Origin: Orenia metallireducens
GTDB taxonomy: Bacteria > Bacillota > Halanaerobiia > Halobacteroidales > Halobacteroidaceae
Reading direction: 5' to 3'
Assembly (NCBI RefSeq): GCF_001693735.1
Contig: NZ_LWDV01000009.1
Span: forward strand, 218,825 to 282,824
DNA: 64,000 nt
The translations under genes and the position numbers were made by a program. This document shows, piece by piece, positions 1-64,000 of the stretch (the first letter of the stretch is position 1; each line of letters opens with the position of its first letter). The notes below the pieces were generated by a model. That model worked only from the letters and a program-made list of their open reading frames with translations, did not search any database and was not told the origin of the DNA.

Positions 1-8
1 AAGAATTA

Positions 9-106
9 TTAGACGCAGATTTACGCAGACAAAAGCGGACTAAAAAATAAGAAATGAAATAATAAAAGGTTTTAAATCAGATCTTAGTCAGATTTTAGTC
101 TGCGTC
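9..106. repeat. Interspersed inverted repeat, family A (copy 1)
   Basis: An AT-rich element bounded by GACGCAGA (12-19) and its complement TCTGCGTC (99-106). The interior shares the order 'AAAGCGGA', 'AATAAGAAAT', 'AAATCAGAT', 'CAGATTTTA' with a second copy at 9631-9718. No ORF. Probably a non-coding, possibly mobilised repeat. Confidence 0.65.
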
Positions 107-244
107 AAAAAAGATTTTGATTTATATCTTTTATAAAAATTATTAGTTCAACTTATATAAAATAGGCATTAATCACAAAGTTCGTTGTTGAACCTTAATT
201 TTTAAAAATTAGAGGAATTTATTCAAAATAAAAAAGATTTATTA

Positions 245-323
245 GCCACGGAGTAACGCAGATAAAAGCAAAGGATTAAAAAGTTTTTAAATTAATCCGT
301 GTGAATCCGTGAACATCTGTGGT
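245..323. repeat. Interspersed inverted repeat, family B (copy 1)
   Basis: Starts GCCACGGA and ends TCTGTGGT, with AATCCGTG twice near the right end. The left and right ends can pair. The same element recurs at 42026-42111, and a decayed copy lies at 54917-54991. Together with family A it fills most of the 396 bases before cbiA; no gene or cobalamin riboswitch is visible here. Confidence 0.65.
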
Positions 324-396
324 AAAAAATTATTTTTTAAAATTTTTAAGCAGAGCGATAGTGTATTTTATTCTCATCAAAATTGGAGGTGTAATT

Positions 397-1764
397 ATGT
401 ATCCTAGAATAGTAATTGCAGGAACCCAAAGTGGAGTAGGTAAGACTACAGTTGCTATAGGTTTAATGGCAGCTTTAACGAAACAGGGTTATCAAGTACA
501 GCCCTATAAGGTCGGTCCAGATTATATCGACCCTGGATTCCATACCCTAGTAACAGGCAGTTCTTCAAGAAATCTAGATAGCTATCTCTTAGGCGAAGAT
601 GGCGTAAAAGAGTCTTTTTTCAATTCTGCTCAAAGTGCGGATATTTCGATTATTGAAGGAGTAATGGGGTTATTTGATGGTAAGCAGGGACAGAAGGACA
701 AGGGTAGTACTGCCGATGTAGCAAAGATTTTAGATGCTCCTGTAATTCTGGTATTGGATGTGAAGAAGATGGCACGTAGTGCTGCTGCTTTAGCCTATGG
801 CTATAAAAACTTTGATCCTAATTTAAATGTTGTGGGAGTTGTTTTGAATAATGTTGGTAGTGATAGGCATTATAGTATGGTCAAAGAAGCAATTGAAGAT
901 GAGGTTGGACTAAAGTTGTTAGGATATCTACCTCGTCAGAAAGAATTATCCTTACCTGAAAGACATTTAGGATTAGTGCCTACTACTGAGAGTAAAGAAT
1001 TAAGAGTTTTTATTGATAAATTAACAGAATTAATGGAAGAATATATTGATTTAGAAGAAGTTATCTCTCTATCTAACAATCTTTCAAATATAGAGTTGAA
1101 ATCTAGAAAATTATTTATTAAGACTAATAAGTATCCAGTTACTTTAGGGGTGGCTTATGATGAGGCATTTAATTTTTATTATCCGGATAATTTAGATATT
1201 TTGGAGAGTTTAGGTGCTAAGCTGAAATTTTTCAGTCCCCTTAAGGACAAGAAGTTACCTAAAGTAGATGGGTTATATATCGGTGGAGGATTTCCCGAGA
1301 GTTTCTTATCAGATTTATCTGAGAATAGAAGTATGAAGGAGAGTATCTATCAGCAGATTAAAGCTGGTTTACCAGCCTATGCTGAATGTGGGGGATTGAT
1401 GTACTTAACAGAAGGGATTAATAACTTTGATGGTTCTTTTTTTTCGATGGTAGGAGTAATTCCTGCTCAAATTAAGATGGAAAATAGATTACAGGCTATG
1501 GGTTATGTCAAAGCGGTAGCTACTAAAGATAATCTATTATTAAAGTCTGGTGAAGAGATTATTGGACATGAGTTTCATTATTCTAAATTAATCAATTTGT
1601 TAGAAGATAATAACTATGCCTATCAACTTTTTGGGGGTAAGGGAGCAGATGGAAGATATGAGGGGATAGTAGCTGATAATTTATTAGCCAGTTATCTACA
1701 TCTTCACTTTGGTTCTAATTTAGAGATGGTGAAGAGATTTTTAGCAATTTGTATGGATAATTAA
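397..1764 (+). CDS. cbiA: Cobyrinic acid a,c-diamide synthase (CbiA)
   Basis: Glutamine- and ATP-dependent amidation of the a and c side chains of cobyrinic acid in the cytoplasm. The protein (455 aa) begins with a P-loop, GTQSGVGKTT, near residues 9-18, followed by the VGPDYIDPGFH segment. The C-terminal half is a class I glutamine amidotransferase-like domain with the AECGGLMYL nucleophile motif and a late HLHFGS histidine region. The start is ATG 397, preceded by GGAGGTG; the longer frame from 319 would add 26 residues with no ribosome binding site. It opens the cobalamin cluster, but the next gene (an outer-membrane protein) has its own promoter-like sequence, so the cluster may not be one transcript. 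The family is well known and the length is normal. Confidence 0.93.
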   Translation: MYPRIVIAGTQSGVGKTTVAIGLMAALTKQGYQVQPYKVGPDYIDPGFHTLVTGSSSRNLDSYLLGEDGVKESFFNSAQSADISIIEGVMGLFDGKQGQKDKGSTADVAKILDAPVILVLDVKKMARSAAALAYGYKNFDPNLNVVGVVLNNVGSDRHYSMVKEAIEDEVGLKLLGYLPRQKELSLPERHLGLVPTTESKELRVFIDKLTELMEEYIDLEEVISLSNNLSNIELKSRKLFIKTNKYPVTLGVAYDEAFNFYYPDNLDILESLGAKLKFFSPLKDKKLPKVDGLYIGGGFPESFLSDLSENRSMKESIYQQIKAGLPAYAECGGLMYLTEGINNFDGSFFSMVGVIPAQIKMENRLQAMGYVKAVATKDNLLLKSGEEIIGHEFHYSKLINLLEDNNYAYQLFGGKGADGRYEGIVADNLLASYLHLHFGSNLEMVKRFLAICMDN

Positions 1765-1856
1765 TATATAGATAGAAATTAAGAGTCTATTTAGCTTGGC
1801 AATTATTATAGCATATAATTATTATATAAGCAGATTATATTATTTTGTTATAAAAA

Positions 1857-1886
1857 TTACAAAGTTGAAGAAATATATGTTATAAT
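1857..1886 (+). promoter_or_regulatory. Possible sigma-A promoter
   Basis: TTACAA (1857-1862) and TATAAT (1881-1886) with an 18-base spacer, 70 bases before the start of the beta-barrel protein. The -10 is perfect and the -35 is weak. Confidence 0.4.
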
Positions 1887-1956
1887 GTTGCAAGGAAAAT
1901 AATACAAGTTAGGGAAAATTTAATTTTTATATAATTGCTTAAGGAAGGTGTATAAG

Positions 1957-2469
1957 ATGATAAGAAGCGATATCAAAATTTTAGTTATCCTATGGGTTGT
2001 ATCGGGGTTATTTCTTTCTGTACCTATAACTGCTAAAGAGGTTGAAGATCGAGATAAAGATGAGGGCTGTTTCTTCTTACAAACTAGTGCTATGACCTAC
2101 CACTGGAACCACAACCCTGAACGGAATAATAAGCAGGAATTGATAGGTTTGGAATATCATAAGACAAGCTCTAAAATTTATGGTCTAGTCCATTTCCAGA
2201 ATTCATATTTTCAACCCACTTGGTATCTGTACACTGGAAAGTTATATAGTTTTAAGGAAATATCAGATTTTAATCTATATGGTAAGTTGACTTATGGAAT
2301 TATTAGTGGCTATGATGATGAAAATGGGAGGCACTCTGCTTATATGAACAGGCTAGGGACTTTCCCAGCAATTCTACCTACTTTTGGTATAGGATATAAA
2401 GAGTTTATATTTGAGGTATCATTATTTGGGAATGCAGGTTATATAGCGAATATGGGTATGAAGTTTTAA
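1957..2469 (+). CDS. Putative PagP-like outer-membrane beta-barrel protein
   Basis: A 170-aa exported protein. Residues about 8-27 form a hydrophobic signal peptide ending near PITAKE. The mature part alternates polar and hydrophobic residues as in beta strands, and it ends in F (GMKF), the terminal aromatic typical of barrels inserted by BamA. The segments TYHWNHNPERNN, GLEYHKTSS, NSYFQPTWYLYTGK and a late P-ILP-GIGY pattern recall the small PagP-like barrel family of Gram-negatives, often labelled 'sn-glycerol-3-phosphate transporter'. That assignment is from memory of family patterns. ATG 1957 is preferred because the GTG at 1948 lies inside the AAGGAAGGTG ribosome binding site. It sits between cbiA and cobO, which is odd for a lipid-modifying or structural barrel; its function is unknown. 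Confidence 0.6.
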   Translation: MIRSDIKILVILWVVSGLFLSVPITAKEVEDRDKDEGCFFLQTSAMTYHWNHNPERNNKQELIGLEYHKTSSKIYGLVHFQNSYFQPTWYLYTGKLYSFKEISDFNLYGKLTYGIISGYDDENGRHSAYMNRLGTFPAILPTFGIGYKEFIFEVSLFGNAGYIANMGMKF

Positions 2470-2677
2470 TACATAATTAATTATCAGAGTTATCTGACTT
2501 TAGAGTGTAATTTAAATATAGCTTTATAGAAGGATATTGTGACATTTAGCTTTTAGTTACTGGTTATTGGCTATTAGCCAAGTGTTTAAAGATATATATA
2601 TAAAGATTTAGTAAGTAGCTAGTGGTCAAAGTATCTCAATATCTCCATAAAGCATCATTTTAAAAGAGGTGAATTTA

Positions 2678-3274
2678 ATGGGTGATGAAAACAAATTAAC
2701 ACAAGGTCTAGTCCAAGTTTATACTGGTGATGGTAAAGGGAAGACAACAGCTGCTTTGGGATTAGGGCTTAGAGCAGCTGGTCATGGTCTAGAAGTAGAA
2801 GTAATTCAATATTTAAAAGGGAGCAGCTATACTGGAGAGTTATATTCTACAGAGAGATTGCCTAACTTTACGATTAAACAGTTTGGTAAGGGATGCTCTT
2901 ATGCAGCTTTAATTAAGCAGGGTTTGATGGACTGTACTGGTTGTGGAGACTGTTTTGTGAGAAATAGTAAGGATAGAGAATTTCACGAGAATTTTATAGA
3001 TTTGGCCTATAAATATACTAAAGAGATTCTAGAAGAGGGTAAGAAGGATATCGTGATTTTGGATGAAATTAATAATGCTGTTCGTTATGAATTGTTATCA
3101 ACAGAGGGTATACTAGAACTAATTGAATTAAAGCCGGAGCGGACAGAGTTAATTTTGACTGGCAGAGGAGTGCCTGAAGAGATTTTAAAAAAAGCAGATT
3201 TGGTTACAGAGATGAAGGCTATTAAACATCCTTATCAACAAGGAATTAAGAGTCGTAGAGGAATTGAATATTGA
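2678..3274 (+). CDS. cobO: Cob(I)yrinic acid a,c-diamide adenosyltransferase (CobO/BtuR type)
   Basis: Transfers the 5'-deoxyadenosyl group of ATP to cob(I)alamin-type corrinoids. The P-loop YTGDGKGKTTAALG is near residues 17-30, and the ILDEINNA Walker B-like segment is in the middle; both are typical of CobA/CobO enzymes. A cysteine-rich stretch, CTGCGDC, near residues 87-93 is not in the classic Salmonella CobA as I know it and could be a family variant binding metal. The ATG at 2678 is chosen over the GTG at 2669, which lies within the AGAGGTG ribosome binding site. The stop overlaps the cobS start (TGATG), so the two are translationally coupled. Confidence 0.92.
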   Translation: MGDENKLTQGLVQVYTGDGKGKTTAALGLGLRAAGHGLEVEVIQYLKGSSYTGELYSTERLPNFTIKQFGKGCSYAALIKQGLMDCTGCGDCFVRNSKDREFHENFIDLAYKYTKEILEEGKKDIVILDEINNAVRYELLSTEGILELIELKPERTELILTGRGVPEEILKKADLVTEMKAIKHPYQQGIKSRRGIEY

Positions 3275-4020
3275 TGAATAGCTTCTTGCTGGCAGTACAA
3301 TTTATTACAAGGATTCCTATTAATAAGGAGTTAGATTATAGTGACCAAGCTCTTGCTAAATCGATGGTCTATTATCCTCTAATTGGAACTCTATTAGGTG
3401 GAATATTATATTTGATTGATTATTTAGCTAGTCTGTATTTTGGACAATGGGTAACTAATAGCTTGTTGATTCTGGCTATGGTACTATTAACTGGGGGGAT
3501 TCATCTTGATGGGTTGATGGATAGTTGTGATGGTCTCTTTAGTGGTCGAGAGAAAGAAAAAATGTTAGAGATTATGCGTGATAGTAGAGTCGGTGCTTTT
3601 GGGGTAATTGGACTAGTTACTATATTTCTATTGAAATTTGGCTTATTAGCAGAGGTTCCAAGTAATCATAAGCTAGCTATTTTATTATTTTTCCCTACGA
3701 TAAGCCGGTGGTCGATAGTGTATGCTGCTTTTCGTTACCCTTATGCTCGTAAGTTAGGGATGGGCAAAGTTTATGCTGATAACTTAAAGTTGAGTGATTT
3801 ATTGGTAGTAAGTATGTGGACTTTATTATTAGCAGTTTTCTTGTTTCGGTTAAAAGGGATATTGATAATTGTTTTTACTTGGTTGTTTATCAGAATAATT
3901 TCAAAATTAGTTATTAAGAAGATTGATGGATTGACTGGTGATAATTATGGGGCAATTAATGAGCTTGTCGAGGTCTTTTCTTTACTAGTAATGGCCTTTC
4001 TTTTAAGATTAAATTTTTAA
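3274..4020 (+). CDS. cobS: Adenosylcobinamide-GDP ribazoletransferase (cobalamin synthase)
   Basis: Integral membrane enzyme joining adenosylcobinamide-GDP to alpha-ribazole (or its phosphate) in the last step of cobalamin assembly. The 248-aa protein has the hallmark N-terminal FITRIPI, GGIHLDGLMDSCDGLFSG near residues 77-94, and MRDSRVGAFGV, plus about six hydrophobic segments. The ATG overlaps the cobO stop codon. Its substrate alpha-ribazole is plausibly provided by the next two genes. Confidence 0.93.
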   Translation: MNSFLLAVQFITRIPINKELDYSDQALAKSMVYYPLIGTLLGGILYLIDYLASLYFGQWVTNSLLILAMVLLTGGIHLDGLMDSCDGLFSGREKEKMLEIMRDSRVGAFGVIGLVTIFLLKFGLLAEVPSNHKLAILLFFPTISRWSIVYAAFRYPYARKLGMGKVYADNLKLSDLLVVSMWTLLLAVFLFRLKGILIIVFTWLFIRIISKLVIKKIDGLTGDNYGAINELVEVFSLLVMAFLLRLNF

Positions 4021-4045
4021 ATAAATATTTTAAGAGGAGATTGCT

Positions 4046-4528
4046 ATGAAAATAGATAGTAGAAATGAGAAGTTAATAAATTTAGTTAGAGTTAGTCTGT
4101 TGATAGCTTTATCAGCAGTAGGGGCTTATCTTAAATTTCCAAGCCCTATTGGAAGTATTGCCCTTGACTCTTTACCTGGTTACTTAGGTGTCTTATTATT
4201 AGGGGGAGCTAAAGGGAGTATCATCTTAATAATTGGACATTTGATATCTGCCTTGACAGCTAGTCTTCCTTTAGGTCCAATACATTTGATAATTGCATTA
4301 TTGATGGGAGTTAGTAGTTTGATATTTGGGTATTTAATCGATAAGAATAGAGTACTTGCAACAGTTATAGCTATTATTTATAATGGGATCATTATACCTG
4401 CTTTATTAATCCCTATCTTAGGTTTGGGGTTCTTTATTGGGATAGTTCCTATGTTATTGCTAGCTTCTGGAGTCAATATTGGCTTAGCACTGTTGCTAAG
4501 TAGATTCTTTAAAGAGGAGCAATTTTAG
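4046..4528 (+). CDS. cblT: ECF transporter S component, candidate alpha-ribazole transporter CblT
   Basis: A 160-aa, very hydrophobic protein with five or six membrane segments and the compact layout of ECF substrate-binding (S) components. The APxLFP-like region is replaced by KFPSPIGSIALDSLPGYLG, and LLGGAKGSIILIIGHLISAL follows, both typical of S components. It lies between cobS and a PurM-like kinase with zero gap to the latter. In Listeria and Geobacillus an S-component-like transporter (CblT) and a kinase (CblS) salvage alpha-ribazole where CobT is missing. The family call is firm; the substrate is inferred from context. Confidence 0.65.
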   Translation: MKIDSRNEKLINLVRVSLLIALSAVGAYLKFPSPIGSIALDSLPGYLGVLLLGGAKGSIILIIGHLISALTASLPLGPIHLIIALLMGVSSLIFGYLIDKNRVLATVIAIIYNGIIIPALLIPILGLGFFIGIVPMLLLASGVNIGLALLLSRFFKEEQF

Positions 4529-5248
4529 ATGAAACGGGATATATCTATTATAAAGTTAGATGCTAACAAATCTTTGGTAGTTGCTTGTGATTCTTTAGGT
4601 GGAATTGGGAGTAAAGAGTATGACAAAATAAAGGTCTCTAGTAGACTGGTAGGTAAATTCACAGCTAGAGTTGCTTTGATGGAACTTTTGTCTAGTGGAG
4701 CAACTCCCATATCTGTCGTAGATACTTTAAGTGTAGAATTAAAGCCTACAGGTGAAGAGATTATCAAAGGAATGAAAGAAGAGCTAGCTAAGGTAGGTAT
4801 TGATGAATTATTAACAGGGAGTACTGAAGAGAACATAAAGACTGTACAGACAGGGATTGGAGTAACTGCTATTGGTCTTATAAATATTAATGAGTTAAGA
4901 GTAGGTACTTCCCAGAAGGAGGATTTGATAGTTGCGATAGGACTGCCTAAAGTAGGTAATGAAGTCTTAGCAGATTTAAATCAGGTTGCTGATTTGGATT
5001 TGGTAGTAGAGCTATTGGAATTAGAGTATATCCATGAAATCTTACCAGTTGGCTCTAAAGGGGTTTTATATGAAGCTCAACTTTTAGCAGAGAGTAATGG
5101 ACTGCAATTATCCTTATTAGAGAATAAAGTCGATTTACAAAAGTCCGCAGGTCCAGCTACTGTTGTCTTGGTTACAGTAGCTGAAGATGATTTAACTAGC
5201 CTCAAGTTAATAGATAAGCCAGTTAATGTAATAGGGAGACTAAACTAG
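4529..5248 (+). CDS. cblS: AIR synthase (PurM)-like protein, candidate alpha-ribazole kinase CblS
   Basis: A 239-aa soluble protein. N-terminal features VACDSLGGIGSKEYD (residues about 18-32) and the middle LLSSGATPISVVDTL resemble the ATP-binding half of PurM/ThiL/SelD-like proteins, but it is shorter than PurM (about 345 aa) and lacks the usual partner genes. The ATG directly abuts the preceding stop. Position between cobS, an S-component transporter and pduX suggests phosphorylation of imported alpha-ribazole to alpha-ribazole phosphate, later used by CobS and CobC. I recall CblS as the enzyme with this role but could not verify similarity; treat the exact function as a hypothesis. Confidence 0.58.
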   Translation: MKRDISIIKLDANKSLVVACDSLGGIGSKEYDKIKVSSRLVGKFTARVALMELLSSGATPISVVDTLSVELKPTGEEIIKGMKEELAKVGIDELLTGSTEENIKTVQTGIGVTAIGLININELRVGTSQKEDLIVAIGLPKVGNEVLADLNQVADLDLVVELLELEYIHEILPVGSKGVLYEAQLLAESNGLQLSLLENKVDLQKSAGPATVVLVTVAEDDLTSLKLIDKPVNVIGRLN

Positions 5249-5326
5249 TGTACAGTTGACAATGTACAATTAAAAGAGTGAGTTCTTAAATAAAGTAAGT
5301 TGATATACTAGATAGATATTAAGATA

Positions 5327-5368
5327 GTAACGAGTGACGAGAGGAGATTTTTACTCGTTACCCGTTAC
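5327..5368 (+). repeat. Intergenic hairpin of the 'GTAACGAGTGACGAG' family
   Basis: GTAACGAGTGACGAG (5327-5341) pairs with CTCGTTACCCGTTAC (5354-5368) apart from two positions. It lies inside the cobalamin operon just before the pduX ribosome binding site. Related hairpins occur at 8093-8150, 10487-10549 and 36426-36506. The stretch 5249-5268 before it carries a fragment of another family (GTGTACAGTTGACA). Confidence 0.7.
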
Positions 5369-5396
5369 TCATTACTGTTTAAAAGGAGTAACTAAG

Positions 5397-6275
5397 ATGA
5401 AAGTAACTGTTAAGGTGCCAGGAACCTGTGGTGAATTGGTACAAGGAGTAATAGATGGTACTAATTTTCACATTACCTGTCCAATAGATATTTATAGTTA
5501 TGTAACTGTTATAGTAGATGAGAGATTTAAAGAGATTAAGAGTAATCAAGTAGGTAATAAGGCAATAACTGCTATCCAAAAGACCTTCTCATATTTTAAC
5601 TATGACGGTGGTGCAGAAATAAGTATCAACTCTGACTTACTTAGAGGTAAAGGGATGGCTAGTAGTACAGCTGACATAGTAGCTACGATTATAGCTAGCA
5701 CTTTAGCAATAGGAGAGAGAATTGATATAAAATTAATTACTGAGATAGCCTTATCCATAGAACCAACAGATGGCTCTTTTTTAGCAGGGATAGTAGCTTT
5801 TGACCACTTGCAAGGAAAGAGGTTAATCAAATTAGGAGAGATAGACCCTATTCCAATTTTAATCTTTGATATTGGTGGTCAAGTTGATACTTTAAATTTT
5901 AATGCTAGAAGTAATCTAGCAAGGCTGAACCTATTACGAGAGAGGGAGGTTGATAGGGCTTATAAGTTGGTAGTAGAAGGAATTCAGATAGGTGATAAAA
6001 GGCTGATAGGTCAAGGGGCAACCTTAAGTAGTCTATCTAACCAAGCTGTATTATTTAAACCCTATTTAACAAAACTTTTGGAACTGGCTAAAGTAGAAGA
6101 CGCTATATTAGGGATAAATGTAGCCCATAGTGGGACCTTGATTGGGATTCTTGTAAATAATCAAAAAGATTCTTTAGAAATCTTATCAAAGATTAAGTCT
6201 AATTTACCTAGATTAAACCATTTGATAACAACTAAGATAATTAATGGTGGTTATCAGATTCTTAAAGAGAGGTGA
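5397..6275 (+). CDS. pduX: L-threonine kinase, GHMP family (PduX)
   Basis: Phosphorylates L-threonine to L-threonine-O-3-phosphate, the precursor of the aminopropanol linker of cobalamin. The 292-aa protein starts VKVPGTCGELVQG, the PduX N-terminal signature, and has the GHMP ATP-binding motif GKGMASSTAD near residues 83-92. A glycine-rich C-terminal stretch (NVAHSGTLIGIL) follows. ATG 5397 has AAAAGGAG upstream; the longer frame from 5334 runs into the repeat hairpin and is rejected. It is followed seven bases later by cobD, whose enzyme uses the product. Confidence 0.88.
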   Translation: MKVTVKVPGTCGELVQGVIDGTNFHITCPIDIYSYVTVIVDERFKEIKSNQVGNKAITAIQKTFSYFNYDGGAEISINSDLLRGKGMASSTADIVATIIASTLAIGERIDIKLITEIALSIEPTDGSFLAGIVAFDHLQGKRLIKLGEIDPIPILIFDIGGQVDTLNFNARSNLARLNLLREREVDRAYKLVVEGIQIGDKRLIGQGATLSSLSNQAVLFKPYLTKLLELAKVEDAILGINVAHSGTLIGILVNNQKDSLEILSKIKSNLPRLNHLITTKIINGGYQILKER

Positions 6276-6282
6276 AGTTATA

Positions 6283-7365
6283 TTGGAGCATATTCATGGA
6301 GGTAATATCAAAGGAGCAGTCAAGAAGTATGATTTAGATAAGGAAAAGATTATAGACTTTAGTGCAAACATTAATTTTTTGGGTCCACCGGAAGCTGTTA
6401 ATGAGGAAATAAAGGCTAATATTGGAGGCATAGTAAATTATCCAGAGCCAAATTCTCAAGAACTAAAGGATAATTTGGCTAATAAATTGAATTTAAGTAG
6501 AGAAAATATTATAATGGGTAATGGTGCAGTAGAGTTGATTTATTTATTAACCAAAGTATTAAATCCAAGTAAGTCGATGGTTTTATCCCCTACTTTCTCT
6601 GAATACGCTATTGCAGCTAAGAGTGTGGGAGCTGAAGTAGAGGAATTTCCTTTGGATAGAGAGGATAATTTTAAATTGGATATAAATACTTTATTAAATA
6701 AATTAGATAATGTAGATTTATTATTCTTATGTAATCCTAATAATCCTACTGGGAATCTTTTATCAAAAAGTGAGGTTATTCAGATCTTAGATTATACAAA
6801 GGATAATGGGGTCTTCTTATTAGTTGATGAAGCTTTTGTTGACTTTGTTGAGAAAGAGGTAACAGTTATAGATTTAATTAATGATTATGATAATCTATTT
6901 GTCTTACGTTCTTTAACAAAATTCTTTGCTATTCCAGGTTTAAGAGTCGGTTATGGGGTAGCTAATCAAGAGTTAATTCAGAGATTAAGCTCTAGTAAAG
7001 ACCCTTGGAATCTTAATTACTTTGCTCAGATTGCTACTAAAGTGGCACTTGAAGAAGAAGAGTATATTAAAAGAAGCAAGATAAGCATCAAAAAGGAGAA
7101 AGAATTTCTGTATAACAAATTGAAGCAAATAGAAAAATTAAGAGTCTATTATCCTCAGGTCAATTATATCTTCATTGATATTTCAGCTACTGAGTTAACT
7201 GCTAGTTATTTAGAGAATACTTTAGCAAAAAAAGGGATTTTAATTCGTAATTGTAATTCTTATTCTGGCTTAGGAGAAGACTTTATAAGAGTAGCAGTCA
7301 AAAGTCGAGCAGATAATTTAAAGTTATTATCTGCTTTAGAAGGGATAATAGATGATAGAGTATAA
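6283..7365 (+). CDS. cobD: L-threonine-O-3-phosphate decarboxylase (CobD)
   Basis: PLP enzyme converting threonine phosphate to (R)-1-amino-2-propanol phosphate. The 360-aa protein has the fold-type I pattern: MEHIHGGN start, DFSANINFLGPP, GNGAVELIYLL, NPNNPTG near residue 160, LLVDEAFVDF, and SLTKFFAIPGLRVGY with the lysine that binds PLP. The TTG at 6283 with GAGAGGTG upstream gives the typical short N-terminus; the in-frame ATG at 6244 would overlap pduX by 32 bases. HisC belongs to the same superfamily and no hisC is seen in the his operon here, but the pduX neighbour makes CobD the better call. Confidence 0.88.
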   Translation: MEHIHGGNIKGAVKKYDLDKEKIIDFSANINFLGPPEAVNEEIKANIGGIVNYPEPNSQELKDNLANKLNLSRENIIMGNGAVELIYLLTKVLNPSKSMVLSPTFSEYAIAAKSVGAEVEEFPLDREDNFKLDINTLLNKLDNVDLLFLCNPNNPTGNLLSKSEVIQILDYTKDNGVFLLVDEAFVDFVEKEVTVIDLINDYDNLFVLRSLTKFFAIPGLRVGYGVANQELIQRLSSSKDPWNLNYFAQIATKVALEEEEYIKRSKISIKKEKEFLYNKLKQIEKLRVYYPQVNYIFIDISATELTASYLENTLAKKGILIRNCNSYSGLGEDFIRVAVKSRADNLKLLSALEGIIDDRV

Positions 7366-7458
7366 AATTTTTTTAAAGTTATAGTAGAGAATAATACTCG
7401 GGATTAGTTATTTGATTATCAAATTTTAATATAATCTAGAAGAAGGTAGGTGCAGATT

Positions 7459-8076
7459 ATGGGAACTAAAATTATTTTAGTAAGGCATGGAGAGACTGAG
7501 TGGAATCGCCAGTTGAGATTTCAAGGTAGTCAAGATATCTCTCTTAATGATAAGGGAATAGAGCAGGCTGAGAAATTGGCTCAAAGGTTATCGTATGAAG
7601 AAATAGATGTGGTCTATGCAAGTGATTTAGGACGAGCTTATCAAACTGCTAAAGCAGTGGCCAAAGAACATAACTTAGAGGTACATAAACTTAGTGAGTT
7701 ACAGGAGATTAATTTTGGACAGTGGGAAGGTCTTACTTATAATCAGATCCAAGAAGAATATCAAGCAGAGTGGGTGATGTGGGAGGAGAATCCAGCCCTT
7801 AATGGAGCACCAGAAGGTGAGAGTCTCAAGGATGTACAAGAGAGATCAGTAAAGGGGTTAGAAGAGATTCTAAGTGGTCATTCTGGTAATACTATATTGA
7901 TAGTTAGCCATGGAGGAGTAATTAAGGTACTGATTAGTACTTTATTTGGTATACCTTTGGCTAAGGCTTGGCAATTAATGCAATCTAATACAGCAGTCAA
8001 TATTATTAACTACTATGAAGAGAATAAAGTTACTTTAGAATTATTTAACTGTATTAGGCATTTAGAGGAGAAATAA
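7459..8076 (+). CDS. cobC: Histidine phosphatase family protein, probable alpha-ribazole phosphatase (CobC)
   Basis: A 205-aa branch 1 histidine phosphatase: VRHGETEWN near residue 8 carries the phosphorylated histidine and VSHGGVIKV the second histidine. It ends the cobalamin gene run, so removal of the 5'-phosphate from alpha-ribazole phosphate (or adenosylcobalamin phosphate) is likely. ATG 7459 is used; the upstream GTG is inside the ribosome binding site AAGGTAGG. Members of this family also include phosphoglycerate mutase-like enzymes, so specificity rests on context. Confidence 0.78.
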   Translation: MGTKIILVRHGETEWNRQLRFQGSQDISLNDKGIEQAEKLAQRLSYEEIDVVYASDLGRAYQTAKAVAKEHNLEVHKLSELQEINFGQWEGLTYNQIQEEYQAEWVMWEENPALNGAPEGESLKDVQERSVKGLEEILSGHSGNTILIVSHGGVIKVLISTLFGIPLAKAWQLMQSNTAVNIINYYEENKVTLELFNCIRHLEEK

Positions 8077-8092
8077 TTGTGATATTACGATA

Positions 8093-8150
8093 GATTAGTA
8101 ATGAGTGACAACTGATGAGGAAGAAGTAAAAAATTGTCTCGTTACTAATC
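8093..8150 (+). repeat. Intergenic hairpin before hemA
   Basis: GATTAGTAATGAGTGACAA (8093-8111) pairs with TTGTCTCGTTACTAATC (8134-8150). Same family as the hairpin at 5327. No U-tract follows, so it is not a simple terminator; it may be an RNA-processing site or a mobile repeat. Confidence 0.65.
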
Positions 8151-8187
8151 TGTTATAAATCGTATCAGTAGATTGGGAGGAATAGTT

Positions 8188-9438
8188 GTGGACTTAGTAG
8201 TGATAGGGCTAAATTATAAGACCACTCCTTTAGAATTAAGAGAGAGGTTCTCTTTAACTCATAGAAAGCATGGAGAGATTTTAGAAGAGATAGCTTTAAG
8301 GGAAGGGATAGCTGGAGCGGTTACCCTCTCTACTTGTAACAGGACAGAGTTTTATCTGGCAGTTAATCAGTTTGATATACAGGAGTTGTCTAATTGGTTA
8401 TTCAGTTTAATCTCACATTTTGAGTCTATAGATTTAGCTAAATATCTTTATAGCTATCAAGGTATAGAGATGGTAGAACATCTTTATCGGGTAGTTAGTG
8501 GAATAGACTCTTTAGTAATTGGAGAAGCTCAAATTTTAGGACAAGTTAAGAATGCTTTCCAATCTTCTCAAGAATTGGGATTAGTAGATAAATATTTATA
8601 TTATACTTTTACGGAGTCGTTTAGAGTGGCCAAACGGGTAAGGACAGAGACAGAGATAGGAAGAGGAGCTACTTCAGTCAGTTATGCTGCAGTAAAGCTG
8701 GCTAAGAAGATATTTGGCTCATTAGAAGGTGAGACAGTACTAATTTTAGGGGCTGGGAAGATGAGTGAGCTTGCTTTGAAGTCTCTTGTTGATAATGGAG
8801 TTAAAGGGGTAATGGTTGCTAATAGAACTTATAGTCGGGCTCAAGAATTGGCTAAGAAGTTTTCAGGAGAGGTTATCAGATGGAGGCAGTTAGCAGACTG
8901 GATTAATAAGGTGGATATTATCATAGGCTCTACTGCAGCTCCTCATTATGTCTTGCATTATGATCTTCTAGAAAAGGTGATGTTAGAAAGAAGGGGACCT
9001 TTATTCTTAATTGATATTGCCCTACCTCGTGATATAGATCCTAAAGTAGCTAATATTCCAGGTGTTCACCTTTATGATATAGATGATTTAGAAGGGTTTA
9101 TCGAGTATAACTTGGTCAAAAGGAAAGAAGAATTAGATAAAGTAGAGAGTATAATTAAAGAAGAGAAGGCTAATATAAGGGAGTGGTTAAAGCAACAGAA
9201 GATTATACCTTTAATCAAGGAGATTAGAGCTGAGGCTAATGCTATTAAAGAGAGGGAGCTAGCAAGAGCTCTAAAACGATTATCTAAAGAAGATAATGAA
9301 GTTGTGCTTAGGGATTTAGCCCATCGCTTGACCAATAAATTACTCCATCAACCCACAGTCAAGATTAAGGAGTTGGGTAGTAATGATATTAGTAAAGAAC
9401 AAATTACTTTAATTAAAGAAATATTTATAGAAAATTGA
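8188..9438 (+). CDS. hemA: Glutamyl-tRNA reductase
   Basis: NADPH-dependent reduction of glutamyl-tRNA to glutamate-1-semialdehyde, the first step of C5 tetrapyrrole synthesis. The 416-aa protein shows the catalytic cysteine C50 in TLSTCNRTEF, the GEAQILGQVK motif, the Rossmann loop LGAGKMSELA, and a C-terminal helical dimerisation domain. GTG 8188 follows GGGAGG by seven bases; the upstream TTG at 8173 precedes that site and is rejected. It opens the porphyrin cluster, separated from cobC by a hairpin repeat. Confidence 0.95.
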   Translation: MDLVVIGLNYKTTPLELRERFSLTHRKHGEILEEIALREGIAGAVTLSTCNRTEFYLAVNQFDIQELSNWLFSLISHFESIDLAKYLYSYQGIEMVEHLYRVVSGIDSLVIGEAQILGQVKNAFQSSQELGLVDKYLYYTFTESFRVAKRVRTETEIGRGATSVSYAAVKLAKKIFGSLEGETVLILGAGKMSELALKSLVDNGVKGVMVANRTYSRAQELAKKFSGEVIRWRQLADWINKVDIIIGSTAAPHYVLHYDLLEKVMLERRGPLFLIDIALPRDIDPKVANIPGVHLYDIDDLEGFIEYNLVKRKEELDKVESIIKEEKANIREWLKQQKIIPLIKEIRAEANAIKERELARALKRLSKEDNEVVLRDLAHRLTNKLLHQPTVKIKELGSNDISKEQITLIKEIFIEN

Positions 9439-9814
9439 TACTGATTTTATTGTAGCCTTTCTGTTATGAAGACTCTATGAGTTTTGGAAGTTAAAGATAA
9501 AGATTGGATATAGATTAAAGGATAGTTGACAGTGTATAGTATATAGTTTACAGTTAAGTTCCAAAAATAAAAGAATGATTAGATACAGACTAGCACAGAC
9601 CGAATTCATATTAAAACATAAAAAAGAGTATTAGACGCAGATAAAAGCGGATTAAAGAATAAGAAATTAAATAATCAAAGATTTTAAAATCAGATTTTAA
9701 TCAGCGAGAATCAGCATTAAAAAAGTGTTTTAAGAACTTAAGGTCAAAAGAATATTTATTTAAAATATTAAAGGGGTTTTAAATTTTCTTTTTTTATATA
9801 TGGAGTGGAGTTTA
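9439..9814. other. Gene-free stretch between hemA and sirC, with repeats
   Basis: No ORF supported. It holds a family D fragment (TTGACAGTG...TTTACAGTTAAG, about 9526-9556) and a full family A repeat at 9631-9718. The gap splits hemA from the rest of the tetrapyrrole genes; no clear promoter was found. Confidence 0.6.
9631..9718. repeat. Interspersed repeat, family A (copy 2)
   Basis: Shares TTAGACGCAGA, AAAGCGGA, AATAAGAAAT and CAGATTTTA in the same order as the copy at 9-106. The right inverted end is degraded here (TCAGCGAGAATCAGC). Confidence 0.6.
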
Positions 9815-10483
9815 ATGAATAGTTATCCAATTAACCTGAATTTAAGTGGAAAAAGTGTATTAATAGTTGGTGGGGGTAAGGTAGCTTATCGTAAGGTAAA
9901 AAGGTTACTAGATGCTAAAGCTAAAATAACTTTAGTTAGTCTAACGGTGATTGATAAGTTAAAGCAGTTGCTTCTAGATAATAATATAAAATATTATCAA
10001 CGAGAATTTAAAGAAGGAGATCTACTAGATATTTTCTTAGCTTTTGCATTAACCGATAATAGAAGAATCAACTCTCTAATTGCTAGTTTAGCTAAAAAGA
10101 ATAATATCCTTGTCAATGTAGCAGATAGTTTAGAGGAGTCAACCTTTACCTTACCATCACTTATTGAGCAAGGTGATTTGTTATTGACAGTTGCTACAGG
10201 GGGTAATTTACCTGCTCTTTCTAAAAGAATCAGAGAAGAGTTAGAGAACTCTTTTGGAGAAGAGTATAAGCAATTTTTAGAGTTAATGAAAATACTAAGA
10301 CCCTTGATTATAGGTAATGTTGATGATAAGAAGCAAAGGAGAAGGATATTTAGAGATTTAGCTGACCTAGAGTTAATTGGGTTATTAGCTGAGGATAAAA
10401 ATCAGTTTTTAGAGGAATTGAGTGATAGATTACCTGATAAGATAAAGGATATATGTGATTTGGATTATATAATAAAGTGGTAA
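9815..10483 (+). CDS. sirC: Precorrin-2 dehydrogenase / sirohydrochlorin synthase (SirC/Met8-like)
   Basis: NAD-dependent oxidation of precorrin-2 to sirohydrochlorin. The 222-aa protein matches the N-terminal domain of CysG: YPINLNLSGKSVLIVGGGKVAYRK at the start contains the Rossmann GGGKVA loop, and LLTVATGGNLPALSKRIREELE is the family C-terminal signature. ATG 9815 follows GGAGTGGAG; the ATG at 9800 precedes that site. It is encoded between hemA and hemC and would act after the CobA half of the fusion at 11495. Some family members also chelate iron; that cannot be decided here. Confidence 0.88.
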   Translation: MNSYPINLNLSGKSVLIVGGGKVAYRKVKRLLDAKAKITLVSLTVIDKLKQLLLDNNIKYYQREFKEGDLLDIFLAFALTDNRRINSLIASLAKKNNILVNVADSLEESTFTLPSLIEQGDLLLTVATGGNLPALSKRIREELENSFGEEYKQFLELMKILRPLIIGNVDDKKQRRRIFRDLADLELIGLLAEDKNQFLEELSDRLPDKIKDICDLDYIIKW

Positions 10484-10553
10484 CGGGTGACAAGTGACGA
10501 GTAACCAGTAAAGAATTTAACCTGACACCTGTTACTCGTCACTTGTTACTGCA
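10480..10553 (+). repeat. Intergenic hairpin between sirC and hemC
   Basis: GTGACAAGTGACGAGTAAC (10487-10505) pairs with GTTACTCGTCACTTGTTAC (10531-10549) at 18 of 19 positions. It begins at the sirC stop codon and ends just before the hemC ribosome binding site. The strongest member of this family in the window. Confidence 0.8.
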
Positions 10554-10568
10554 CTTAGGAGGGAAGAT

Positions 10569-11492
10569 ATGTCAGAAATAATTATTGGAACACGTAAGAG
10601 TAAATTAGCTGTAGCACAAAGTACCTTGGTAGCAGAAGAGTTAGCAGATAAATTCCCTGCTTATAAGTTTACTTTAAAGAAGATGAGTACTAAGGGAGAT
10701 AGAATAACTGATAGGTCTTTGATTGAAATTGGAGGAAAGGGTTTATTTATTAAAGAGATAGAGTTAGCTCTTTTAAATGGTGAGATAGATTTGGCAGTAC
10801 ATAGCCTAAAGGATATGCCAGGAGAGATAGCTGATGAATTTGAGATTATTGCTACACCTAAGAGAGCAAACCCTTTAGATGTATTGATTTCAAAAGATGA
10901 TAAGAGCTTAGATGAATTACCTCAAGGGGCTAGAATAGGTACAGGTAGTTTAAGAAGGAAGGTACAACTGTTAAATTATCGTCCTGATTTGGATATTGTT
11001 CCAATTAGAGGTAACATTGATACTAGAATTAAGAAATTAGATAGTGAAAACCTTGATGCGATTATTTTGGCAGCAGCAGGTTTAGAGCGAATGGGTTGGA
11101 GTGATAGGATTAGCCAATATTTAGCTCCAGAAATTTCTCTGCCAGCAGTTGGACAAGGTGCTTTGGCTTTAGAGGTTAGAAGTAATGAAGATAGTGTCAA
11201 AGAATTAATTAGAGGGATAAATCATTGTGACACATATGTAACAGTAACAGCTGAACGGAGCTTTTTGGCTTATTTAGAAGGTAGTTGTAAGATACCGATA
11301 GCTGCCTATGCTCAGATTGAAGATGATAGGTTAATGATAGAAGGTATGGTAGCTAGTCTAGATGGTAGTAGATTGCTTAGAGATAAACTAAGGGGAAAGA
11401 GAGAAGAAGCCAAAGAATTAGGAATTAAATTAGCTCAAAAACTCATTAAGCAGGGAGCAGCAGAGATTTTAGCAGAGATTAAGGAGGGGTAA
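10569..11492 (+). CDS. hemC: Hydroxymethylbilane synthase (porphobilinogen deaminase)
   Basis: Polymerises four porphobilinogens to hydroxymethylbilane. The 307-aa protein begins IIGTRKSKLAVAQ and carries the conserved STKGD, HSLKDMP and GTGSLRR segments. C240, in LEGSCKIP, attaches the dipyrromethane cofactor. ATG 10569 has GGAGGGA upstream. It ends two bases before the cobA-hemD fusion, so the two are co-translated. Confidence 0.96.
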   Translation: MSEIIIGTRKSKLAVAQSTLVAEELADKFPAYKFTLKKMSTKGDRITDRSLIEIGGKGLFIKEIELALLNGEIDLAVHSLKDMPGEIADEFEIIATPKRANPLDVLISKDDKSLDELPQGARIGTGSLRRKVQLLNYRPDLDIVPIRGNIDTRIKKLDSENLDAIILAAAGLERMGWSDRISQYLAPEISLPAVGQGALALEVRSNEDSVKELIRGINHCDTYVTVTAERSFLAYLEGSCKIPIAAYAQIEDDRLMIEGMVASLDGSRLLRDKLRGKREEAKELGIKLAQKLIKQGAAEILAEIKEG

Positions 11493-11494
11493 TA

Positions 11495-13009
11495 ATGGCA
11501 GGTAAAGTATTTTTAGTTGGAGCAGGACCAGGTGACGAAGGATTAATCACCGTTAAAGGATTAAATGCAATTAAGGAGGCTGATGTAATATTATATGACC
11601 GTTTAGCAAATCATAAGTTATTAGAATATAGTAAAGACTCTGCTGAATTATTCTATGTAGGAAAGAGTGCTAAGAACCATTATCGGACACAAGAAGAGAT
11701 TAATCAGCTATTAATAAAGCAAGCTCAAGGAGGAAAGGTGGTTACCCGTTTAAAGGGTGGAGACCCTTTTATCTTTGGTCGTGGTGGGGAAGAAGCACAA
11801 GAGTTATTAAAGGCAGGGGTAGAGTTTGAGGTTGTACCAGGGATTACATCTCCAATCTCAGTCCCAGCTTATGCAGGAATCCCCTTGACCCACCGTGATT
11901 TTAACTCTTCTATTGCACTAGTTACTGGGCATGAAGACCCAACAAAAGAAGAGACCAATGTAGATTGGAATAAGTTGGCTACAACTGTGGGGACTATAGT
12001 TATCTTAATGGGGGTTGGCAATCTACCAAAGATTGTTCCTCAACTGTTAGAAGGAGGGCGAGATCCTAAAACTCCAGTGGCTTTAATTAGATGGGGAACT
12101 AGACCTAAGCAGGAGACCTTAGTAGGAACTTTAGAGAATATTGTAGATAAGGTTAGAGCTGCTAATTTTAAAGCACCAGCAATTATAGTTGTTGGTAAGG
12201 TGGTCAAATTACGTGAAGAGCTGAATTGGTTTGAAAAGAAGAGCCTTTTTGGTAAGAGGATAGTTGTTACTAGACCAACTAAGCAGGCTAAAGGCTTTTG
12301 TAGAGCTTTAGCTCAAGAGGGGGCAGAGGTAATAGAGGCACCGGCAATTGAGATAGCTCCCCCAGAAAGTTATCAAGGATTAGATGATGCTTTAAAGAGA
12401 ATTGATAGTTATGATTGGATTGTATTTACAAGTATCAATGGTGTAGAGGCATTTATGAAAAGGCTATTTGAGTTATCTAAGGATGTACGTTTTTTATCTA
12501 GTGTTAAGTTTTGTGCTATTGGACCTAAAACAGCAAGAAGGTTAAAGGACTATGGTCTGATAGTAGATTATCTCCCAGAGGACTATGTCAGTGAAGGTAT
12601 CTTAGCAGGGTTTTCTATAAGGGATATATCAGATCAGAGGTTCTTGTTGCCAAGGGCTGATATAGCTAGAGAGCTACTAAAGGAAGGTTTAGAAGAACTA
12701 GGTGCTAAAGTTGATAATGTAGTAGCCTATCGTACTATTCAAGAAGAGGGCAATGAAGAATTAGTTGACAGGCTAGTGGCAGGAGATGTTGACTTGATAA
12801 CCTTTACCAGCTCTTCAACAGTAGATAGTCTGATCAAAGGCTTAGGGAATGATTATCAAGAGCTATTAAAAGAGGTTGAAATAGCCTGTATCGGTCCAAT
12901 TACAGCTAAAACTGCTGAAAATTATGGTTTAGAGGTGACTATTATAGCTAAAGAGTATACTATTGAGGGCTTATTAGAAGCAATTAAGGATTATTATGAC
13001 AAGAAGTAA
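11495..13009 (+). CDS. cobA-hemD: Fusion: uroporphyrinogen-III C-methyltransferase / uroporphyrinogen-III synthase
   Basis: Two enzymes in 504 aa. Residues 1-245 are the SAM-dependent methyltransferase making precorrin-2: KVFLVGAGPGDEGLITVKG, KGGDPFIFGRGGEE and the VPGITS segment are CobA/CysG hallmarks. From about residue 252 (KRIVVTRPTKQAKGF) to the end is HemD, which closes hydroxymethylbilane to uroporphyrinogen III; IVFTSINGVEAF, CAIGPKTA and ITFTSSSTVDSL are its motifs. The fusion is common in Firmicutes and Clostridia and directly channels uroporphyrinogen III to the cobalamin/siroheme side. Confidence 0.95.
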   Translation: MAGKVFLVGAGPGDEGLITVKGLNAIKEADVILYDRLANHKLLEYSKDSAELFYVGKSAKNHYRTQEEINQLLIKQAQGGKVVTRLKGGDPFIFGRGGEEAQELLKAGVEFEVVPGITSPISVPAYAGIPLTHRDFNSSIALVTGHEDPTKEETNVDWNKLATTVGTIVILMGVGNLPKIVPQLLEGGRDPKTPVALIRWGTRPKQETLVGTLENIVDKVRAANFKAPAIIVVGKVVKLREELNWFEKKSLFGKRIVVTRPTKQAKGFCRALAQEGAEVIEAPAIEIAPPESYQGLDDALKRIDSYDWIVFTSINGVEAFMKRLFELSKDVRFLSSVKFCAIGPKTARRLKDYGLIVDYLPEDYVSEGILAGFSIRDISDQRFLLPRADIARELLKEGLEELGAKVDNVVAYRTIQEEGNEELVDRLVAGDVDLITFTSSSTVDSLIKGLGNDYQELLKEVEIACIGPITAKTAENYGLEVTIIAKEYTIEGLLEAIKDYYDKK

Positions 13010-13072
13010 GAGTGTCCTATTAAGATTAGTAATTGCTACCACCACTCATCACTAAATAAGGAGGTAACTTAG

Positions 13073-14041
13073 ATGGATTTGATACATAGACCGAGACGAT
13101 TAAGAAAAACTAAAGCAATTAGAAGTTTGGTTAGACAAACTAAATTGAATAAAGAAGATTTGATTTATCCTATTTTTGTAGTGGAGGGAGAGGGGATAAA
13201 AGAGGAGATTCCTTCTATGCCAGGAAATTTTCATCTCTCTATAGATAAGTTATTAGAAGAGATAAAAGAAATAGTGGATTTGGGGATATTAGGAATAATT
13301 CTATTTGGAATACCTGATGAGAAGGATGAGATTGGTTCTACTGCTTGGACAGAGGATGGTATTATTCAGAGAGCTTGTCGTAAGATTAAAGATAAGTATC
13401 CAGAATTATTAATTATTACCGATGTCTGCTTATGCCAATATACCAGCCATGGACACTGTGGAACCCTTGAAGAAGGATGCTTATTAAATGACCCTACTAT
13501 AGAGAATTTAGCAAAGGTAGCCATCTCCCATGCCCAGGCAGGGGCAGATATGGTCGCTCCTTCAGACATGATGGATGGAAGGGTTAGGGCAATTAGAGAA
13601 GGTTTAGATCAGCATGGTTATGATGATATAACTATTATCTCCTATTCAGCAAAGTATGCCTCAGCTTTTTATGGTCCCTTCCGTGATGCAGCCCACTCTG
13701 CCCCCCATGAGGGAGATCGCAAATCCTATCAGATGGATCCTGCCAATAGTGATGAAGCCTTAAGAGAGATTCAACTGGATATAGAAGAGGGTGCCGATAT
13801 TATTATGGTTAAGCCCGCTTTATCCTATCTGGATATTATTCGCAGGGCTAAGGATAATTTTGTACTACCGATTGCAGCTTATAATGTCAGCGGTGAGTAT
13901 GCTATGGTTAAGGCAGCTGCAGAAAAAGGTTGGATTAACGAGCAAGAAGTTGTATTAGAGAGTTTACTTAGTATGAAACGGGCAGGAGCAGAGATTATTA
14001 TTACATATTGGGCAAAGGATGTGGCGAAATGGATCAGTTAA
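13073..14041 (+). CDS. hemB: Delta-aminolevulinic acid dehydratase (porphobilinogen synthase)
   Basis: Condenses two 5-aminolevulinates to porphobilinogen. The 322-aa protein has both active-site lysines (K194 in SYSAKYAS, K247 in MVKPALSY) and a cysteine-rich metal site, [14 protein letters not shown], as in zinc enzymes. ATG 13073 follows GGAGG. A 63-base gap with a weak hairpin-repeat remnant separates it from the fusion gene. Confidence 0.96.
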
Positions 14042-14351
14042 CAGTATAAATAGTGTCTCTTTATGTTTATATTGTAACACTTTTTTAGTGAATAGTGTAC
14101 AGCGGACAGTTGATAGTTAAGTTTTTAAAAGCGAAAGAAATTCTTGTTTGAGTTAAGCAGAAATTGAATTAGAATTTAGAGTAAAATAAAGTTTGAATTA
14201 GAGAGTTCAATAATTGATAGTACTCCTTATTAAGATATAGGGGTAAGTTAGGGATAAGTTCCAAAGAGGGAATTAAAAGATTAAAAAATCTAAAATTATT
14301 TATCAATGTTTTAATATATGACTATCTGTTAAAAAGTCGGAGGTGTAATTA
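14042..14351. other. Gene-free stretch with family C/D repeats
   Basis: Contains a family D fragment (14090-14121, GTGTACAGCGGACAGTTGATAG) running into a family C element (about 14122-14212). The same D-to-C order is found at 30540-30662. No coding sequence or terminator seen. Confidence 0.55.
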
Positions 14352-15647
14352 GTGTCAAAGTCTAAAGAGTTATTTTCAGAAGCAAAAAAGTACATACCAG
14401 GTGGGGTTAATAGTCCAGCTAGAGCATTTAAGGCTGTAGAGAATGATCCCCTATTTATTGAACAGGGTAAAGGAGCTTTTATTTATGATGTAGATGGTAA
14501 AAAATACATAGATTATGTAGGATCATGGGGACCGATGATTTTAGGTCACAATCATCCAGCAGTAGTTGAAGCATTACAGCAACAGTTGATGAAAGGAAGT
14601 AGTTTTGGAGCACCAACGAAGTTGGAGACTATTTTAGCAGAGATGGTTGTAGAAGGAGTCTCTTCTGTTGATAAAGTAAGAATGGTCAATTCAGGAACAG
14701 AAGCAACTATGAGTGCCTTACGTCTGGCTCGTGGTTATACAGGAAGAACTAAGATTATTAAGATGGAAGGTTGTTATCATGGTCATGGTGATAGCTTATT
14801 AGTAGAGGCAGGGTCTGGAATAACCACTTTAGGTATTGCTGGGAGTGCAGGAGTACCAGCAAAGATGGCTGAAGAGACGATAGTAGTCCCTTATAATGAT
14901 ATCTCAGCACTTGAAGAGGTATTTAAAGAGTATAGTCAAGATGTTGCAGCAGTTATTTTAGAGCCAGTTACAGGCAATATGGGGGTTGTTGCTCCAAAAA
15001 ATGGATACTTGGAGTCCTTAAGAGAGATTACTAAAAAGTATGGGACTTTATTAATCTTTGATGAAGTGATGACAGGATTTAGGTTAGCTTATGGTGGTGC
15101 ACAAGAGTTGTATCAGGTTGAGCCTGATTTGACTACCTTTGGTAAGATTATTGGTGGAGGCTTGCCTGTGGGTGCATATGGTGGTAAAAGAGAGATTATG
15201 AATTATATTGCTCCAGAGGGTCCTGTTTATCAAGCAGGAACTTTATCGGGAAATCCCTTAGCTATGACTGCTGGAATTAGTACTCTAAAACTATTAAAAG
15301 AGGAAGGAGTTTATAATACTTTAGAAGAGAAGGGGAAACTTCTAGAAGCGGGGATTCAAGAGAATATTAGGAAAGTCGATATTCCTGTTGTATTTTCTAG
15401 AATTGGTTCTATGTTTACACTATTTTTTAATGGTTCAGATGTTACAGATTATCAAAGTGCTAAGGGTTCAAACACTAAAGCATTTTCAATCTACTTTAAT
15501 AAAATGCTAGAAGAAGGCATTTACTTACCACCTTCTCAATTTGAAGCAAATTTTATCTCATTAACCCATTCAAAAGATGAGATAGAGGCAACTGTAGAAG
15601 CAAATTATAAAGCATTGTTAGAAGTAAAAGAGAAGGCTAAACTTTAG
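14352..15647 (+). CDS. hemL: Glutamate-1-semialdehyde 2,1-aminomutase
   Basis: PLP enzyme that isomerises glutamate-1-semialdehyde to 5-aminolevulinate. The 431-aa protein has the [16 protein letters not shown] start, [18 protein letters not shown], and K265 in [16 protein letters not shown] as the PLP lysine. GTG 14352 is used, with GGAGGTG upstream. It completes hemA-hemL-hemB-hemC-hemD, so the window encodes the whole path from glutamyl-tRNA to uroporphyrinogen III; no hemE or later haem genes are present. Confidence 0.96.
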
Positions 15648-15664
15648 AATAGAGGTGGGATATA

Positions 15665-16030
15665 GTGGCAGAAGGAATTATACTATTAAGCCATGGTAGC
15701 AAATCAGCTCTAGCAAATCAAGAATTACTTACTTTAAGAAGAAAACTGGAAGAGGATTTAGAGCTTAGAGTAAAGGAGGCAAATTTACAGTTTTCAGACC
15801 CTGATTTTTGGCAGGCTGTAGAGGAGATGACTAAAGAGAATATTGAAATAATAACGATTATTCCTTTATTTGTATTTGCAGGAAAGCATGTAAAAGTTGA
15901 TTTACCTAAGTTATTATCAGAGGCTAGGAATAAATACCCTAGACTTACCATTAAAGCAACTAGCCATTTAGCCGATGGAGATAATCTTTTAAAAGATTTA
16001 ATTAAAGCAAAGTTGAATAATTTTAGTTAA
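15665..16030 (+). CDS. cbiX: Small sirohydrochlorin chelatase (CbiX type)
   Basis: At 121 aa this is a single-domain CbiX: ILLSHGSKSA near residues 5-14 carries one metal-binding histidine and PLFVFAGKHVKVDLP the second. Small CbiX proteins insert cobalt (or, in relatives, iron or nickel) into sirohydrochlorin. GTG 15665 lies 18 bases after hemL. With SirC it would supply cobalt-sirohydrochlorin, joining the hem genes to the cobalamin genes upstream. Confidence 0.88.
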   Translation: MAEGIILLSHGSKSALANQELLTLRRKLEEDLELRVKEANLQFSDPDFWQAVEEMTKENIEIITIIPLFVFAGKHVKVDLPKLLSEARNKYPRLTIKATSHLADGDNLLKDLIKAKLNNFS

Positions 16031-16252
16031 AATAGAGTCTCTTCTTTTACATAGATAGTATATTGTATCTGATAATTTTAGAAAATTAGGGTACCATTAA
16101 TTGCTTTTGCTTATAATAATAAAATTTTGATAAAATATGTATAGTTCGTAACAATATCGTTAAATTTTAATGATATATTAAAGATGAACTGATGTTGATT
16201 TTAGAGTAGACAGATACCCTATCTATCTATTACAGGAAGGGAGGCAATAATT

Positions 16253-16507
16253 ATGCTAAATAAACGTAATATTATTTCTAACTTAGAAAAACTGCATAAT
16301 ACAGTGGGTATTAAGGAGAATCCTGAAGATAAAATAGAGATGAAGTCACCTTATTTAGAAGCATTAAGAAACATTTCTGTTGTTGATTATAAGATTGATG
16401 ATATTATCGATGAAAGTAATGAGAATTTTTCATCAGAAAGTAAATTAAAAAGTTTCCCAGTAATTAAATTCATTGCTCAGTTTTTAGAAAAAGAACCCCA
16501 AAGTTAA
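16253..16507 (+). CDS. Hypothetical protein, 84 aa
   Basis: Not recognised. A charged soluble protein with no membrane segment or signal peptide. A good ribosome binding site (AAGGGAGG) precedes ATG 16253 and a terminator follows, so it looks like a real single-gene transcript. It lies convergent to a SASP gene, hinting at but not proving a sporulation role. Confidence 0.6.
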   Translation: MLNKRNIISNLEKLHNTVGIKENPEDKIEMKSPYLEALRNISVVDYKIDDIIDESNENFSSESKLKSFPVIKFIAQFLEKEPQS

Positions 16508-16525
16508 ATAGAAGTTATTATAGAT

Positions 16526-16554
16526 AAAAGCCCTAGGAAACTAGGGCTTTTTTT
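16526..16554. terminator. Intrinsic terminator
   Basis: Stem AAAAGCCCTAG / CTAGGGCTTTT with loop GAAA, then a T-run. It lies between the convergent 84-aa gene and the SASP gene, and its A-rich left side means it can serve both strands. Confidence 0.88.
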
Positions 16555-16559
16555 ATTTA

Positions 16560-16778
16560 TTATTTTTGATTAGCCATTTTATTCTCATAATCTTGAATCA
16601 TTCTCTTAACCATTTCGCCACCAACAGAGCCACATTCACGAGAAGTTAAATCACCCCAATAGCCAGATTTATAATCATTGGAGATATTAAGACTTTCAGC
16701 CACTTCTAACTTAAATTTGTCCATAGCCTGTTTAGCAACGGGATTAAGCAAACGGTTACTGTTATTTCTAACTGACAT
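16560..16778 (-). CDS. Alpha/beta-type small acid-soluble spore protein
   Basis: Binds and protects DNA in dormant spores. The 72-aa protein has the family signatures AMDKFKLEVAESL, a YWGDLTSRECGSVGGEMVKRM block containing the germination protease-type region, and a basic C-terminus. The start is the ATG at 16778 (MSVRNNSN), with AAAGGAGG upstream; the 12-residue extension lies over that site. A near-identical gene sits next to it. Confidence 0.93.
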   Translation of the reverse strand: MSVRNNSNRLLNPVAKQAMDKFKLEVAESLNISNDYKSGYWGDLTSRECGSVGGEMVKRMIQDYENKMANQK

Positions 16779-16880
16779 TGTCTTTTTACCTCCTTTAATT
16801 ATTAGTATTTTCAAGAGAAGAATGATTTTTATTAGCAGATGATTAATTGAAAGGAATAATTACAACAGATGGGGAGTTTA

Positions 16881-17099
16881 TTATTTTTGATTAGCTATCT
16901 TATTCTCATAATCTTGAATCATTCTCTTAACCATCTCACCACCAACAGAGCCACATTCACGAGAAGTTAAATTACCCCAATAGCCAGATTTATAATCATT
17001 GGAGATATTAAGACTTTCAGCCACTTCTAATTTAAATTTATCCATAGCCTGCTTAGCAATAGGATTGAGCAATCTATTACTATTGTTTCTGATTGACAT
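16881..17099 (-). CDS. Alpha/beta-type small acid-soluble spore protein (second copy)
   Basis: 72 aa, differing from the neighbouring copy at only a handful of conservative positions (V/I, D/N, M/I). ATG 17099 has GGAGGTG upstream. The 102-base gap between the genes and separate ribosome binding sites suggest a recent tandem duplication with independent control, as is usual for multi-copy SASPs. Confidence 0.93.
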   Translation of the reverse strand: MSIRNNSNRLLNPIAKQAMDKFKLEVAESLNISNDYKSGYWGNLTSRECGSVGGEMVKRMIQDYENKIANQK

Positions 17100-17756
17100 T
17101 ATTTTCACCTCCTTATTTACTTTGTACTACTATTATTTCTTAGAAGTATATAGTTAATTCGAGTTAAGTTTTTCGTAGAATTATTTAATCAGTTAAATCT
17201 ACCTATAAGATATATCAATGGATAATAATAACTAGTTGAATTTTAATAGATATATGGTTAGTTGCTACAGTAGGATGTTTTATAGAAATTAACAAGTAAT
17301 TGTTAAAGATATTTTCTCACCATTACTTATTATTACAATATTTATCATTTTGTAATAATTTCATAATTGTTTTTTAATTTTAATAAAGAAATTATTGATT
17401 ATTATGGCGAATTTTAAGAAAATATTTAGTAATATATAATTTTATTTTCTAAAAAATTGGAAATATTAAAAGATTATTTTCATACTATTTAAACTCAGCC
17501 TTTTAGAACTAGATTGTAGGCCAATGTTAGAAAATAAATCAGCTTTTTAGGAATAATTGTTATTTGCTATTGCATTATACACTAAGCTGTTCTATTATTA
17601 AATATAGATAATACCAAAGATAGTTATAATTGTTAAATTGGTAAGAATAAAATTTAAGTAAAATTATATTTTATTAGATTGAGCTTGACTAAATTTCGAT
17701 ATAATTAGTATCTGATAATCTTATAAAAGCTATTATTGGGGAATGAGGTATAATTT
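17100..17756. other. AT-rich gene-free stretch
   Basis: About 650 bases with no supported ORF. It must hold the promoter of the second SASP gene (reading left) and probably that of the decayed gene at 17757. TTGACT at about 17687 and the TATAAT inside GATATAATTAG are too close together to call a promoter. Nothing else seen. Confidence 0.5.
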
Positions 17757-19089
17757 ATGTTAGAATTCTCAAATTTAATCATTAAATTTAAAATTATGAT
17801 TTTGGCTCTAATGGTTAGTGTATTACTGACTCTTAGCTTGATTTTTGCGTCTAATATATTATCCAATAAGAATTTGAATAGTTTAGTTATTAATATGGGA
17901 ATAAATGATGTTAAGATGCACTCAAAGTTAATCGGTACTTGGTTAGCAGAGAGAAAGGGGGATTTAGAAACTTACGCCAACACCCATATATTATAAGGAC
18001 ACAAATGGCAGGAAAAGCAGAACTATTTAAAAGAAGAGTTAGCCAAGGAAGTTGAGAATTATTTTTTCTTCTTTATAGCTAATGTGGAGAGAGATTACAG
18101 TACTACATGGTCTACTGATGTAAGAAATATTAGTGACCGAGTTTATTTCTCTAAAGTATTTAAAGATAAAATAACTTATATCTCTAATCCAATAATATCA
18201 AAATCAACAGGAGAATCTATTATTGTAATAGTAACTCCATTAGCAGCAGTAATAAACTTAAATCAATTTAGTGATGATATCACTAAACTGGGAATCAAGT
18301 ACTTTGATTCTTATTCTATAATAAATGGTGAAGGTAAGATTGTGGCCCATCCTGATAAAAGAATGATTATTAAAAAGAATATTAATAAAAGTTTTAATCT
18401 TATCAGTGAAAAATTAGTATCTCTTGCTTCTAAAATTAAAAATAGTAATTCTGGTATGCTAAAATATAGGCAGAAGATGAAAATAGATACCTATTTTACC
18501 ATAATATTAGAGAAACTGATGATTGGAAATTGGTTACATCAGTGTTGATAACTTTAAAACTATTAATGATAGTTTTGGTCATTATGAAGATTTATATGTT
18601 TCTGTCAATATTGCCCCTCAAGAGTTCCAAAGCCCTGATTTTGTAGATAAGGTAAAAGAGATTTTATTAGAGACTGAAATTGAGCCAAAGTCTTTGGAAT
18701 TAGAGATAACTGAAAGAGCAACTATGGAAAATATCAGTTATACTATTGATGTATTAAAGGAATTAAAGAACTTAGGAGTTAAGATAGCTATTGATGATTT
18801 TAGTATTAGTTATTCTTTGTTGAGTTATTTAAAAGAATTTGCTATTCATACTTTAAAGGTTGATCAATCATTTATTAGGGAATTAACTTTAGATGATATT
18901 GATAATAAGAATGCTGCAATTGCTGAAACGATCATTACCATAGGTTATAATTTGGACTTAAAGGTTACTGCAGAAGGTGTAGAAAGAAGAGAGCAATTAG
19001 AATTTTTAAAGGCTAGGGGCTGTGACACACTCCAAGGGTATTATTTTAGTAGGACTGTAGATAAAGATAGTGCTATTAAATTATTATAA
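17757..19089 (+). pseudogene. Decayed Cache-GGDEF-EAL cyclic-di-GMP signalling protein
   Basis: Three broken pieces of one receptor. 17757-17993 encodes an N-terminal membrane segment and the start of a Cache sensor; a TAA at 17994-17996 interrupts it. The same frame continues open through 18548 with Cache sequence (RVYFSKVF, NPIISKSTGE, GEGKIVAHPD). Near 18494 the reading shifts: the family-like end FYHNIRETDDWKLV is in another frame. At about 18540 it jumps to a GGDEF fragment (DNFKTINDSFGHY), and the rest of GGDEF plus the EAL motif are deleted. The C-terminal EAL half then runs to 19089 with DDFS, KVDQSFI and AEGVE. It keeps no complete catalytic domain. Confidence 0.85.
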
Positions 19090-19125
19090 AAAGACCCTCT
19101 TTCTAAATTTAAAAAGAGGGTCTTT
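19090..19125. terminator. Intrinsic terminator, mainly for the - strand gene
   Basis: Stem AAAGACCCTCTTT / AAAGAGGGTCTTT. On the - strand the stem is followed by TTTTTAT, so it ends the cis-prenyltransferase gene; it may also stop transcripts from the pseudogene. Confidence 0.8.
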
Positions 19126-19143
19126 GAAGTTTGATAATTTTGT

Positions 19144-19794
19144 TTATCCCCCTAAAGTTATATCTTGATTATCATACCAGTTAAGGGCATCATAAAAGTG
19201 TTGAGCTTTAAAATCTGGCCAATAATTATCAACAATATAAAAGTCTGAGTAGACTGATTGTGCTGGTAAGAATCCGCTTAACCTACGCCGATTTCCCCAG
19301 CGAATTATTAAGTCAATTCTAGATATATCTTTAGATTTTAAAGAGCTGATTATTCCCTTTTTAGAATTTTCTTTTATACTCTTTTCATTTAAACCACTTA
19401 AATCCCAGTGCCATCCATAATTAACTAAGATATTAACCTTCATTCCACCTTTTCCAAAATTTATTCTTTTAGTATAAGGCAATAGTTCCTGAGGAAACAT
19501 ATTAGAGTCTGTATTCCCTAAAACCAATAAAGAACAGTCTTCTTTAGTCATTAATTTAACTGATTCAATACAAGCTTTAGTAAAGGCTTGAGTCTGTTCC
19601 GAACGGCGTTTAGTATTATCCATAGTAAAACCGTAATATGTCAATTCTTTTACTCCTACCTCTTGGCATAGTTTAAAGATTTCTAATCCTGGAGCAAGCC
19701 CATATGTATATCCATCCTTTTTAGATAAACCTTGATTTACAGCCCATCGTCTATTGCCGTCAGGTATAATACCGATATGATTTGGAATTCTCAT
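19144..19794 (-). CDS. Undecaprenyl diphosphate synthase family protein (cis-prenyltransferase paralogue)
   Basis: A 216-aa member of the UppS fold. HIGIIPDGNRRWA near the N-terminus holds the catalytic aspartate D12, and RSEQTQAF is also present. The C-terminal region, usually SELYF-type in true UppS, reads YSDFYIVDNYWPDF, and the RWGNRRRLSGF segment also departs from the standard RTGGE pattern. The protein is also shorter than typical UppS (about 240-250 aa). This suggests a paralogue with a different chain length or acceptor. ATG 19794 has GGAGGGAG upstream. It stands alone on the - strand. Confidence 0.82.
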   Translation of the reverse strand: MRIPNHIGIIPDGNRRWAVNQGLSKKDGYTYGLAPGLEIFKLCQEVGVKELTYYGFTMDNTKRRSEQTQAFTKACIESVKLMTKEDCSLLVLGNTDSNMFPQELLPYTKRINFGKGGMKVNILVNYGWHWDLSGLNEKSIKENSKKGIISSLKSKDISRIDLIIRWGNRRRLSGFLPAQSVYSDFYIVDNYWPDFKAQHFYDALNWYDNQDITLGG

Positions 19795-20212
19795 TAATCT
19801 CCCTCCTTGAAAAAATAATATTAATACTATTCTTTCATTAATTAGGCAAACTATTCTTTAAAAGTTAAATTTTAAAGAGATAGCTTTAAATTATAGTCAT
19901 TCAACTTTAGAATATATTATAAAAATAGCTCACTATAGACTACTCAATGTATTAAATTTATTATATAATAAATTATTTAAGTAGCTAAAAGGATAAAATT
20001 TCTTTTTTTTTATCTATTTTTTTGTTATAATAAGTTGTGGTTAGATTTGATTTTATCAGATTTTTTTATTAACATGCAGGATATTTTAAATATCCAGAGA
20101 AATTTTTTAAGAAGAATAAAGTTTCTGCAATTATATTTAATAATTATTTAGCAACTGGGAATAATACAAACATGACAAGGTGATTTTGTATTATTGGGAA
20201 GGGGAAACAGTG
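19795..20212. other. Gene-free divergent region
   Basis: About 420 bases between the - strand prenyltransferase and ispH. Very AT-rich; it must carry two divergent promoters. TTATAAT at about 20023 is a possible -10 for ispH but no good -35 pairs with it. No RNA structure noticed. Confidence 0.5.
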
Positions 20213-22204
20213 ATGGAAGTAATTTTAGCACAGAATGCAGGTTTTTGTTTTGGAGTTAATCGTGCAATGGATTTAGCTCTAGAAATTGGAACAAAAAATA
20301 AGAATTCAGTATACACTTTAGGTCCTTTAATACATAATCCACAAGCAGTCAAAAAATTAAAATCTGTAGGTATCGAGGTAGAAAATGATGTAGATAAAAT
20401 ATCTGAAGGAACAGTAATTATCCGTTCCCATGGGGTTCCTCCTAAGGTACTTGCAGAAGCTGAAGAAAAAGGTTTAAATGTTGTTAATGCAACCTGTCCT
20501 TTTGTGAAACGTGCCCAAGAGAAGGCCAAGGAATTAATGGATAATGGATATGATGTTATTATCAGTGGAGATAAGGATCACCCTGAAGTTATTGCTATTT
20601 GGGGCTATACAGATAATCAAGCAATTATTATTGAGGATGAATCTGATTTTGATAAATTAGATAAACTAAAGAAAGTAGGAGTTGTAGCGCAAACAACTCA
20701 ATCATTAGAGAATTTACAGAAATTGACTAATTATCTATTGCGCCATGTAGCAGAGTTGAAGGTCTATAATACAATCTGTACAACCACAGGAGAGCGACAA
20801 AATGAGGCTGCAGAACTATCTAAACAAGTAGATTTAATGATAGTGATAGGTGGTTATAATAGTGCTAATACCAATCGTTTAGCTGAAATCTGTTCTGAAA
20901 ATGGGGCAATAACATATCATATTGAAAGAGCAGATGAGTTGAAGTTGGATTGGTTTAAAAATATAAAAAAAGTAGGTATTACTGCTGGGGCATCAACCCC
21001 CAACTGGATAATTAAGGAGGTTTTAATGATTATGTCTGAAATCAAAGAGCCAAGAGAAGAGAATTTAGAAGCTAAGATACTAACTAAAGGTGAAATTGTT
21101 AGTGGTCAAGTAGAACAAGTAACAGAAGAAGGTGCTTATGTAAATGTAGGTACTAAAACTGAAGGTTTTATCCCTGCAAATGAAGTAAGTAATGTAGGTA
21201 AGCCTGCTACAGAAGTACTTACTATAGGGGATGAAGTGGAGGTATTTGTTTTAAACCCTGAAGATGAAGAGGGTAAAGCTATCTTATCTAAAAGAAGAGC
21301 AGATAGCCAAAAAGCATGGGAAAAGATCGAAGCCGCTTATGAAAGTGGTGAGATTATAGAAGCAGAAGTAAGTAAAGAGGTAAAAGGTGGTTTAGTTGCT
21401 GATATTGGATTAAGAGGGTTTATTCCTGCTTCCCATATTGCTATCGAATATGTAGAAGATTTGAGCCAATTTGTAGGTCAAACCTTCAAATTAAAGGTTA
21501 TTGAAGTTGAAAAAGAGAACAATAATATTGTTCTTTCACGTAAAGTTGTATTAGAAGAAGAGCTAGCAGAGAAGAAGAAGGAATTATTTGCTTCTTTAGA
21601 AGAGGGTCAAGAGGTTGAAGGTACTGTAACTAAGCTTGTAGATTTTGGAGCCTTTGTTGATTTAGGTGGAGCAGAAGGTCTTTTACATATTTCTGAAATT
21701 TCTTGGGGAAGAATTGATCATCCATCTGATGTTTTAGAAGAAGGTCAAAGTATCAAGGTTAAAGTTTTAGGTGTTAATGCTGAAGAAGGTAGAATCTCTT
21801 TAGGTTTAAAACAGATTCAACCTGATCCATGGGAGGAATTTATTTCAGAGTATAAAGTTGGAGATGTAGTTGAAGGCAAGATTACTAAAACTGTAGACTT
21901 TGGAGCATTTATGGAGATTAAGCCAGGTGTTGAAGGTTTAATTCATATCTCCCAATTATCCCATAAACATATTCCAACAGTAGAGGATGCTGTAAGTGTA
22001 GGAGAGAAAGTAGAAGCTAAAGTTATAAATATTGAAGAAGATGATAGAAGAGTAGGGTTAAGTATTAAAGAATTAACGCCTGCTCCTGAGCCTAAAGCAA
22101 AACCTAAAAAAGAAACAGCATCTAAACCACAATTTAGTACTGATAATGACGAAGGTTCTGGGGTTAAATTAGGTGATGTATTTGGTGACCTATTTGAAAA
22201 TTAA
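20213..22204 (+). CDS. ispH: Fusion: 4-hydroxy-3-methylbut-2-enyl diphosphate reductase (IspH) with four S1 domains
   Basis: 663 aa. Residues 1-280 are IspH, the iron-sulfur enzyme making IPP and DMAPP: AGFCFGVNRA, RSHGVPP, ATCPFV and TAGASTPNW hold the three cluster cysteines and substrate-binding residues. From about residue 300 come four S1 RNA-binding repeats (starts GEIVSGQV, GEIIEAEV, GQEVEGTV, GDVVEGKI), as in ribosomal protein S1; E. coli S1 has six. The fusion is known in Clostridia. ATG 20213 is used; the frame from 20180 lacks a ribosome binding site. The C-terminal tail is lysine- and proline-rich, then acidic. Confidence 0.94.
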   Translation: MEVILAQNAGFCFGVNRAMDLALEIGTKNKNSVYTLGPLIHNPQAVKKLKSVGIEVENDVDKISEGTVIIRSHGVPPKVLAEAEEKGLNVVNATCPFVKRAQEKAKELMDNGYDVIISGDKDHPEVIAIWGYTDNQAIIIEDESDFDKLDKLKKVGVVAQTTQSLENLQKLTNYLLRHVAELKVYNTICTTTGERQNEAAELSKQVDLMIVIGGYNSANTNRLAEICSENGAITYHIERADELKLDWFKNIKKVGITAGASTPNWIIKEVLMIMSEIKEPREENLEAKILTKGEIVSGQVEQVTEEGAYVNVGTKTEGFIPANEVSNVGKPATEVLTIGDEVEVFVLNPEDEEGKAILSKRRADSQKAWEKIEAAYESGEIIEAEVSKEVKGGLVADIGLRGFIPASHIAIEYVEDLSQFVGQTFKLKVIEVEKENNNIVLSRKVVLEEELAEKKKELFASLEEGQEVEGTVTKLVDFGAFVDLGGAEGLLHISEISWGRIDHPSDVLEEGQSIKVKVLGVNAEEGRISLGLKQIQPDPWEEFISEYKVGDVVEGKITKTVDFGAFMEIKPGVEGLIHISQLSHKHIPTVEDAVSVGEKVEAKVINIEEDDRRVGLSIKELTPAPEPKAKPKKETASKPQFSTDNDEGSGVKLGDVFGDLFEN

Positions 22205-22220
22205 TTTAATATAACTGATT

Positions 22221-22262
22221 AAAAAGCCTTGTTTGCAATTAAGCAGATAAGGTTTTTTTAAT
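22221..22262 (+). terminator. Intrinsic terminator after ispH-S1
   Basis: AAAAGCCTT and AAGGTTTTTTT flank a shorter inner GC-AATTAA-GC pairing; a run of seven T follows. The stem is imperfect but well placed. Confidence 0.65.
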
Positions 22263-22562
22263 TTAAAATTATAGGATAATGACGGTTAAAATGGTATGGA
22301 TTAATGGGTATATGCGATATTTTTTAGATAAGTGTGAGTGAATACTCTTTTATTACGGAGTGTTTTTGATTTGGGCTCTGCTATGAAAGGGGTGATCTAT
22401 GACCCCAAAGGTAAAATCTTTAGGTGAGAGAATCTTAGTGACAAGTGACTTACTCTAACAATAAACTGTTGTAATATCTTTCTATAGTCTTAAATTTAAA
22501 ACCTAAACTAATCTCATATCCCTACTTATTGAGCATAAACTTAGAGTAGGGAGGGGAGACGT
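22263..22562 (+). other. Leader region before spmA with a possible tiny ORF
   Basis: 300 bases. At 22399-22458 an ATG after AAAGGGGTGAT opens a 19-codon frame (MTPKVKSLGERIL...) ending TAA. A GGGGT/ACCCC hairpin (about 22391-22407) hides that ribosome binding site and start. This could be a leader peptide, a gene remnant or chance. Not matched to a known riboswitch. Confidence 0.35.
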
Positions 22563-23153
22563 ATGCTAAATAAAATTTGGTTTACTATGATTTGTATTGG
22601 TATAATTATAGCTGCTATTAATGGCAGAATGGAAGAGGTTTCTGTGGCTATTTTAGAGAGTGCAGAAGATAGTGTAATGATAGTAGTTAAGTTAATTGGT
22701 CCTATGGCATTATGGCTAGGGGTAATGAAGGTAGCTGAAAAGGCTCAATTAACTAAGGTTTTAGCAAATTTATTTAAACCTTTAGCTAAGATATTATTTC
22801 CAGAAGTACCTAAAGACCACCCTGCTTTAGCATCGATAATGATGAATTTAAGTGCTAATTTTTTAGGCTTAGGAAATTCTGCAACCCCACTGGGAATTAA
22901 AGCGATGCAGGAATTACAGCAATTGAATAGTGGTAAAAGATCAGCTTCTAATGCTATGTGTACTTTTTTGGTTATTAATACGTCAAGTGTTACTCTGCTT
23001 CCTACTACGATTCTTGCTTTAAGGATAGGAGCAGGTTCTGCTCAGCCAACAGAAATTATAGGTACAACTATCTTTGCTACTTTCTGCTCAACAGTAGTGG
23101 GACTAATCGCCAATAGAATTTTAATCAAAATAAGTGGGTTGAGAGAAATATGA
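22563..23153 (+). CDS. spmA: Spore maturation protein A
   Basis: A 196-aa membrane protein with nucleoside-recognition (gate-like) repeats, needed for proper spore core dehydration in Bacillus. GPMALWLGVMKVAEKA and the motif NLSANFLGLGNSATPLGIKAM near residues 98-118 are characteristic. AGGGAGGGGAG precedes ATG 22563. Its end overlaps the spmB start (ATGA). Confidence 0.93.
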   Translation: MLNKIWFTMICIGIIIAAINGRMEEVSVAILESAEDSVMIVVKLIGPMALWLGVMKVAEKAQLTKVLANLFKPLAKILFPEVPKDHPALASIMMNLSANFLGLGNSATPLGIKAMQELQQLNSGKRSASNAMCTFLVINTSSVTLLPTTILALRIGAGSAQPTEIIGTTIFATFCSTVVGLIANRILIKISGLREI

Positions 23154-23683
23154 TTAATTTTATAAATCACTTCTCCCAATGGGCTATTCCTCTAATAATA
23201 TTTTCAATCTTAATTTCTGCTTTTATCAAGAAAGTTAAGGTCTATGAGGTTTTTACAGATGGTGCTGTAGAGGGGATAGCAGTAGGAGTTAAAATCTTGC
23301 CTTATTTGCTAGCGATGTTAATGGCAATTTCTATCTTTAGAGCTTCTGGAGCTTTAGATATTATATTGAATCTGTTATCTAAGCCTTTAAGTACATTTGG
23401 GATTCCAAAGGAAGTAATCCCTTTAGCCTTAATTAGACCACTTTCTGGAACAGGTTCTTTGGGAGTTGTTACCGATTTAATTAATCAATATGGTCCAGAT
23501 TCATTTATTGGAAGGTTAGCCTCAACTATGCAAGGTAGTACAGAAACCACTTTTTATGTAGCAGCGGTATATTTTGGTGCTATCGGTATTAAGAATAGTC
23601 GTCATGCAATCCTAGCTGGCTTGGTTGCTGACTTGGCAGGATTTTTGGCAGCTGTATTTATTTGTCGATTAGTCTTTGGATAA
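23150..23683 (+). CDS. spmB: Spore maturation protein B
   Basis: A 177-aa membrane partner of SpmA. VYEVFTDGAVEGIAVGVKILPYLLAMLMAI and RPLSGTGSLGVVTDLI, STMQGSTETTFYV are family signatures with about five membrane segments. Translationally coupled to spmA by a 4-base overlap. No clear terminator follows; 144 bases of AT-rich sequence separate it from the PHP gene. Confidence 0.93.
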   Translation: MINFINHFSQWAIPLIIFSILISAFIKKVKVYEVFTDGAVEGIAVGVKILPYLLAMLMAISIFRASGALDIILNLLSKPLSTFGIPKEVIPLALIRPLSGTGSLGVVTDLINQYGPDSFIGRLASTMQGSTETTFYVAAVYFGAIGIKNSRHAILAGLVADLAGFLAAVFICRLVFG

Positions 23684-23827
23684 AAAGAGGATTTTTAACT
23701 ATTAATATTGAATAAGTTATTATGAAATAATATAATGAATAGATGATTATTAATTAAGCTATAATTAGAACTATAAAGATTAAATTATACTAATTAATAT
23801 AAGCTGATATGATAGGAGAGAGAATTG

Positions 23828-24649
23828 ATGGAAGGAAGATATGTAGACTTACATTTGCATACAACAGCATCTGATGGAAGTTATACCCCTACAGAGCTTG
23901 TTAATAAGGCAAGGGATTTAGGCTTTAGTGCTATTGCTATCACAGACCATGATACTGTAGGTGGTATTGAAGAAGGGCTAAAGGTTGCTAAAGAATTAGG
24001 AATTGAGCTAATCCCTGGAATTGAAATGAATACAGATTATGAGAATACAGAAATTCACATCTTAGGTTATTATCTTGACTATCAAAACGAGAAATTTTTA
24101 AATATATTAGCTGATTTAAAGGAAGCTAGATATAATAGAATTAGGAAGATTGTTACCAAACTCAATAATTTGGGTTTGGAGATAGATTTTGATGAGGTTA
24201 GTCAGCTGGCTGATGGCGGTGCTTTAGGTCGCCCTCATATTGCTCAAATTATGTTAAATAAGGGATATGTTAAGAAGTGGAGTCAAGCTTTTGATCAATA
24301 TATTGCAAAAGGTGCTCCAGCTTATGTAGAGAGAAAGAAGATAACTCCTAAGGAAGCTATTGAAATCATTAAGAAAGCAGGAGGGATTCCGGTTATTGCA
24401 CATCCTGCCTTAATGGAAAGGGATGACTTATTAGAGAATTTATTAGAATGGGGGATTGAAGGGATAGAGGTTTATCATACTGAGCATGATCGAGTTGATA
24501 GTCAAAGATATTTAGAGTATGCTAAGGATAATAACTTATTAATAACAGGCGGTTCAGATTGTCATGGGCCAGAACGTAAAGGGGAAATCCTAATTGGTAA
24601 GATTAAAGCTCCTTATGAATTAGTTAATGGTTTGAAGGAAGCTAGATAA
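23828..24649 (+). CDS. PHP-domain metal-dependent phosphoesterase (RNase AM/YciV-like)
   Basis: A 273-aa soluble PHP protein. DLHLHTTASDG at residues 6-16, AITDHDTVGG, PGIEMNTDY, HPALMERDD and GGSDCHGPE supply the trinuclear metal ligands. The layout matches the group that removes 3'-phosphates from nucleoside 3',5'-bisphosphates and trims 5' ends of RNA, rather than the HisK/HisJ histidinol phosphatases, but specificity is inferred. ATG 23828 is preferred to the adjacent TTG 23825. Confidence 0.85.
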   Translation: MEGRYVDLHLHTTASDGSYTPTELVNKARDLGFSAIAITDHDTVGGIEEGLKVAKELGIELIPGIEMNTDYENTEIHILGYYLDYQNEKFLNILADLKEARYNRIRKIVTKLNNLGLEIDFDEVSQLADGGALGRPHIAQIMLNKGYVKKWSQAFDQYIAKGAPAYVERKKITPKEAIEIIKKAGGIPVIAHPALMERDDLLENLLEWGIEGIEVYHTEHDRVDSQRYLEYAKDNNLLITGGSDCHGPERKGEILIGKIKAPYELVNGLKEAR

Positions 24650-25020
24650 GGGTTAAAGGTAGTTAAAGTAGAATTAAAGTGAAGTCTATAGTGGGTTTAT
24701 GTTGTTTTACTGTTACTAGGCAATTGTTATTTCTATCCAACTTAAATTAAATTTTAAGGTTGAGTAACTATACTTTAGAATGTCGATAAAACTCAAAAAT
24801 ATGGTCTTATAAAAGATCATATTTCTCCTAATTTTATCGACAAATTGAAAGATAATATACTATGAACAATTTACGAACCATTAAGGGGAATTTTATTTTG
24901 TAAATAACTGATATTAGTAATAATTAATTTGCTGATAAAAAGGAAGTAATGTCTAAGTGTTATATATTGATACCATAATTGAATTTTATAAAATATAAAG
25001 GATTATAAGGAGGACAAATT
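24650..25020. other. Gene-free stretch with a large nested palindrome
   Basis: 370 bases before the exbB operon. The central feature is the 62-base nested inverted repeat at 24781-24842 (separate entry). No ORF; a promoter for the operon must lie downstream of the palindrome but no clear one was found. Confidence 0.55.
24781..24842. repeat. Nested inverted repeat, possible cruciform or protein-binding site
   Basis: Outer arms TGTCGATAAAA (24781-24791) and TTTTATCGACA (24832-24842) pair perfectly. Inner arms AAATATG and CATATTT, and then TCTT/AAGA, pair around a short loop. No U-tract follows the outer stem, so it is unlike a terminator. Confidence 0.75.
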
Positions 25021-25644
25021 ATGTTGGAGATTTTGAAACAAGGTGGGGTTACAATCATACCTTTATTGTTCTGTTCAGTAGTGAGTTTAGCTGTCACTTT
25101 AGAGCGATTAATTTATTTAAAGAAGGCTAAAGCTAATAACTTTAAATTGATTGAGACAGTAAGACTAAAGTTGACTAAAGGGAAGATTGGTGAAGTAAAA
25201 GGGATTGCAATGAATGCAAAAGGACCAGTAGCAGGAATTTTAGAAGAAGGTATTAAGTATTATGGTCAAAGTAAGAAAGAATTAAGAAGTAACTTAGAAT
25301 TAATTGGGCAGAATGAGATTAAGAAATTGGAAAAGAGATTGGGAGTATTAGATTTAATTGCAACAATATCTCCATTACTAGGATTATTAGGTACAGTATT
25401 GGGGATTATTGATAGCTTTAATATTTTAGCTGGTGCCCAAGGGATGGCAACACCAGCTGCTTTAAGTTCTGGTATCTCTGAAGCCTTAATCAGTACAGCA
25501 GTAGGGTTAGTTGTTGCTATTCCTACTATGTTAGTCTATACTTATCTGTTAGGCTTAGTACAGGATAGAATTGAGGATATCAATTACTGGTTTGTAGATT
25601 TAGTTGAAGCGTTAAGTCAAGGTGATAATAATGTTCAAATCTAA
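25021..25644 (+). CDS. exbB: ExbB/TolQ/MotA-family proton channel protein
   Basis: A 207-aa inner-membrane protein with three predicted membrane segments: near residues 10-30, then about 115-140 and 155-180. The LATISPLLGLLGTVLGIIDSFN block and the GISEALISTAVGLVVAIPTM block are the family core that forms the pentameric channel around ExbD. AAGGAGG precedes ATG 25021. First gene of a six-gene run; it overlaps exbD by 14 bases. TolQ and ExbB cannot be told apart from sequence alone here. Confidence 0.92.
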   Translation: MLEILKQGGVTIIPLLFCSVVSLAVTLERLIYLKKAKANNFKLIETVRLKLTKGKIGEVKGIAMNAKGPVAGILEEGIKYYGQSKKELRSNLELIGQNEIKKLEKRLGVLDLIATISPLLGLLGTVLGIIDSFNILAGAQGMATPAALSSGISEALISTAVGLVVAIPTMLVYTYLLGLVQDRIEDINYWFVDLVEALSQGDNNVQI

Positions 25645-26041
25645 TTTAAAGAAGAGACCTAACATTCAAATCTTACCAATGATTGATGTTATCTTCTTTT
25701 TGCTAGTCTTCTTTATGCTTTTTACAACTTTTAAGACTACTCCAACAGGATTGGAGATTAATCTGCCTAAAGCTAAAACCGTTACTCAGCAGAATGAAGA
25801 TATCAAATTAACCTTAAATATCGCTGAAAATGGTCAAATTTATTTAGATGGAGATCTTATTGATAGTAAGGCTTTGGAATTTGAAGTATCTAAAATCATC
25901 AAAAAATCACCTGATGCTATCTTCATTATCAAAGCTGATAAAGAGGTAAGATATGAGAAAATTATTAATGTAATGGATACAGTTCGTAATGTTGGTGGTT
26001 ATAGATTAGCATTGGCAGCCAATAAAGAGAAATTGGATTAG
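25631..26041 (+). CDS. exbD: ExbD/TolR-family proton channel protein
   Basis: A 136-aa protein with one N-terminal membrane helix. ILPMIDVIFFLLVFFMLFTTF near residues 14-34 contains the key aspartate D19 used in proton coupling. The rest is the periplasmic domain (IYLDGDLI, IIKADKEVRYEKIINVMDTVRNVG). ATG 25631 is used because GTG 25622 is part of the ribosome binding site AAGGTGAT. Confidence 0.92.
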   Translation: MFKSNLKKRPNIQILPMIDVIFFLLVFFMLFTTFKTTPTGLEINLPKAKTVTQQNEDIKLTLNIAENGQIYLDGDLIDSKALEFEVSKIIKKSPDAIFIIKADKEVRYEKIINVMDTVRNVGGYRLALAANKEKLD

Positions 26042-26050
26042 GTGATAATT

Positions 26051-27118
26051 ATGGCATATAAGAAGAAACGACAAGGAGAATTTTCTAGGTTCTTTATTAT
26101 CTCGCTTATTATTCATGGGATTCTCTTGTACATGTTTTCTTTTATTAATCTAGGGGTTCAACCTACTTTCCAAAGTGATCCTATCAATTATACTAGTCAG
26201 TTAGACCTACTCTATTTAGAAGATGGAATTGCTAAAAGTCGAGAATTAGTTGAACATTATCAAGAGGATAGTAAGTCAAAAAAGAAGGAACCAATAGAAG
26301 AGGTTAAGCAGGAGAAAGAGGATAAACTCCCTCAAATAGAAGAAGCTAATGAAGATGTAGCAGAGATCAAAGATCCAAAAGAAGAGCTAATAGAAGAAAA
26401 ACCCAAATTAAAAGAGGTAGCCCAGGCAGAAAAGACTGCTGAAGAAAGGATCATCATAGAAGAGCAGATAGAGGCAGGTAGTGAAGAAAAGGTTGAAGGA
26501 GTAAGTCTAGATAAAGATAATGAAGTTATAGTAGAAGATAAAGTTGAGGAAGATGTAATAGAAGAGCACGTAGAAGTAGTAACTCAAGAGGTTAAAGAAG
26601 AAGTTGAAGAGGTAATAACTAGCCAATCAAGTACTGAAGAGATTAAGGTTGCCCAAAAAAAAGTTGAAGAGAAAGAGAAAGCTCCAGTTAAGCAGGAAGA
26701 AGCAGAGGCAATTACAGAGCAGAAGGTTGTTGAAAATAAAGAGGGTAAAGAAGAGAAGGCAGAGGTCAAGGAAGAAGTTAAAGAAGTACCACCACCTCCA
26801 CCACCTGCACCTAAAGATATGATTCTTAGTAATGTAATTCCTCGATATCCTAAGAATGCTTCTAATACAGGAATTGAAGGGGATGTTAAGTTATTAGTTA
26901 AGGTTAAGGCTAGTGGAGAGATTGATCAAGTAGAAATTATCGAATCCTCTGAATATGAGCAATTAGATAATCAAGCTAAGAGAACAGTACAGTATGGCTG
27001 GAAATTTAAGGCTGATAAATCCAATTATGAAGTAATATTAATGGTTCATTTCCGTTATATTGACCATCAAAATCAAGTTGATGTTGAGTATCTGGGTTTA
27101 TCCTTTGATCAGAAATGA
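26051..27118 (+). CDS. tonB: TonB/TolA-like energy-transducing protein
   Basis: A 355-aa protein: one N-terminal membrane anchor (residues about 14-33), a very long Glu/Lys-rich stretch (about residues 70-240) likely to span the periplasm as an extended rod, a short run VPPPPPPAP, then a TonB C-terminal domain (about 255-330) with PRYPKNASNTGIEGDVKLLVKV split over the usual P-YP-A---G--G-V pattern. The acidic-basic linker recalls TolA more than the proline-rich linker of E. coli TonB. ATG 26051 is the start; GTG 26042 is within the ribosome binding site. Such a protein only makes sense with an outer membrane. Confidence 0.88.
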   Translation: MAYKKKRQGEFSRFFIISLIIHGILLYMFSFINLGVQPTFQSDPINYTSQLDLLYLEDGIAKSRELVEHYQEDSKSKKKEPIEEVKQEKEDKLPQIEEANEDVAEIKDPKEELIEEKPKLKEVAQAEKTAEERIIIEEQIEAGSEEKVEGVSLDKDNEVIVEDKVEEDVIEEHVEVVTQEVKEEVEEVITSQSSTEEIKVAQKKVEEKEKAPVKQEEAEAITEQKVVENKEGKEEKAEVKEEVKEVPPPPPPAPKDMILSNVIPRYPKNASNTGIEGDVKLLVKVKASGEIDQVEIIESSEYEQLDNQAKRTVQYGWKFKADKSNYEVILMVHFRYIDHQNQVDVEYLGLSFDQK

Positions 27119-27129
27119 GGTGTTAGAGG

Positions 27130-29124
27130 ATGAAGAAAAAATTAGGGATAATTTTAATACTACTATTAGCGGTAATATCCTCTAAAGTTAGTGCTAATGT
27201 AGATCAATATGGTAATTTACAGTTAAAGAATGACTATATTTCTGTGATTGTCAACCAAAATGAATTCAATAAAGGTAGATTTGCTGTTGATATTACAGGA
27301 GGAGATCCAATTAGAAGTGGTGATGATGGTAAGCCATTACTTTATGGTCACCCTCACCCTTGGACATCTTATACTACCTTTAGAATAGATGATAAAAACT
27401 ATATCTTTGGTGGTAAGACTGATAAAAGGGCCGGTCGTAGTGGGGAGTATGGAGAGTTAATTCAAGGGCCTACCCTTGATAATAATAAGATTATTACTAA
27501 GTATAAATTTAATAAGATAGTTGTTAGTCAAATTTTAAACTTTGTTAAGAGTAGTACTACAGGATTGCCTGATACATTACAGATAACATATCGGGTTACA
27601 AATGAAGATGATGTAGAGCACCAAATAGGTACAAGGATTATGATTGATACCATGTTAGGTGAGAATGATGGTGCTCCTTTTAGGATTACTAATCAAGCAG
27701 TCACTAGTGATAGTCTATTCTTAAAAGATGAGGTGCCAACCTTCTGGCAGGCCTTTGATGAATTAAGAGATCCAAAGGTGACTGCACAGGGAACGATTAA
27801 AGGTGCTGGGGTGACTACCCCTGATGAGGTTTATTTTGCTGATTGGGGAAGTCTAGCAGATGGTCCTTGGGATTTTGATTTTAAATCTGGAGAAGAATTC
27901 TTACGCAAAGGTGAGTTTGAGCTAGATAGTGCTATGGCATTATTCTGGCAAGAAAGTACTATTAAAGCAGGAGAAACTAAGACCTATGTAACAAATTATG
28001 GTTTAGGGGGTATTACCATTGTACCTGGACTATTATCTTTAGGGGTTACTTCACCTGCACAGGTAGTGATGGATAAACCTAATAAGACTGTAGAGATTGT
28101 GGCTTATATCCAGAATACTGCCGAAATTACAGTAAAGGATGTAAAGGTTGAGTTAGTACTTCCAGAGAACTTAGAACCTATAGATAACTATAAGACCAAA
28201 GAGTTAGGTGATTTAAGTCCAGGACAGACTGCTCAGGTGATGTGGGAAGTTCGTCCTAAAAGGTTATTACAGCAACAGGTAGAGTATACAGTCAAGGCAA
28301 CTGCCAAGAATACTGATGATAACCAAGTAAGTAGAGGGCTAAAATTTGTTGGACCACCTAAGTTATCCTTGCAGTTAACTGCACCTAAAAGGATGGAGGC
28401 TAAGGATGATTCCTTAGTAAAGGATAGCTTCTATATTAAAGGAAAGATATCAAATTATGGAGCATCAACAGCTTATGGAATAGAGAGTACTTTGGCTTTA
28501 CCACCAGGATTAACCTTGAGTAAAGGTGATAAAGAAGAGAAGTTTATAGGATTCTTAGAGCCTAATGAAAGTATCGAATTATCATGGAAGGTTAAGCCTT
28601 TAATTTTAGTTGATGGGAAGTTACCTTATTCAGTAGAGCTAAGTAGTAGTAATGCTCTTAATGAAATATCTAAAAATAGTATCCTAATTCCAAAATTGGA
28701 CCCTAAGGTAAAGATAGAGGTTTTGCCTAAAAAGGGTGGTTATCAAGTTGGTGATTATCTGACTGCTCAAATAAGATTGAAGAATATATCAGACTTCTAT
28801 GGCTTAAAGACTAATATTAGTTACAATAATAAGGTATTAGAAGCCATTTATGTCTCACGAGGAAATCTTTTTATCGATAATGGCAAGTTATTGAGCTGGA
28901 ATCTACCTATAGTTTCTCAACAGGAGGGATTGATTAAAGGAATTTCTGCTTCCTTGGATGGTGAACAGGATATAGAAGATGGTTTAGTAGCCAATCTCCA
29001 TTTTAAGATTAAGTCTTTAGGAAGTTTTGATTTATCTTTTGAAGACTTCCTTGCTTATGATATGAATAATAATCAATTAAAATTGGAGATGGTTAATAAT
29101 CTACTTAATATTAGGAGGAATTAG
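27130..29124 (+). CDS. Secreted protein with CARDB-like repeats and C-terminal cohesin-like domain
   Basis: 664 aa with a signal peptide (cleavage near SKVSANVDQ, residue 22). Residues 25-290 form a beta-rich N-terminal region rich in Gly/Asp with no motif I can name. About 300-400 and 405-510 look like two Ig-like/CARDB repeats (VELVLPENLEP, STLALPPGLTLSKGD). About 525-660 resemble a cohesin fold: VEVLPKKGGYQVGDYLTAQI without the first V, then NISYNNKVLEAI and a late FEDF strand. No sortase signal or membrane anchor, so it probably acts in the periplasm or at the surface. It follows tonB by 11 bases. A role as partner of the TonB complex is inferred only from the operon. Confidence 0.7.
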   Translation: MKKKLGIILILLLAVISSKVSANVDQYGNLQLKNDYISVIVNQNEFNKGRFAVDITGGDPIRSGDDGKPLLYGHPHPWTSYTTFRIDDKNYIFGGKTDKRAGRSGEYGELIQGPTLDNNKIITKYKFNKIVVSQILNFVKSSTTGLPDTLQITYRVTNEDDVEHQIGTRIMIDTMLGENDGAPFRITNQAVTSDSLFLKDEVPTFWQAFDELRDPKVTAQGTIKGAGVTTPDEVYFADWGSLADGPWDFDFKSGEEFLRKGEFELDSAMALFWQESTIKAGETKTYVTNYGLGGITIVPGLLSLGVTSPAQVVMDKPNKTVEIVAYIQNTAEITVKDVKVELVLPENLEPIDNYKTKELGDLSPGQTAQVMWEVRPKRLLQQQVEYTVKATAKNTDDNQVSRGLKFVGPPKLSLQLTAPKRMEAKDDSLVKDSFYIKGKISNYGASTAYGIESTLALPPGLTLSKGDKEEKFIGFLEPNESIELSWKVKPLILVDGKLPYSVELSSSNALNEISKNSILIPKLDPKVKIEVLPKKGGYQVGDYLTAQIRLKNISDFYGLKTNISYNNKVLEAIYVSRGNLFIDNGKLLSWNLPIVSQQEGLIKGISASLDGEQDIEDGLVANLHFKIKSLGSFDLSFEDFLAYDMNNNQLKLEMVNNLLNIRRN

Positions 29125-29125
29125 T

Positions 29126-29794
29126 ATGAACGTACGGAATAGCTTTATTAACTTTATGCTCGTCTTTATTTTTGTGGCTACTGCAGCACTTCCAGCTTTA
29201 GCTAGCACTAAAATTGATGATATCTCAAGTAGCCATTGGGCTTATAAGAGTGTAAAGAAGCTTGTAGAGAAGGGGTATATGTCTTTGTATGAAGACAATA
29301 AATTTAAAGGTGAGAATAAGGTTAGCCGTTATGAACTTGCTAAGGTTATTGCTAAGATTTTAAATAATATCGAACAAGGGCAAGTGGTACCAGAAAAAGG
29401 CGATGTGCTGACATTAAAGAACTTAGCCTCAGAGTTTCGTTCTGAGCTAGTAGAGGTTATCAGTCAGAATGAGGATTTAAAGGGAGAAGTTAAAGAGCTT
29501 GATAAAGAGCAGAAGATTCTTAAAGAAGATATAGTCAACACAAATTATAGAATCAATCAACTGCAACAAGAAGTAGTGAAGATATTGGCTGATTTAAAAG
29601 AAGAAGGTTCAAGAATTGATGAATTAGAAGAGAAGATTGGTTCATTGGAGATAGAGAATCAAATGTTAAAGGAGCAATTAACTAAGTTAGAAGAGGGATC
29701 AGGAAGTCAAGCAGAGATTGAAGGTTTAAAGAGAAGATTTTATTGGTTAACTGGTGGCTGGTTAATCTCTGTATTATTATTGATGAGCAACTAA
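29126..29794 (+). CDS. SLH-domain, coiled-coil protein with C-terminal membrane helix
   Basis: 222 aa with a signal peptide (cleavage near ALASTK). One SLH domain (residues about 30-85: SSHWAYKSVKKLVEKGYM, VSRYELAKVIAKIL) should bind peptidoglycan or its secondary polymer. A long coiled coil (about 105-195) is rich in E/K/L. The last 18 residues (RFYWLTGGWLISVLLLMSN less the R) form a helix able to anchor in a membrane. In diderm Firmicutes SLH-coiled-coil N-termini tether OmpM-type porins to the wall; here the barrel is absent and replaced by a short helix. One base separates it from the previous gene. Confidence 0.8.
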   Translation: MNVRNSFINFMLVFIFVATAALPALASTKIDDISSSHWAYKSVKKLVEKGYMSLYEDNKFKGENKVSRYELAKVIAKILNNIEQGQVVPEKGDVLTLKNLASEFRSELVEVISQNEDLKGEVKELDKEQKILKEDIVNTNYRINQLQQEVVKILADLKEEGSRIDELEEKIGSLEIENQMLKEQLTKLEEGSGSQAEIEGLKRRFYWLTGGWLISVLLLMSN

Positions 29795-29809
29795 AAGGTG
29801 GGGGACAGA

Positions 29810-30421
29810 ATGGAGAGAAAGAGTAGAATTATTTCAATAATTGCATTTACTTTAGTGTTTCTATTAATAAGTCCCTGCTTTACTTCTCTTTTTGCTCCTC
29901 TCTCATATCAGGCTTATGCAGCAGAGATTCAAAGAGAAGATGCTTATAAGGGTTTAGCTTTTACAGTAGTTTTAATCTATATTTTTAATAGAGTTTTTGG
30001 TGATGATAAAGATGTAGCAAGGTCAAATTGGAATATAAGTAGAGAGCCTATGGATTATACTGATGATGAGTTGACTTGGTTAGCAAGAGCAGTTCATGCT
30101 GAAGCTAGAGGAGAGCCTTTTGAGGGGCAAGTAGCTGTAGCGTCAGTTATTCTCAATCGAGTAAGGAGTACTAAATTCCCTAATACAATTTATAGTGTAA
30201 TCCATCAGAAGAACCAATTTAGTTCAGTGGATGATGGACAGATATATCTGCCACCTAATGAATCATCATATAATGCTGCTATAGAAGCTTTTAGAGGTAA
30301 TGATCCAACAGATGGTGCTCTTTACTTCTATAATCCCAAGACTGCTAATCCTATCGGAAGAGCTTGGTTAGAAACTAGAGAAAAGACGGTTCAGATTGGT
30401 AATCATGTCTTTGCTAGATAG
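29810..30421 (+). CDS. SleB/CwlJ-type cell wall hydrolase
   Basis: A 203-aa exported protein. Residues 1-35 hold a long hydrophobic signal or anchor. The hydrolase domain (Hydrolase_2) covers about 80-203: ELTWLARAVHAEARGEP has the catalytic glutamate, followed by VASVILNRV, KNQFSSV and GALYFYNP. It may act in spore-cortex lysis or general peptidoglycan turnover; unlike SleB it has no N-terminal peptidoglycan-binding domain. ATG 29810 follows AAGGTGGGGG. Last gene of the exbB operon, followed by a terminator. Confidence 0.88.
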   Translation: MERKSRIISIIAFTLVFLLISPCFTSLFAPLSYQAYAAEIQREDAYKGLAFTVVLIYIFNRVFGDDKDVARSNWNISREPMDYTDDELTWLARAVHAEARGEPFEGQVAVASVILNRVRSTKFPNTIYSVIHQKNQFSSVDDGQIYLPPNESSYNAAIEAFRGNDPTDGALYFYNPKTANPIGRAWLETREKTVQIGNHVFAR

Positions 30422-30440
30422 AATTAAATATTGGTTTTAA

Positions 30441-30475
30441 AATAAGTCTCGGAAACTCCGAGACTTATTTTTCTT
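30441..30475 (+). terminator. Intrinsic terminator ending the exbB-sleB operon
   Basis: A 13-base stem, AATAAGTCTCGGA / TCCGAGACTTATT, with loop AAC, then TTTCTTT. Confidence 0.9.
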
Positions 30476-30539
30476 TAAAGGAGGAATTTTAGGAATATAT
30501 AATTTGAAATTAGGTATTATGGGTATATTACGGCATTTT

Positions 30540-30662
30540 TTGAGTTGATAGGGATAGTTAATAGTTAGGGCTTTTAAAGTGAAAAGAATTATTGTTTGAA
30601 CGAAGCAAAAATTGAACTAAAAATTTAGATTTTAATCAAATTTTGAATAAAGAACTTAAGCA
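30540..30662. repeat. Interspersed repeat, families D/C
   Basis: Matches 14095-14212 in order and spacing: GTTGATAG, AATTNTTGTTTGA, AAGCA-AAATTGAA, AATTTAGA, AAGTTTGAAT-type blocks. Non-coding. Confidence 0.5.
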
Positions 30663-30720
30663 ATGATAATATTTAATAGTTTGATTGCTGAGTGAGTTTT
30701 AATTCTTTTCTAGACTTTTG

Positions 30721-30778
30721 GTGACTTTTGCGGTAATGGCAAAAGTCACTCGGGAAAAAAGCTGGTAAGCTTTCCCGA
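30721..30778. repeat. Tandem hairpin pair
   Basis: First hairpin: GTGACTTTTGC (30721-30731) and GCAAAAGTCAC (30739-30749), 11 perfect pairs. Second, one base later: TCGGGAAA (30750-30757) and TTTCCCGA (30771-30778). Neither has a U-tract. Confidence 0.8.
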
Positions 30779-30998
30779 AAGATATTTTAATAATTTTGTT
30801 AACTTTTAAAAAGTAAAAGTGTCGCAATATCTATAAAGACACATTTCAATTTCCCGTTAGAATCATAAAGATATACAAATCTGATAATAGAATCTATAAA
30901 TAAAGGTAAAAATAAATTAAAGTAGAATTAATTTCTAAACAGCGACTTTAAGTTGATTAGATGAGTTATTAAGATTAATTAATTTTCATAAAATCTTA

Positions 30999-31027
30999 TT
31001 GACACTTAGGGAGATATATGTTATATT
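30999..31027 (+). promoter_or_regulatory. Sigma-A promoter of the his operon
   Basis: TTGACA (30999-31004), 17-base spacer, TATATT (31022-31027). It lies 50 bases before the hisZ start and is the only good promoter in this gap. Confidence 0.7.
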
Positions 31028-31076
31028 TTAATAAATCACCACTTTAACGTAATAAAGTAATTAAGGAGGGGTTCTC

Positions 31077-32294
31077 TTGACATTGATTAAATTACAGAGA
31101 CCAGAAGGAACTAGAGATTATTTACCAGAAGTAGCAGAGAAGAAGAGGTATATAGAGGATAAATTACATAATCTATTTAAAGGTTGGGGTTATGAGGAGA
31201 TTATTACACCTACCTTTGAGTTTTATGATATATTATCAGCAGGAACAGAGGGCTTACAGACCAAAATGTATAATTTCTTTGATCGTAAAGGTCAAATTCT
31301 AGCTTTAAGACCTGAGATGACTGCCTCGATTGCAAGGGTAGCAGCAACTAAATTAAAGGACAGTCCTTTACCTTTACGTTTATCTTATCAGAGCAATGTC
31401 TTCCGTTATACTAGTCCACGAGCAGGGCAATATCGAGAGTTCTATCAAGCTGGCGTAGAATTATTAGGAATAACAAGTCCGATGGGTGATGCTGAAGTAA
31501 TTGCCATGGCAGCAAAAGCCTTTGAGGAATCAGGGTTGAAAAATTTTAAGATAGATATCGGTGATGTAGATTACTTTACTGGGATTATGAAAGCCGCTAA
31601 ATTGGAGGAAGAGGAACAGATTGCAATTCGTCAAGCCTTATCTCAGAGAAATGTAGTGGAATTAGAGAAATTATTAACTGAAACTGAATTGACTGAAAAG
31701 CAGAAGGAAGCAATCTTATCAGTTCAAGAGTTACGTGGTAGGGTAGAGGTTATTGAAAAGGCTAAAGATTTAGTAGATAATCAAGAATCCTTAGAGTCAT
31801 TGATTAATTTAGAGGAAGTATATCGTAACTTAGAACTTTTAGGTGTTAGTGAATATATCTGTATAGATCTTAGTGTTGTTCGTAACTTCAACTACTATAC
31901 GGGAATCGTCTTTGAAGGATATACTAAGGATTTAGGTTATACTATCTGTGGTGGAGGTCGTTATGATAGGTTAGTAAGTAAGTTTGGCTATTCAGTACCT
32001 GCTACTGGATTTGCGATAGGTATTGATAGGTTATTGCTGTCCTTAGAAAAGCAAGATTATAATTTCCCTCTTATTAAAGATAAAATTTTGGTCTTGATAG
32101 ATCCAGCTTATAAAGAAGAGGGCTTTGCTTTGGCAGAAGAGCTAAGAGGGAAGGATAAGCAGGTAGAGATTGAGATATTTAATAGAGAATTAGAAGATGT
32201 TATAGAGTATATAGATAGTAAAGGTTTAGAATTAAAGGTGGTAGGAGAAGAGTTAGAGGCTAAGGTTAAGACTTTAGTAGGTGGAAAGGAGTAG
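31077..32294 (+). CDS. hisZ: ATP phosphoribosyltransferase regulatory subunit
   Basis: A 405-aa HisRS-like protein that activates short-form HisG. RPEGTRDYLPEVAEKK start, LRPEMTASIARV (class II motif 2-like), YRQAGVE-type FYQAGVELLG and GGGRYDRL are shared with HisRS, but the anticodon-binding domain is reduced. It starts the his operon and precedes a short HisG, the expected pairing. TTG 31077 follows AAGGAGGGG by six bases. Confidence 0.93.
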   Translation: MTLIKLQRPEGTRDYLPEVAEKKRYIEDKLHNLFKGWGYEEIITPTFEFYDILSAGTEGLQTKMYNFFDRKGQILALRPEMTASIARVAATKLKDSPLPLRLSYQSNVFRYTSPRAGQYREFYQAGVELLGITSPMGDAEVIAMAAKAFEESGLKNFKIDIGDVDYFTGIMKAAKLEEEEQIAIRQALSQRNVVELEKLLTETELTEKQKEAILSVQELRGRVEVIEKAKDLVDNQESLESLINLEEVYRNLELLGVSEYICIDLSVVRNFNYYTGIVFEGYTKDLGYTICGGGRYDRLVSKFGYSVPATGFAIGIDRLLLSLEKQDYNFPLIKDKILVLIDPAYKEEGFALAEELRGKDKQVEIEIFNRELEDVIEYIDSKGLELKVVGEELEAKVKTLVGGKE

Positions 32295-32298
32295 AGGT

Positions 32299-32940
32299 AT
32301 GAATAAATTAACTATTGCTTTACCAAAAGGGAGATTATTCAAATCTGTGGTTAAGATTTTACAGGAAGCTGGAATTATAAATCGAGACCTTGATGATGAT
32401 TCACGGAAGCTGGTTCTGACTGACAAAGATAATAATATTGATATAATCTTATCCAAAGCTGTAGATGTACAGACCTATGTTGAAAATGGAGTAGCTGATA
32501 TTGGGGTAGCAGGAAAGGATGTTCTTTTAGAAGCAGGGGCAAAGATCTGTGAGGTATTGGATTTAGGTTTGGGTTACTGTAGATTGGTTGTGGCTCTGCC
32601 TAAAGATAAAGGTATTACTAACTTAAGTCAATTACCACCTACAGGGAGAGTGGCTACTAAGTATGTCAATGTAGCACAGCGATACTTTGATAAGAATGGA
32701 ATTCAGATAGAGGTAGTTAAATTGAATGGTTCTATAGAGTTAGCACCTATTATAGGTCTTTCAGATATGATAGTCGATATAACTTCTACTGGAACTACTT
32801 TGAAGGAGAATAATCTGATCGAAATTGCTGAAATAGCTGAATCCTCGGCACGATTAATTGTTAATCAAGTAAGTTATAAATCAGAGTATAGTAGGATCAG
32901 GGATATAATTGAAAAGGTTAGAACAGTAATTAGTGGATAG
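32299..32940 (+). CDS. hisG: ATP phosphoribosyltransferase catalytic subunit, short form
   Basis: First step of histidine synthesis, joining ATP and PRPP. The 213-aa length shows the HisG-S form without the C-terminal regulatory domain, so it needs HisZ. IALPKGRLF at the start, DVQTYVENGVADIGVAGKD, and DITSTGTTLKENNL (PRPP-binding) are diagnostic. ATG 32299 lies five bases after hisZ. Confidence 0.95.
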   Translation: MNKLTIALPKGRLFKSVVKILQEAGIINRDLDDDSRKLVLTDKDNNIDIILSKAVDVQTYVENGVADIGVAGKDVLLEAGAKICEVLDLGLGYCRLVVALPKDKGITNLSQLPPTGRVATKYVNVAQRYFDKNGIQIEVVKLNGSIELAPIIGLSDMIVDITSTGTTLKENNLIEIAEIAESSARLIVNQVSYKSEYSRIRDIIEKVRTVISG

Positions 32941-33055
32941 GAAAGATTCCTTTGGGTATTTTTCCATCACTAAGGGTTAGTAGAACTTGAAGGAGAGTTA
33001 AGAAGTTGATTCTTTACTAATTTATTACTCACTAAATTAATAAGGAGGATTAAAG
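32940..33055 (+). repeat. Intergenic element between hisG and hisD, related to the 37929 repeat
   Basis: Begins at the hisG stop with GGAAAGATTCC..., continues TTTTTCCATCAC and AAGGGTTAGTAGAACTTGAAGG, a diverged version of the repeat unit at 37929. The rest resembles the ACTCACTAAAT tail of the GTAACGAG hairpin family. Confidence 0.6.
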
Positions 33056-34357
33056 ATGTTAAAGATATTAAAGACTACTGAAGCAGGGATAGAAACAGAG
33101 TTAAATAAAGTTTTAAACCGTTCATCCTTCGATAATGAAGCTCAAGTAGAGGCTGTACAGGAAATCTGGGATAATGTCAAAGCTAGAGGTGATGAAGCTA
33201 TCTTTGAATATACAGCCCGTTTTGACCAGGTAGATTTAAAGGATAAAGGATTAGAGGTACAGCCAGAGGAGATTGAAGAGGCTTATAAAGAAATTGATGA
33301 TGAATTCTTAAAGGCAATTAGAGTATCGATAAAAAATGTAAGTGAATTTCACAGTAAACAGCTACAAGAAAGCTGGATGGATGTTAAAGAGGATGGTGTT
33401 ATCTTAGGGCAGAAGTTTGAACCTTTGGAGAAGGTAGGAATCTATGTCCCAGGAGGTAGTGCTCCTTTGGTATCTTCTGTAGTGATGAATGGTGCTCCAG
33501 CCAAGGTGGCAGGGGTTAAGGAGATAATTATGGTAACTCCCCCTTCTAAAGATGGAGGTATTAACCCGTATACCCTAGTAACAGCAGCTGAAGTTGGAGT
33601 AGATAAGATTTATAAAGTTGGTGGTGCTCAAGCGGTAGTAGGTTTGGCTTTAGGTACTGAGACTATGACTAAGGTTGATAAGATAGTAGGACCAGGTAAT
33701 ATCTATGTTACTTTAGCTAAGAAGATGGCCTTTGGATATGTAGATATTGATATGTTAGCAGGACCAAGTGAGGTCTTAGTATTGGCAGATGAGAGTGCTA
33801 ATCCTCGTTTTGTAGCAGCTGATCTATTATCACAAGCAGAGCATGACCCGATGGCTTCAAGTATCTTAGTAACTACTTCATTACAACTAGCTAAAAAGGT
33901 TAATCTAGAGTTAGAGAAGCAGTTAGTAGAGCTATCTCGTCAGGATATCTGTAAAGAGTCTTTAGAGAATTATGGAGCTATCTTAGTAGCTCAAAACTTA
34001 GATGAAGCAATTGATTTGACCAATCGTTTTGCTCCAGAGCATTTAGAGGTTAAGGTTGATGAACCTTTTGCTATCTTAGGTAAGTTAAAGAATGCTGGAG
34101 CAATCTTTATGGGAGAGTATGCTGCAGAGCCAATTGGTGATTATATAGCAGGACCTAATCATGTCCTACCAACTGGAGGATCAGCTAGATTCTACTCTCC
34201 GCTGAATATAGATGACTTTAGAAAGAAATCAAGTATTATCTTTTATACTAAAGCAGGGCTAGAGAAGGTTAAAGATGATGCTGTTAGAATAGCTGAGGTA
34301 GAAGGGCTCGATGCTCATGCTAATAGTATTAAGGTAAGATTTGAAGAGGAGGTTTAA
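33056..34357 (+). CDS. hisD: Histidinol dehydrogenase
   Basis: Two-step NAD-dependent oxidation of histidinol to histidine. The 433-aa protein has YVPGGSAPLVSSVVMNGAPA, GGAQAV, DMLAGPSEVLVLAD, LLSQAEHDP (zinc ligands) and the catalytic FAPEHLE. AAGGAGG precedes ATG 33056. The stop sits one base before the hisB ATG. Confidence 0.96.
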   Translation: MLKILKTTEAGIETELNKVLNRSSFDNEAQVEAVQEIWDNVKARGDEAIFEYTARFDQVDLKDKGLEVQPEEIEEAYKEIDDEFLKAIRVSIKNVSEFHSKQLQESWMDVKEDGVILGQKFEPLEKVGIYVPGGSAPLVSSVVMNGAPAKVAGVKEIIMVTPPSKDGGINPYTLVTAAEVGVDKIYKVGGAQAVVGLALGTETMTKVDKIVGPGNIYVTLAKKMAFGYVDIDMLAGPSEVLVLADESANPRFVAADLLSQAEHDPMASSILVTTSLQLAKKVNLELEKQLVELSRQDICKESLENYGAILVAQNLDEAIDLTNRFAPEHLEVKVDEPFAILGKLKNAGAIFMGEYAAEPIGDYIAGPNHVLPTGGSARFYSPLNIDDFRKKSSIIFYTKAGLEKVKDDAVRIAEVEGLDAHANSIKVRFEEEV

Positions 34358-34358
34358 G

Positions 34359-34946
34359 ATGCGTCAAGCAGATATAAATCGTCAGACCAGTGAAACAGAG
34401 ATCTCTTTAAAGATAAATTTGGATGGTAGTGGAAATTCTAATATTGATACTCCTGTCCCTTTTCTAAATCATATGCTAGATCTATTTACTAGACATGGGC
34501 TTTTTGATTTGGAATTAGAGGCTAAGGGTGATGTAGAGATAGATGACCACCATACTGTAGAGGATATTGGAATTGTACTAGGTCAGGCTATCAAAGAAGC
34601 TATTGGAGATAAAGTAGGAATCAACCGTTATGGAAGCGAGTTTGTTCCAATGGATGATGCTCTAGTTCATATAGCATTAGATTTAAGTGGAAGATATTAT
34701 TTGAATTGTGAGATAGATGGGCTAAAGGATAAGGTAGGGGAGTTTGATACAGAGCTAGTAGAAGAGTTCTTTAGAGCAGTAGCCTTTAATTTAGGTCTTA
34801 ATTTACATATTAGAAAGTTAGCAGGTTATAATACCCATCATATTATTGAAGGTATTTTTAAAGCCTTTGGAAGGTCATTATCTAAGGCTGTGGCTATTAA
34901 TGATAGGATTACGGGGATAATGTCAACTAAGGGAAAACTTGAATAA
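34359..34946 (+). CDS. hisB: Imidazoleglycerol-phosphate dehydratase
   Basis: Monofunctional 195-aa enzyme with the two duplicated metal-binding HHTVEDIG-type motifs (DDHHTVEDIG near residue 66, and NTHHIIEGIFKAFG). There is no N-terminal histidinol-phosphatase domain. ATG 34359 follows GAGGAGG; the upstream TTG at 34341 lies inside hisD. Confidence 0.96.
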   Translation: MRQADINRQTSETEISLKINLDGSGNSNIDTPVPFLNHMLDLFTRHGLFDLELEAKGDVEIDDHHTVEDIGIVLGQAIKEAIGDKVGINRYGSEFVPMDDALVHIALDLSGRYYLNCEIDGLKDKVGEFDTELVEEFFRAVAFNLGLNLHIRKLAGYNTHHIIEGIFKAFGRSLSKAVAINDRITGIMSTKGKLE

Positions 34947-35064
34947 ATTGACAGTGTACAGTTTACAATGTACGTTAAGTTCAAAATTGTTTAAGATCGT
35001 ATGGGGTTTTTTAGTCTTTTAAATGTTTTAACTGTACTCTGTCAATTGTTAACTGTGAATTGAA
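34946..35064 (+). repeat. Large intergenic hairpin between hisB and hisH (family D)
   Basis: ATTGACAGTGTACAGTT (34947-34963) pairs with AACTGTACTCTGTCAAT (35030-35046) at 16 of 17 positions, around a 66-base loop. Begins at the hisB stop. Fragments of the same arm occur at 5249, 9526 and 14090. Confidence 0.75.
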
Positions 35065-35080
35065 TAAGTGAGGTGATAAA

Positions 35081-35704
35081 ATGATTAAAATCATAGATTA
35101 CGGGATGGGTAATTTAAGGAGTGTACAAAAGAGCTTTGAGAAGGTTGGTTATCAAGCGGAGATAACTAATAAGAAAGAGGAGATACTAAATGCAGATGGA
35201 GTTGTTCTTCCAGGAGTAGGTGCTTTTAAGGATGCTATGGAGAACATTCAGAAATTAGATTTGATAGATACTATCCACCAAGTGGTTAAGGAAGGTAAAC
35301 CTTTTTTAGGAATCTGCTTAGGGTTTCAACTCCTATTTAGTGAAAGTACAGAATTTGGTTATACTAAAGGTTTAGATATTATCTCTGGTTCAGTTAAGAA
35401 GTTTCCTGATAATTTAGGGCTTAAGATTCCTCATATGGGTTGGAACCAATTGAATCTTAAACAAGATAATCAAATCTATGATGGATTAACTGATGGAGAA
35501 TTCCAATACTTTGTTCATTCTTATTATGTTGAAACAGAGGATAAAGATGTAATTGGTGCAACAACTGATTATGGGATTGAGTTTGTCTCAAGTATTGTTA
35601 AGGATAATGTCTATGGTGCTCAATTCCATCCAGAGAAGAGTAGTGATAAGGGATTACAGGTTCTTAAGAATTTTGGAAAGATAGTAGAAATGGAGGAAGA
35701 ATAG
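35081..35704 (+). CDS. hisH: Imidazole glycerol phosphate synthase, glutaminase subunit
   Basis: Class I glutaminase giving ammonia to HisF. The 207-aa protein has DYGMGNLRSV, LPGVGAF, the nucleophile cysteine in FLGICLGFQLLF, and the late FHPEKS histidine/glutamate pair. It abuts hisA with no gap. Confidence 0.96.
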   Translation: MIKIIDYGMGNLRSVQKSFEKVGYQAEITNKKEEILNADGVVLPGVGAFKDAMENIQKLDLIDTIHQVVKEGKPFLGICLGFQLLFSESTEFGYTKGLDIISGSVKKFPDNLGLKIPHMGWNQLNLKQDNQIYDGLTDGEFQYFVHSYYVETEDKDVIGATTDYGIEFVSSIVKDNVYGAQFHPEKSSDKGLQVLKNFGKIVEMEEE

Positions 35705-36430
35705 ATGGAAGTTATACCAGCAATAGATATTCGTAATGGAAATTGTGTCCGTTTATATAAAGGTGATTTTGAACAAGAGACTGTCTATGGTGATCCAATT
35801 GAGATGGCTAGATTATGGGCAAGTAAAGGGGCTAGCCGTTTACATATCGTTGATTTAGATGGTGCTTTAGATGGTAAGCCTACTAATTTGGAGTTAATCT
35901 CTAAAATCGTTAAAGAGGTGGAGGTTCCAGTACAGGTCGGTGGTGGAATCAGAACTATGGAGATTATCAAGAGTTACTTATCAGTTGGAGTAGATAGAGT
36001 AATTATTGGAACAGCAGCGATTGAGAATCCTAAGTTGGTTGTAGAAGGGATCAAGGAGTTTGGTGCCGCTAGAATTGTAGTAGGTATCGATGCTAAGAAT
36101 AATTATGTAGCTACTGAAGGGTGGCTAGAGACTTCTGATACTACTGTAATTGATTTGGGTAAAGCAATGAAAGCTAGAGGTGTAGAGTGGGTTGTTTATA
36201 CTGATATCAGTAAAGATGGGACTTTAACAGGTCCGAATATAGAGAGTACTCAAACTTTGGCTAAAGAGACAGGCTTAAAGGTGATTGCCTCTGGAGGGGT
36301 ATCTAAACTAGAGGATATTAAGAATTTAAAGATGATAGAAGAGGATGGAGTAGTAGGAGTGATTACAGGAAAAGCAATCTATACCGATAGTTTAGATTTA
36401 GAAGAAGCAATTAAGATTAGTAACGAGTAA
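35705..36430 (+). CDS. hisA: ProFAR isomerase (HisA)
   Basis: A 241-aa TIM barrel that opens the ribose ring of ProFAR. PAIDIRNGNCVRL with the catalytic aspartate D8, VGGGIRTME, IIGTAAIENP and YTDISKDGTLTGPN (second aspartate) are typical. Starts directly after the hisH stop. Confidence 0.96.
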   Translation: MEVIPAIDIRNGNCVRLYKGDFEQETVYGDPIEMARLWASKGASRLHIVDLDGALDGKPTNLELISKIVKEVEVPVQVGGGIRTMEIIKSYLSVGVDRVIIGTAAIENPKLVVEGIKEFGAARIVVGIDAKNNYVATEGWLETSDTTVIDLGKAMKARGVEWVVYTDISKDGTLTGPNIESTQTLAKETGLKVIASGGVSKLEDIKNLKMIEEDGVVGVITGKAIYTDSLDLEEAIKISNE

Positions 36431-36510
36431 CGGGTGAAGAGTGACGATTAAAAAGAATAAAGAACAAAGAATTTAACTTGTTACCTGTTACTCTCTCACC
36501 TGTCACTGTA
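36421..36510 (+). repeat. Intergenic hairpin between hisA and hisF
   Basis: GTAACGGGTGAAGAGTGAC (36426-36444) pairs with GTTACTCTCTCACCTGTCAC (36487-36506) with a few mismatches. Overlaps the last codons of hisA and ends before the hisF ribosome binding site. Confidence 0.7.
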
Positions 36511-36530
36511 CTTAAGAAAGGAGTGATTTT

Positions 36531-37298
36531 ATGTTAGCAAAGCGGATTATTCCCTGCCTTGATGTAGATAAGGGAAGGGTAGTTAAAGGGGTTAATTTTG
36601 TTGATATTCGTGATGCAGGAGATCCTGTAGAGTTGGCTGCTTTTTATGATAGGGAAGGTGCTGATGAGTTAGTCTTTTTAGATATTACAGCATCTAGCGA
36701 TAAGCGTAAGACGATGGTTGATGTAGTTAAACGGACTGCTGAGAAGGTGTTTATTCCCTTTACTATCGGTGGAGGAATTAGAACAACTGAAGATATGAGA
36801 GAGTTATTAAAGGCTGGAGCAGATAAGATATCAATCAATTCAGCAGCAGTGAAGAATCCCGAGTTGATTAGAGATGGTGCTCAAAAGTTTGGAAGCCAAT
36901 GTATAGTTGTAGCTATAGATGCAAAGCGTAAAGGTGATTCTTGGGAAGTCTTTGTTCATGGGGGAAGAACAGCAACAAGTATTGATGTAATTGATTGGGC
37001 TAAGCAAATAGAAGAATTAGGTGGAGGAGAGATTCTCTTAACCAGTATGGATGGAGATGGTACTAAAGATGGTTATGATAATGAGCTAAATAAAGCAGTA
37101 TCAGAGGCTGTAAATATTCCTGTTATCGCATCAGGAGGAGCAGGAAATTTAGAGCATATTAAAGAGGCGTTTACTCTAGGAAAAGCAGATGCAGCACTGG
37201 CAGCATCTATCTTCCACTTTAAGGAGTACACAATCGAAGAGACAAAGAAATACTTAAAGAAAGAGGGGGTTAATGTTCGATGTCTATCAAGAATTTAA
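36531..37298 (+). CDS. hisF: Imidazole glycerol phosphate synthase, cyclase subunit
   Basis: A 255-aa TIM barrel forming IGP and [26 protein letters not shown] split by the catalytic D11, [35 protein letters not shown] (D130 region) and PVIASGGAG are family motifs. Overlaps hisIE by 19 bases. Confidence 0.96.
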
Positions 37299-37930
37299 AG
37301 TTTGATGAAAAGGGGTTGATACCTGCTATCATTCAAGATGCAGCTACAAAAGAGGTCTTAATGATGGCTTATATGAATGAGGAGTCTTTGAAGAATACAA
37401 TTAGAACAGGGAGAACCTGTTTTTGGAGTAGAAGTCGTCAAGAACTATGGTGGAAAGGAGAGACTTCAGGGCATATTCAAGAGGTTGTAGAGATAGATTA
37501 TGATTGTGATGGTGATACCTTACTATTAAAGGTTAATCAGACTGGCGGAGCTTGCCATACAGGTCATAAATCTTGTTTCTATCGTGGAATTAAGCGGGAG
37601 AAAGATGTGGAGAAGGTATTTGACCCTAAAGAGGTTTATAAGAAATCTTTAGATGCTGATATATTAGATGAATTATATGAGGTTATTAAAGATAGAAAAG
37701 AAAATCCAGAGGAAGGCTCTTATACTTCATCATTATATAAAAAGGGTGAGAATGCCTTCTTAAAGAAGATAGGAGAAGAGGCTACAGAGGTTGTAATGGC
37801 TGCTAAAGAGAATGACCAAGGTGAGATTATTTATGAGGTAGCCGATTTACTATATCACTTGATGGTGATGATGGTTTATTATGGTGTTGATTTAAAGGAG
37901 ATATATCAAGAGTTAGAGGGTAGAAGATAG
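37280..37930 (+). CDS. hisIE: Phosphoribosyl-AMP cyclohydrolase / phosphoribosyl-ATP pyrophosphatase
   Basis: Bifunctional 216-aa enzyme for steps two and three. Residues 1-110 are HisI ([10 protein letters not shown]-like [20 protein letters not shown] and [14 protein letters not shown] with metal-binding cysteines). Residues about 120-216 are HisE ([24 protein letters not shown] broken over its MazG-like helix pair). The his operon ends here without hisC or a histidinol phosphatase, so those steps must be encoded elsewhere. Confidence 0.95.
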
Positions 37931-38210
37931 GAAAAATTCGGTCGGGAATTTTTCCATCACGAAGAGTTGAAAGAACTCGAAGGGGAAGAATTTAGAGTAA
38001 GCAGAATATTTAATTTATAATTCAGAGTATCTGGTTATAGATAGATATATAGGAGAAATTCGGTCGGGAATTTTTCCATCACGAAGAGTTCAAAGAACTC
38101 GAAGGGGAAGAATTTAGAATAAGCAGAATATTTAATTTATAATTCAGAGTATTTGGTTATAGATAGATATATATAGGAAAAATTCGGTCGGGAATTTTTC
38201 CCTTATGAGT
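37929..38210. repeat. Tandem repeat of 122-124 bp, two full units plus a partial third
   Basis: Units begin at 37929, 38051 and 38175 with AGGAAAAATTCGGTCGGG (unit 2 has one base changed). Each unit holds a hairpin GGAAAAATTC/GAATTTTTCC and a second, GAGTT-GAAAG-AACTC. Units 1 and 2 differ at only a few bases. The third diverges after about 35 bases. Confidence 0.92.
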
Positions 38211-38481
38211 TTCAAGAAACTCTCCGTGATTATAAAGTTTCTCAAAAACATCAAACTTTATTTCTCTGTACAAAGAGTGAAGAGTTCGAAAGAAATTGTA
38301 GAGAGAAATCTTTGAGTTATAGGTTATAATTTAGTAGAAAATCAACTAGAATATTTCAAAAGCTGTCTATTTAAGATGGCTTTTCTTTTATTTTAGACTA
38401 TAAAAATACATATTTCCTTAAGATTATTGATAAATTTTATTTTTTGGATAAATTTTTAATTAACTAAGGAGGAATTACTAG
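38211..38481. other. Gene-free stretch between the his repeats and the che genes
   Basis: AT-rich, with repeat debris such as GAGTTTCAAGAAACTC (about 38207-38222) and a terminator at 38358. No ORF. Confidence 0.5.
38358..38388 (+). terminator. Intrinsic terminator downstream of the his operon
   Basis: AAAAGCTGTC / GATGGCTTTT, with two G-U pairs, followed by CTTTTATTTT. Confidence 0.72.
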
Positions 38482-38532
38482 ATGAAATCACGAATTATTA
38501 AGTTAAAAGAATCTTTAAAAAGGTATTTATAA
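38482..38532 (+). CDS. Possible 16-aa leader or remnant peptide before cheW
   Basis: ATG 38482 follows a strong AAGGAGGAATT. The frame reads MKSRIIKLKESLKRYL and stops at TAA 38530-38532, but after this single stop it stays open to TAG at 38596-38598 (RYSIKIADTRKDIKEEI...). This may be a short leader peptide or a longer small protein broken by one nonsense codon. No family recognised. Confidence 0.35.
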   Translation: MKSRIIKLKESLKRYL

Positions 38533-38627
38533 AGGTATTCAATAAAGATAGCGGATACAAGAAAGGATATAAAAGAAGAAATAAATTATATAAAATAGAT
38601 TTTTATTTTATGAAAGGAGGATACATT

Positions 38628-39086
38628 ATGTCAAATGAAACAGGGCAAATTATTGTTTTTGATATAGGAGAAGAGAAGTTTGGTGTTAAGATTACTGAGG
38701 TACATGAGATTATCCGTATGAAGAAGATAACTGAGCTTCCAATCAATTCGCCTTATATAGCTGGAATTATTAATTTACGAGGAGATATTATTTCAGTTAT
38801 TGACCTAAGAAAGAGGTTTGGAATAGATAATATAGTTGAAGATGACAATACTAGAATCATTGTTGTAGAGTTTGAAGGTCAAAATGTAGGGCTAATTGTA
38901 GATGCTGTATCTGAGGTGCTACATATTGATGAGAGTAAGGTAGATGTTCCACCTAAGAGTATGGCTGGAATCAAGAATGATTATATTAGAGGGATAATTA
39001 AAGTAGGAGAGGATATAGTCATCTTGTTAGAATTAGGTAATTTATTAAAATCAAAAGAAAAGATTGAATTGGATAAGGAATCATAA
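38628..39086 (+). CDS. cheW: Chemotaxis coupling protein CheW
   Basis: Links chemoreceptors to CheA. The 152-aa protein shows the CheW fold: QIIVFDIGEEKFGVKI, LPINSPYIAGIINLRGDIISVIDLR split around the NLRG signature, and VDAVSEVLHI. ATG 38628 with AAAGGAGG; the 38610 start precedes that site. First gene of cheW-cheA-cheY-cheB. Confidence 0.94.
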   Translation: MSNETGQIIVFDIGEEKFGVKITEVHEIIRMKKITELPINSPYIAGIINLRGDIISVIDLRKRFGIDNIVEDDNTRIIVVEFEGQNVGLIVDAVSEVLHIDESKVDVPPKSMAGIKNDYIRGIIKVGEDIVILLELGNLLKSKEKIELDKES

Positions 39087-39119
39087 TAGTGGATTTAATT
39101 AGGAAGGGGGAGTTTAATT

Positions 39120-41111
39120 ATGGATATGAGTGATTTTCAAGAATTATATGCTAGTGAATCTAGAGAACATCTTGATCTTTTAAATGATGCACTCTTGACT
39201 TTAGAGAATAACCCTGATGATATGGAAATGATAAATGAAGCTTTTAGGGCAGCCCATACCTTAAAAGGTATGGCAGGAACTATGGGTTTTGATAATGTTA
39301 GTGAATTAGCTCATGCTATGGAAAATGTTATGGATTTAATTAGAGATGAGACTTTAGCTGTTAATACTGAGGTTATCAATATACTCTTTAAAGCAGTAGA
39401 TATGTTAGAGTTATTAAGTAATAGTCCTGAAGAGACTACTGGATTACATGCTTTGATCAATGAATTAAAGGCATATTCCCAAGGTGATAGAACAGCAGAT
39501 ACTCAAAATAAGAGTATAGCTAACGTTAGCCATGATAGTAAATTTAATTTGACCCAAGAAGAGATAGAGATGACCCAAAATGCTCAAGGGCATCCCATGA
39601 CTATTAGAGTTAAATTAGAAGAAGATTGTGTCTTCAAATCATTAAGGGCAGATATGGTCTTAGATGCTTTAGAAGAGCATGGGGAATTGATTAAAGCAAA
39701 TCCTAAGATAGAGAAGATTAAAAATGAGGAGTTTGAGACTACCTTCTATATTCTATTCTCAACTAAAGATGATAAGGATGTAATTTATGATGCCTTAAAT
39801 AGTGTCTCTGAGGTTGAAAAGGTAGAAATTACCCTTATTGAAGATATAACTCAATTATTAGTAACAGAAGACAATCAGGTTGAAGCAGAAGATACTATTG
39901 TTAGTGAAGATGATGAAGAGAAGAAGCCAAAAGCAACTACGTTATCCAAGCGCTTAAAATCCAATAATACAATTAGGGTAGATGTAGAACGATTGGATGC
40001 TTTAATGAATTTAGTTGCAGAGTTGGTTATTAAGAGAACTCAGGTAGAGTCTGTTGGTAGAAGTTATAATTTAGACGAATTGAACAAAAAGTTGAAGCCA
40101 TTAAGTAAGGTAACTACTGAATTACAAAATGCAGTAATGGAGATGAGAATGGTTCCAATTAGTTTAGTATTTAACCGATTCCCTAGGTTGGTTAGAGACT
40201 TATCCCAAGAATTAGATAAGAATATCAACTTAGTGATTGAAGGTGAAGATACAGAATTAGATAGAACTATTATCGATGAAATTGGAGATCCTCTAGTTCA
40301 TATGATTCGTAATTCTATAGATCATGGTATTGAAAGTCCAGCAGAAAGAGAAAAGTTTGGAAAAGATCCAATTGGTTTAGTTAGATTGTCTGCTTTCCAT
40401 GAAGGAAATAATGTTGTAATTCAGATTCAAGATGATGGACATGGAATTGATCCTAAGTTTATTGGAAATAAGGCAGTAGAGAAAGGTGTTATTTCTCAAT
40501 CTGAATTAGAAACTATGAGTAATAATGATATAATTAAATTAATTTTTGCTCCAGGGTTTAGTACTGCAGCTAAAGTAAGTGATGTTTCAGGTCGTGGAGT
40601 AGGAATGGATGTTGTAAAGAATAAGATAGAATCATTAAGTGGTTCTGTTGATATTACTTCAGAAGTTGGTAAAGGTTCTGTCTTTACTATTAAATTACCA
40701 TTGACATTATCTATTATTCAAGGTTTCTTGACTAAAGTAGCAAATCAAGATTATGTAATCCCATTAGAATCGATTCAAGAGATTGTAGATGTCAATCTAG
40801 ATGAGATTCAAACTATTAGAAAAGAGAAAGTTATTCACCGTAGAGGATCTGTAATTCCATTAATCTCTTTACGCAATAAGTTGAATAAACCAACATTAGA
40901 AGAGAAAAGAGATGAAATTCCTACAGTTATTGTTGAAGTAGGAGATGAAAATTATGGTTTAATGGTTGACTCTATTATTGGACAACAAGAGGTAGTAATT
41001 AAGAGGATTAATGATTTATCAGAGAATCTGCAAAAGATTGCTGGTGGAGCTATTCTAGGTGATGGTAGTATTGCCTTAATTATTAATGTAGAGGAAATTA
41101 CAACTGGTTAG
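39120..41111 (+). CDS. cheA: Chemotaxis histidine kinase CheA
   Basis: 663 aa with the full domain order. P1 Hpt (1-110) has phosphoacceptor H46 in AAHTLKGMAG. A P2-like CheY/CheB-binding domain lies at about 160-245. P3 dimerisation is about 280-345. P4 kinase (about 350-525) has the N box HMIRNSIDHGIE, QDDGHGID and GRGVGMDVV. P5 CheW-like regulatory domain is about 530-660. The ATG follows AGGAAGGGGGA. Ends 13 bases before cheY. Confidence 0.96.
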   Translation: MDMSDFQELYASESREHLDLLNDALLTLENNPDDMEMINEAFRAAHTLKGMAGTMGFDNVSELAHAMENVMDLIRDETLAVNTEVINILFKAVDMLELLSNSPEETTGLHALINELKAYSQGDRTADTQNKSIANVSHDSKFNLTQEEIEMTQNAQGHPMTIRVKLEEDCVFKSLRADMVLDALEEHGELIKANPKIEKIKNEEFETTFYILFSTKDDKDVIYDALNSVSEVEKVEITLIEDITQLLVTEDNQVEAEDTIVSEDDEEKKPKATTLSKRLKSNNTIRVDVERLDALMNLVAELVIKRTQVESVGRSYNLDELNKKLKPLSKVTTELQNAVMEMRMVPISLVFNRFPRLVRDLSQELDKNINLVIEGEDTELDRTIIDEIGDPLVHMIRNSIDHGIESPAEREKFGKDPIGLVRLSAFHEGNNVVIQIQDDGHGIDPKFIGNKAVEKGVISQSELETMSNNDIIKLIFAPGFSTAAKVSDVSGRGVGMDVVKNKIESLSGSVDITSEVGKGSVFTIKLPLTLSIIQGFLTKVANQDYVIPLESIQEIVDVNLDEIQTIRKEKVIHRRGSVIPLISLRNKLNKPTLEEKRDEIPTVIVEVGDENYGLMVDSIIGQQEVVIKRINDLSENLQKIAGGAILGDGSIALIINVEEITTG

Positions 41112-41124
41112 GAGGGGAACTATC

Positions 41125-41487
41125 TTGTCGAAATCTGTATTAATTGTTGATGATGCACAATTTATGCGTACAATGTTAGGAAAATTAATTGAAGAGAATG
41201 GTTATGAGGTAGCTGGAGAAGCTATTAATGGTGAAGAAGCTATACAGAAATATATGGATTTATCCCCAGATTTGGTGACAATGGATATTACTATGCCTAA
41301 GATGGATGGTGTTGAAGCTACTAAACAGATTCTTGCCTTCAATCCTGAAGCTAAAGTAATCATGTGTAGTGCTATGGGGCAAAAGCCAATGGTAGTGGAG
41401 TCCTTAAAAGCAGGGGCAAAGGACTTTATAGTAAAACCTATTAAACCAAATAAAGTAAAGGATGCCTTAAAGAATATCCTAGGTTAA
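41125..41487 (+). CDS. cheY: Chemotaxis response regulator CheY
   Basis: A 120-aa single receiver domain. VDDAQFMR gives the acidic pair at residues 9-10, D54 in VTMDITMPKMDG is the phosphorylation site, and K104 lies in FIVKPIKP. The start is TTG 41125 after GGAGGGG. Signals the flagellar switch; no flagellar genes are in the window. A degraded copy of its 3' end lies just downstream. Confidence 0.95.
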   Translation: MSKSVLIVDDAQFMRTMLGKLIEENGYEVAGEAINGEEAIQKYMDLSPDLVTMDITMPKMDGVEATKQILAFNPEAKVIMCSAMGQKPMVVESLKAGAKDFIVKPIKPNKVKDALKNILG

Positions 41488-41526
41488 AACTATTTATGAA
41501 TTAGCGAAGGTTTCTTTAGAATTTGT

Positions 41527-41600
41527 AGTAATGACTTTATATTAAAACTAATCAAGCCAAATAGAGTAAAGGATGTTTAAAATTACTCTAGGCTAATATA
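41527..41600 (+). pseudogene. Degenerate duplicate of the cheY 3' end
   Basis: GACTTTATATTAAAACTAATCAAGCC and following AAATAGAGTAAAGGATG, CTCTAGGCTAA line up with the end of cheY at 41422-41487 (GACTTTATAGTAAAACC..., AAATAAAGTAAAGGATG, TCCTAGGTTAA), including the stop codon. Small indels destroy the frame. Suggests an old tandem duplication or slippage at the end of cheY. Confidence 0.75.
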
Positions 41601-42025
41601 TGTTTAGTTACAGAGTGCTTTTAGAACTTTAATTTCAGAGAAGTTTTAGGATAGATATAATATATTATTTAAAAGTTTAGGAAAGACTTTATATTGTATA
41701 TTATAGGGAAAAATTAGCAAGAAGTTAATTTAATAGAAAAATAATCTGACTAAATTGGCTATACAATTAAATTTTCTCTATATTTTAAAGTTTTCTCATA
41801 AGGCTTAGTCTATATCTAAAAGAGGAGTTTATTATAAAAGGTAGTCTTTTTTGAAAATTAACATCTTTATTAAATTATAGATTAAGCCTAGAAATTATAA
41901 TTATAATATTTTTAGTATATTTAAAATTAAATTAATTTGAATGAGTATATAATATAAATTAAGTTTTAGAAGGTACATTGTATATAGAAGAACAACTCTA
42001 AAAAGAAATTTAAAATCTTATTTTT
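41601..42025. other. Gene-free AT-rich stretch between cheY and cheB
   Basis: No ORF, promoter or terminator seen. Together with the cheY remnant and a family B repeat it separates cheB from the cheWAY genes by about 730 bases, so cheB probably has its own promoter. Confidence 0.5.
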
Positions 42026-42111
42026 GCCACGGATTAATACGGATACAAGATTAATTAAAAATATAATTGTTATTTGCTTTTAATCCGTGATAATCTGTGT
42101 ATATCTGTGGC
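42026..42111. repeat. Interspersed inverted repeat, family B (copy 2)
   Basis: GCCACGGATTAATACGGATA at the left and GTGTATATCTGTGGC at the right; AATCCGTGATAATC in between. The terminal GCCACGG/CTGTGGC arms pair. Best preserved of the three copies. Confidence 0.75.
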
Positions 42112-42220
42112 GAATAATTGCTTTGTTTTTATTTCACTTTAGACTTGGAGATCTATAATATCTTCTGAGACTTTTTTAAAAATGTTTAGAGAGAAATTTC
42201 TCTTTAATGGGGGTGTCGAT

Positions 42221-43327
42221 TTGGCTTCATTATTAGGAATATCGAGACCAATTAAAGTGTTAGTAGTTGATGATTCTGCTTTTATGAGAAAAGTTGTTAG
42301 TGAAATGTTAGAAGAGGCAGATGATATAGAGGTTATCGATAAAGCAAGAAATGGAATAGATGCTTTGCGTAAGATTGAAACTGATGAACCTGATGTAATT
42401 ACTTTAGATGTAGAGATGCCTAAGATGGATGGATTGGAATTTCTACAGAAGTTACCAGAGTTGATTGGAAGGAATATTCCAGTTATTATGTTGAGTAGTT
42501 TGACTACAAAGCAGAGTAAAACTACAATTAAAGCATTAGAATTAGGAGCAATTGATTTTGTTGCTAAACCTTCTGGAAGTATCTCTTTGGATATAGATAA
42601 AGTTAAAGAAGAATTAATTGAAAAGGTGAGAATAGCAGCCGGGGCTAAATCTAAGTTAGCAAAAATCTCTAAAACCTTCTCAAGGACATTAAAGTCAGAG
42701 AAGAAGATGGTCAGTATAAAAAAAGTAGCTACTGAACAAGAATCATCTAATGGATCTACCACTGATCATATAAAGCTAGTGGTAATAGGTTCTTCAACTG
42801 GTGGACCTAGGGCTTTAAAGGAAGTAGTGACCTTATTGCCCAAAGATTTAAATGCTGCAATACTTATTATTCAACATATGCCTCCAGGGTTTACCACTTC
42901 TTTAGCTCAGAGATTAGATAAGTTATCTCATCTTAGAGTTAAAGAGGCTGAAGAAGGAGATAGACTAGAGAAAGGGCTTGCTTTATTAGCTCCAGGTGAT
43001 TACCATATGGTTATCGAAAATGGACAGGTTAAATTAAACCGGAATTCAAAGGTTCATAATGTTCGTCCAGCTGTAGATGTAACCATGGAATCTATTGCTC
43101 AGGATTATAATTCTAGAGCCATTGGAGTTATCTTAACTGGTATGGGTAAAGATGGAGCAGAAGGCATGAAGCTAATTAGGAATAATGGTGGTAAGACTAT
43201 AGGTCAAGATGAAGAGACCTGTGTAGTTTATGGTATGCCTAAAGTTGCCTATGAGATAGGTGGAGTAGAGGTTGTTAAGCCTATTGACCAGATTGCTAAA
43301 GAGATTGTGAGAATGGTAAACAGTTAA
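42221..43327 (+). CDS. cheB: Protein-glutamate methylesterase / glutamine deamidase CheB
   Basis: A 368-aa response regulator that demethylates chemoreceptors. Receiver domain 1-120 with VVDDSAFMRK and D63 in TLDVEMPKMDG; a linker; then the catalytic domain from about 175 with the triad in GSSTGGPRAL (Ser), IIQHMPPGFT (His) and GMGKDGAEGM (Asp). The start TTG 42221 follows GGGGGTG; the ATG at 42182 lacks a ribosome binding site. No cheR is in view. Confidence 0.94.
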   Translation: MASLLGISRPIKVLVVDDSAFMRKVVSEMLEEADDIEVIDKARNGIDALRKIETDEPDVITLDVEMPKMDGLEFLQKLPELIGRNIPVIMLSSLTTKQSKTTIKALELGAIDFVAKPSGSISLDIDKVKEELIEKVRIAAGAKSKLAKISKTFSRTLKSEKKMVSIKKVATEQESSNGSTTDHIKLVVIGSSTGGPRALKEVVTLLPKDLNAAILIIQHMPPGFTTSLAQRLDKLSHLRVKEAEEGDRLEKGLALLAPGDYHMVIENGQVKLNRNSKVHNVRPAVDVTMESIAQDYNSRAIGVILTGMGKDGAEGMKLIRNNGGKTIGQDEETCVVYGMPKVAYEIGGVEVVKPIDQIAKEIVRMVNS

Positions 43328-43342
43328 TTGAAGTTAATAAAG

Positions 43343-43386
43343 CATTACAAACAAAAGATGGTATATACCATCTTTTGTTTGTAATG
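43343..43386. terminator. 44-bp perfect palindrome after cheB, probable terminator
   Basis: Two 22-base arms are exact complements with no spacer. The descending arm contains TCTTTTGTTTG, which could serve as a U-rich release tract. Symmetric, so it could act on both strands. Confidence 0.8.
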
Positions 43387-43440
43387 TGGGATAATATCCA
43401 ATATTAAATTATATTTTGAAGCAGGGAGTGTAAGTTATAA

Positions 43441-44135
43441 GAAAAAGTAATTGAAGAAACAACTATTGAAAATCCTACAGTAACTTTTGGTGATAACTTC
43501 AGTGATAGTACTAGTGGCTGGATCATAATAAGACCCGTTCTGATGATTTAGGTAATATTGAAGGAGAATATAATTATGTAGATGAAGAATATGAAATTAA
43601 AGTTTTTAAAGAGAAGTGGATATTTTAGGCTTATGCACCAATTGAACTACTATCCTCAGAATATATGGTAAGTGTAGATACTAGGGTCGAAGGAAGCGGG
43701 AATAGTGGGATTATTTTTAATTATTTCGATAAGAATAACTATTCTTTATTATGTATTGAGACAAAATATAGCCACAATTATTATAAGTTAAGTAAGAAAG
43801 TTAATGGAGAATTCGATCAGAATAATGAATGGATAGAAGGAACTAATTATATCAATGATGGTATGAATAATATTAAGTTAGTACAAAAAGTGAACAAGAT
43901 ACATATCTATATTAATGAAAATCAAGTAGCAGTAGAGGATATTAATCAATATTCAGCTGGGATTAAAGTTGGATTATTTGTAACTACTTATGATGATATA
44001 ACAGGTGTAGTAGTTGGAAGGTTTGATAATTTTGAAGTTGCTGGTTATATGGCTGAAACCCAAGCTCAAATTTCTTTAAATAGAATTTCAAGTAATGATT
44101 CTATAAAATCAGTAGAAGAAGGTTCAATAAAATAA
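43441..44135 (+). pseudogene. Remnant of a concanavalin/LamG-like beta-sandwich protein
   Basis: 43441 onward reads NPTVTFGDNFSDSTSGW with no start codon (a TAA lies just upstream). A one-base deletion in TGG-GAT near 43517 shifts the frame; translation then continues NIEGEYNYVDEEYEIKV to a TAG at 43626-43628 where related proteins are likely to have Trp. The rest, 43629-44135, is open: VSVDTRVEGSGNSGIIFNY and IHIYINENQVAV are typical of LamG/DUF1080-like beta sandwiches. The N-terminal anchor or enzyme part is missing. Confidence 0.75.
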
Positions 44136-44170
44136 TTGAATAAATCAATTATATAAATTATTAATATAAG

Positions 44171-44196
44171 AACCCACAGGATTTATCCTGTGGGTT
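44171..44196. terminator. Intrinsic terminator at the end of the gyrA/parC-like gene
   Basis: AACCCACAGGAT / ATCCTGTGGGTT with a 2-base loop, between the remnant gene and the converging topoisomerase gene. Confidence 0.85.
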
Positions 44197-44200
44197 AAGT

Positions 44201-46609
44201 TTATTGCTCTTTATTATCTTCTCTATCTTCTTTCTCTAATCTAGGTAATTTAACAATCTTCACAAATTCATCATTATCGAGTTTAGCTTGAGAGTACATA
44301 GCACCTAGGCGTTTGGTCTCTGTAATATTACTAACTTCCATTTCGATTATCTCTCCATTTTCACTGACTAAGATAAGTTTATCATTACTTTTGGCAGGTA
44401 GGATACCTAATAATTTATACTTATCATTAGACATAGTCTTTAATCCTTTTCCATTTCTTTTTTGAAGGGTATAGTCTTCAATTGGGCTTGCTTTACCACG
44501 ACCTTCTTTGGTAATGGAAAGAACTAATGAAGAACCTTCAACTAGATTAAAGCTGATTACCTCATCACCTTCATTTAAGTTGATTCCTTTACTACCTTTA
44601 GTATTACGTCCAGTATCGGTAATTTCATCCTCTTTGAAGTGGATTGTATAGCCTTCTTTAGTACCTAATAAGATATCTTGTTCTCCATCTGTAACAGCAA
44701 CCCCAATTACTTCATCACCTTCATTTAAATTGATTGCTTTAATAGATGAGATACTACTTTCGTACTCTTCACCTTTAGTCTTTTTAACTAAACCATCTTT
44801 TGTGGCAAGCATAATATAGTTCTCTTTAGTATAATCATTTAGCATAATAACTCCAACGATATGTTCATCCATTGGTAACTTTAAGTATTGATTTAAGGGA
44901 TCGCCAGTAGATAAGCCGTGATGTTCTGGAATTTCATGGGATGTAAGACTATAAGCCTGTCCTTTATCGGTAAAGAATAAGACTTGGTCTAGGTTCCTTC
45001 CAGTTACCACATGGGTAATAAAGTCATTTTTGGCAGAGCGGACATTATCTAGACTATCTGCCTTCTTGATATAATTACGATAGGAGAGAGAGATGACTAC
45101 ATCTTTATCCTTAATCAAATCCTCCTCTTCTATCTCCGCCTTAGAATCATCGGCTAGTATCTTACTCTTACGTTTATCGCCATACTTCTCTTTAATCTCT
45201 ATTAATTCATCTTTAACAATATTATCTAGAATATCAGTATTATTTAAGATAGATTTTAGATAGTTGATCTTCTCTCGAATTTCTGCCAAATCACCTTCTA
45301 GTTTCTCGATTTCTAGGCTGACTAAGCGTTGTAACCTCATATTTAAGATGGCTTCTGCTTGTCTTTTAGTAACTTCCAGTTCCTTTTGTAGATTTCTTTT
45401 GGCTTCTGGAGTAGATTTAGAGCTTCTAATAACTTTAATTACCTTATCTAAGCTATCAGTAGCTTTTTTAAGTCCAATTAGAATATGCTCTCTATCTTCA
45501 GCCTTCTCTAATTGATACTTACTCCTTCTAGTGATGACTTCTCTTCTAAAGTCCAAGAAATGTTCTAATATTGTTTTGATATTCATAACCTTTGGCTGCT
45601 GATCTACCAAAGCCAACATGTTAATTCTCATACTAGATTGTAAAGAAGTATATTTATATAAGCGGTTTAAGATGATCTCTGGATTTCCCTTCTTCTTTAA
45701 TTCAATTACAATTCTAAGGCCTTCCCGATCACTCTCATCACGAATATCACTTATATCATCAATCTTTCCTTTCTTAACGGTATCAGCAATCTCTTCAATC
45801 AATTTAGCTTTGCTCAACTGGTAAGGAATTTCAGTAATAATAATACTCTTCTTGCCTTTACCCTTATCTTCAATCTTACTCTTACCACGAAGAGTTATCT
45901 TTCCACTTCCAGTATTGTAAGCATCTTTGATTCCATCATTTCCAACGATAATACCTCCAGTAGGAAAGTCAGGTCCTGGAATAGTCTTCATCAAATCTTT
46001 AATGCTAATATCCTGATTATCTAATAGTTGAATTAAGCCATCGATAACCTCTGATAGATTGTGAGGTGGGATATTTGTACTCATCCCAACAGCAATTCCA
46101 CTAGACCCATTAATTAGTAGGTTAGGAACTCGTGATGGTAAGACACTAGGTTCTTCTAAGCTACTATCAAAGTTAGGAATAAAATCAACGGTATTTTCTT
46201 CAATATCCTGAAGTAAATCTTCTGAAATAGATGCTAGACGAGCCTCAGTATAACGCATAGCTGCTGCACTATCACCATCGATTGATCCAAAGTTTCCATG
46301 ACCATCAATTAAAATATATCTCTGACTGAAATTTTGAGCCATTCTAACCATAGCATTATATACAGCTGCATCACCATGAGGGTGATATTTACCCAATACC
46401 TCTCCAACTATACGTGCTGATTTTCTATGAGGTTTATCAGGAATCAGCCCTAACTTTTTAGTTGCATAAAGAATTCTTCTATGTACTGGCTTAAGCCCAT
46501 CCCTAACATCAGGTAGAGCACGGTCTATAATAACACTTAATGAATAGTTCAAATAGGAATTGCGCATCTTGTCTTCAATAGCCACAGGTGTAATCTGTTT
46601 ATCTTTCAT
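44201..46609 (-). CDS. Type IIA topoisomerase subunit A (ParC/GyrA-like)
   Basis: 802 aa, breaking and rejoining DNA with the GyrB-like partner encoded divergently. Y120 in [11 protein letters not shown] is the DNA-linking tyrosine; [13 protein letters not shown] is the helix where quinolones bind in other enzymes. The positions equal to E. coli GyrA S83 and D87 are A81 and N85. The C-terminal beta-pinwheel (about 500-790) lacks a GyrA box (QRRGGRG); the equivalent place reads NVRSAKND, which points to topoisomerase IV-type rather than supercoiling activity. It is not next to dnaA/recF. ATG 46609 with GGAGAAG upstream. Confidence 0.88.
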
Positions 46610-48983
<2,374 letters not shown>

Positions 48984-49013
48984 ATGTATTACTGTAAAAA
49001 CAGATTATGATAA

Positions 49014-49046
49014 AAAGAAGGGGCTGTTTAGTTTAGCTCCTTCTTT
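49014..49046. terminator. Intrinsic terminator after the gyrB/parE-like gene
   Basis: AAAGAAGGGGCT / AGCTCCTTCTTT with one G-U pair and a 9-base loop, then CTTATTCTTAT. Also placed to end the small - strand gene at 49054. Confidence 0.82.
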
Positions 49047-49053
49047 CTTATTC

Positions 49054-49146
49054 TTATAGCATCTCTTTTTTAGAGAGATAATATAAAATAGCAAAGCCAA
49101 TTACGATAAAGAGAATGGTCAATATAGCTTGGATAGATAAAGACAT
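49054..49146 (-). CDS. Small single-pass membrane protein, 30 aa
   Basis: ATG 49146 is preceded by AAAAAGGTGAT. The peptide MSLSIQAILTILFIVIGFAI then LYYLSKKEML has one hydrophobic helix (about residues 5-23) and a positive tail. It fills the gap between two + strand genes and shares their terminator, so it looks like a real small gene. Family unknown. Confidence 0.6.
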   Translation of the reverse strand: MSLSIQAILTILFIVIGFAILYYLSKKEML

Positions 49147-49228
49147 AAGATCACCTTTTTCACTAATAAATATCTTTATTTTAGTTTATCCTAAATATAA
49201 ATAATAAATACTTAGGAGAAACTCAAAA

Positions 49229-49957
49229 ATGGAAACAATAATAGAAATTATTTTACAAACCCTACTAGCTTTTTATGGAACCTTCTTTTTTGCCAGGATA
49301 ATAGGCAAGAAGCAGGTTGGAGAGTTGACCTTTTATGATTACATCAATGGGATTACCTTTGGGTCTATAGCTGGTAATATGGCAAGTGATTTGCAACAGA
49401 GAACCTGGCAACATTTTATTGGTTTGTTTTTATTTGCTACTTTGACCTTCTTAATGCAGTATATTGCATTAAAGAGTAGGAAAGCTAGAAAGATAATTGA
49501 GGGTGAAGCTACAATTTTAGTACATCAAGGCAAAATATTAGAGGATAATCTAAGAAAGACTAGATTTAATGTAGGAGACCTTCTTTCAGAATTGAGAAAG
49601 AACAATATCTTTGATATTAGGGATGCCCATTTTGCTATCTTAGAGACTGATGGTAAATTAAGTGTGCTCCCCAATGCTAATAAAAAACCAGTTTCCCCCC
49701 AAGATTTAAATTTATCTGGGCAAGAAGAGAGCATTTGTACAGAGCTAATTTTAGATGGAGAGATAATAGCTGCTAATTTAGACCAGAATGGTTTAACTAG
49801 AGAGTGGTTAGAAGAGAAGTTAAGGGAGAACAATATTGATAAATTAGAGAAGGTGGTTTTAGCAAGTTATAATCCTGTTGATAAGAGTATCTACTTTGAT
49901 TTAAAGGACGATAATTTAGGGAAGGATACTGTAGATATCAGTGATTTTAAAGAATAG
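49229..49957 (+). CDS. DUF421/YetF-family membrane protein
   Basis: 242 aa. Three N-terminal membrane segments (about 5-25, 38-55, 60-80), then a soluble YetF-type domain: GEATILVHQGKILEDNLRKTRF and LLSELRKNNIFDIRDAHFAILETDGKLSVL are the hallmark stretches, each over 20 positions of the family. In Bacillus, relatives (YetF, YdfS, YrbG) are linked to spore and envelope functions, but the biochemistry is not known. AGGAG precedes ATG 49229. Confidence 0.88.
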   Translation: METIIEIILQTLLAFYGTFFFARIIGKKQVGELTFYDYINGITFGSIAGNMASDLQQRTWQHFIGLFLFATLTFLMQYIALKSRKARKIIEGEATILVHQGKILEDNLRKTRFNVGDLLSELRKNNIFDIRDAHFAILETDGKLSVLPNANKKPVSPQDLNLSGQEESICTELILDGEIIAANLDQNGLTREWLEEKLRENNIDKLEKVVLASYNPVDKSIYFDLKDDNLGKDTVDISDFKE

Positions 49958-49978
49958 ACCAATTAATTGGTCTATTCT
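49951..49978. terminator. 28-bp perfect palindrome, probable bidirectional terminator
   Basis: AGAATAGACCAATT and its exact complement meet with no spacer; the stop codon of the DUF421 gene lies inside. Sits between two converging genes. Confidence 0.72.
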
Positions 49979-49987
49979 AAAATAAGA

Positions 49988-50254
49988 TTATTTCTGTTTA
50001 GTTTTTGGTTCAATACTTTTGCCCATCTCTACTAAATCATCAGCAATTTGCCTTTGATATTCTTGAGTTATCCATCCAAATAATGCAGGCATACTTTGAG
50101 TACCTACATATCCTTTTGGAATATCTTCAGGGTCTTGAGTAGAGCCTAGCTCTTCTTCTAAGATATTTTTGGCATGAGCGAAATCGTTTCCAGCACTTCC
50201 GGGATTATCACTATCCTCATGATTATAATGCTTCTCTTTAGGTCCTTGAGCCAT
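49988..50254 (-). CDS. Hypothetical protein, 88 aa
   Basis: Not recognised. Soluble; the N-terminal third is rich in H, D, N and G (HEDSDNPGSAGNDFAHAKN) and the rest is helical (ILEEELGSTQDPEDIP, ITQEYQRQIADDLVEMG). Strong AAGGAGG before ATG 50254. No signal peptide. Stands alone between converging and codirectional small genes. Confidence 0.7.
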   Translation of the reverse strand: MAQGPKEKHYNHEDSDNPGSAGNDFAHAKNILEEELGSTQDPEDIPKGYVGTQSMPALFGWITQEYQRQIADDLVEMGKSIEPKTKQK

Positions 50255-50333
50255 TATTCATCCTCCTTTATCTTTTCTTATAGTTTGGTCTTTAAATAAG
50301 ACCTTTATAAGAAGTAAAAAATAACAGCAAAAA

Positions 50334-50357
50334 AGTCCTTTCAAAAATGAAAGGACT
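50334..50357 (-). terminator. Intrinsic terminator of the 88-aa gene at 50362
   Basis: AGTCCTTTCA / TGAAAGGACT with a 4-base loop; on the - strand it is followed by TTTTTT. Confidence 0.85.
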
Positions 50358-50361
50358 CTCT

Positions 50362-50628
50362 TTAAAATTCAATAGGTTGATTTACTTTGCCAGAAAAGAA
50401 GATAGAAGTAATTTCATTATAAATAAGATTGAATTTTTCTGTCTCTTCCTTCTTTAGATTTGCTTTTAAGAAGAAGTGTTTATTGCCTTGTTTATCTTCT
50501 TCTTCTGATAAGAAGACCTTATTATCACCGAATTTATTCTTCAGAATGTTTGTTGTCTTCTCTAAAGCCTCTTGATAAGTTCTCACCTTTGCAAAACGAT
50601 ATTTTGACACTCTCTTTTTAATCCACAT
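50362..50628 (-). CDS. Hypothetical protein, 88 aa
   Basis: Not recognised. Basic, soluble, alpha/beta-looking protein (KYRFAKVRTYQEALEKTTNIL, HFFLKANLKKEE). ATG 50628 is preceded by GGAGGGACAGG. A terminator directly follows, so it is a single-gene unit reading away from the PadR regulator. Confidence 0.7.
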   Translation of the reverse strand: MWIKKRVSKYRFAKVRTYQEALEKTTNILKNKFGDNKVFLSEEEDKQGNKHFFLKANLKKEETEKFNLIYNEITSIFFSGKVNQPIEF

Positions 50629-50912
50629 AGCCTGTCCCTCCTTATGTACTTATTCAACAGAACATTCTTCATTTTATATAAATTTCTAATAAAAATCAAC
50701 TAAATGAAGAACTTTTTCTTGAATATATATTATTTTAACCACTGTTGAACCTGATATAGGTTAATCATACCAATATGCACCAATTGAATTTGCCTTGGAC
50801 TTAGATTAATATATTTGCAGGAATTATTAAATTATTATCTAACTATACATATAGAGGTTAGTTATAAACTGGTCATTTATGAACATAATAATTAGAAGAA
50901 AGGGGTGATAAG
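50629..50912. other. Divergent region between the 88-aa gene and the PadR regulator
   Basis: 284 AT-rich bases that should hold two promoters and a PadR operator. No clear long palindrome or consensus promoter could be picked out. Confidence 0.4.
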
Positions 50913-51296
50913 ATGGATTATAAAGGGAAATTAAATCGTCAATTTCCAGCTAAAATCAGTACAACTGCCTTTACATCTATATATATATTACATTTAGTTG
51001 ATAAATATGGTAAGATGTATGGACAAAAGATTCTTGATACAATTAATGAACAGATGGGAACTAGGTGGAAGCCATCACGGGGAATGGTCTATCCATTATT
51101 AAGAGAGATGGAAGAAGAAGGTTATTTAAAGGCATGGTGGGATGAGCCTGATAAGAGATCAATACGTTATTATCGGATTACAGAGAAGGGTGCTAAACAT
51201 TTAGATAAGATGAAGATTAAATATAGAAGTTCTTTTCAAGATGCTTTAAAAATTGTCAATACAGCCATTAATGAGATTTATGATGGACAAATCTAG
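50913..51296 (+). CDS. PadR-family transcriptional regulator
   Basis: A 127-aa winged-helix repressor-like protein. FTSIYILHLVDKYGKMYGQKI, RWKPSRGMVYPLLREMEEEGYL and RSIRYYRITEKG are the PadR pattern: HTH, wing, then a dimerisation helix. Its target is unknown; it lies between an 88-aa gene reading away and rubredoxin. AAAGGGGTGAT precedes ATG 50913. Confidence 0.92.
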   Translation: MDYKGKLNRQFPAKISTTAFTSIYILHLVDKYGKMYGQKILDTINEQMGTRWKPSRGMVYPLLREMEEEGYLKAWWDEPDKRSIRYYRITEKGAKHLDKMKIKYRSSFQDALKIVNTAINEIYDGQI

Positions 51297-51302
51297 TATA
51301 TC

Positions 51303-51331
51303 TTGACAAAGATAGTTAAATAGATTATAAT
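51303..51331 (+). promoter_or_regulatory. Perfect consensus sigma-A promoter for rubredoxin
   Basis: TTGACA (51303-51308), 17 bases, TATAAT (51326-51331). It starts seven bases after the PadR stop codon and predicts a leader of about 165 nt before rubredoxin. Confidence 0.85.
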
Positions 51332-51504
51332 TAATATTAGTAATCATTTCTATTAAATCTTATTTATTTTTGATTAATATCTTAGATAATTAGAGTATGA
51401 TAGCATATATACATAGAGATTTAAATAGTAATTACTTTTATATTAATAAAAATAGGGAGAAATGATTACAATAAAGATTAAGAAATATAAAGGAGGAGAT
51501 AATT

Positions 51505-51669
51505 ATGGCTAAATATGAATGTACAGTATGTGGTTATATTTATGATCCTGAAGAAGGAGATCCAGATAGCGGTATTGCTCCAGGAACTGCTTTTGAGGAT
51601 ATTCCTGATGATTGGGAATGTCCATTATGTGGTGTAAGTAAGGATATGTTTGAAAAAATTGAAGATTAA
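51505..51669 (+). CDS. Rubredoxin
   Basis: A 54-aa electron carrier. Two CxxC knuckles, CTVCGY (6-11) and CPLCGV (39-44), hold one iron; the spacing and the [16 protein letters not shown] and WECP segments are classic. Its usual role in anaerobes is delivering electrons to oxygen- and superoxide-detoxifying enzymes. AAGGAGGAGAT precedes ATG 51505. A strong promoter and terminator bracket it, so it is a single-gene transcript. Confidence 0.96.
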
Positions 51670-51673
51670 TAAT

Positions 51674-51702
51674 AAAAAGCTGGTCATCTGACCAGCTTTT
51701 TA
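51674..51702. terminator. Intrinsic terminator after rubredoxin
   Basis: AAAAAGCTGGTC / GACCAGCTTTTT with loop ATCT. A-rich on the left side, so it can also end the - strand small genes arriving from the right. Confidence 0.93.
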
Positions 51703-51704
51703 TC

Positions 51705-51830
51705 TTAATATTTAACACCTGATTTAGCACCTGGTTTTAGACCAGGCTTAAGTTCTGTTGTACCACCAAATAATAATGGTAAAAGAATTAATATAATAAG
51801 CCAAAGCAGATTACCACCATATAATCCCAT
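51705..51830 (-). CDS. Tiny membrane protein 3 of an array, 41 aa
   Basis: Starts MGLYGGN at ATG 51830, preceded by AAAGGAGGGATTCT. A hydrophobic helix (LLWLIILILLPLLFGG) is followed by a short repeat TELKPGLKPGAKSGVKY. The last codons lie next to the rubredoxin terminator. Same N- and C-terminal plan as the two genes to the right; resembles in general form the tiny YjcZ-type spore membrane proteins of Bacillus, but no direct match can be claimed. Confidence 0.65.
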   Translation of the reverse strand: MGLYGGNLLWLIILILLPLLFGGTTELKPGLKPGAKSGVKY

Positions 51831-51865
51831 TAGAATCCCTCCTTTATTAAATTTTTAAATTTTAA

Positions 51866-51952
51866 TTAATACTTTAGTCCCATATCTCCACCAAGAAGTA
51901 ATAAGATAAGAATCAAGAAGATAATCATCATATTATCATCATATAATCCCAT
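51866..51952 (-). CDS. Tiny membrane protein 2 of an array, 28 aa
   Basis: MGLYDDN start at ATG 51952, with AAAGGAGGTGTACATA upstream. One hydrophobic helix (MMIIFLILILLLLGG) and the tail DMGLKY. Too short for normal gene finders. The strong ribosome binding site and the shared pattern with its neighbours support it. Confidence 0.68.
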   Translation of the reverse strand: MGLYDDNMMIIFLILILLLLGGDMGLKY

Positions 51953-51989
51953 TATGTACACCTCCTTTAGAAGTTATATTAATAGTTAA

Positions 51990-52079
51990 TTAGTATTTCA
52001 TTCCCATATCGCCACTAAATAGTAATAAGATAAGAATTAAAAAGATAAACAACATATTATTTTCACCATATTCACCCAT
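51990..52079 (-). CDS. Tiny membrane protein 1 of an array, 29 aa
   Basis: MGEYGENN start at ATG 52079, with AAGGAGGGATATCC upstream. Hydrophobic helix MLFIFLILILLLFSG, tail DMGMKY. First of three codirectional paralogues; the promoter should lie in 52080-52200. Confidence 0.68.
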   Translation of the reverse strand: MGEYGENNMLFIFLILILLLFSGDMGMKY

Positions 52080-52327
52080 TGGATATCCCTCCTTAGTAAA
52101 AATCTTTTAAAATCTTTTGGATAATGCTTTTCTTGCGTTTTCAATACATAATATACATTAGGAGTTAAATTGTTAATGGAAATTTTTTGAATGTTAAATT
52201 TATTCCTATGTTGCTATAACTATAGGTAAGAGGTGGGAATTTTTTGAGATATCTTTGTTTTATTTTAATTAACCCAAATATAAATCGTTATTATTACAAA
52301 TAATAATTTTGAGGGGGGAAATTATAA
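52080..52327. other. Divergent region
   Basis: AT-rich, 248 bases, between the tiny-protein array and the 101-aa gene. No consensus promoter stands out on either strand. Confidence 0.4.
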
Positions 52328-52633
52328 ATGAGACTAAGTCAAGAGCATAGAGCTGATGGGTTAGTTGATGCTGATTACTGTCTTAAAGTAGCTCATAATA
52401 TGTTGAATATCTTTGATGAACAGGAGAAAGAGAATCAAGGTTTCAATAGTTTAGAGATGCTTATGATAAAAGCAATCTTTGATGATATCTTTGAAAATAC
52501 AATTAAAGAACGATATAAAGCAGGGCGTAATGAGGTAACGAGTTTTTTATTAGGGGTTAATGCTGATTTACCAATCAATCAACCTCAGAATAATGTAATT
52601 AATTTCTTAAACTTTTTAGACAGAGATCATTAA
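52328..52633 (+). CDS. Hypothetical protein, 101 aa
   Basis: Not recognised. Soluble, mostly helical (ADYCLKVAHNMLNIFDEQEKE, MLMIKAIFDDIFENTIKERYK, then VTSFLLGVN). GAGGGGGGAAA precedes ATG 52328. Ends near a region with a strong terminator at 52753. Confidence 0.65.
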   Translation: MRLSQEHRADGLVDADYCLKVAHNMLNIFDEQEKENQGFNSLEMLMIKAIFDDIFENTIKERYKAGRNEVTSFLLGVNADLPINQPQNNVINFLNFLDRDH

Positions 52634-52949
52634 GGGGGGCTATAATACCCGCTCCTCCCTCAAAAATCAATTTAGAAACTGTTTTTTAAAATACTAGAAA
52701 TTTCTAAATAAATATACATAAAAATTTGAAAAAATAATATAATATAACCATTATAAAGGAGTATAGAATTTTTTCTATACTCCTTTATTTTTTATTTGTC
52801 ATTCTTTCATTATTAAGATATACTATAATTAGTAATGGATAGTGTTATCATCAAAAACAATATCTACTTAACAGATCTATAGAATAAAATATTAGTTAAG
52901 TAAACTATACTTAATATTATTAAATGAATTTAGAAAAGGGGGAGAAAGA
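52634..52949. other. Intergenic region
   Basis: Contains the terminator at 52753-52795 and AT-rich sequence before the lipoprotein gene. No additional gene seen. Confidence 0.5.
52753..52795 (+). terminator. Intrinsic terminator
   Basis: A 16-base perfect stem, ATAAAGGAGTATAGAA with its complement, loop TTTT, then TTTTTTATTT. It lies 120 bases after the 101-aa gene. Confidence 0.9.
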
Positions 52950-54788
52950 ATGAAAAGAAAGTTTCTAGTAGCACTACTATTAATGGTGTTAATTATTACA
53001 GGGTGTAAGAGTAAAATTTCCACACTCAATGTAAAACTTAATACTGAAGCTAAGGTAACAATTAGTAGGGAAGGTAGAAGTGAGACTAAGGTTGGTCAGA
53101 ATGTCCAATTTAAAGATAAGCCTGTTGGGGAGTATACATTAGTAGCTAGTGCTGAGGGTTATGAAGATTATCAAGGACAAGTTATTTTAAAAGAAAGTGA
53201 TGAGATTACAGAGGTTAATTTAGTGAAGATTGAAAAGGATGATTCTGCAGATGTTTCAGATAGCATTAAGGATGAAGAAACATCAAAGATTAAAGAAGAA
53301 ACAGTATCAACTACAGAAGAAGTTATAGAGAGTGTCGACTTAACTTTAAATTTATTTGATGTAAATAATAATAAATTGAATGCAGAAGTGACCTTAAAGA
53401 AAGATAATCAAGTAGTAGGTAAAAAAGTGGGAGAACAAGTTAGCTTTAAAGGTTTAGAAGCTGGAGAATATACTGTGGAAGTATCTAAAGATGGATATGA
53501 TAAAGTTGTTAAAAATCTAAATCTTAATCAAGAAGAAGTTCGGCTTCCACTCTATATTTTAGGCGGACAAGTGGAGCAATTCTTTATTGATAATCCAGCA
53601 GATTTTGCTACAAGCGTGGAAAAAATATCAGAACAATTAAAGAATTTAAAAGATAATGAAGAATTGATCTTGGCATTTTCTTATTTAAATTCAAATTATT
53701 CACAACCTAAATTTGATTTAAATAATGAAATTGATAGATTATCTAAGATTGAATATGATGTAAGAAAGAGAGGGAATGAACTAGTAAAGAGATATGAAGA
53801 TGACTTTGCCTTTACTAAAGCAAATTATACTTTAGGTGATCAAAAGGAGTTTATAATTTCTAGTGATGTCAAAAAAGATAAAGTAAATGCTACTTTGATG
53901 AAAGCAGGAGAACATATTTACGTATTTGTTGATAATAATAAAGATATTAAAATGGAGAAGTTAGATGAGATAGTTGCAGAGTTTGATAATGTAATCTATC
54001 CTAGATTAACTAGAGCTAAAACTGTAGATAAGGTTGTAGTACTGTTAACTGATTTTGATGATTTACCTGTAACAGGATACTTTGACCCAGCAGATTTATA
54101 TGCAAATGAGGGTAACCAAGAGTTAATCTTTTATCTAAATGCTGATAGAAGTATGAATACTTTATTAACCTCCATGTCCCATCAATATCAACACTTAGTC
54201 TTCTTCTTAGATAAAGCGAAGGCTAAGCGAACAGCTAATGATGCTTGGATAGACCAAGGATTAGCTCAATTAGCACAGAGGATTACTGGTTATATAGATT
54301 ATGAAGCAAGAGGGTGGTCTAGTCAAAAAGGTAATGGATGGGTATATGATAAAGAATTTGGGTATTTAAATAATACTACTAAGGTGAATCTATTAAACCA
54401 TGATGGTAGTTTACCATTCTCTGGAGCTTCTTCATTATTTGCTAGCTATTTAGTAGAGCAATATGGAGCGGGGTTGATTGAGATGATTATGTTAAGTTCT
54501 CAAGAACCAAGTAAAGTAATTGAAGATTATACAGGATTAGACTTCAGTAGAGTATATCTAAATTGGATGACAGCCAATGTTGCTGATAATTTGGTAGCTG
54601 TTAACAATGATATTTACAAATATTCATCCTTTGAGTTGAATCAAATGCCTAAATTTGTAGAAGGCAAGATAATAGGAGAAGGGATTCATTACATCAAACT
54701 TGATGCTAATGAAGGATTTAATTTAAATTTATCAGAAGATAGTATTGATAATAAAATAGGAATTGTTTTAATTAAGAAAAAGAAATAG
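52950..54788 (+). CDS. Lipoprotein with PEGA-like repeats and a degenerate M30-like peptidase domain
   Basis: 612 aa. Lipobox LIITGC with C19. Two PEGA-like repeats: about 25-90 (VGEYTLVASAEGYEDYQG) and about 128-200 (AGEYTVEVSKDGYDK), joined by an acidic linker. From about 290 the protein looks like a neutral zinc metallopeptidase related to hyicolysin (M30). Where active relatives have HExxH, this has H411-Q-Y-Q-H415; the downstream WLNEGLAE-like stretch reads WIDQGLAQ with Q436 in place of the third ligand Glu. So the zinc site has lost both glutamates and the protein is probably inactive as a protease. The M30 assignment is by pattern only. Confidence 0.68.
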   Translation: MKRKFLVALLLMVLIITGCKSKISTLNVKLNTEAKVTISREGRSETKVGQNVQFKDKPVGEYTLVASAEGYEDYQGQVILKESDEITEVNLVKIEKDDSADVSDSIKDEETSKIKEETVSTTEEVIESVDLTLNLFDVNNNKLNAEVTLKKDNQVVGKKVGEQVSFKGLEAGEYTVEVSKDGYDKVVKNLNLNQEEVRLPLYILGGQVEQFFIDNPADFATSVEKISEQLKNLKDNEELILAFSYLNSNYSQPKFDLNNEIDRLSKIEYDVRKRGNELVKRYEDDFAFTKANYTLGDQKEFIISSDVKKDKVNATLMKAGEHIYVFVDNNKDIKMEKLDEIVAEFDNVIYPRLTRAKTVDKVVVLLTDFDDLPVTGYFDPADLYANEGNQELIFYLNADRSMNTLLTSMSHQYQHLVFFLDKAKAKRTANDAWIDQGLAQLAQRITGYIDYEARGWSSQKGNGWVYDKEFGYLNNTTKVNLLNHDGSLPFSGASSLFASYLVEQYGAGLIEMIMLSSQEPSKVIEDYTGLDFSRVYLNWMTANVADNLVAVNNDIYKYSSFELNQMPKFVEGKIIGEGIHYIKLDANEGFNLNLSEDSIDNKIGIVLIKKKK

Positions 54789-54795
54789 TATTTTT

Positions 54796-54827
54796 AAAAG
54801 TCTACTCAGCTGAGTAGGCTTTTTTTA
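54796..54827 (+). terminator. Intrinsic terminator after the lipoprotein gene
   Basis: AAAAGTCTACTCA / TGAGTAGGCTTTT with one G-U pair, then TTTTT. Confidence 0.9.
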
Positions 54828-55174
54828 TGGTTCAACAATGAAATTTGTGATTAAGTTAATTTGGGATTTCAATTAAGGTCCAAAAATCAAATCTTAAAAA
54901 TAAAATACAATTATTTAACCACGAATTAAAGATATTTTTAAATGTTATAAATCATTCTATTTTTAGTCTTTTATTGGTGTTGATTGGTGGCAAAAATAAG
55001 TTTTTAAAAAATAATTTCACAAAAGTCTTAGAAGAAGCAAAATAATATTTTTATTTAAGGTAAATACATAACTAATGAATATTTTAGCAATAATATTATT
55101 AGTTAGTTTTTATTAATCATACCATAATTTGAATTCAGTACATATAATTTTAATAAAGAAGGGGATGAATAATA
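54828..55174. other. Gene-free stretch with a decayed family B repeat
   Basis: No ORF. 54917-54991 is a family B relative (AACCACGAATTAAAG on the left, TTGGTGTTGATTGGTGGCA on the right). Confidence 0.5.
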
Positions 55175-55423
55175 ATGGATTTTAAAGGGGAGCTTATCAA
55201 TCAAATTAAATCATCACCTGATGTCTTTAATGAAATTAGAGTTGAAGCATTGGTTGATAGATTGAATTCAGTTGTAGAAGGAGAGGGCTTAAGTTATATT
55301 AACGATCCTAATCAAGATAATACACTAGAAGAATTAAGTGATGAAGAGTTAATAAATTCTATTATCAGAAACTTAAAGTATTATATTGAATATGAACGGG
55401 AATTAGGGGAGAGTGACGTATAA
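55175..55423 (+). CDS. Hypothetical protein, 82 aa
   Basis: Not recognised. Acidic, soluble and helical (DFKGELINQIKSSPDVFNEI, ELSDEELINSIIRNLKYYIE). AAGGGGATG precedes ATG 55175. Not close enough to its neighbours to call an operon. Confidence 0.65.
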   Translation: MDFKGELINQIKSSPDVFNEIRVEALVDRLNSVVEGEGLSYINDPNQDNTLEELSDEELINSIIRNLKYYIEYERELGESDV

Positions 55424-55590
55424 TTATCTTTATAGGGTTTATTAAAATTTGCTTATATTAGCCCTGTTTTTTAAGTATTATCTTTTCATCAGAACCAATT
55501 ATTAATTAACTAATTTTTAAAAATTGGATTAGATTTTACCTAGAATTAAAACTTAATTGCTGGGGAGAATAGTTTTGAGGGGGGAATAAT

Positions 55591-55824
55591 ATGGCTAATG
55601 AAGTAGAGCACTTTTTAAAGTATGGGGGAGTGAAGTTTAGGTATAATGCTCCAGAAAGAGAAGTATGGAAATTTGTAAATAGTTTACCTCCTGAAAAACG
55701 TGAAAGTATAGCGGAGGTCAGTCAAATTCTAGCTGAAAAAGGTTATATAGACTTAAAACCTGATTTTAGTACTATTGATAGAGAATTGTTGGATGCACAA
55801 TTAGAAGAGAATAGAAGAATTTAA
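55591..55824 (+). CDS. Hypothetical protein, 77 aa
   Basis: Not recognised. Soluble, charged, helical (EVWKFVNSLPPEKRESIAEV, ILAEKGYIDL). GAGGGGGG before ATG 55591 and a strong terminator directly after it support a single-gene transcript. Confidence 0.68.
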   Translation: MANEVEHFLKYGGVKFRYNAPEREVWKFVNSLPPEKRESIAEVSQILAEKGYIDLKPDFSTIDRELLDAQLEENRRI

Positions 55825-55826
55825 TG

Positions 55827-55862
55827 AAAAATAAGCCTCTTTATTAAAGAGGCTTATTTTAT
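55827..55862. terminator. Intrinsic terminator
   Basis: AAAATAAGCCTCTTT and its complement AAAGAGGCTTATTTT around a short loop. Symmetric, so it may act on both strands. Confidence 0.92.
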
Positions 55863-55902
55863 TTAAGTATTAGATTTTAATTTAAAACTAAATAATTTAT
55901 TT

Positions 55903-56016
55903 TTAATCACTATCAACTTCCAGCTGATTAAATAATTCACTTAGGTACTCTTGTATTGTTATTTTTTGTTCGATAAATTGTTTAATAAGATTATTATCTT
56001 TGATACTATTTTCCAT
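55903..56016 (-). CDS. Possible 37-aa protein
   Basis: Frame from ATG 56016: MENSIKDNNLIKQFIEQKIT then IQEYLSELFNQLEVDSD. Acidic, helical and soluble. A GAGGAG motif lies 12 bases upstream, a little far, and an overlapping ATG closer to it opens only a four-codon frame. Plausible small gene, function unknown. Confidence 0.4.
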   Translation of the reverse strand: MENSIKDNNLIKQFIEQKITIQEYLSELFNQLEVDSD

Positions 56017-56804
56017 TATTCATATCAGCTCCTCAATTAAAGTGATTATTATTTATTATAAATCATTTTCTTTGATAAAATACTAGTAATGCTTACCTAT
56101 ATTAAAAATAAATTTGAATAATTGAGTTAATATTGAATAAGATTAATTAATAAGGAAATTATATAAATAAAGAAGTAAAGTGATTAATTTGGAATATCAG
56201 AAAGAAGGTTTATAACAATTTATTTAACACCATTAAAAGATTATGAATATAATAAAGATTTGAAAAGGAGGGTTTGGTGATATTTAATGGTGAATTTTTA
56301 ATCTATGGTGTTAAAAATTCAAAAGTTTTATAATTAAGAAGAATTGCATAGTAGATTGCCAACTATTTAAAAGGTAGTTACTAAGTTTTGAATTTATATA
56401 ATCTTTTATAAGTATGTTGTTAAGAATTTAATAGAATGAAAATAGTTAAATTTTAAATTAAAAATGAATATTTGAGTAATTTTATTAAATTTAGAAATTT
56501 AAAAGATTTTATAACTGGAACTTAGAACTGGTAATAGAGATAATTTTTCATTAGGTTATACTTGGTGGGACTAATTGAGATATCAAACTTATACTAATTT
56601 ATAAAGATTAAATTTGAGAGATTATTAAATTAAGTTGCTTAAGAAAGATTAAAGGGAAATCGAAATTTATTTTTAGTTCTATCAAAAAAATAAATTACAC
56701 TTTGATTAGCTTTGTTCAAATTTAATAAATATATCTACTTTAGCATAAAATTGAAATAAAAGTAATATACTATTTACGAGAAACCACTAGGAGGTGTAAC
56801 AATA
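56017..56804. other. Long AT-rich gene-free stretch before spoVT
   Basis: 788 bases. The only coding hint is AAAAGGAGGGTTT before GTG 56277, which opens an 18-codon frame (MIFNGEFLIYGVKNSKVL) to TAA 56333; it could be a remnant. ACACCAT and ATGGTGT arms around it (56228 and 56308) can pair. The spoVT promoter must lie in the right-hand end; in Bacillus it is sigma-G dependent, but I could not pick it out. Confidence 0.45.
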
Positions 56805-57344
56805 ATGAGAGCAACAGGAATAGTCCGTAAAATTGATAATTTAGGTAGAGTTGTAATACCAAAAGAGATTAGAACTGAGATGAAGATTGATAATGGTAAT
56901 ACACTAGAAATTTATGTTGATCAAAATGATACTGTAATTTTGAAAAAATACAGTCCAGTAAGGGAGTTAAGTAATTTAGAAGGTTATATAGATACACTGC
57001 TAGAAACAACAGGGTGTAATGTAATGATATCTGATACAGATAAGATTATAGATACTTCATCAGACTTACAAGAATATAATGAACGTTTAGTAGGTAATAA
57101 AGTAAAAGAAGCAATGAGATCACGTAAGACGATAAACTTAGATAATGCTCAAGATCAAGATCTTTGTGCTAATTTTAGAAGTAAAGAAGATAAACTAGGT
57201 TCAGTACTTATTTCACCAATTATTAAACAAGGTGATATTTTAGGTGCTGTTATCTTATCATCGCAAGATAAAAAATTAGGTGACTTTGAAGCTAAAGCTA
57301 GTGAAGTAACAGCCAAAGTAATTAGTAAAAAATTAGGATTATAA
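56805..57344 (+). CDS. spoVT: Stage V sporulation protein T
   Basis: A 179-aa regulator of forespore gene expression. N-terminal AbrB-type swapped-hairpin DNA-binding domain (residues 1-50: GIVRKIDNLGRVVIPKEIRTE over its R-x-D-x-LGRVVIP core). The rest is a GAF-like domain (about 55-178) with GCNVMISDTDKIID and LGSVLISPIIKQGDILGAVI. AGGAGGTG precedes the ATG. Its presence confirms a sporulating lineage. Confidence 0.95.
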   Translation: MRATGIVRKIDNLGRVVIPKEIRTEMKIDNGNTLEIYVDQNDTVILKKYSPVRELSNLEGYIDTLLETTGCNVMISDTDKIIDTSSDLQEYNERLVGNKVKEAMRSRKTINLDNAQDQDLCANFRSKEDKLGSVLISPIIKQGDILGAVILSSQDKKLGDFEAKASEVTAKVISKKLGL

Positions 57345-57379
57345 TTATAAGTAAGCGCATTATGCGCTTACTTATAATT
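57343..57379. terminator. Probable terminator after spoVT
   Basis: A 17-base perfect stem (57343-57359 with 57363-57379) around loop TTA; begins within the spoVT stop codon. There is no T-run after it, so strength is uncertain. Confidence 0.7.
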
Positions 57380-57455
57380 GATTAATAAGGTCAACCTAGA
57401 ATTAAATTTAAATACGAAGGTTAAAGATCAAGCTATAAATAATTTAAAAATTTTA

Positions 57456-57484
57456 TTGACAAAGCAGAGTAAAGAATGTATAAT
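57456..57484 (+). promoter_or_regulatory. Perfect consensus sigma-A promoter for the ptsG operon
   Basis: TTGACA (57456-57461), 17 bases, TATAAT (57479-57484). It lies just before the RAT/terminator and 463 bases before ptsG. Confidence 0.88.
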
Positions 57485-57509
57485 TTGATTAAAGTCAAAT
57501 ATTTTTAAA

Positions 57510-57545
57510 ACTGGCGTGTAACTGATATAAGCAGGCATTAGCTGG
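57510..57545 (+). promoter_or_regulatory. RAT: target of a GlcT-type antiterminator
   Basis: GGCGTGTAACTGATATAAGC followed by AGGCATTAGC matches the conserved ribonucleic antiterminator pattern (TGTxACTGATxxxxxCAGGCA) known from ptsG and sacPA leaders. Its 3' end overlaps the left arm of the terminator at 57540, as required for mutually exclusive folding. Confidence 0.82.
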
Positions 57546-57613
57546 GAAGTAATATGAGCTTCTATTAAATTTTAATATGGAGTTTATATTTCTTTCTAGC
57601 TTTTTTCTTTATT
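57540..57613 (+). terminator. Regulated terminator in the ptsG leader
   Basis: Left arm AGCTGGGAAG plus AATATGAGCTTC pairs, using several G-U pairs, with GGAGTTTATATT plus CTTTCTAGCT; TTTTTTCTTT follows. The long stem would stop transcription unless GlcT binds the RAT. Confidence 0.78.
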
Positions 57614-57946
57614 ATATAGTTTTATTATTAGAGAATATATAATATTAATTTTGGGAATTTTTTAATAATAACAAATTACTAATCAAAAAGTCATAAATTA
57701 GGTAGTATATTATTAATTTCCCTTGAAAAAAGCATGGAAGATAAAAAGCTTTAATGTGTTAGCTAACACAAATTATTAGATTTTTTAGTAACAAAATTTT
57801 AACACTTTCACAATTTAATATTGATTAGGTTTAATCTATGAAGGTATAAGAAGATAAGTATCAATAAGGGATCCTTTGTTAGAGCTAATGATTTAATCTA
57901 TGAAAGAGGTTAAATATTTCAAACAACAAGAGGGGGATTCTTAGTA
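57614..57946 (+). other. Remainder of the ptsG leader
   Basis: About 330 bases between terminator and ptsG. Holds a 16-base perfect palindrome TGTGTTAGCTAACACA (57755-57770), a possible operator, and two TTAATCTATGAA copies (57831 and 57893). No ORF. Confidence 0.55.
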
Positions 57947-59392
57947 ATGAAAGCATTCAAACAATTACAAAAGATAGGTAAAGCTTTAATGACTCCAGTT
58001 GCTATTTTACCAGCAGCAGGACTATTATTGGCATTTGGTCAACCACAAGTATTAAACTCACCATTAATGGCAGAAGCTGGTGGAATTATCTTTGCTAACT
58101 TACCATTATTATTTGCAGTAGGTTCTGCTATCGGTCTTGCTGGTGGTGACGGTGTTGCAGCATTAGCATCTATTGTAGCATTCTTAATTATGAACATTAC
58201 TATGGGAATGGTTGCAGGAGTAACTTCAGAGATGATTGGTACTAATCCTGCTTATGCAAATGTACTTGGTATTCCAACACTTCAAACTGGTGTGTTTGGT
58301 GGTATTATTGCTGGTGTAATTGCAGCGATAATGTTTAATAAATTTTATAATATTGAATTACCAGACTTTTTAGGTTTCTTTGCTGGTAAACGTTTCGTAC
58401 CTATTGTTACAGCTGTTACAGCTTTTGTAGTAGGATTACTTATGCCAACTATTTGGAAACCTATCCAAGCAGGTCTATTCCAATTATCACAGTTAGCACT
58501 TGAAACTAATACTAATGTTTCTACATTTATTTTTGGTGTCATTGAAAGAGCATTGATTCCATTTGGATTACATCATATCTTCTATTCACCATTCTGGTTC
58601 GAATTTGGTGAATATGTAACTAAAGCTGGAGAGGTAGTTCGTGGAGATCAAGCTATCTTTATGGCACAGTTAAATGATGGAGTTAAACTTACAGCAGGTA
58701 GATTTATGACTGGTAAATTCCCATTCATGATGTTTGGATTACCAGCAGCAGCACTTGCTATGTATCATGAAGCTAAAACTTCTAAGAAGAAGATTGTTGG
58801 AGGTATCTTATTCTCTGCTGCATTAACATCTTTCTTAACAGGTATTACAGAACCGATTGAATTTTCATTCTTATTTGTTGCACCAGTATTATATGGAATT
58901 CATGTAATGTTCGCTGGATTATCATTTATGTTAATGAATATGTTAAATGTAAAGATAGGTATGACATTCTCTGGTGGACTTATTGATTATCTATTATTTG
59001 GAGTATTACCAAATAGAACACCATGGTATCTAGTAATTGTAGTTGGAGCAGTATTTGCTGTAATCTACTACTTTGGATTCCGTTTTGCTATTAGAAAGTT
59101 CAACTTAGCTACTCCAGGTAGAGAGGAAGATGCTGAAGTTGCTGATACTGTAGAAGAAAGTGATAGAGCTGAGTCTATTCTGGCTGCATTAGGTGGAGCA
59201 GAAAATATTGAAGAAATCGATGCATGTATTACTCGTTTAAGAGTATCAACTGTTGATCCTTCTAAAGTAAATGATGATAAATTAAAGCAATTAGGAGCTT
59301 CTGGTGTAATGAAACCAGGTGGAGGAGCAGTTCAAGCTATCTTCGGTCCAAAATCTGAAACTATTAAAGATGAGATTAAGAAGTTATTATAA
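57947..59392 (+). CDS. ptsG: PTS glucose-type transporter, EIICB
   Basis: A 481-aa sugar permease with phosphotransfer domain. The N-terminal EIIC part (about 1-395) has [17 protein letters not shown], about ten membrane segments and the substrate motif GITEPIEF (near 302-309). The C-terminal EIIB part (about 405-481) has phospho-cysteine C427 in DACITRLR. No EIIA domain, but a separate crr-like gene lies downstream. Glucose specificity is supported by the RAT and GlcT neighbours; N-acetylglucosamine or maltose relatives cannot be fully excluded. AGAGGGGGA precedes ATG 57947. Confidence 0.9.
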
Positions 59393-59441
59393 GATTTCAC
59401 CTTAAAACTCTATTGTTAATAAATATGAATACCTGATTAGA

Positions 59442-59470
59442 GAAGTTATTGGTCAATGACCAATAACTTC
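59442..59470. terminator. Terminator after ptsG
   Basis: A 14-base stem with a single central base (GAAGTTATTGGTCA and complement), then TTATTATTTTT. It separates ptsG from glcT. Confidence 0.82.
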
Positions 59471-59718
59471 TTATTATTTTTAGATTGTGGTTGGTTATAA
59501 AGGAAAGTTAAAGTATTGATAATTTTGGGGTAGAATTTAGTAGTATTAACTAAAGGAATTTTAAAAATGAATTGTATAATTAATTTATTTATAAAATAAA
59601 TTATATAGTGAATAATAAAGGTATAGTAAGTTATATATAGAAATTAATTTATGTACATAAATTAATACAGATTAATTATCCTAAGGAAGTTCTTCTTGTA
59701 AATAGGAGGAAAATTAAA
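59471..59718. other. Intergenic region before glcT
   Basis: AT-rich. A promoter for glcT is expected; no consensus found. No RAT seen here, so glcT itself is probably not antiterminator-controlled. Confidence 0.4.
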
Positions 59719-60603
59719 ATGTCAAATTTAATGGAATCAAGTTCTAGTCAAGATTATCAAATTAAAAAGGTTTTCAATAACAATGTAGTCTTAGTTACTC
59801 AAGAGGATAAGGTAAATAGTAGTTCAAAAGAAGTTATTTTGGTAGGTAAAGGATTGGGGTTTGCTAAAAAAACAGGTGATATAATCAAAAGTGACTCTCT
59901 TAATATAGAGAAAGAGTTTATCCCAGTAAATGATGAGAAGAAAGAACAATATAACCAATTAGTAAAAACCGTTAATGAAGAGATTATAGGGCTAACTACA
60001 GAGATAATAGCAATGGTCAGTGAAGAGTTAAATGAAGAGTTAGATAAGCATATCCACATAGCTTTGACCGATCATATAGCTTTTACCTTAAAGAGGATCA
60101 AAGAAGGAATGGAGATTAGAAATCCATTCTTGCCAGAAACCAAGACTCTATATAATGAAGAGTATAGATTGGCTCAAAAGGCTGTTAAGATGATTGAAGA
60201 ACGTTCTGGTATTCCTATCCCAGAAGGAGAAGTTGGTTTTATTACCCTCCATATCCATGCTGCTAGAACTAAACAAGGTGTCTCTAGGGCTGTAAAATAT
60301 ACCTCTTTGATTAGAGAGATGATAGATTTTATAGAGGATAGATTAGAAATTGCTATCTCTCATGAAAGTCTAAATTATGCAAGATTAGTTACTCATCTAA
60401 GATTTGCATTAGAGAGGATAGAGACCAATAAGATCAATCAGAATCCTTTATTGGACAAAATTAAAGAAGATTTAAAGCAATCCTATCAAATTGCTGAAGA
60501 ATTATCTAATTTGATTCATAAAAGGTTAGATGTAGTGGTGCCAGAGGATGAAAAGGGTTATTTGGCTATGCATTTAGAGAGGTTAAAGAAGAATTTGAAT
60601 TAA
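59719..60603 (+). CDS. glcT: BglG-family transcriptional antiterminator, GlcT-like
   Basis: A 294-aa RNA-binding regulator: CAT RNA-binding domain (about 12-70: IKKVFNNNVVLV, GLGFAKKTGD), PRD1 (about 80-185) and PRD2 (about 190-294) with conserved histidines (DHIAF, HIHAA, THLRF, MHLE) phosphorylated by the PTS. It should bind the RAT at 57510 when sugar is present and prevent termination before ptsG. AGGAGG precedes ATG 59719. Confidence 0.92.
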   Translation: MSNLMESSSSQDYQIKKVFNNNVVLVTQEDKVNSSSKEVILVGKGLGFAKKTGDIIKSDSLNIEKEFIPVNDEKKEQYNQLVKTVNEEIIGLTTEIIAMVSEELNEELDKHIHIALTDHIAFTLKRIKEGMEIRNPFLPETKTLYNEEYRLAQKAVKMIEERSGIPIPEGEVGFITLHIHAARTKQGVSRAVKYTSLIREMIDFIEDRLEIAISHESLNYARLVTHLRFALERIETNKINQNPLLDKIKEDLKQSYQIAEELSNLIHKRLDVVVPEDEKGYLAMHLERLKKNLN

Positions 60604-60710
60604 AAAGTGGCTGATAGTTATTAGATAGTTTTAAATTATTTCAGATGCAGTCTAAAAATATTAAAAAACTAAAATAATTTTATAAGAATACTGGAAAAGG
60701 AGTGTTATTT

Positions 60711-61196
60711 ATGTTAGGATTATTTAAGAAGAATAAATCTATTGAGTTATTTGCACCATTAACTGGAAAGGTATTAGATATATCTGAGGTACCAGATGAG
60801 GTGTTTTCACAAAAAATGGTTGGTGATGGTTTAGCAATTGAACCTACTGAAGGGGTTTTAGTATCTCCAGTAGAAGGAACTATTAAGCAAATTTTCCCTA
60901 CAATGCATGCTGTAGGTATTGAAGCTAAATCTGGTGCTGAAATTTTAATGCATATTGGGATTAATACTGTTGAATTAAAGGGAGAAGGTTTTAAGAAATT
61001 TGTTGAAACAGGAAATAAGATAAAACCTGGTGATAAATTGATTGAATTTGACTTAGACTATATTAAGGAGAATGCCACTTCTATCATTACACCAGTTTTA
61101 ATTACTAATATGGATGCTGTAAAGGAATTATCAGTTATAGCTGATGGTCAAGTAACAGCAGGATCTGATAAAGTATTAAAGGTAGAAATGAAGTAG
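60711..61196 (+). CDS. crr: PTS glucose-type EIIA (Crr-like)
   Basis: 161 aa. PLTGKVLDISEVPDEVFSQKMVGDG start over the family N-terminal block; H66 in TMHAVGIEAKSG and the phosphorylated H81 in ILMHIGINTVEL. Accepts phosphate from HPr and passes it to C427 of PtsG. ATG 60711 is used; GTG 60702 lies in the AAAAGGAGTG ribosome binding site. Confidence 0.94.
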   Translation: MLGLFKKNKSIELFAPLTGKVLDISEVPDEVFSQKMVGDGLAIEPTEGVLVSPVEGTIKQIFPTMHAVGIEAKSGAEILMHIGINTVELKGEGFKKFVETGNKIKPGDKLIEFDLDYIKENATSIITPVLITNMDAVKELSVIADGQVTAGSDKVLKVEMK

Positions 61197-61257
61197 TATT
61201 TGATAAAATTTTAATCCTTTGTTATTAACTAATTATTATATAATAGGAGGAATAATC

Positions 61258-61521
61258 ATGGTAGAGAAGAAAGTAGTAATTAAAAATGATACAGGTATTC
61301 ATGCTAGACCTGCGTCATTGATTGTACAAAAGGCAAATGAATTTACATCTGATATTACTTTAGGTAAAGATGGTCAAGATGTAAATGCTAAAAGTATTAT
61401 GGGGATTATGAGTTTAGGGGTTAGCAAAAGTACAGAAGTTACTATTAAAGCTGAAGGAGCTGATGCAGCAGCAGCTGTTGATGCGCTTGTAGATTTAATT
61501 GAAAGTGGTTTTGGAGAGTAA
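61258..61521 (+). CDS. ptsH: Phosphocarrier protein HPr
   Basis: 87 aa. H15 in GIHARPAS takes phosphate from enzyme I; S46 in KSIMGIMSLG is the HPr-kinase site used in catabolite repression. ATG 61258 follows AGGAGG; the longer frame from 61219 has no ribosome binding site. ptsI, its usual downstream partner, is absent: a strong terminator follows. Confidence 0.96.
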   Translation: MVEKKVVIKNDTGIHARPASLIVQKANEFTSDITLGKDGQDVNAKSIMGIMSLGVSKSTEVTIKAEGADAAAAVDALVDLIESGFGE

Positions 61522-61527
61522 GAGTAC

Positions 61528-61583
61528 TTATAAATTAAAAAAGTCTACCTTCTATATAGAAGGTAGACTTTTTTAATTTATAA
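61528..61583. terminator. 56-bp perfect palindrome, bidirectional terminator
   Basis: Two 28-base arms are exact complements. Each strand reads a GC-containing stem and then TTTTTT. Lies between ptsH and the converging pseudouridine synthase gene. Confidence 0.93.
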
Positions 61584-61699
61584 GGTCACAATATTATCCC
61601 CAAATATTATAAAAAAGTATAGGTTTTTAATAACTTCATCTCTGTCTCTTTATAAACAAGGTAGATTACATAGGTAAACTAACTAAGAAGTTATTATCT

Positions 61700-62626
61700 T
61701 TACTCTATCTCTTTTAGTAATTTTATATCATCACTTAACTCTGCTTTTAGTTTAATTTCTTTATGGGTAAAGGGTAAGCAAAACTTCAATTGATAAGAGT
61801 GTAATGCCTGCCTTGAGATTAAGCTATTACTCCCCCCATATAAGTCATCACCGATAAGAGGGTGACCGATATAACTCATATGAACTCTAATCTGGTGGGT
61901 ACGACCAGTCGCTAACTTTAAGCGAACTAAAGTTCTATCACTATATCTCTTTATAACTTGATAATGGGTAGTCGCATTTTTACCATGAGTAAAGTCAACT
62001 TTTCTCTGGATAATACTATCATTAATTCGAGCAATAGGTGCTGAAATATTTTCAAAGTCATGGGGGATGATACCATGAACAAAGGCTAGATACTCTCGAT
62101 GAATCTTCTGTTCTTGAAACTGTTTAGTTAGATAGTTATGAGCATAGATATTTTTAGCAATCAAGATTAGCCCAGAGGTATTTCTATCAAGTCTGTGAAT
62201 AGGGCGGAAGGTATTATAATTACCTTCTCTTCTTAAGTGATGAAGTACAGCATTTCCTAAAGTCTGTGTATTCTCATTGTGGGAAGGATGGACTAACATT
62301 CCTGCAGCTTTATTAACAACAAGCAGGTGTTGATCTTCATAGATAATGTTAAGAGGAATAGCTTCAGGTAAAAAATTTGTTTCTTCCATGAAATTAAAGT
62401 TAAATTCTATCAAATCATCAGCTTGAACTATAGTAGAATGGTAGTTAAGGTACTTACCATTTACTCTGATTCGATAATCTTTGCGAAGTTTCTTAATTGC
62501 ATCTTTAGATAGTTTTAATTTTTTTGTCAATAGTTTATATAAAGTCAAGCCCTCATCATCAATTTTAGCTCTATAAGGAATAATATCTGAAATATTAGTA
62601 AAATGGTCTACTTTAGCTTTTAGCAT
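61700..62626 (-). CDS. RluA-family pseudouridine synthase
   Basis: 308 aa. An S4-like RNA-binding region at about 25-90 (LYKLLTKKLKLSKDAIKKL, RIRVNGK), then the catalytic domain with IIYEDQHLLVVNKAAGMLVHP, the catalytic aspartate in PIHRLDRNTSGL and the late TGRTHQIRVHM. Modifies uridines in rRNA or tRNA; which RNA cannot be told. ATG 62626 with GGAGTG upstream; GTG 62635 is too close to that site. Confidence 0.93.
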   Translation of the reverse strand: MLKAKVDHFTNISDIIPYRAKIDDEGLTLYKLLTKKLKLSKDAIKKLRKDYRIRVNGKYLNYHSTIVQADDLIEFNFNFMEETNFLPEAIPLNIIYEDQHLLVVNKAAGMLVHPSHNENTQTLGNAVLHHLRREGNYNTFRPIHRLDRNTSGLILIAKNIYAHNYLTKQFQEQKIHREYLAFVHGIIPHDFENISAPIARINDSIIQRKVDFTHGKNATTHYQVIKRYSDRTLVRLKLATGRTHQIRVHMSYIGHPLIGDDLYGGSNSLISRQALHSYQLKFCLPFTHKEIKLKAELSDDIKLLKEIE

Positions 62627-63057
62627 TGTAATCACTCCAAGTTCTTTTCTTATAGTGGTAGACAGTTTTTATTTTCGTGTTATTTATATAAGGTGTATCA
62701 ATTTAAGATTATAATTTATGGACATATTATATTTAGTGTTAGTTTAAGTACTGTTGGTTAAGGTCTTCTTATACTTTGACTAACCACTCACACTAAAATT
62801 GTAATATTCATCTAAAGAGATATTTGAATTTAACTTTAAAAGTCTACATATAATTGATTAGTAGTTATAAAATCTGCTAGAATAATTATACCAGAATTAA
62901 TTTTACTAAGAAAGATTGAAATTTTAAAAATTATAGAAGTTAAAAGAGAGTTTTAACTACCCAGTTTCTTAACTAATCTGTTTTATCTTAATTTCTGATT
63001 ATAGGTAATAAATAATCAGAAAAGGGGTAAGATTGATATATAAGAGGGGGAGATATA
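62627..63057. other. Gene-free divergent region
   Basis: 431 AT-rich bases between the pseudouridine synthase and the 62-aa gene. No ORF or clear promoter. CTTTTCTGATTATTT and AATAATCAGAAAAG-type sequence near 62992-63024 forms a weak inverted repeat before the 62-aa gene. Confidence 0.45.
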
Positions 63058-63246
63058 ATGGATCAAGAGATGAAGAAGGATGCTGTAGAGATGTTACTTT
63101 CTACAGCATCTAAAGATTTGGGGATCAGCCCTATAGAGTTTGTACAGTTGGCTCAACAATTTGCTATAGAGTATAAAAATAAGGAAGATAATGTAGAAAT
63201 TTATAGAGAAATCAGTCCAGGGATTTATAGGAAGGTAAAGGCTTAG
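63058..63246 (+). CDS. Hypothetical protein, 62 aa
   Basis: Not recognised. Soluble; a helical first half (DAVEMLLSTASKDLGISPIE) and a short beta-like end (YREISPGIYRKVKA). AGAGGGGGAG precedes ATG 63058. Confidence 0.65.
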   Translation: MDQEMKKDAVEMLLSTASKDLGISPIEFVQLAQQFAIEYKNKEDNVEIYREISPGIYRKVKA

Positions 63247-63276
63247 TGTAGCAATTAAATTATTAGAATAATTTAA

Positions 63277-63305
63277 TTGACAAATTAAGTACTTGAGAAT
63301 AGAAT
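63277..63305 (+). promoter_or_regulatory. Sigma-A-type promoter of a leader RNA
   Basis: TTGACA (63277-63282), 17 bases, TAGAAT (63300-63305). Predicts a transcript starting near 63312, about 500 bases upstream of rsgA. Confidence 0.65.
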
Positions 63306-63357
63306 ATTACTGTAAGTTAAAACTTAAATAGAGGTAATTAATTTTTACTATCAAGGA

Positions 63358-63585
63358 GGTTTATTAGTCTAATTAATTGAATAAGCTCTATATTTACTAA
63401 TTTTAATTTGCTATTAGTTAGAGTAGTTGGTAAATTGTCCAGTACTATGTGATTTACTTTATTCAATTAGATGATAGATTAATATTAGACCGATAAACTC
63501 AGAAACTGCGATAGGTGATATTGGGAGATAAATCTACAATATCGGAAGCTATGGGTTTATTAATCTGTGGCTTTTTTATTTTTTG
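63358..63585 (+). ncRNA. Candidate structured leader RNA ending in a U-tract, upstream of rsgA
   Basis: Nested complementary arms: GTTTAT (63359) with ATAAAC (63493); GTCTAAT (63367) with ATTAGAC (63484); TAATTGAATAA (63374) with TTATTCAATTA (63459). Inside lie two hairpins: CTCTA...ACTAAT with ATTAGT-TAGAG (63386-63423) and GTAAAT with ATTTAC (63430-63457). Downstream, ATAAACTC (63493) can instead pair with GGGTTTAT (63553), enclosing GATATTG/CAATATC, before TTTTTTATTTTTT. The two pairings compete, as in a riboswitch. It matches no class I know. Confidence 0.5.
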
Positions 63586-63808
63586 ACACACAATTAGCTG
63601 ATTAGTACATTTATTATAAATTTATGTTTGGCTGAAGAAGAAATTGAGTAGATAAATAATTTTTACTCTTTTGGTAACTATTGAACTAGTTTAATTTACC
63701 ATTTAATAGTTATAGAAAGATTGGGGGTAATTACAATAAAATTATCTTAAGGGCAAATTAATTTTATCTTAAATTTCTTTGAAGATATATACTAAGGAGG
63801 AAAGAAAG

Positions 63809-64000
63809 TTGGAATTAATAACTTTAGGTTGGAATGATAGTTTTGCACAGGAATTTGAACAAATCAATGCTAATCAAGGGTACAAAGTTGGTAGGATAGC
63901 TGCTAAGTATCAAGATATCTATAAAATATATGCAGAAGATGGGGAGTTTTTAGGGCGATTAGGAGATAGAATGCTCTATAATCATCAGTTACCTGTTGTA
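63809..64000 (+). CDS. rsgA: Ribosome small-subunit-dependent GTPase A, N-terminal part
   Basis: The first 64 codons of a gene that runs off the window. TLGWNDSFAQEFEQ followed by YKVGRIAAKYQDIYKIYAEDG is the N-terminal OB-fold of RsgA, a GTPase that helps mature the 30S ribosomal subunit. The GTPase and zinc domains are beyond the edge. TTG 63809 follows AAGGAGG by eight bases. Confidence 0.85.
   Translation, partial: MELITLGWNDSFAQEFEQINANQGYKVGRIAAKYQDIYKIYAEDGEFLGRLGDRMLYNHQLPVV

Follow-up and report, generated by a model that had tools for sequence, protein, structure and literature searches.

TonB usually signifies uptake, and in the diderm Terrabacteria the outer membrane is tethered by OmpM or SLH-OprB porins. 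A 2025 survey of force transducers placed Tol-Pal in the Gracilicutes only and, among the Firmicutes, Ton in the Negativicutes only, and expected further systems to turn up (PMC12204202). The 2009 genome report of Halothermothrix orenii noted ExbB, ExbD and TonB together with no receptor, and suggested that they serve a different function (PMC2626281). Here we describe an operon of Orenia metallireducens that begins with such a trio. These are presumably the same genes, because Halothermothrix belongs to the same order; the partner genes of the trio, its distribution and its link to the outer membrane are not described in that report (PMC2626281). In the open-access papers that we searched, we found no description of the operon.

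The window, the whole stretch of 64,000 nucleotides that we analyzed, comes from a genome of 3.47 Mb. The protein encoded by its fourth operon gene (COH664, below) shares 91% identity with the one recorded for Orenia metallireducens, which points to an Orenia-like host within the Halanaerobiales. It contains six open reading frames, all on the + strand, in which adjacent genes overlap or lie 1-15 bases apart, and an intrinsic terminator closes the run:

25021..25644, + strand: ExbB/TolQ-type motor subunit, 207 aa (Pfam MotA_ExbB, 109 bits)
25631..26041, + strand: ExbD/TolR-type motor subunit (Pfam ExbD, 110.5 bits)
26051..27118, + strand: TonB-type force transducer (Pfam TonB_C, 61.3 bits)
27130..29124, + strand: COH664, an exported beta protein of 664 aa (Cohesin, 42.1 bits; NPCBM_assoc/NEW3, 34.5 bits)
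29126..29794, + strand: SLH coiled-coil stalk (Pfam SLH, 38.7 bits)
29810..30421, + strand: SleB-type cell-wall hydrolase (Pfam Hydrolase_2, 120.8 bits)
30439..30471, + strand: intrinsic terminator closing the operon (perfect 15-bp stem, 3-nt loop, then a T run)

COH664 is our working label for the product of the fourth gene. A sequence-only reading of this DNA had proposed the six-gene run and its closing terminator, all of which we located as claimed, and Pfam matched the genes to ExbB, ExbD, TonB_C, cohesin plus NEW3, SLH and Hydrolase_2. The start of exbD (end at 26041) is more likely the ATG at 25631 than the GTG at 25622; tonB (end at 27118) starts at the GTG at 26042 or the ATG at 26051, and the SleB-type gene (end at 30421) at 29798 or at the ATG at 29810. 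No Rfam elements were found in the operon region. The genes around the operon are not division genes; spmA/spmB-like genes lie nearby upstream.

Conservation of the first five genes as a unit runs deep and follows the presence of an outer membrane. We compared 15 Halanaerobiales-type loci: the window itself, those of 12 further genomes from the order, and those of two metagenome-assembled genomes (MAGs) of Halanaerobiales. All 15 showed the order exbB-exbD-tonB-COH664-SLH, followed in every case by the SleB-type gene. The operon is thus not a chance arrangement, because the same order recurs in every related genome examined. A COH664 profile search of 199 genomes across the phylum returned 57 matches, of which about 45 were full length, and the five-gene order was also found in about 37 of the more distant genomes. 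This distant gene order was read from 38 neighborhoods plus one more (L119), among which tonB precedes exbD in one and contig ends cut two; the count leaves out G093 and G145, which are among the 45 genomes that encode COH664 in full length but whose contigs break there. At four distant loci the protein in the tonB position was too divergent for the profile, and inspection revealed that the plan of transmembrane helix, linker and C-terminal domain was kept. The COH664 and SLH genes, on whose conservation beside exbB-exbD-tonB the sequence-only reading depended, stay with the motor genes throughout. Outside the class we looked for another gene that regularly comes sixth and found none, the downstream genes being variable, and no outer-membrane pore or secretion gene belongs to the conserved unit. 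The proposed six-gene order therefore divides: from exbB to the SLH gene it recurs in distant genomes of the phylum, and the SleB-type gene follows the unit in the class only, often at a distance, as in family f2, where some 450 bp separate it from the SLH gene. We rejected SleB as a core part, since it does not accompany the unit in other classes, and regard it as a lineage-specific neighbor. Its match to NCBIfam spore_SleB (157 bits) is under the cut-off of 236.5.

As a marker of the outer membrane we used BamA (PF01103); of the 199 genomes, 49 have it. Full-length COH664 was present in 45 of these 49 and in none of the 150 BamA-negative genomes (Fisher p 2e-40; n=199), a p-value that overstates the number of independent events, as the genomes are mutually related. 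A larger draw of 398 genomes, which includes the COH664-carrying genomes of the first, held 87 with both COH664 and BamA, one with COH664 only, 15 with BamA only and 295 with neither. The sole BamA-negative genome with COH664 is a MAG that is 91% complete. Ten of the BamA-only genomes belong to family f33 and three to family f63; the other two are an 84%-complete MAG and a genome with a marginal BamA match. Those f33 and f63 genomes that were inspected have receptor-linked Ton systems and no operon. These families are probably Negativicutes, and the operon is presumed to be dispensable for a diderm Firmicute, as the presumed Negativicutes are diderm yet lack it. Across 36 genomes, COH664 distances track BamA distances (Mantel r 0.73), as would be expected if COH664 had been passed down mostly vertically, together with the outer membrane.

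The motor proteins scored higher against the Tol-Pal profiles of NCBIfam than against the Ton profiles, though below the tolQ and tolR cut-offs. For ExbB, NCBIfam tolQ scored 103 bits (cut-off 221) and exbB 70.7, both under their cut-offs, and tolQ matched 29 of 29 operon ExbB members. Similarly, the best match of ExbD was tolR, with 78 bits, under the cut-off of 127. The ExbB pore threonines are kept in 36 of 37 distant members, and Asp19 of ExbD (in the motif PMIDV), the expected proton carrier, is invariant in the 15-member alignment. The window TonB has a transmembrane helix with the S-x3-H motor-binding motif, a Glu/Lys-rich linker and a TonB_C domain; S18 and H22 are invariant, and S-x3-H is present in 43 of 50 operon TonBs. 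ExbB, ExbD and a TonB with both motor motif and TonB_C, the components by which a Ton system is recognized, are thus all present. The long Glu/Lys rod that had been likened to TolA is real in the window protein, but its composition is not conserved, the linkers of other members being Pro-, Thr/Pro- or Gly-rich. From the conserved Trp to the C-terminus, operon TonBs have a median of 38 residues, whereas the median for receptor-linked TonBs is 27. A tree of ExbB proteins separates those of the operon, as a single clade with support 84/97, from receptor-linked ExbBs, and the split holds also where one genome has both. At the Orenia receptor locus, tonB lies beside the receptor and exbB-exbD do not.

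COH664 carries a signal peptide, with a lipobox-like motif in just four of 50 sequences, and consists of an N-domain (residues 21-300), two Ig-like NEW3/CARDB domains and a C-terminal cohesin-like domain. The cohesin-like reading made from the sequence holds at the score given above, as does the Pfam match to NEW3; CARDB falls below its Pfam cut-off. An AlphaFold2 model built from 50 sequences reached a mean pLDDT of 90.5 and replaced one built from 15 sequences (71.8). COH664 is modeled as a chain of beta-sandwich domains and is not a TolB-type propeller. Conservation is by far the strongest in the N-domain, where 81 of 280 positions are conserved in at least 90% of 50 sequences; in the cohesin part, three of 138 positions reach this level. 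No relative of the N-domain was found by sequence in Pfam or the PDB, and it has no assigned relative because a fold search with full-length COH664 gave generic Ig-like chains alone (integrins, with low TM-scores). The weak or partial COH664 matches in BamA-negative genomes were set aside as N-domain or cohesin matches inside RHS, SLH and other proteins; one further match, to a flagellin, looks like a chance or compositional one. Because some RHS-repeat and SLH surface proteins in these genomes also contain an N-domain of this type, it may be a general extracellular module.

The SLH protein starts with a signal peptide and one SLH repeat; a coiled coil follows, whose length varies greatly, and a hydrophobic helix forms the very C-terminus. 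The coiled coil and terminal helix had been predicted from the sequence, and the hydrophobic segment proved to be kept in nearly all distant members, whose lengths range from 213 to 907 aa; the SLH domain was matched by Pfam in 31 of 36 members. The terminal helix points to a tail in the inner membrane, with the SLH repeat probably in the periplasm. The wall-ligand residues W38, Y40, G62, R68 and Y69 are conserved and correspond, by motif and with a constant offset of four, to W34, Y36, G58, R64 and Y65 of Veillonella OmpM1, in which the tyrosines were proposed to bind polyaminated peptidoglycan and W, G and R the sugar polymer (PMC10628300). The stalk thus shares OmpM-type SLH residues and a coiled coil with the OmpM and SLH-OprB porins but ends in a hydrophobic helix instead of a beta-barrel. 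Pfam found no porin domain in it, and NCBIfam por_somb (cyanobacterial SLH porin) matched residues 29-129 with 55.8 bits, under its cut-off.

How, then, does the operon relate to the two described systems? Like Tol-Pal, it would span the envelope with the products of several genes: a motor (for which tolQ and tolR outscore exbB and exbD, though below cut-offs), a transducer of some length, a partner that is exported and rich in beta structure, and a protein that binds the wall; and it is kept through most of a diderm group whether or not receptors occur. Unlike Tol-Pal, it has no TolB propeller, Pal lipoprotein or CpoB; its transducer domain is TonB_C, and the part of wall binder falls to an SLH coiled coil that ends in a membrane helix. 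TolB_N was detected in none of the 199 genomes, and all three controls (E. coli, Caulobacter and Bacteroides) were positive. Pfam found no OmpA-like domain, as in Pal, in the six operon genes, and the C-terminal helix of the SLH protein, presumably in the inner membrane, rules out this protein as a Pal equivalent. Membership in Tol-Pal fails because TolB and Pal are lacking, and the operon is best read as one that may work like Tol-Pal without being part of it. The sequence-only reading had mapped the genes one to one onto tolQRAB-pal-cpoB; neither COH664 nor the stalk has the expected counterpart, and the mapping is an analogy. With the Ton system the operon shares motor and transducer families, TonB_C and the S-x3-H motif, whereas it differs in the lack of a receptor within the unit, its own ExbB clade, its longer TonB C-terminal end and its two extra dedicated partner genes.

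We propose, with a probability of roughly one half (about 0.52), that the products of the first five genes make up a dedicated machine that uses protons to transduce force through the envelope and does not serve nutrient uptake, its likely role being to stabilize or constrict the outer membrane. Gene order, domain make-up, the match with BamA, separateness from receptor-linked Ton and the absence of TolB are the computed basis of this proposal; we infer the protein contacts, the stalk topology and the cellular role (constriction or stabilization). ExbB and ExbD would form the proton-driven motor in the inner membrane. The transmembrane helix of the TonB-type protein would bind this motor and its chain would cross the periplasm, so that the C-terminal domain could pull a partner in the periplasm or on the outer-membrane side, most likely COH664 or something that COH664 holds. 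The stalk, with its C-terminal helix in the inner membrane and its OmpM-like SLH repeat gripping the wall, would hold or position the machine. The likely output would be an outer membrane that is stabilized or constricted, as by Tol-Pal where Pal exists. More tentatively, the operon could be a Pal-free functional replacement of Tol-Pal and a third kind of TonB/TolA-type machine, handed down along with the outer membrane in diderm Firmicutes other than Negativicutes, in which COH664 and the stalk draw that membrane inward or keep it attached to the wall; we hold this fuller version to be possible, with the odds somewhat against it.

The operon could instead perform ordinary Ton uptake through an outer-membrane channel that is unlinked or too divergent to be recognized, with COH664 and the SLH stalk as accessory binding or anchoring proteins. 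TonB_C is indeed a true TonB-type domain, and the receptor plug (PF07715) is detectable somewhere in 15 of the 45 operon genomes; moreover, since exbB-exbD are lacking beside the tonB of the Orenia receptor locus, the operon motor may be borrowed. However, no TonB-dependent receptor lies within the operon unit, as had been seen from the sequence, and the plug was not detected anywhere in 30 of the 45 operon genomes. Receptor loci usually have their own second tonB, mostly with their own exbB and exbD, on separate branches, and COH664 and the stalk remain with the motor throughout. Uptake is therefore unlikely in our judgment.

We consider it less probable still that the motor powers the export of COH664 or of S-layer-like material, or its display on the surface, at a site that the SLH stalk keeps at the wall. 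In favor of this, COH664 is exported and built of Ig-like and cohesin-like domains, its N-domain recurs in BamA-negative genomes as part of large surface proteins of the RHS and SLH kinds, and ExbB-family motors drive secretion in some systems (SiiAB, PMC12204202); yet the conserved unit is without a pore or secretion gene, and conservation is strongest in the compact N-domain, which suggests a partner in the work of the machine more than its cargo. A wall-centered machine, in which peptidoglycan or wall polymers are shifted or put under tension by the motor and SleB is the hydrolytic arm, in growth or sporulation, would account for the SleB-type hydrolase that comes next throughout the class, for the SLH stalk within the unit and for the spmA/spmB-like genes upstream. 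It is the least credible of these explanations and a very improbable one: SleB does not belong to the unit beyond this class and is set apart from it in family f2, and full-length COH664 is missing from all 150 BamA-negative relatives sampled, so that the unit goes with the outer membrane and not with the wall alone.

For the question of how diderms without Pal energize, stabilize and constrict their outer membrane, the proposed force-transducing machine offers a concrete candidate. The operon is present in nearly all BamA-positive members of the phylum that we sampled outside the presumed Negativicutes, and it would make the question testable in culturable Halanaerobiales. It also bears on how the Firmicutes kept or lost their outer membranes.

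Upstream of the exbB-exbD-tonB operon, the window holds the following features:

20180-24649: a gene for IspH with fused S1 domains, a pair of Gate genes (spmA/spmB-like), a PHP-domain gene
24782-24842: 11-bp inverted repeat, TGTCGATAAAA ... TTTTATCGACA, between the PHP gene and exbB

The order of these upstream genes is kept family-wide, and spmAB-like genes lie close to the operon in some distant genomes (loci L083, L084 and L094).

A single TonB-dependent receptor is encoded in the window's genome (L031, 7814-10740). It carries a TonB-box-like sequence, DEIVVTA, and adjoins another tonB as well as an importer of the FecCD/ABC type. Since neither exbB nor exbD lies beside it, the receptor may share the motor of the window's operon.

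The N-domain of COH664, the operon's exported 664-aa beta protein, also occurs in genomes lacking BamA, the outer-membrane marker, both as the leading portion of RHS-repeat proteins and within a large SLH surface protein (L100 6803-13021, L125, L126 and L122, both cases together).

Some lineages (L072, L085-L088 and L097; proteins of 649-907 aa) have an SLH stalk with a coiled coil several-fold longer, while both ends of the protein are unchanged. This suggests that the distance the stalk spans may be matched to the thickness of the envelope.
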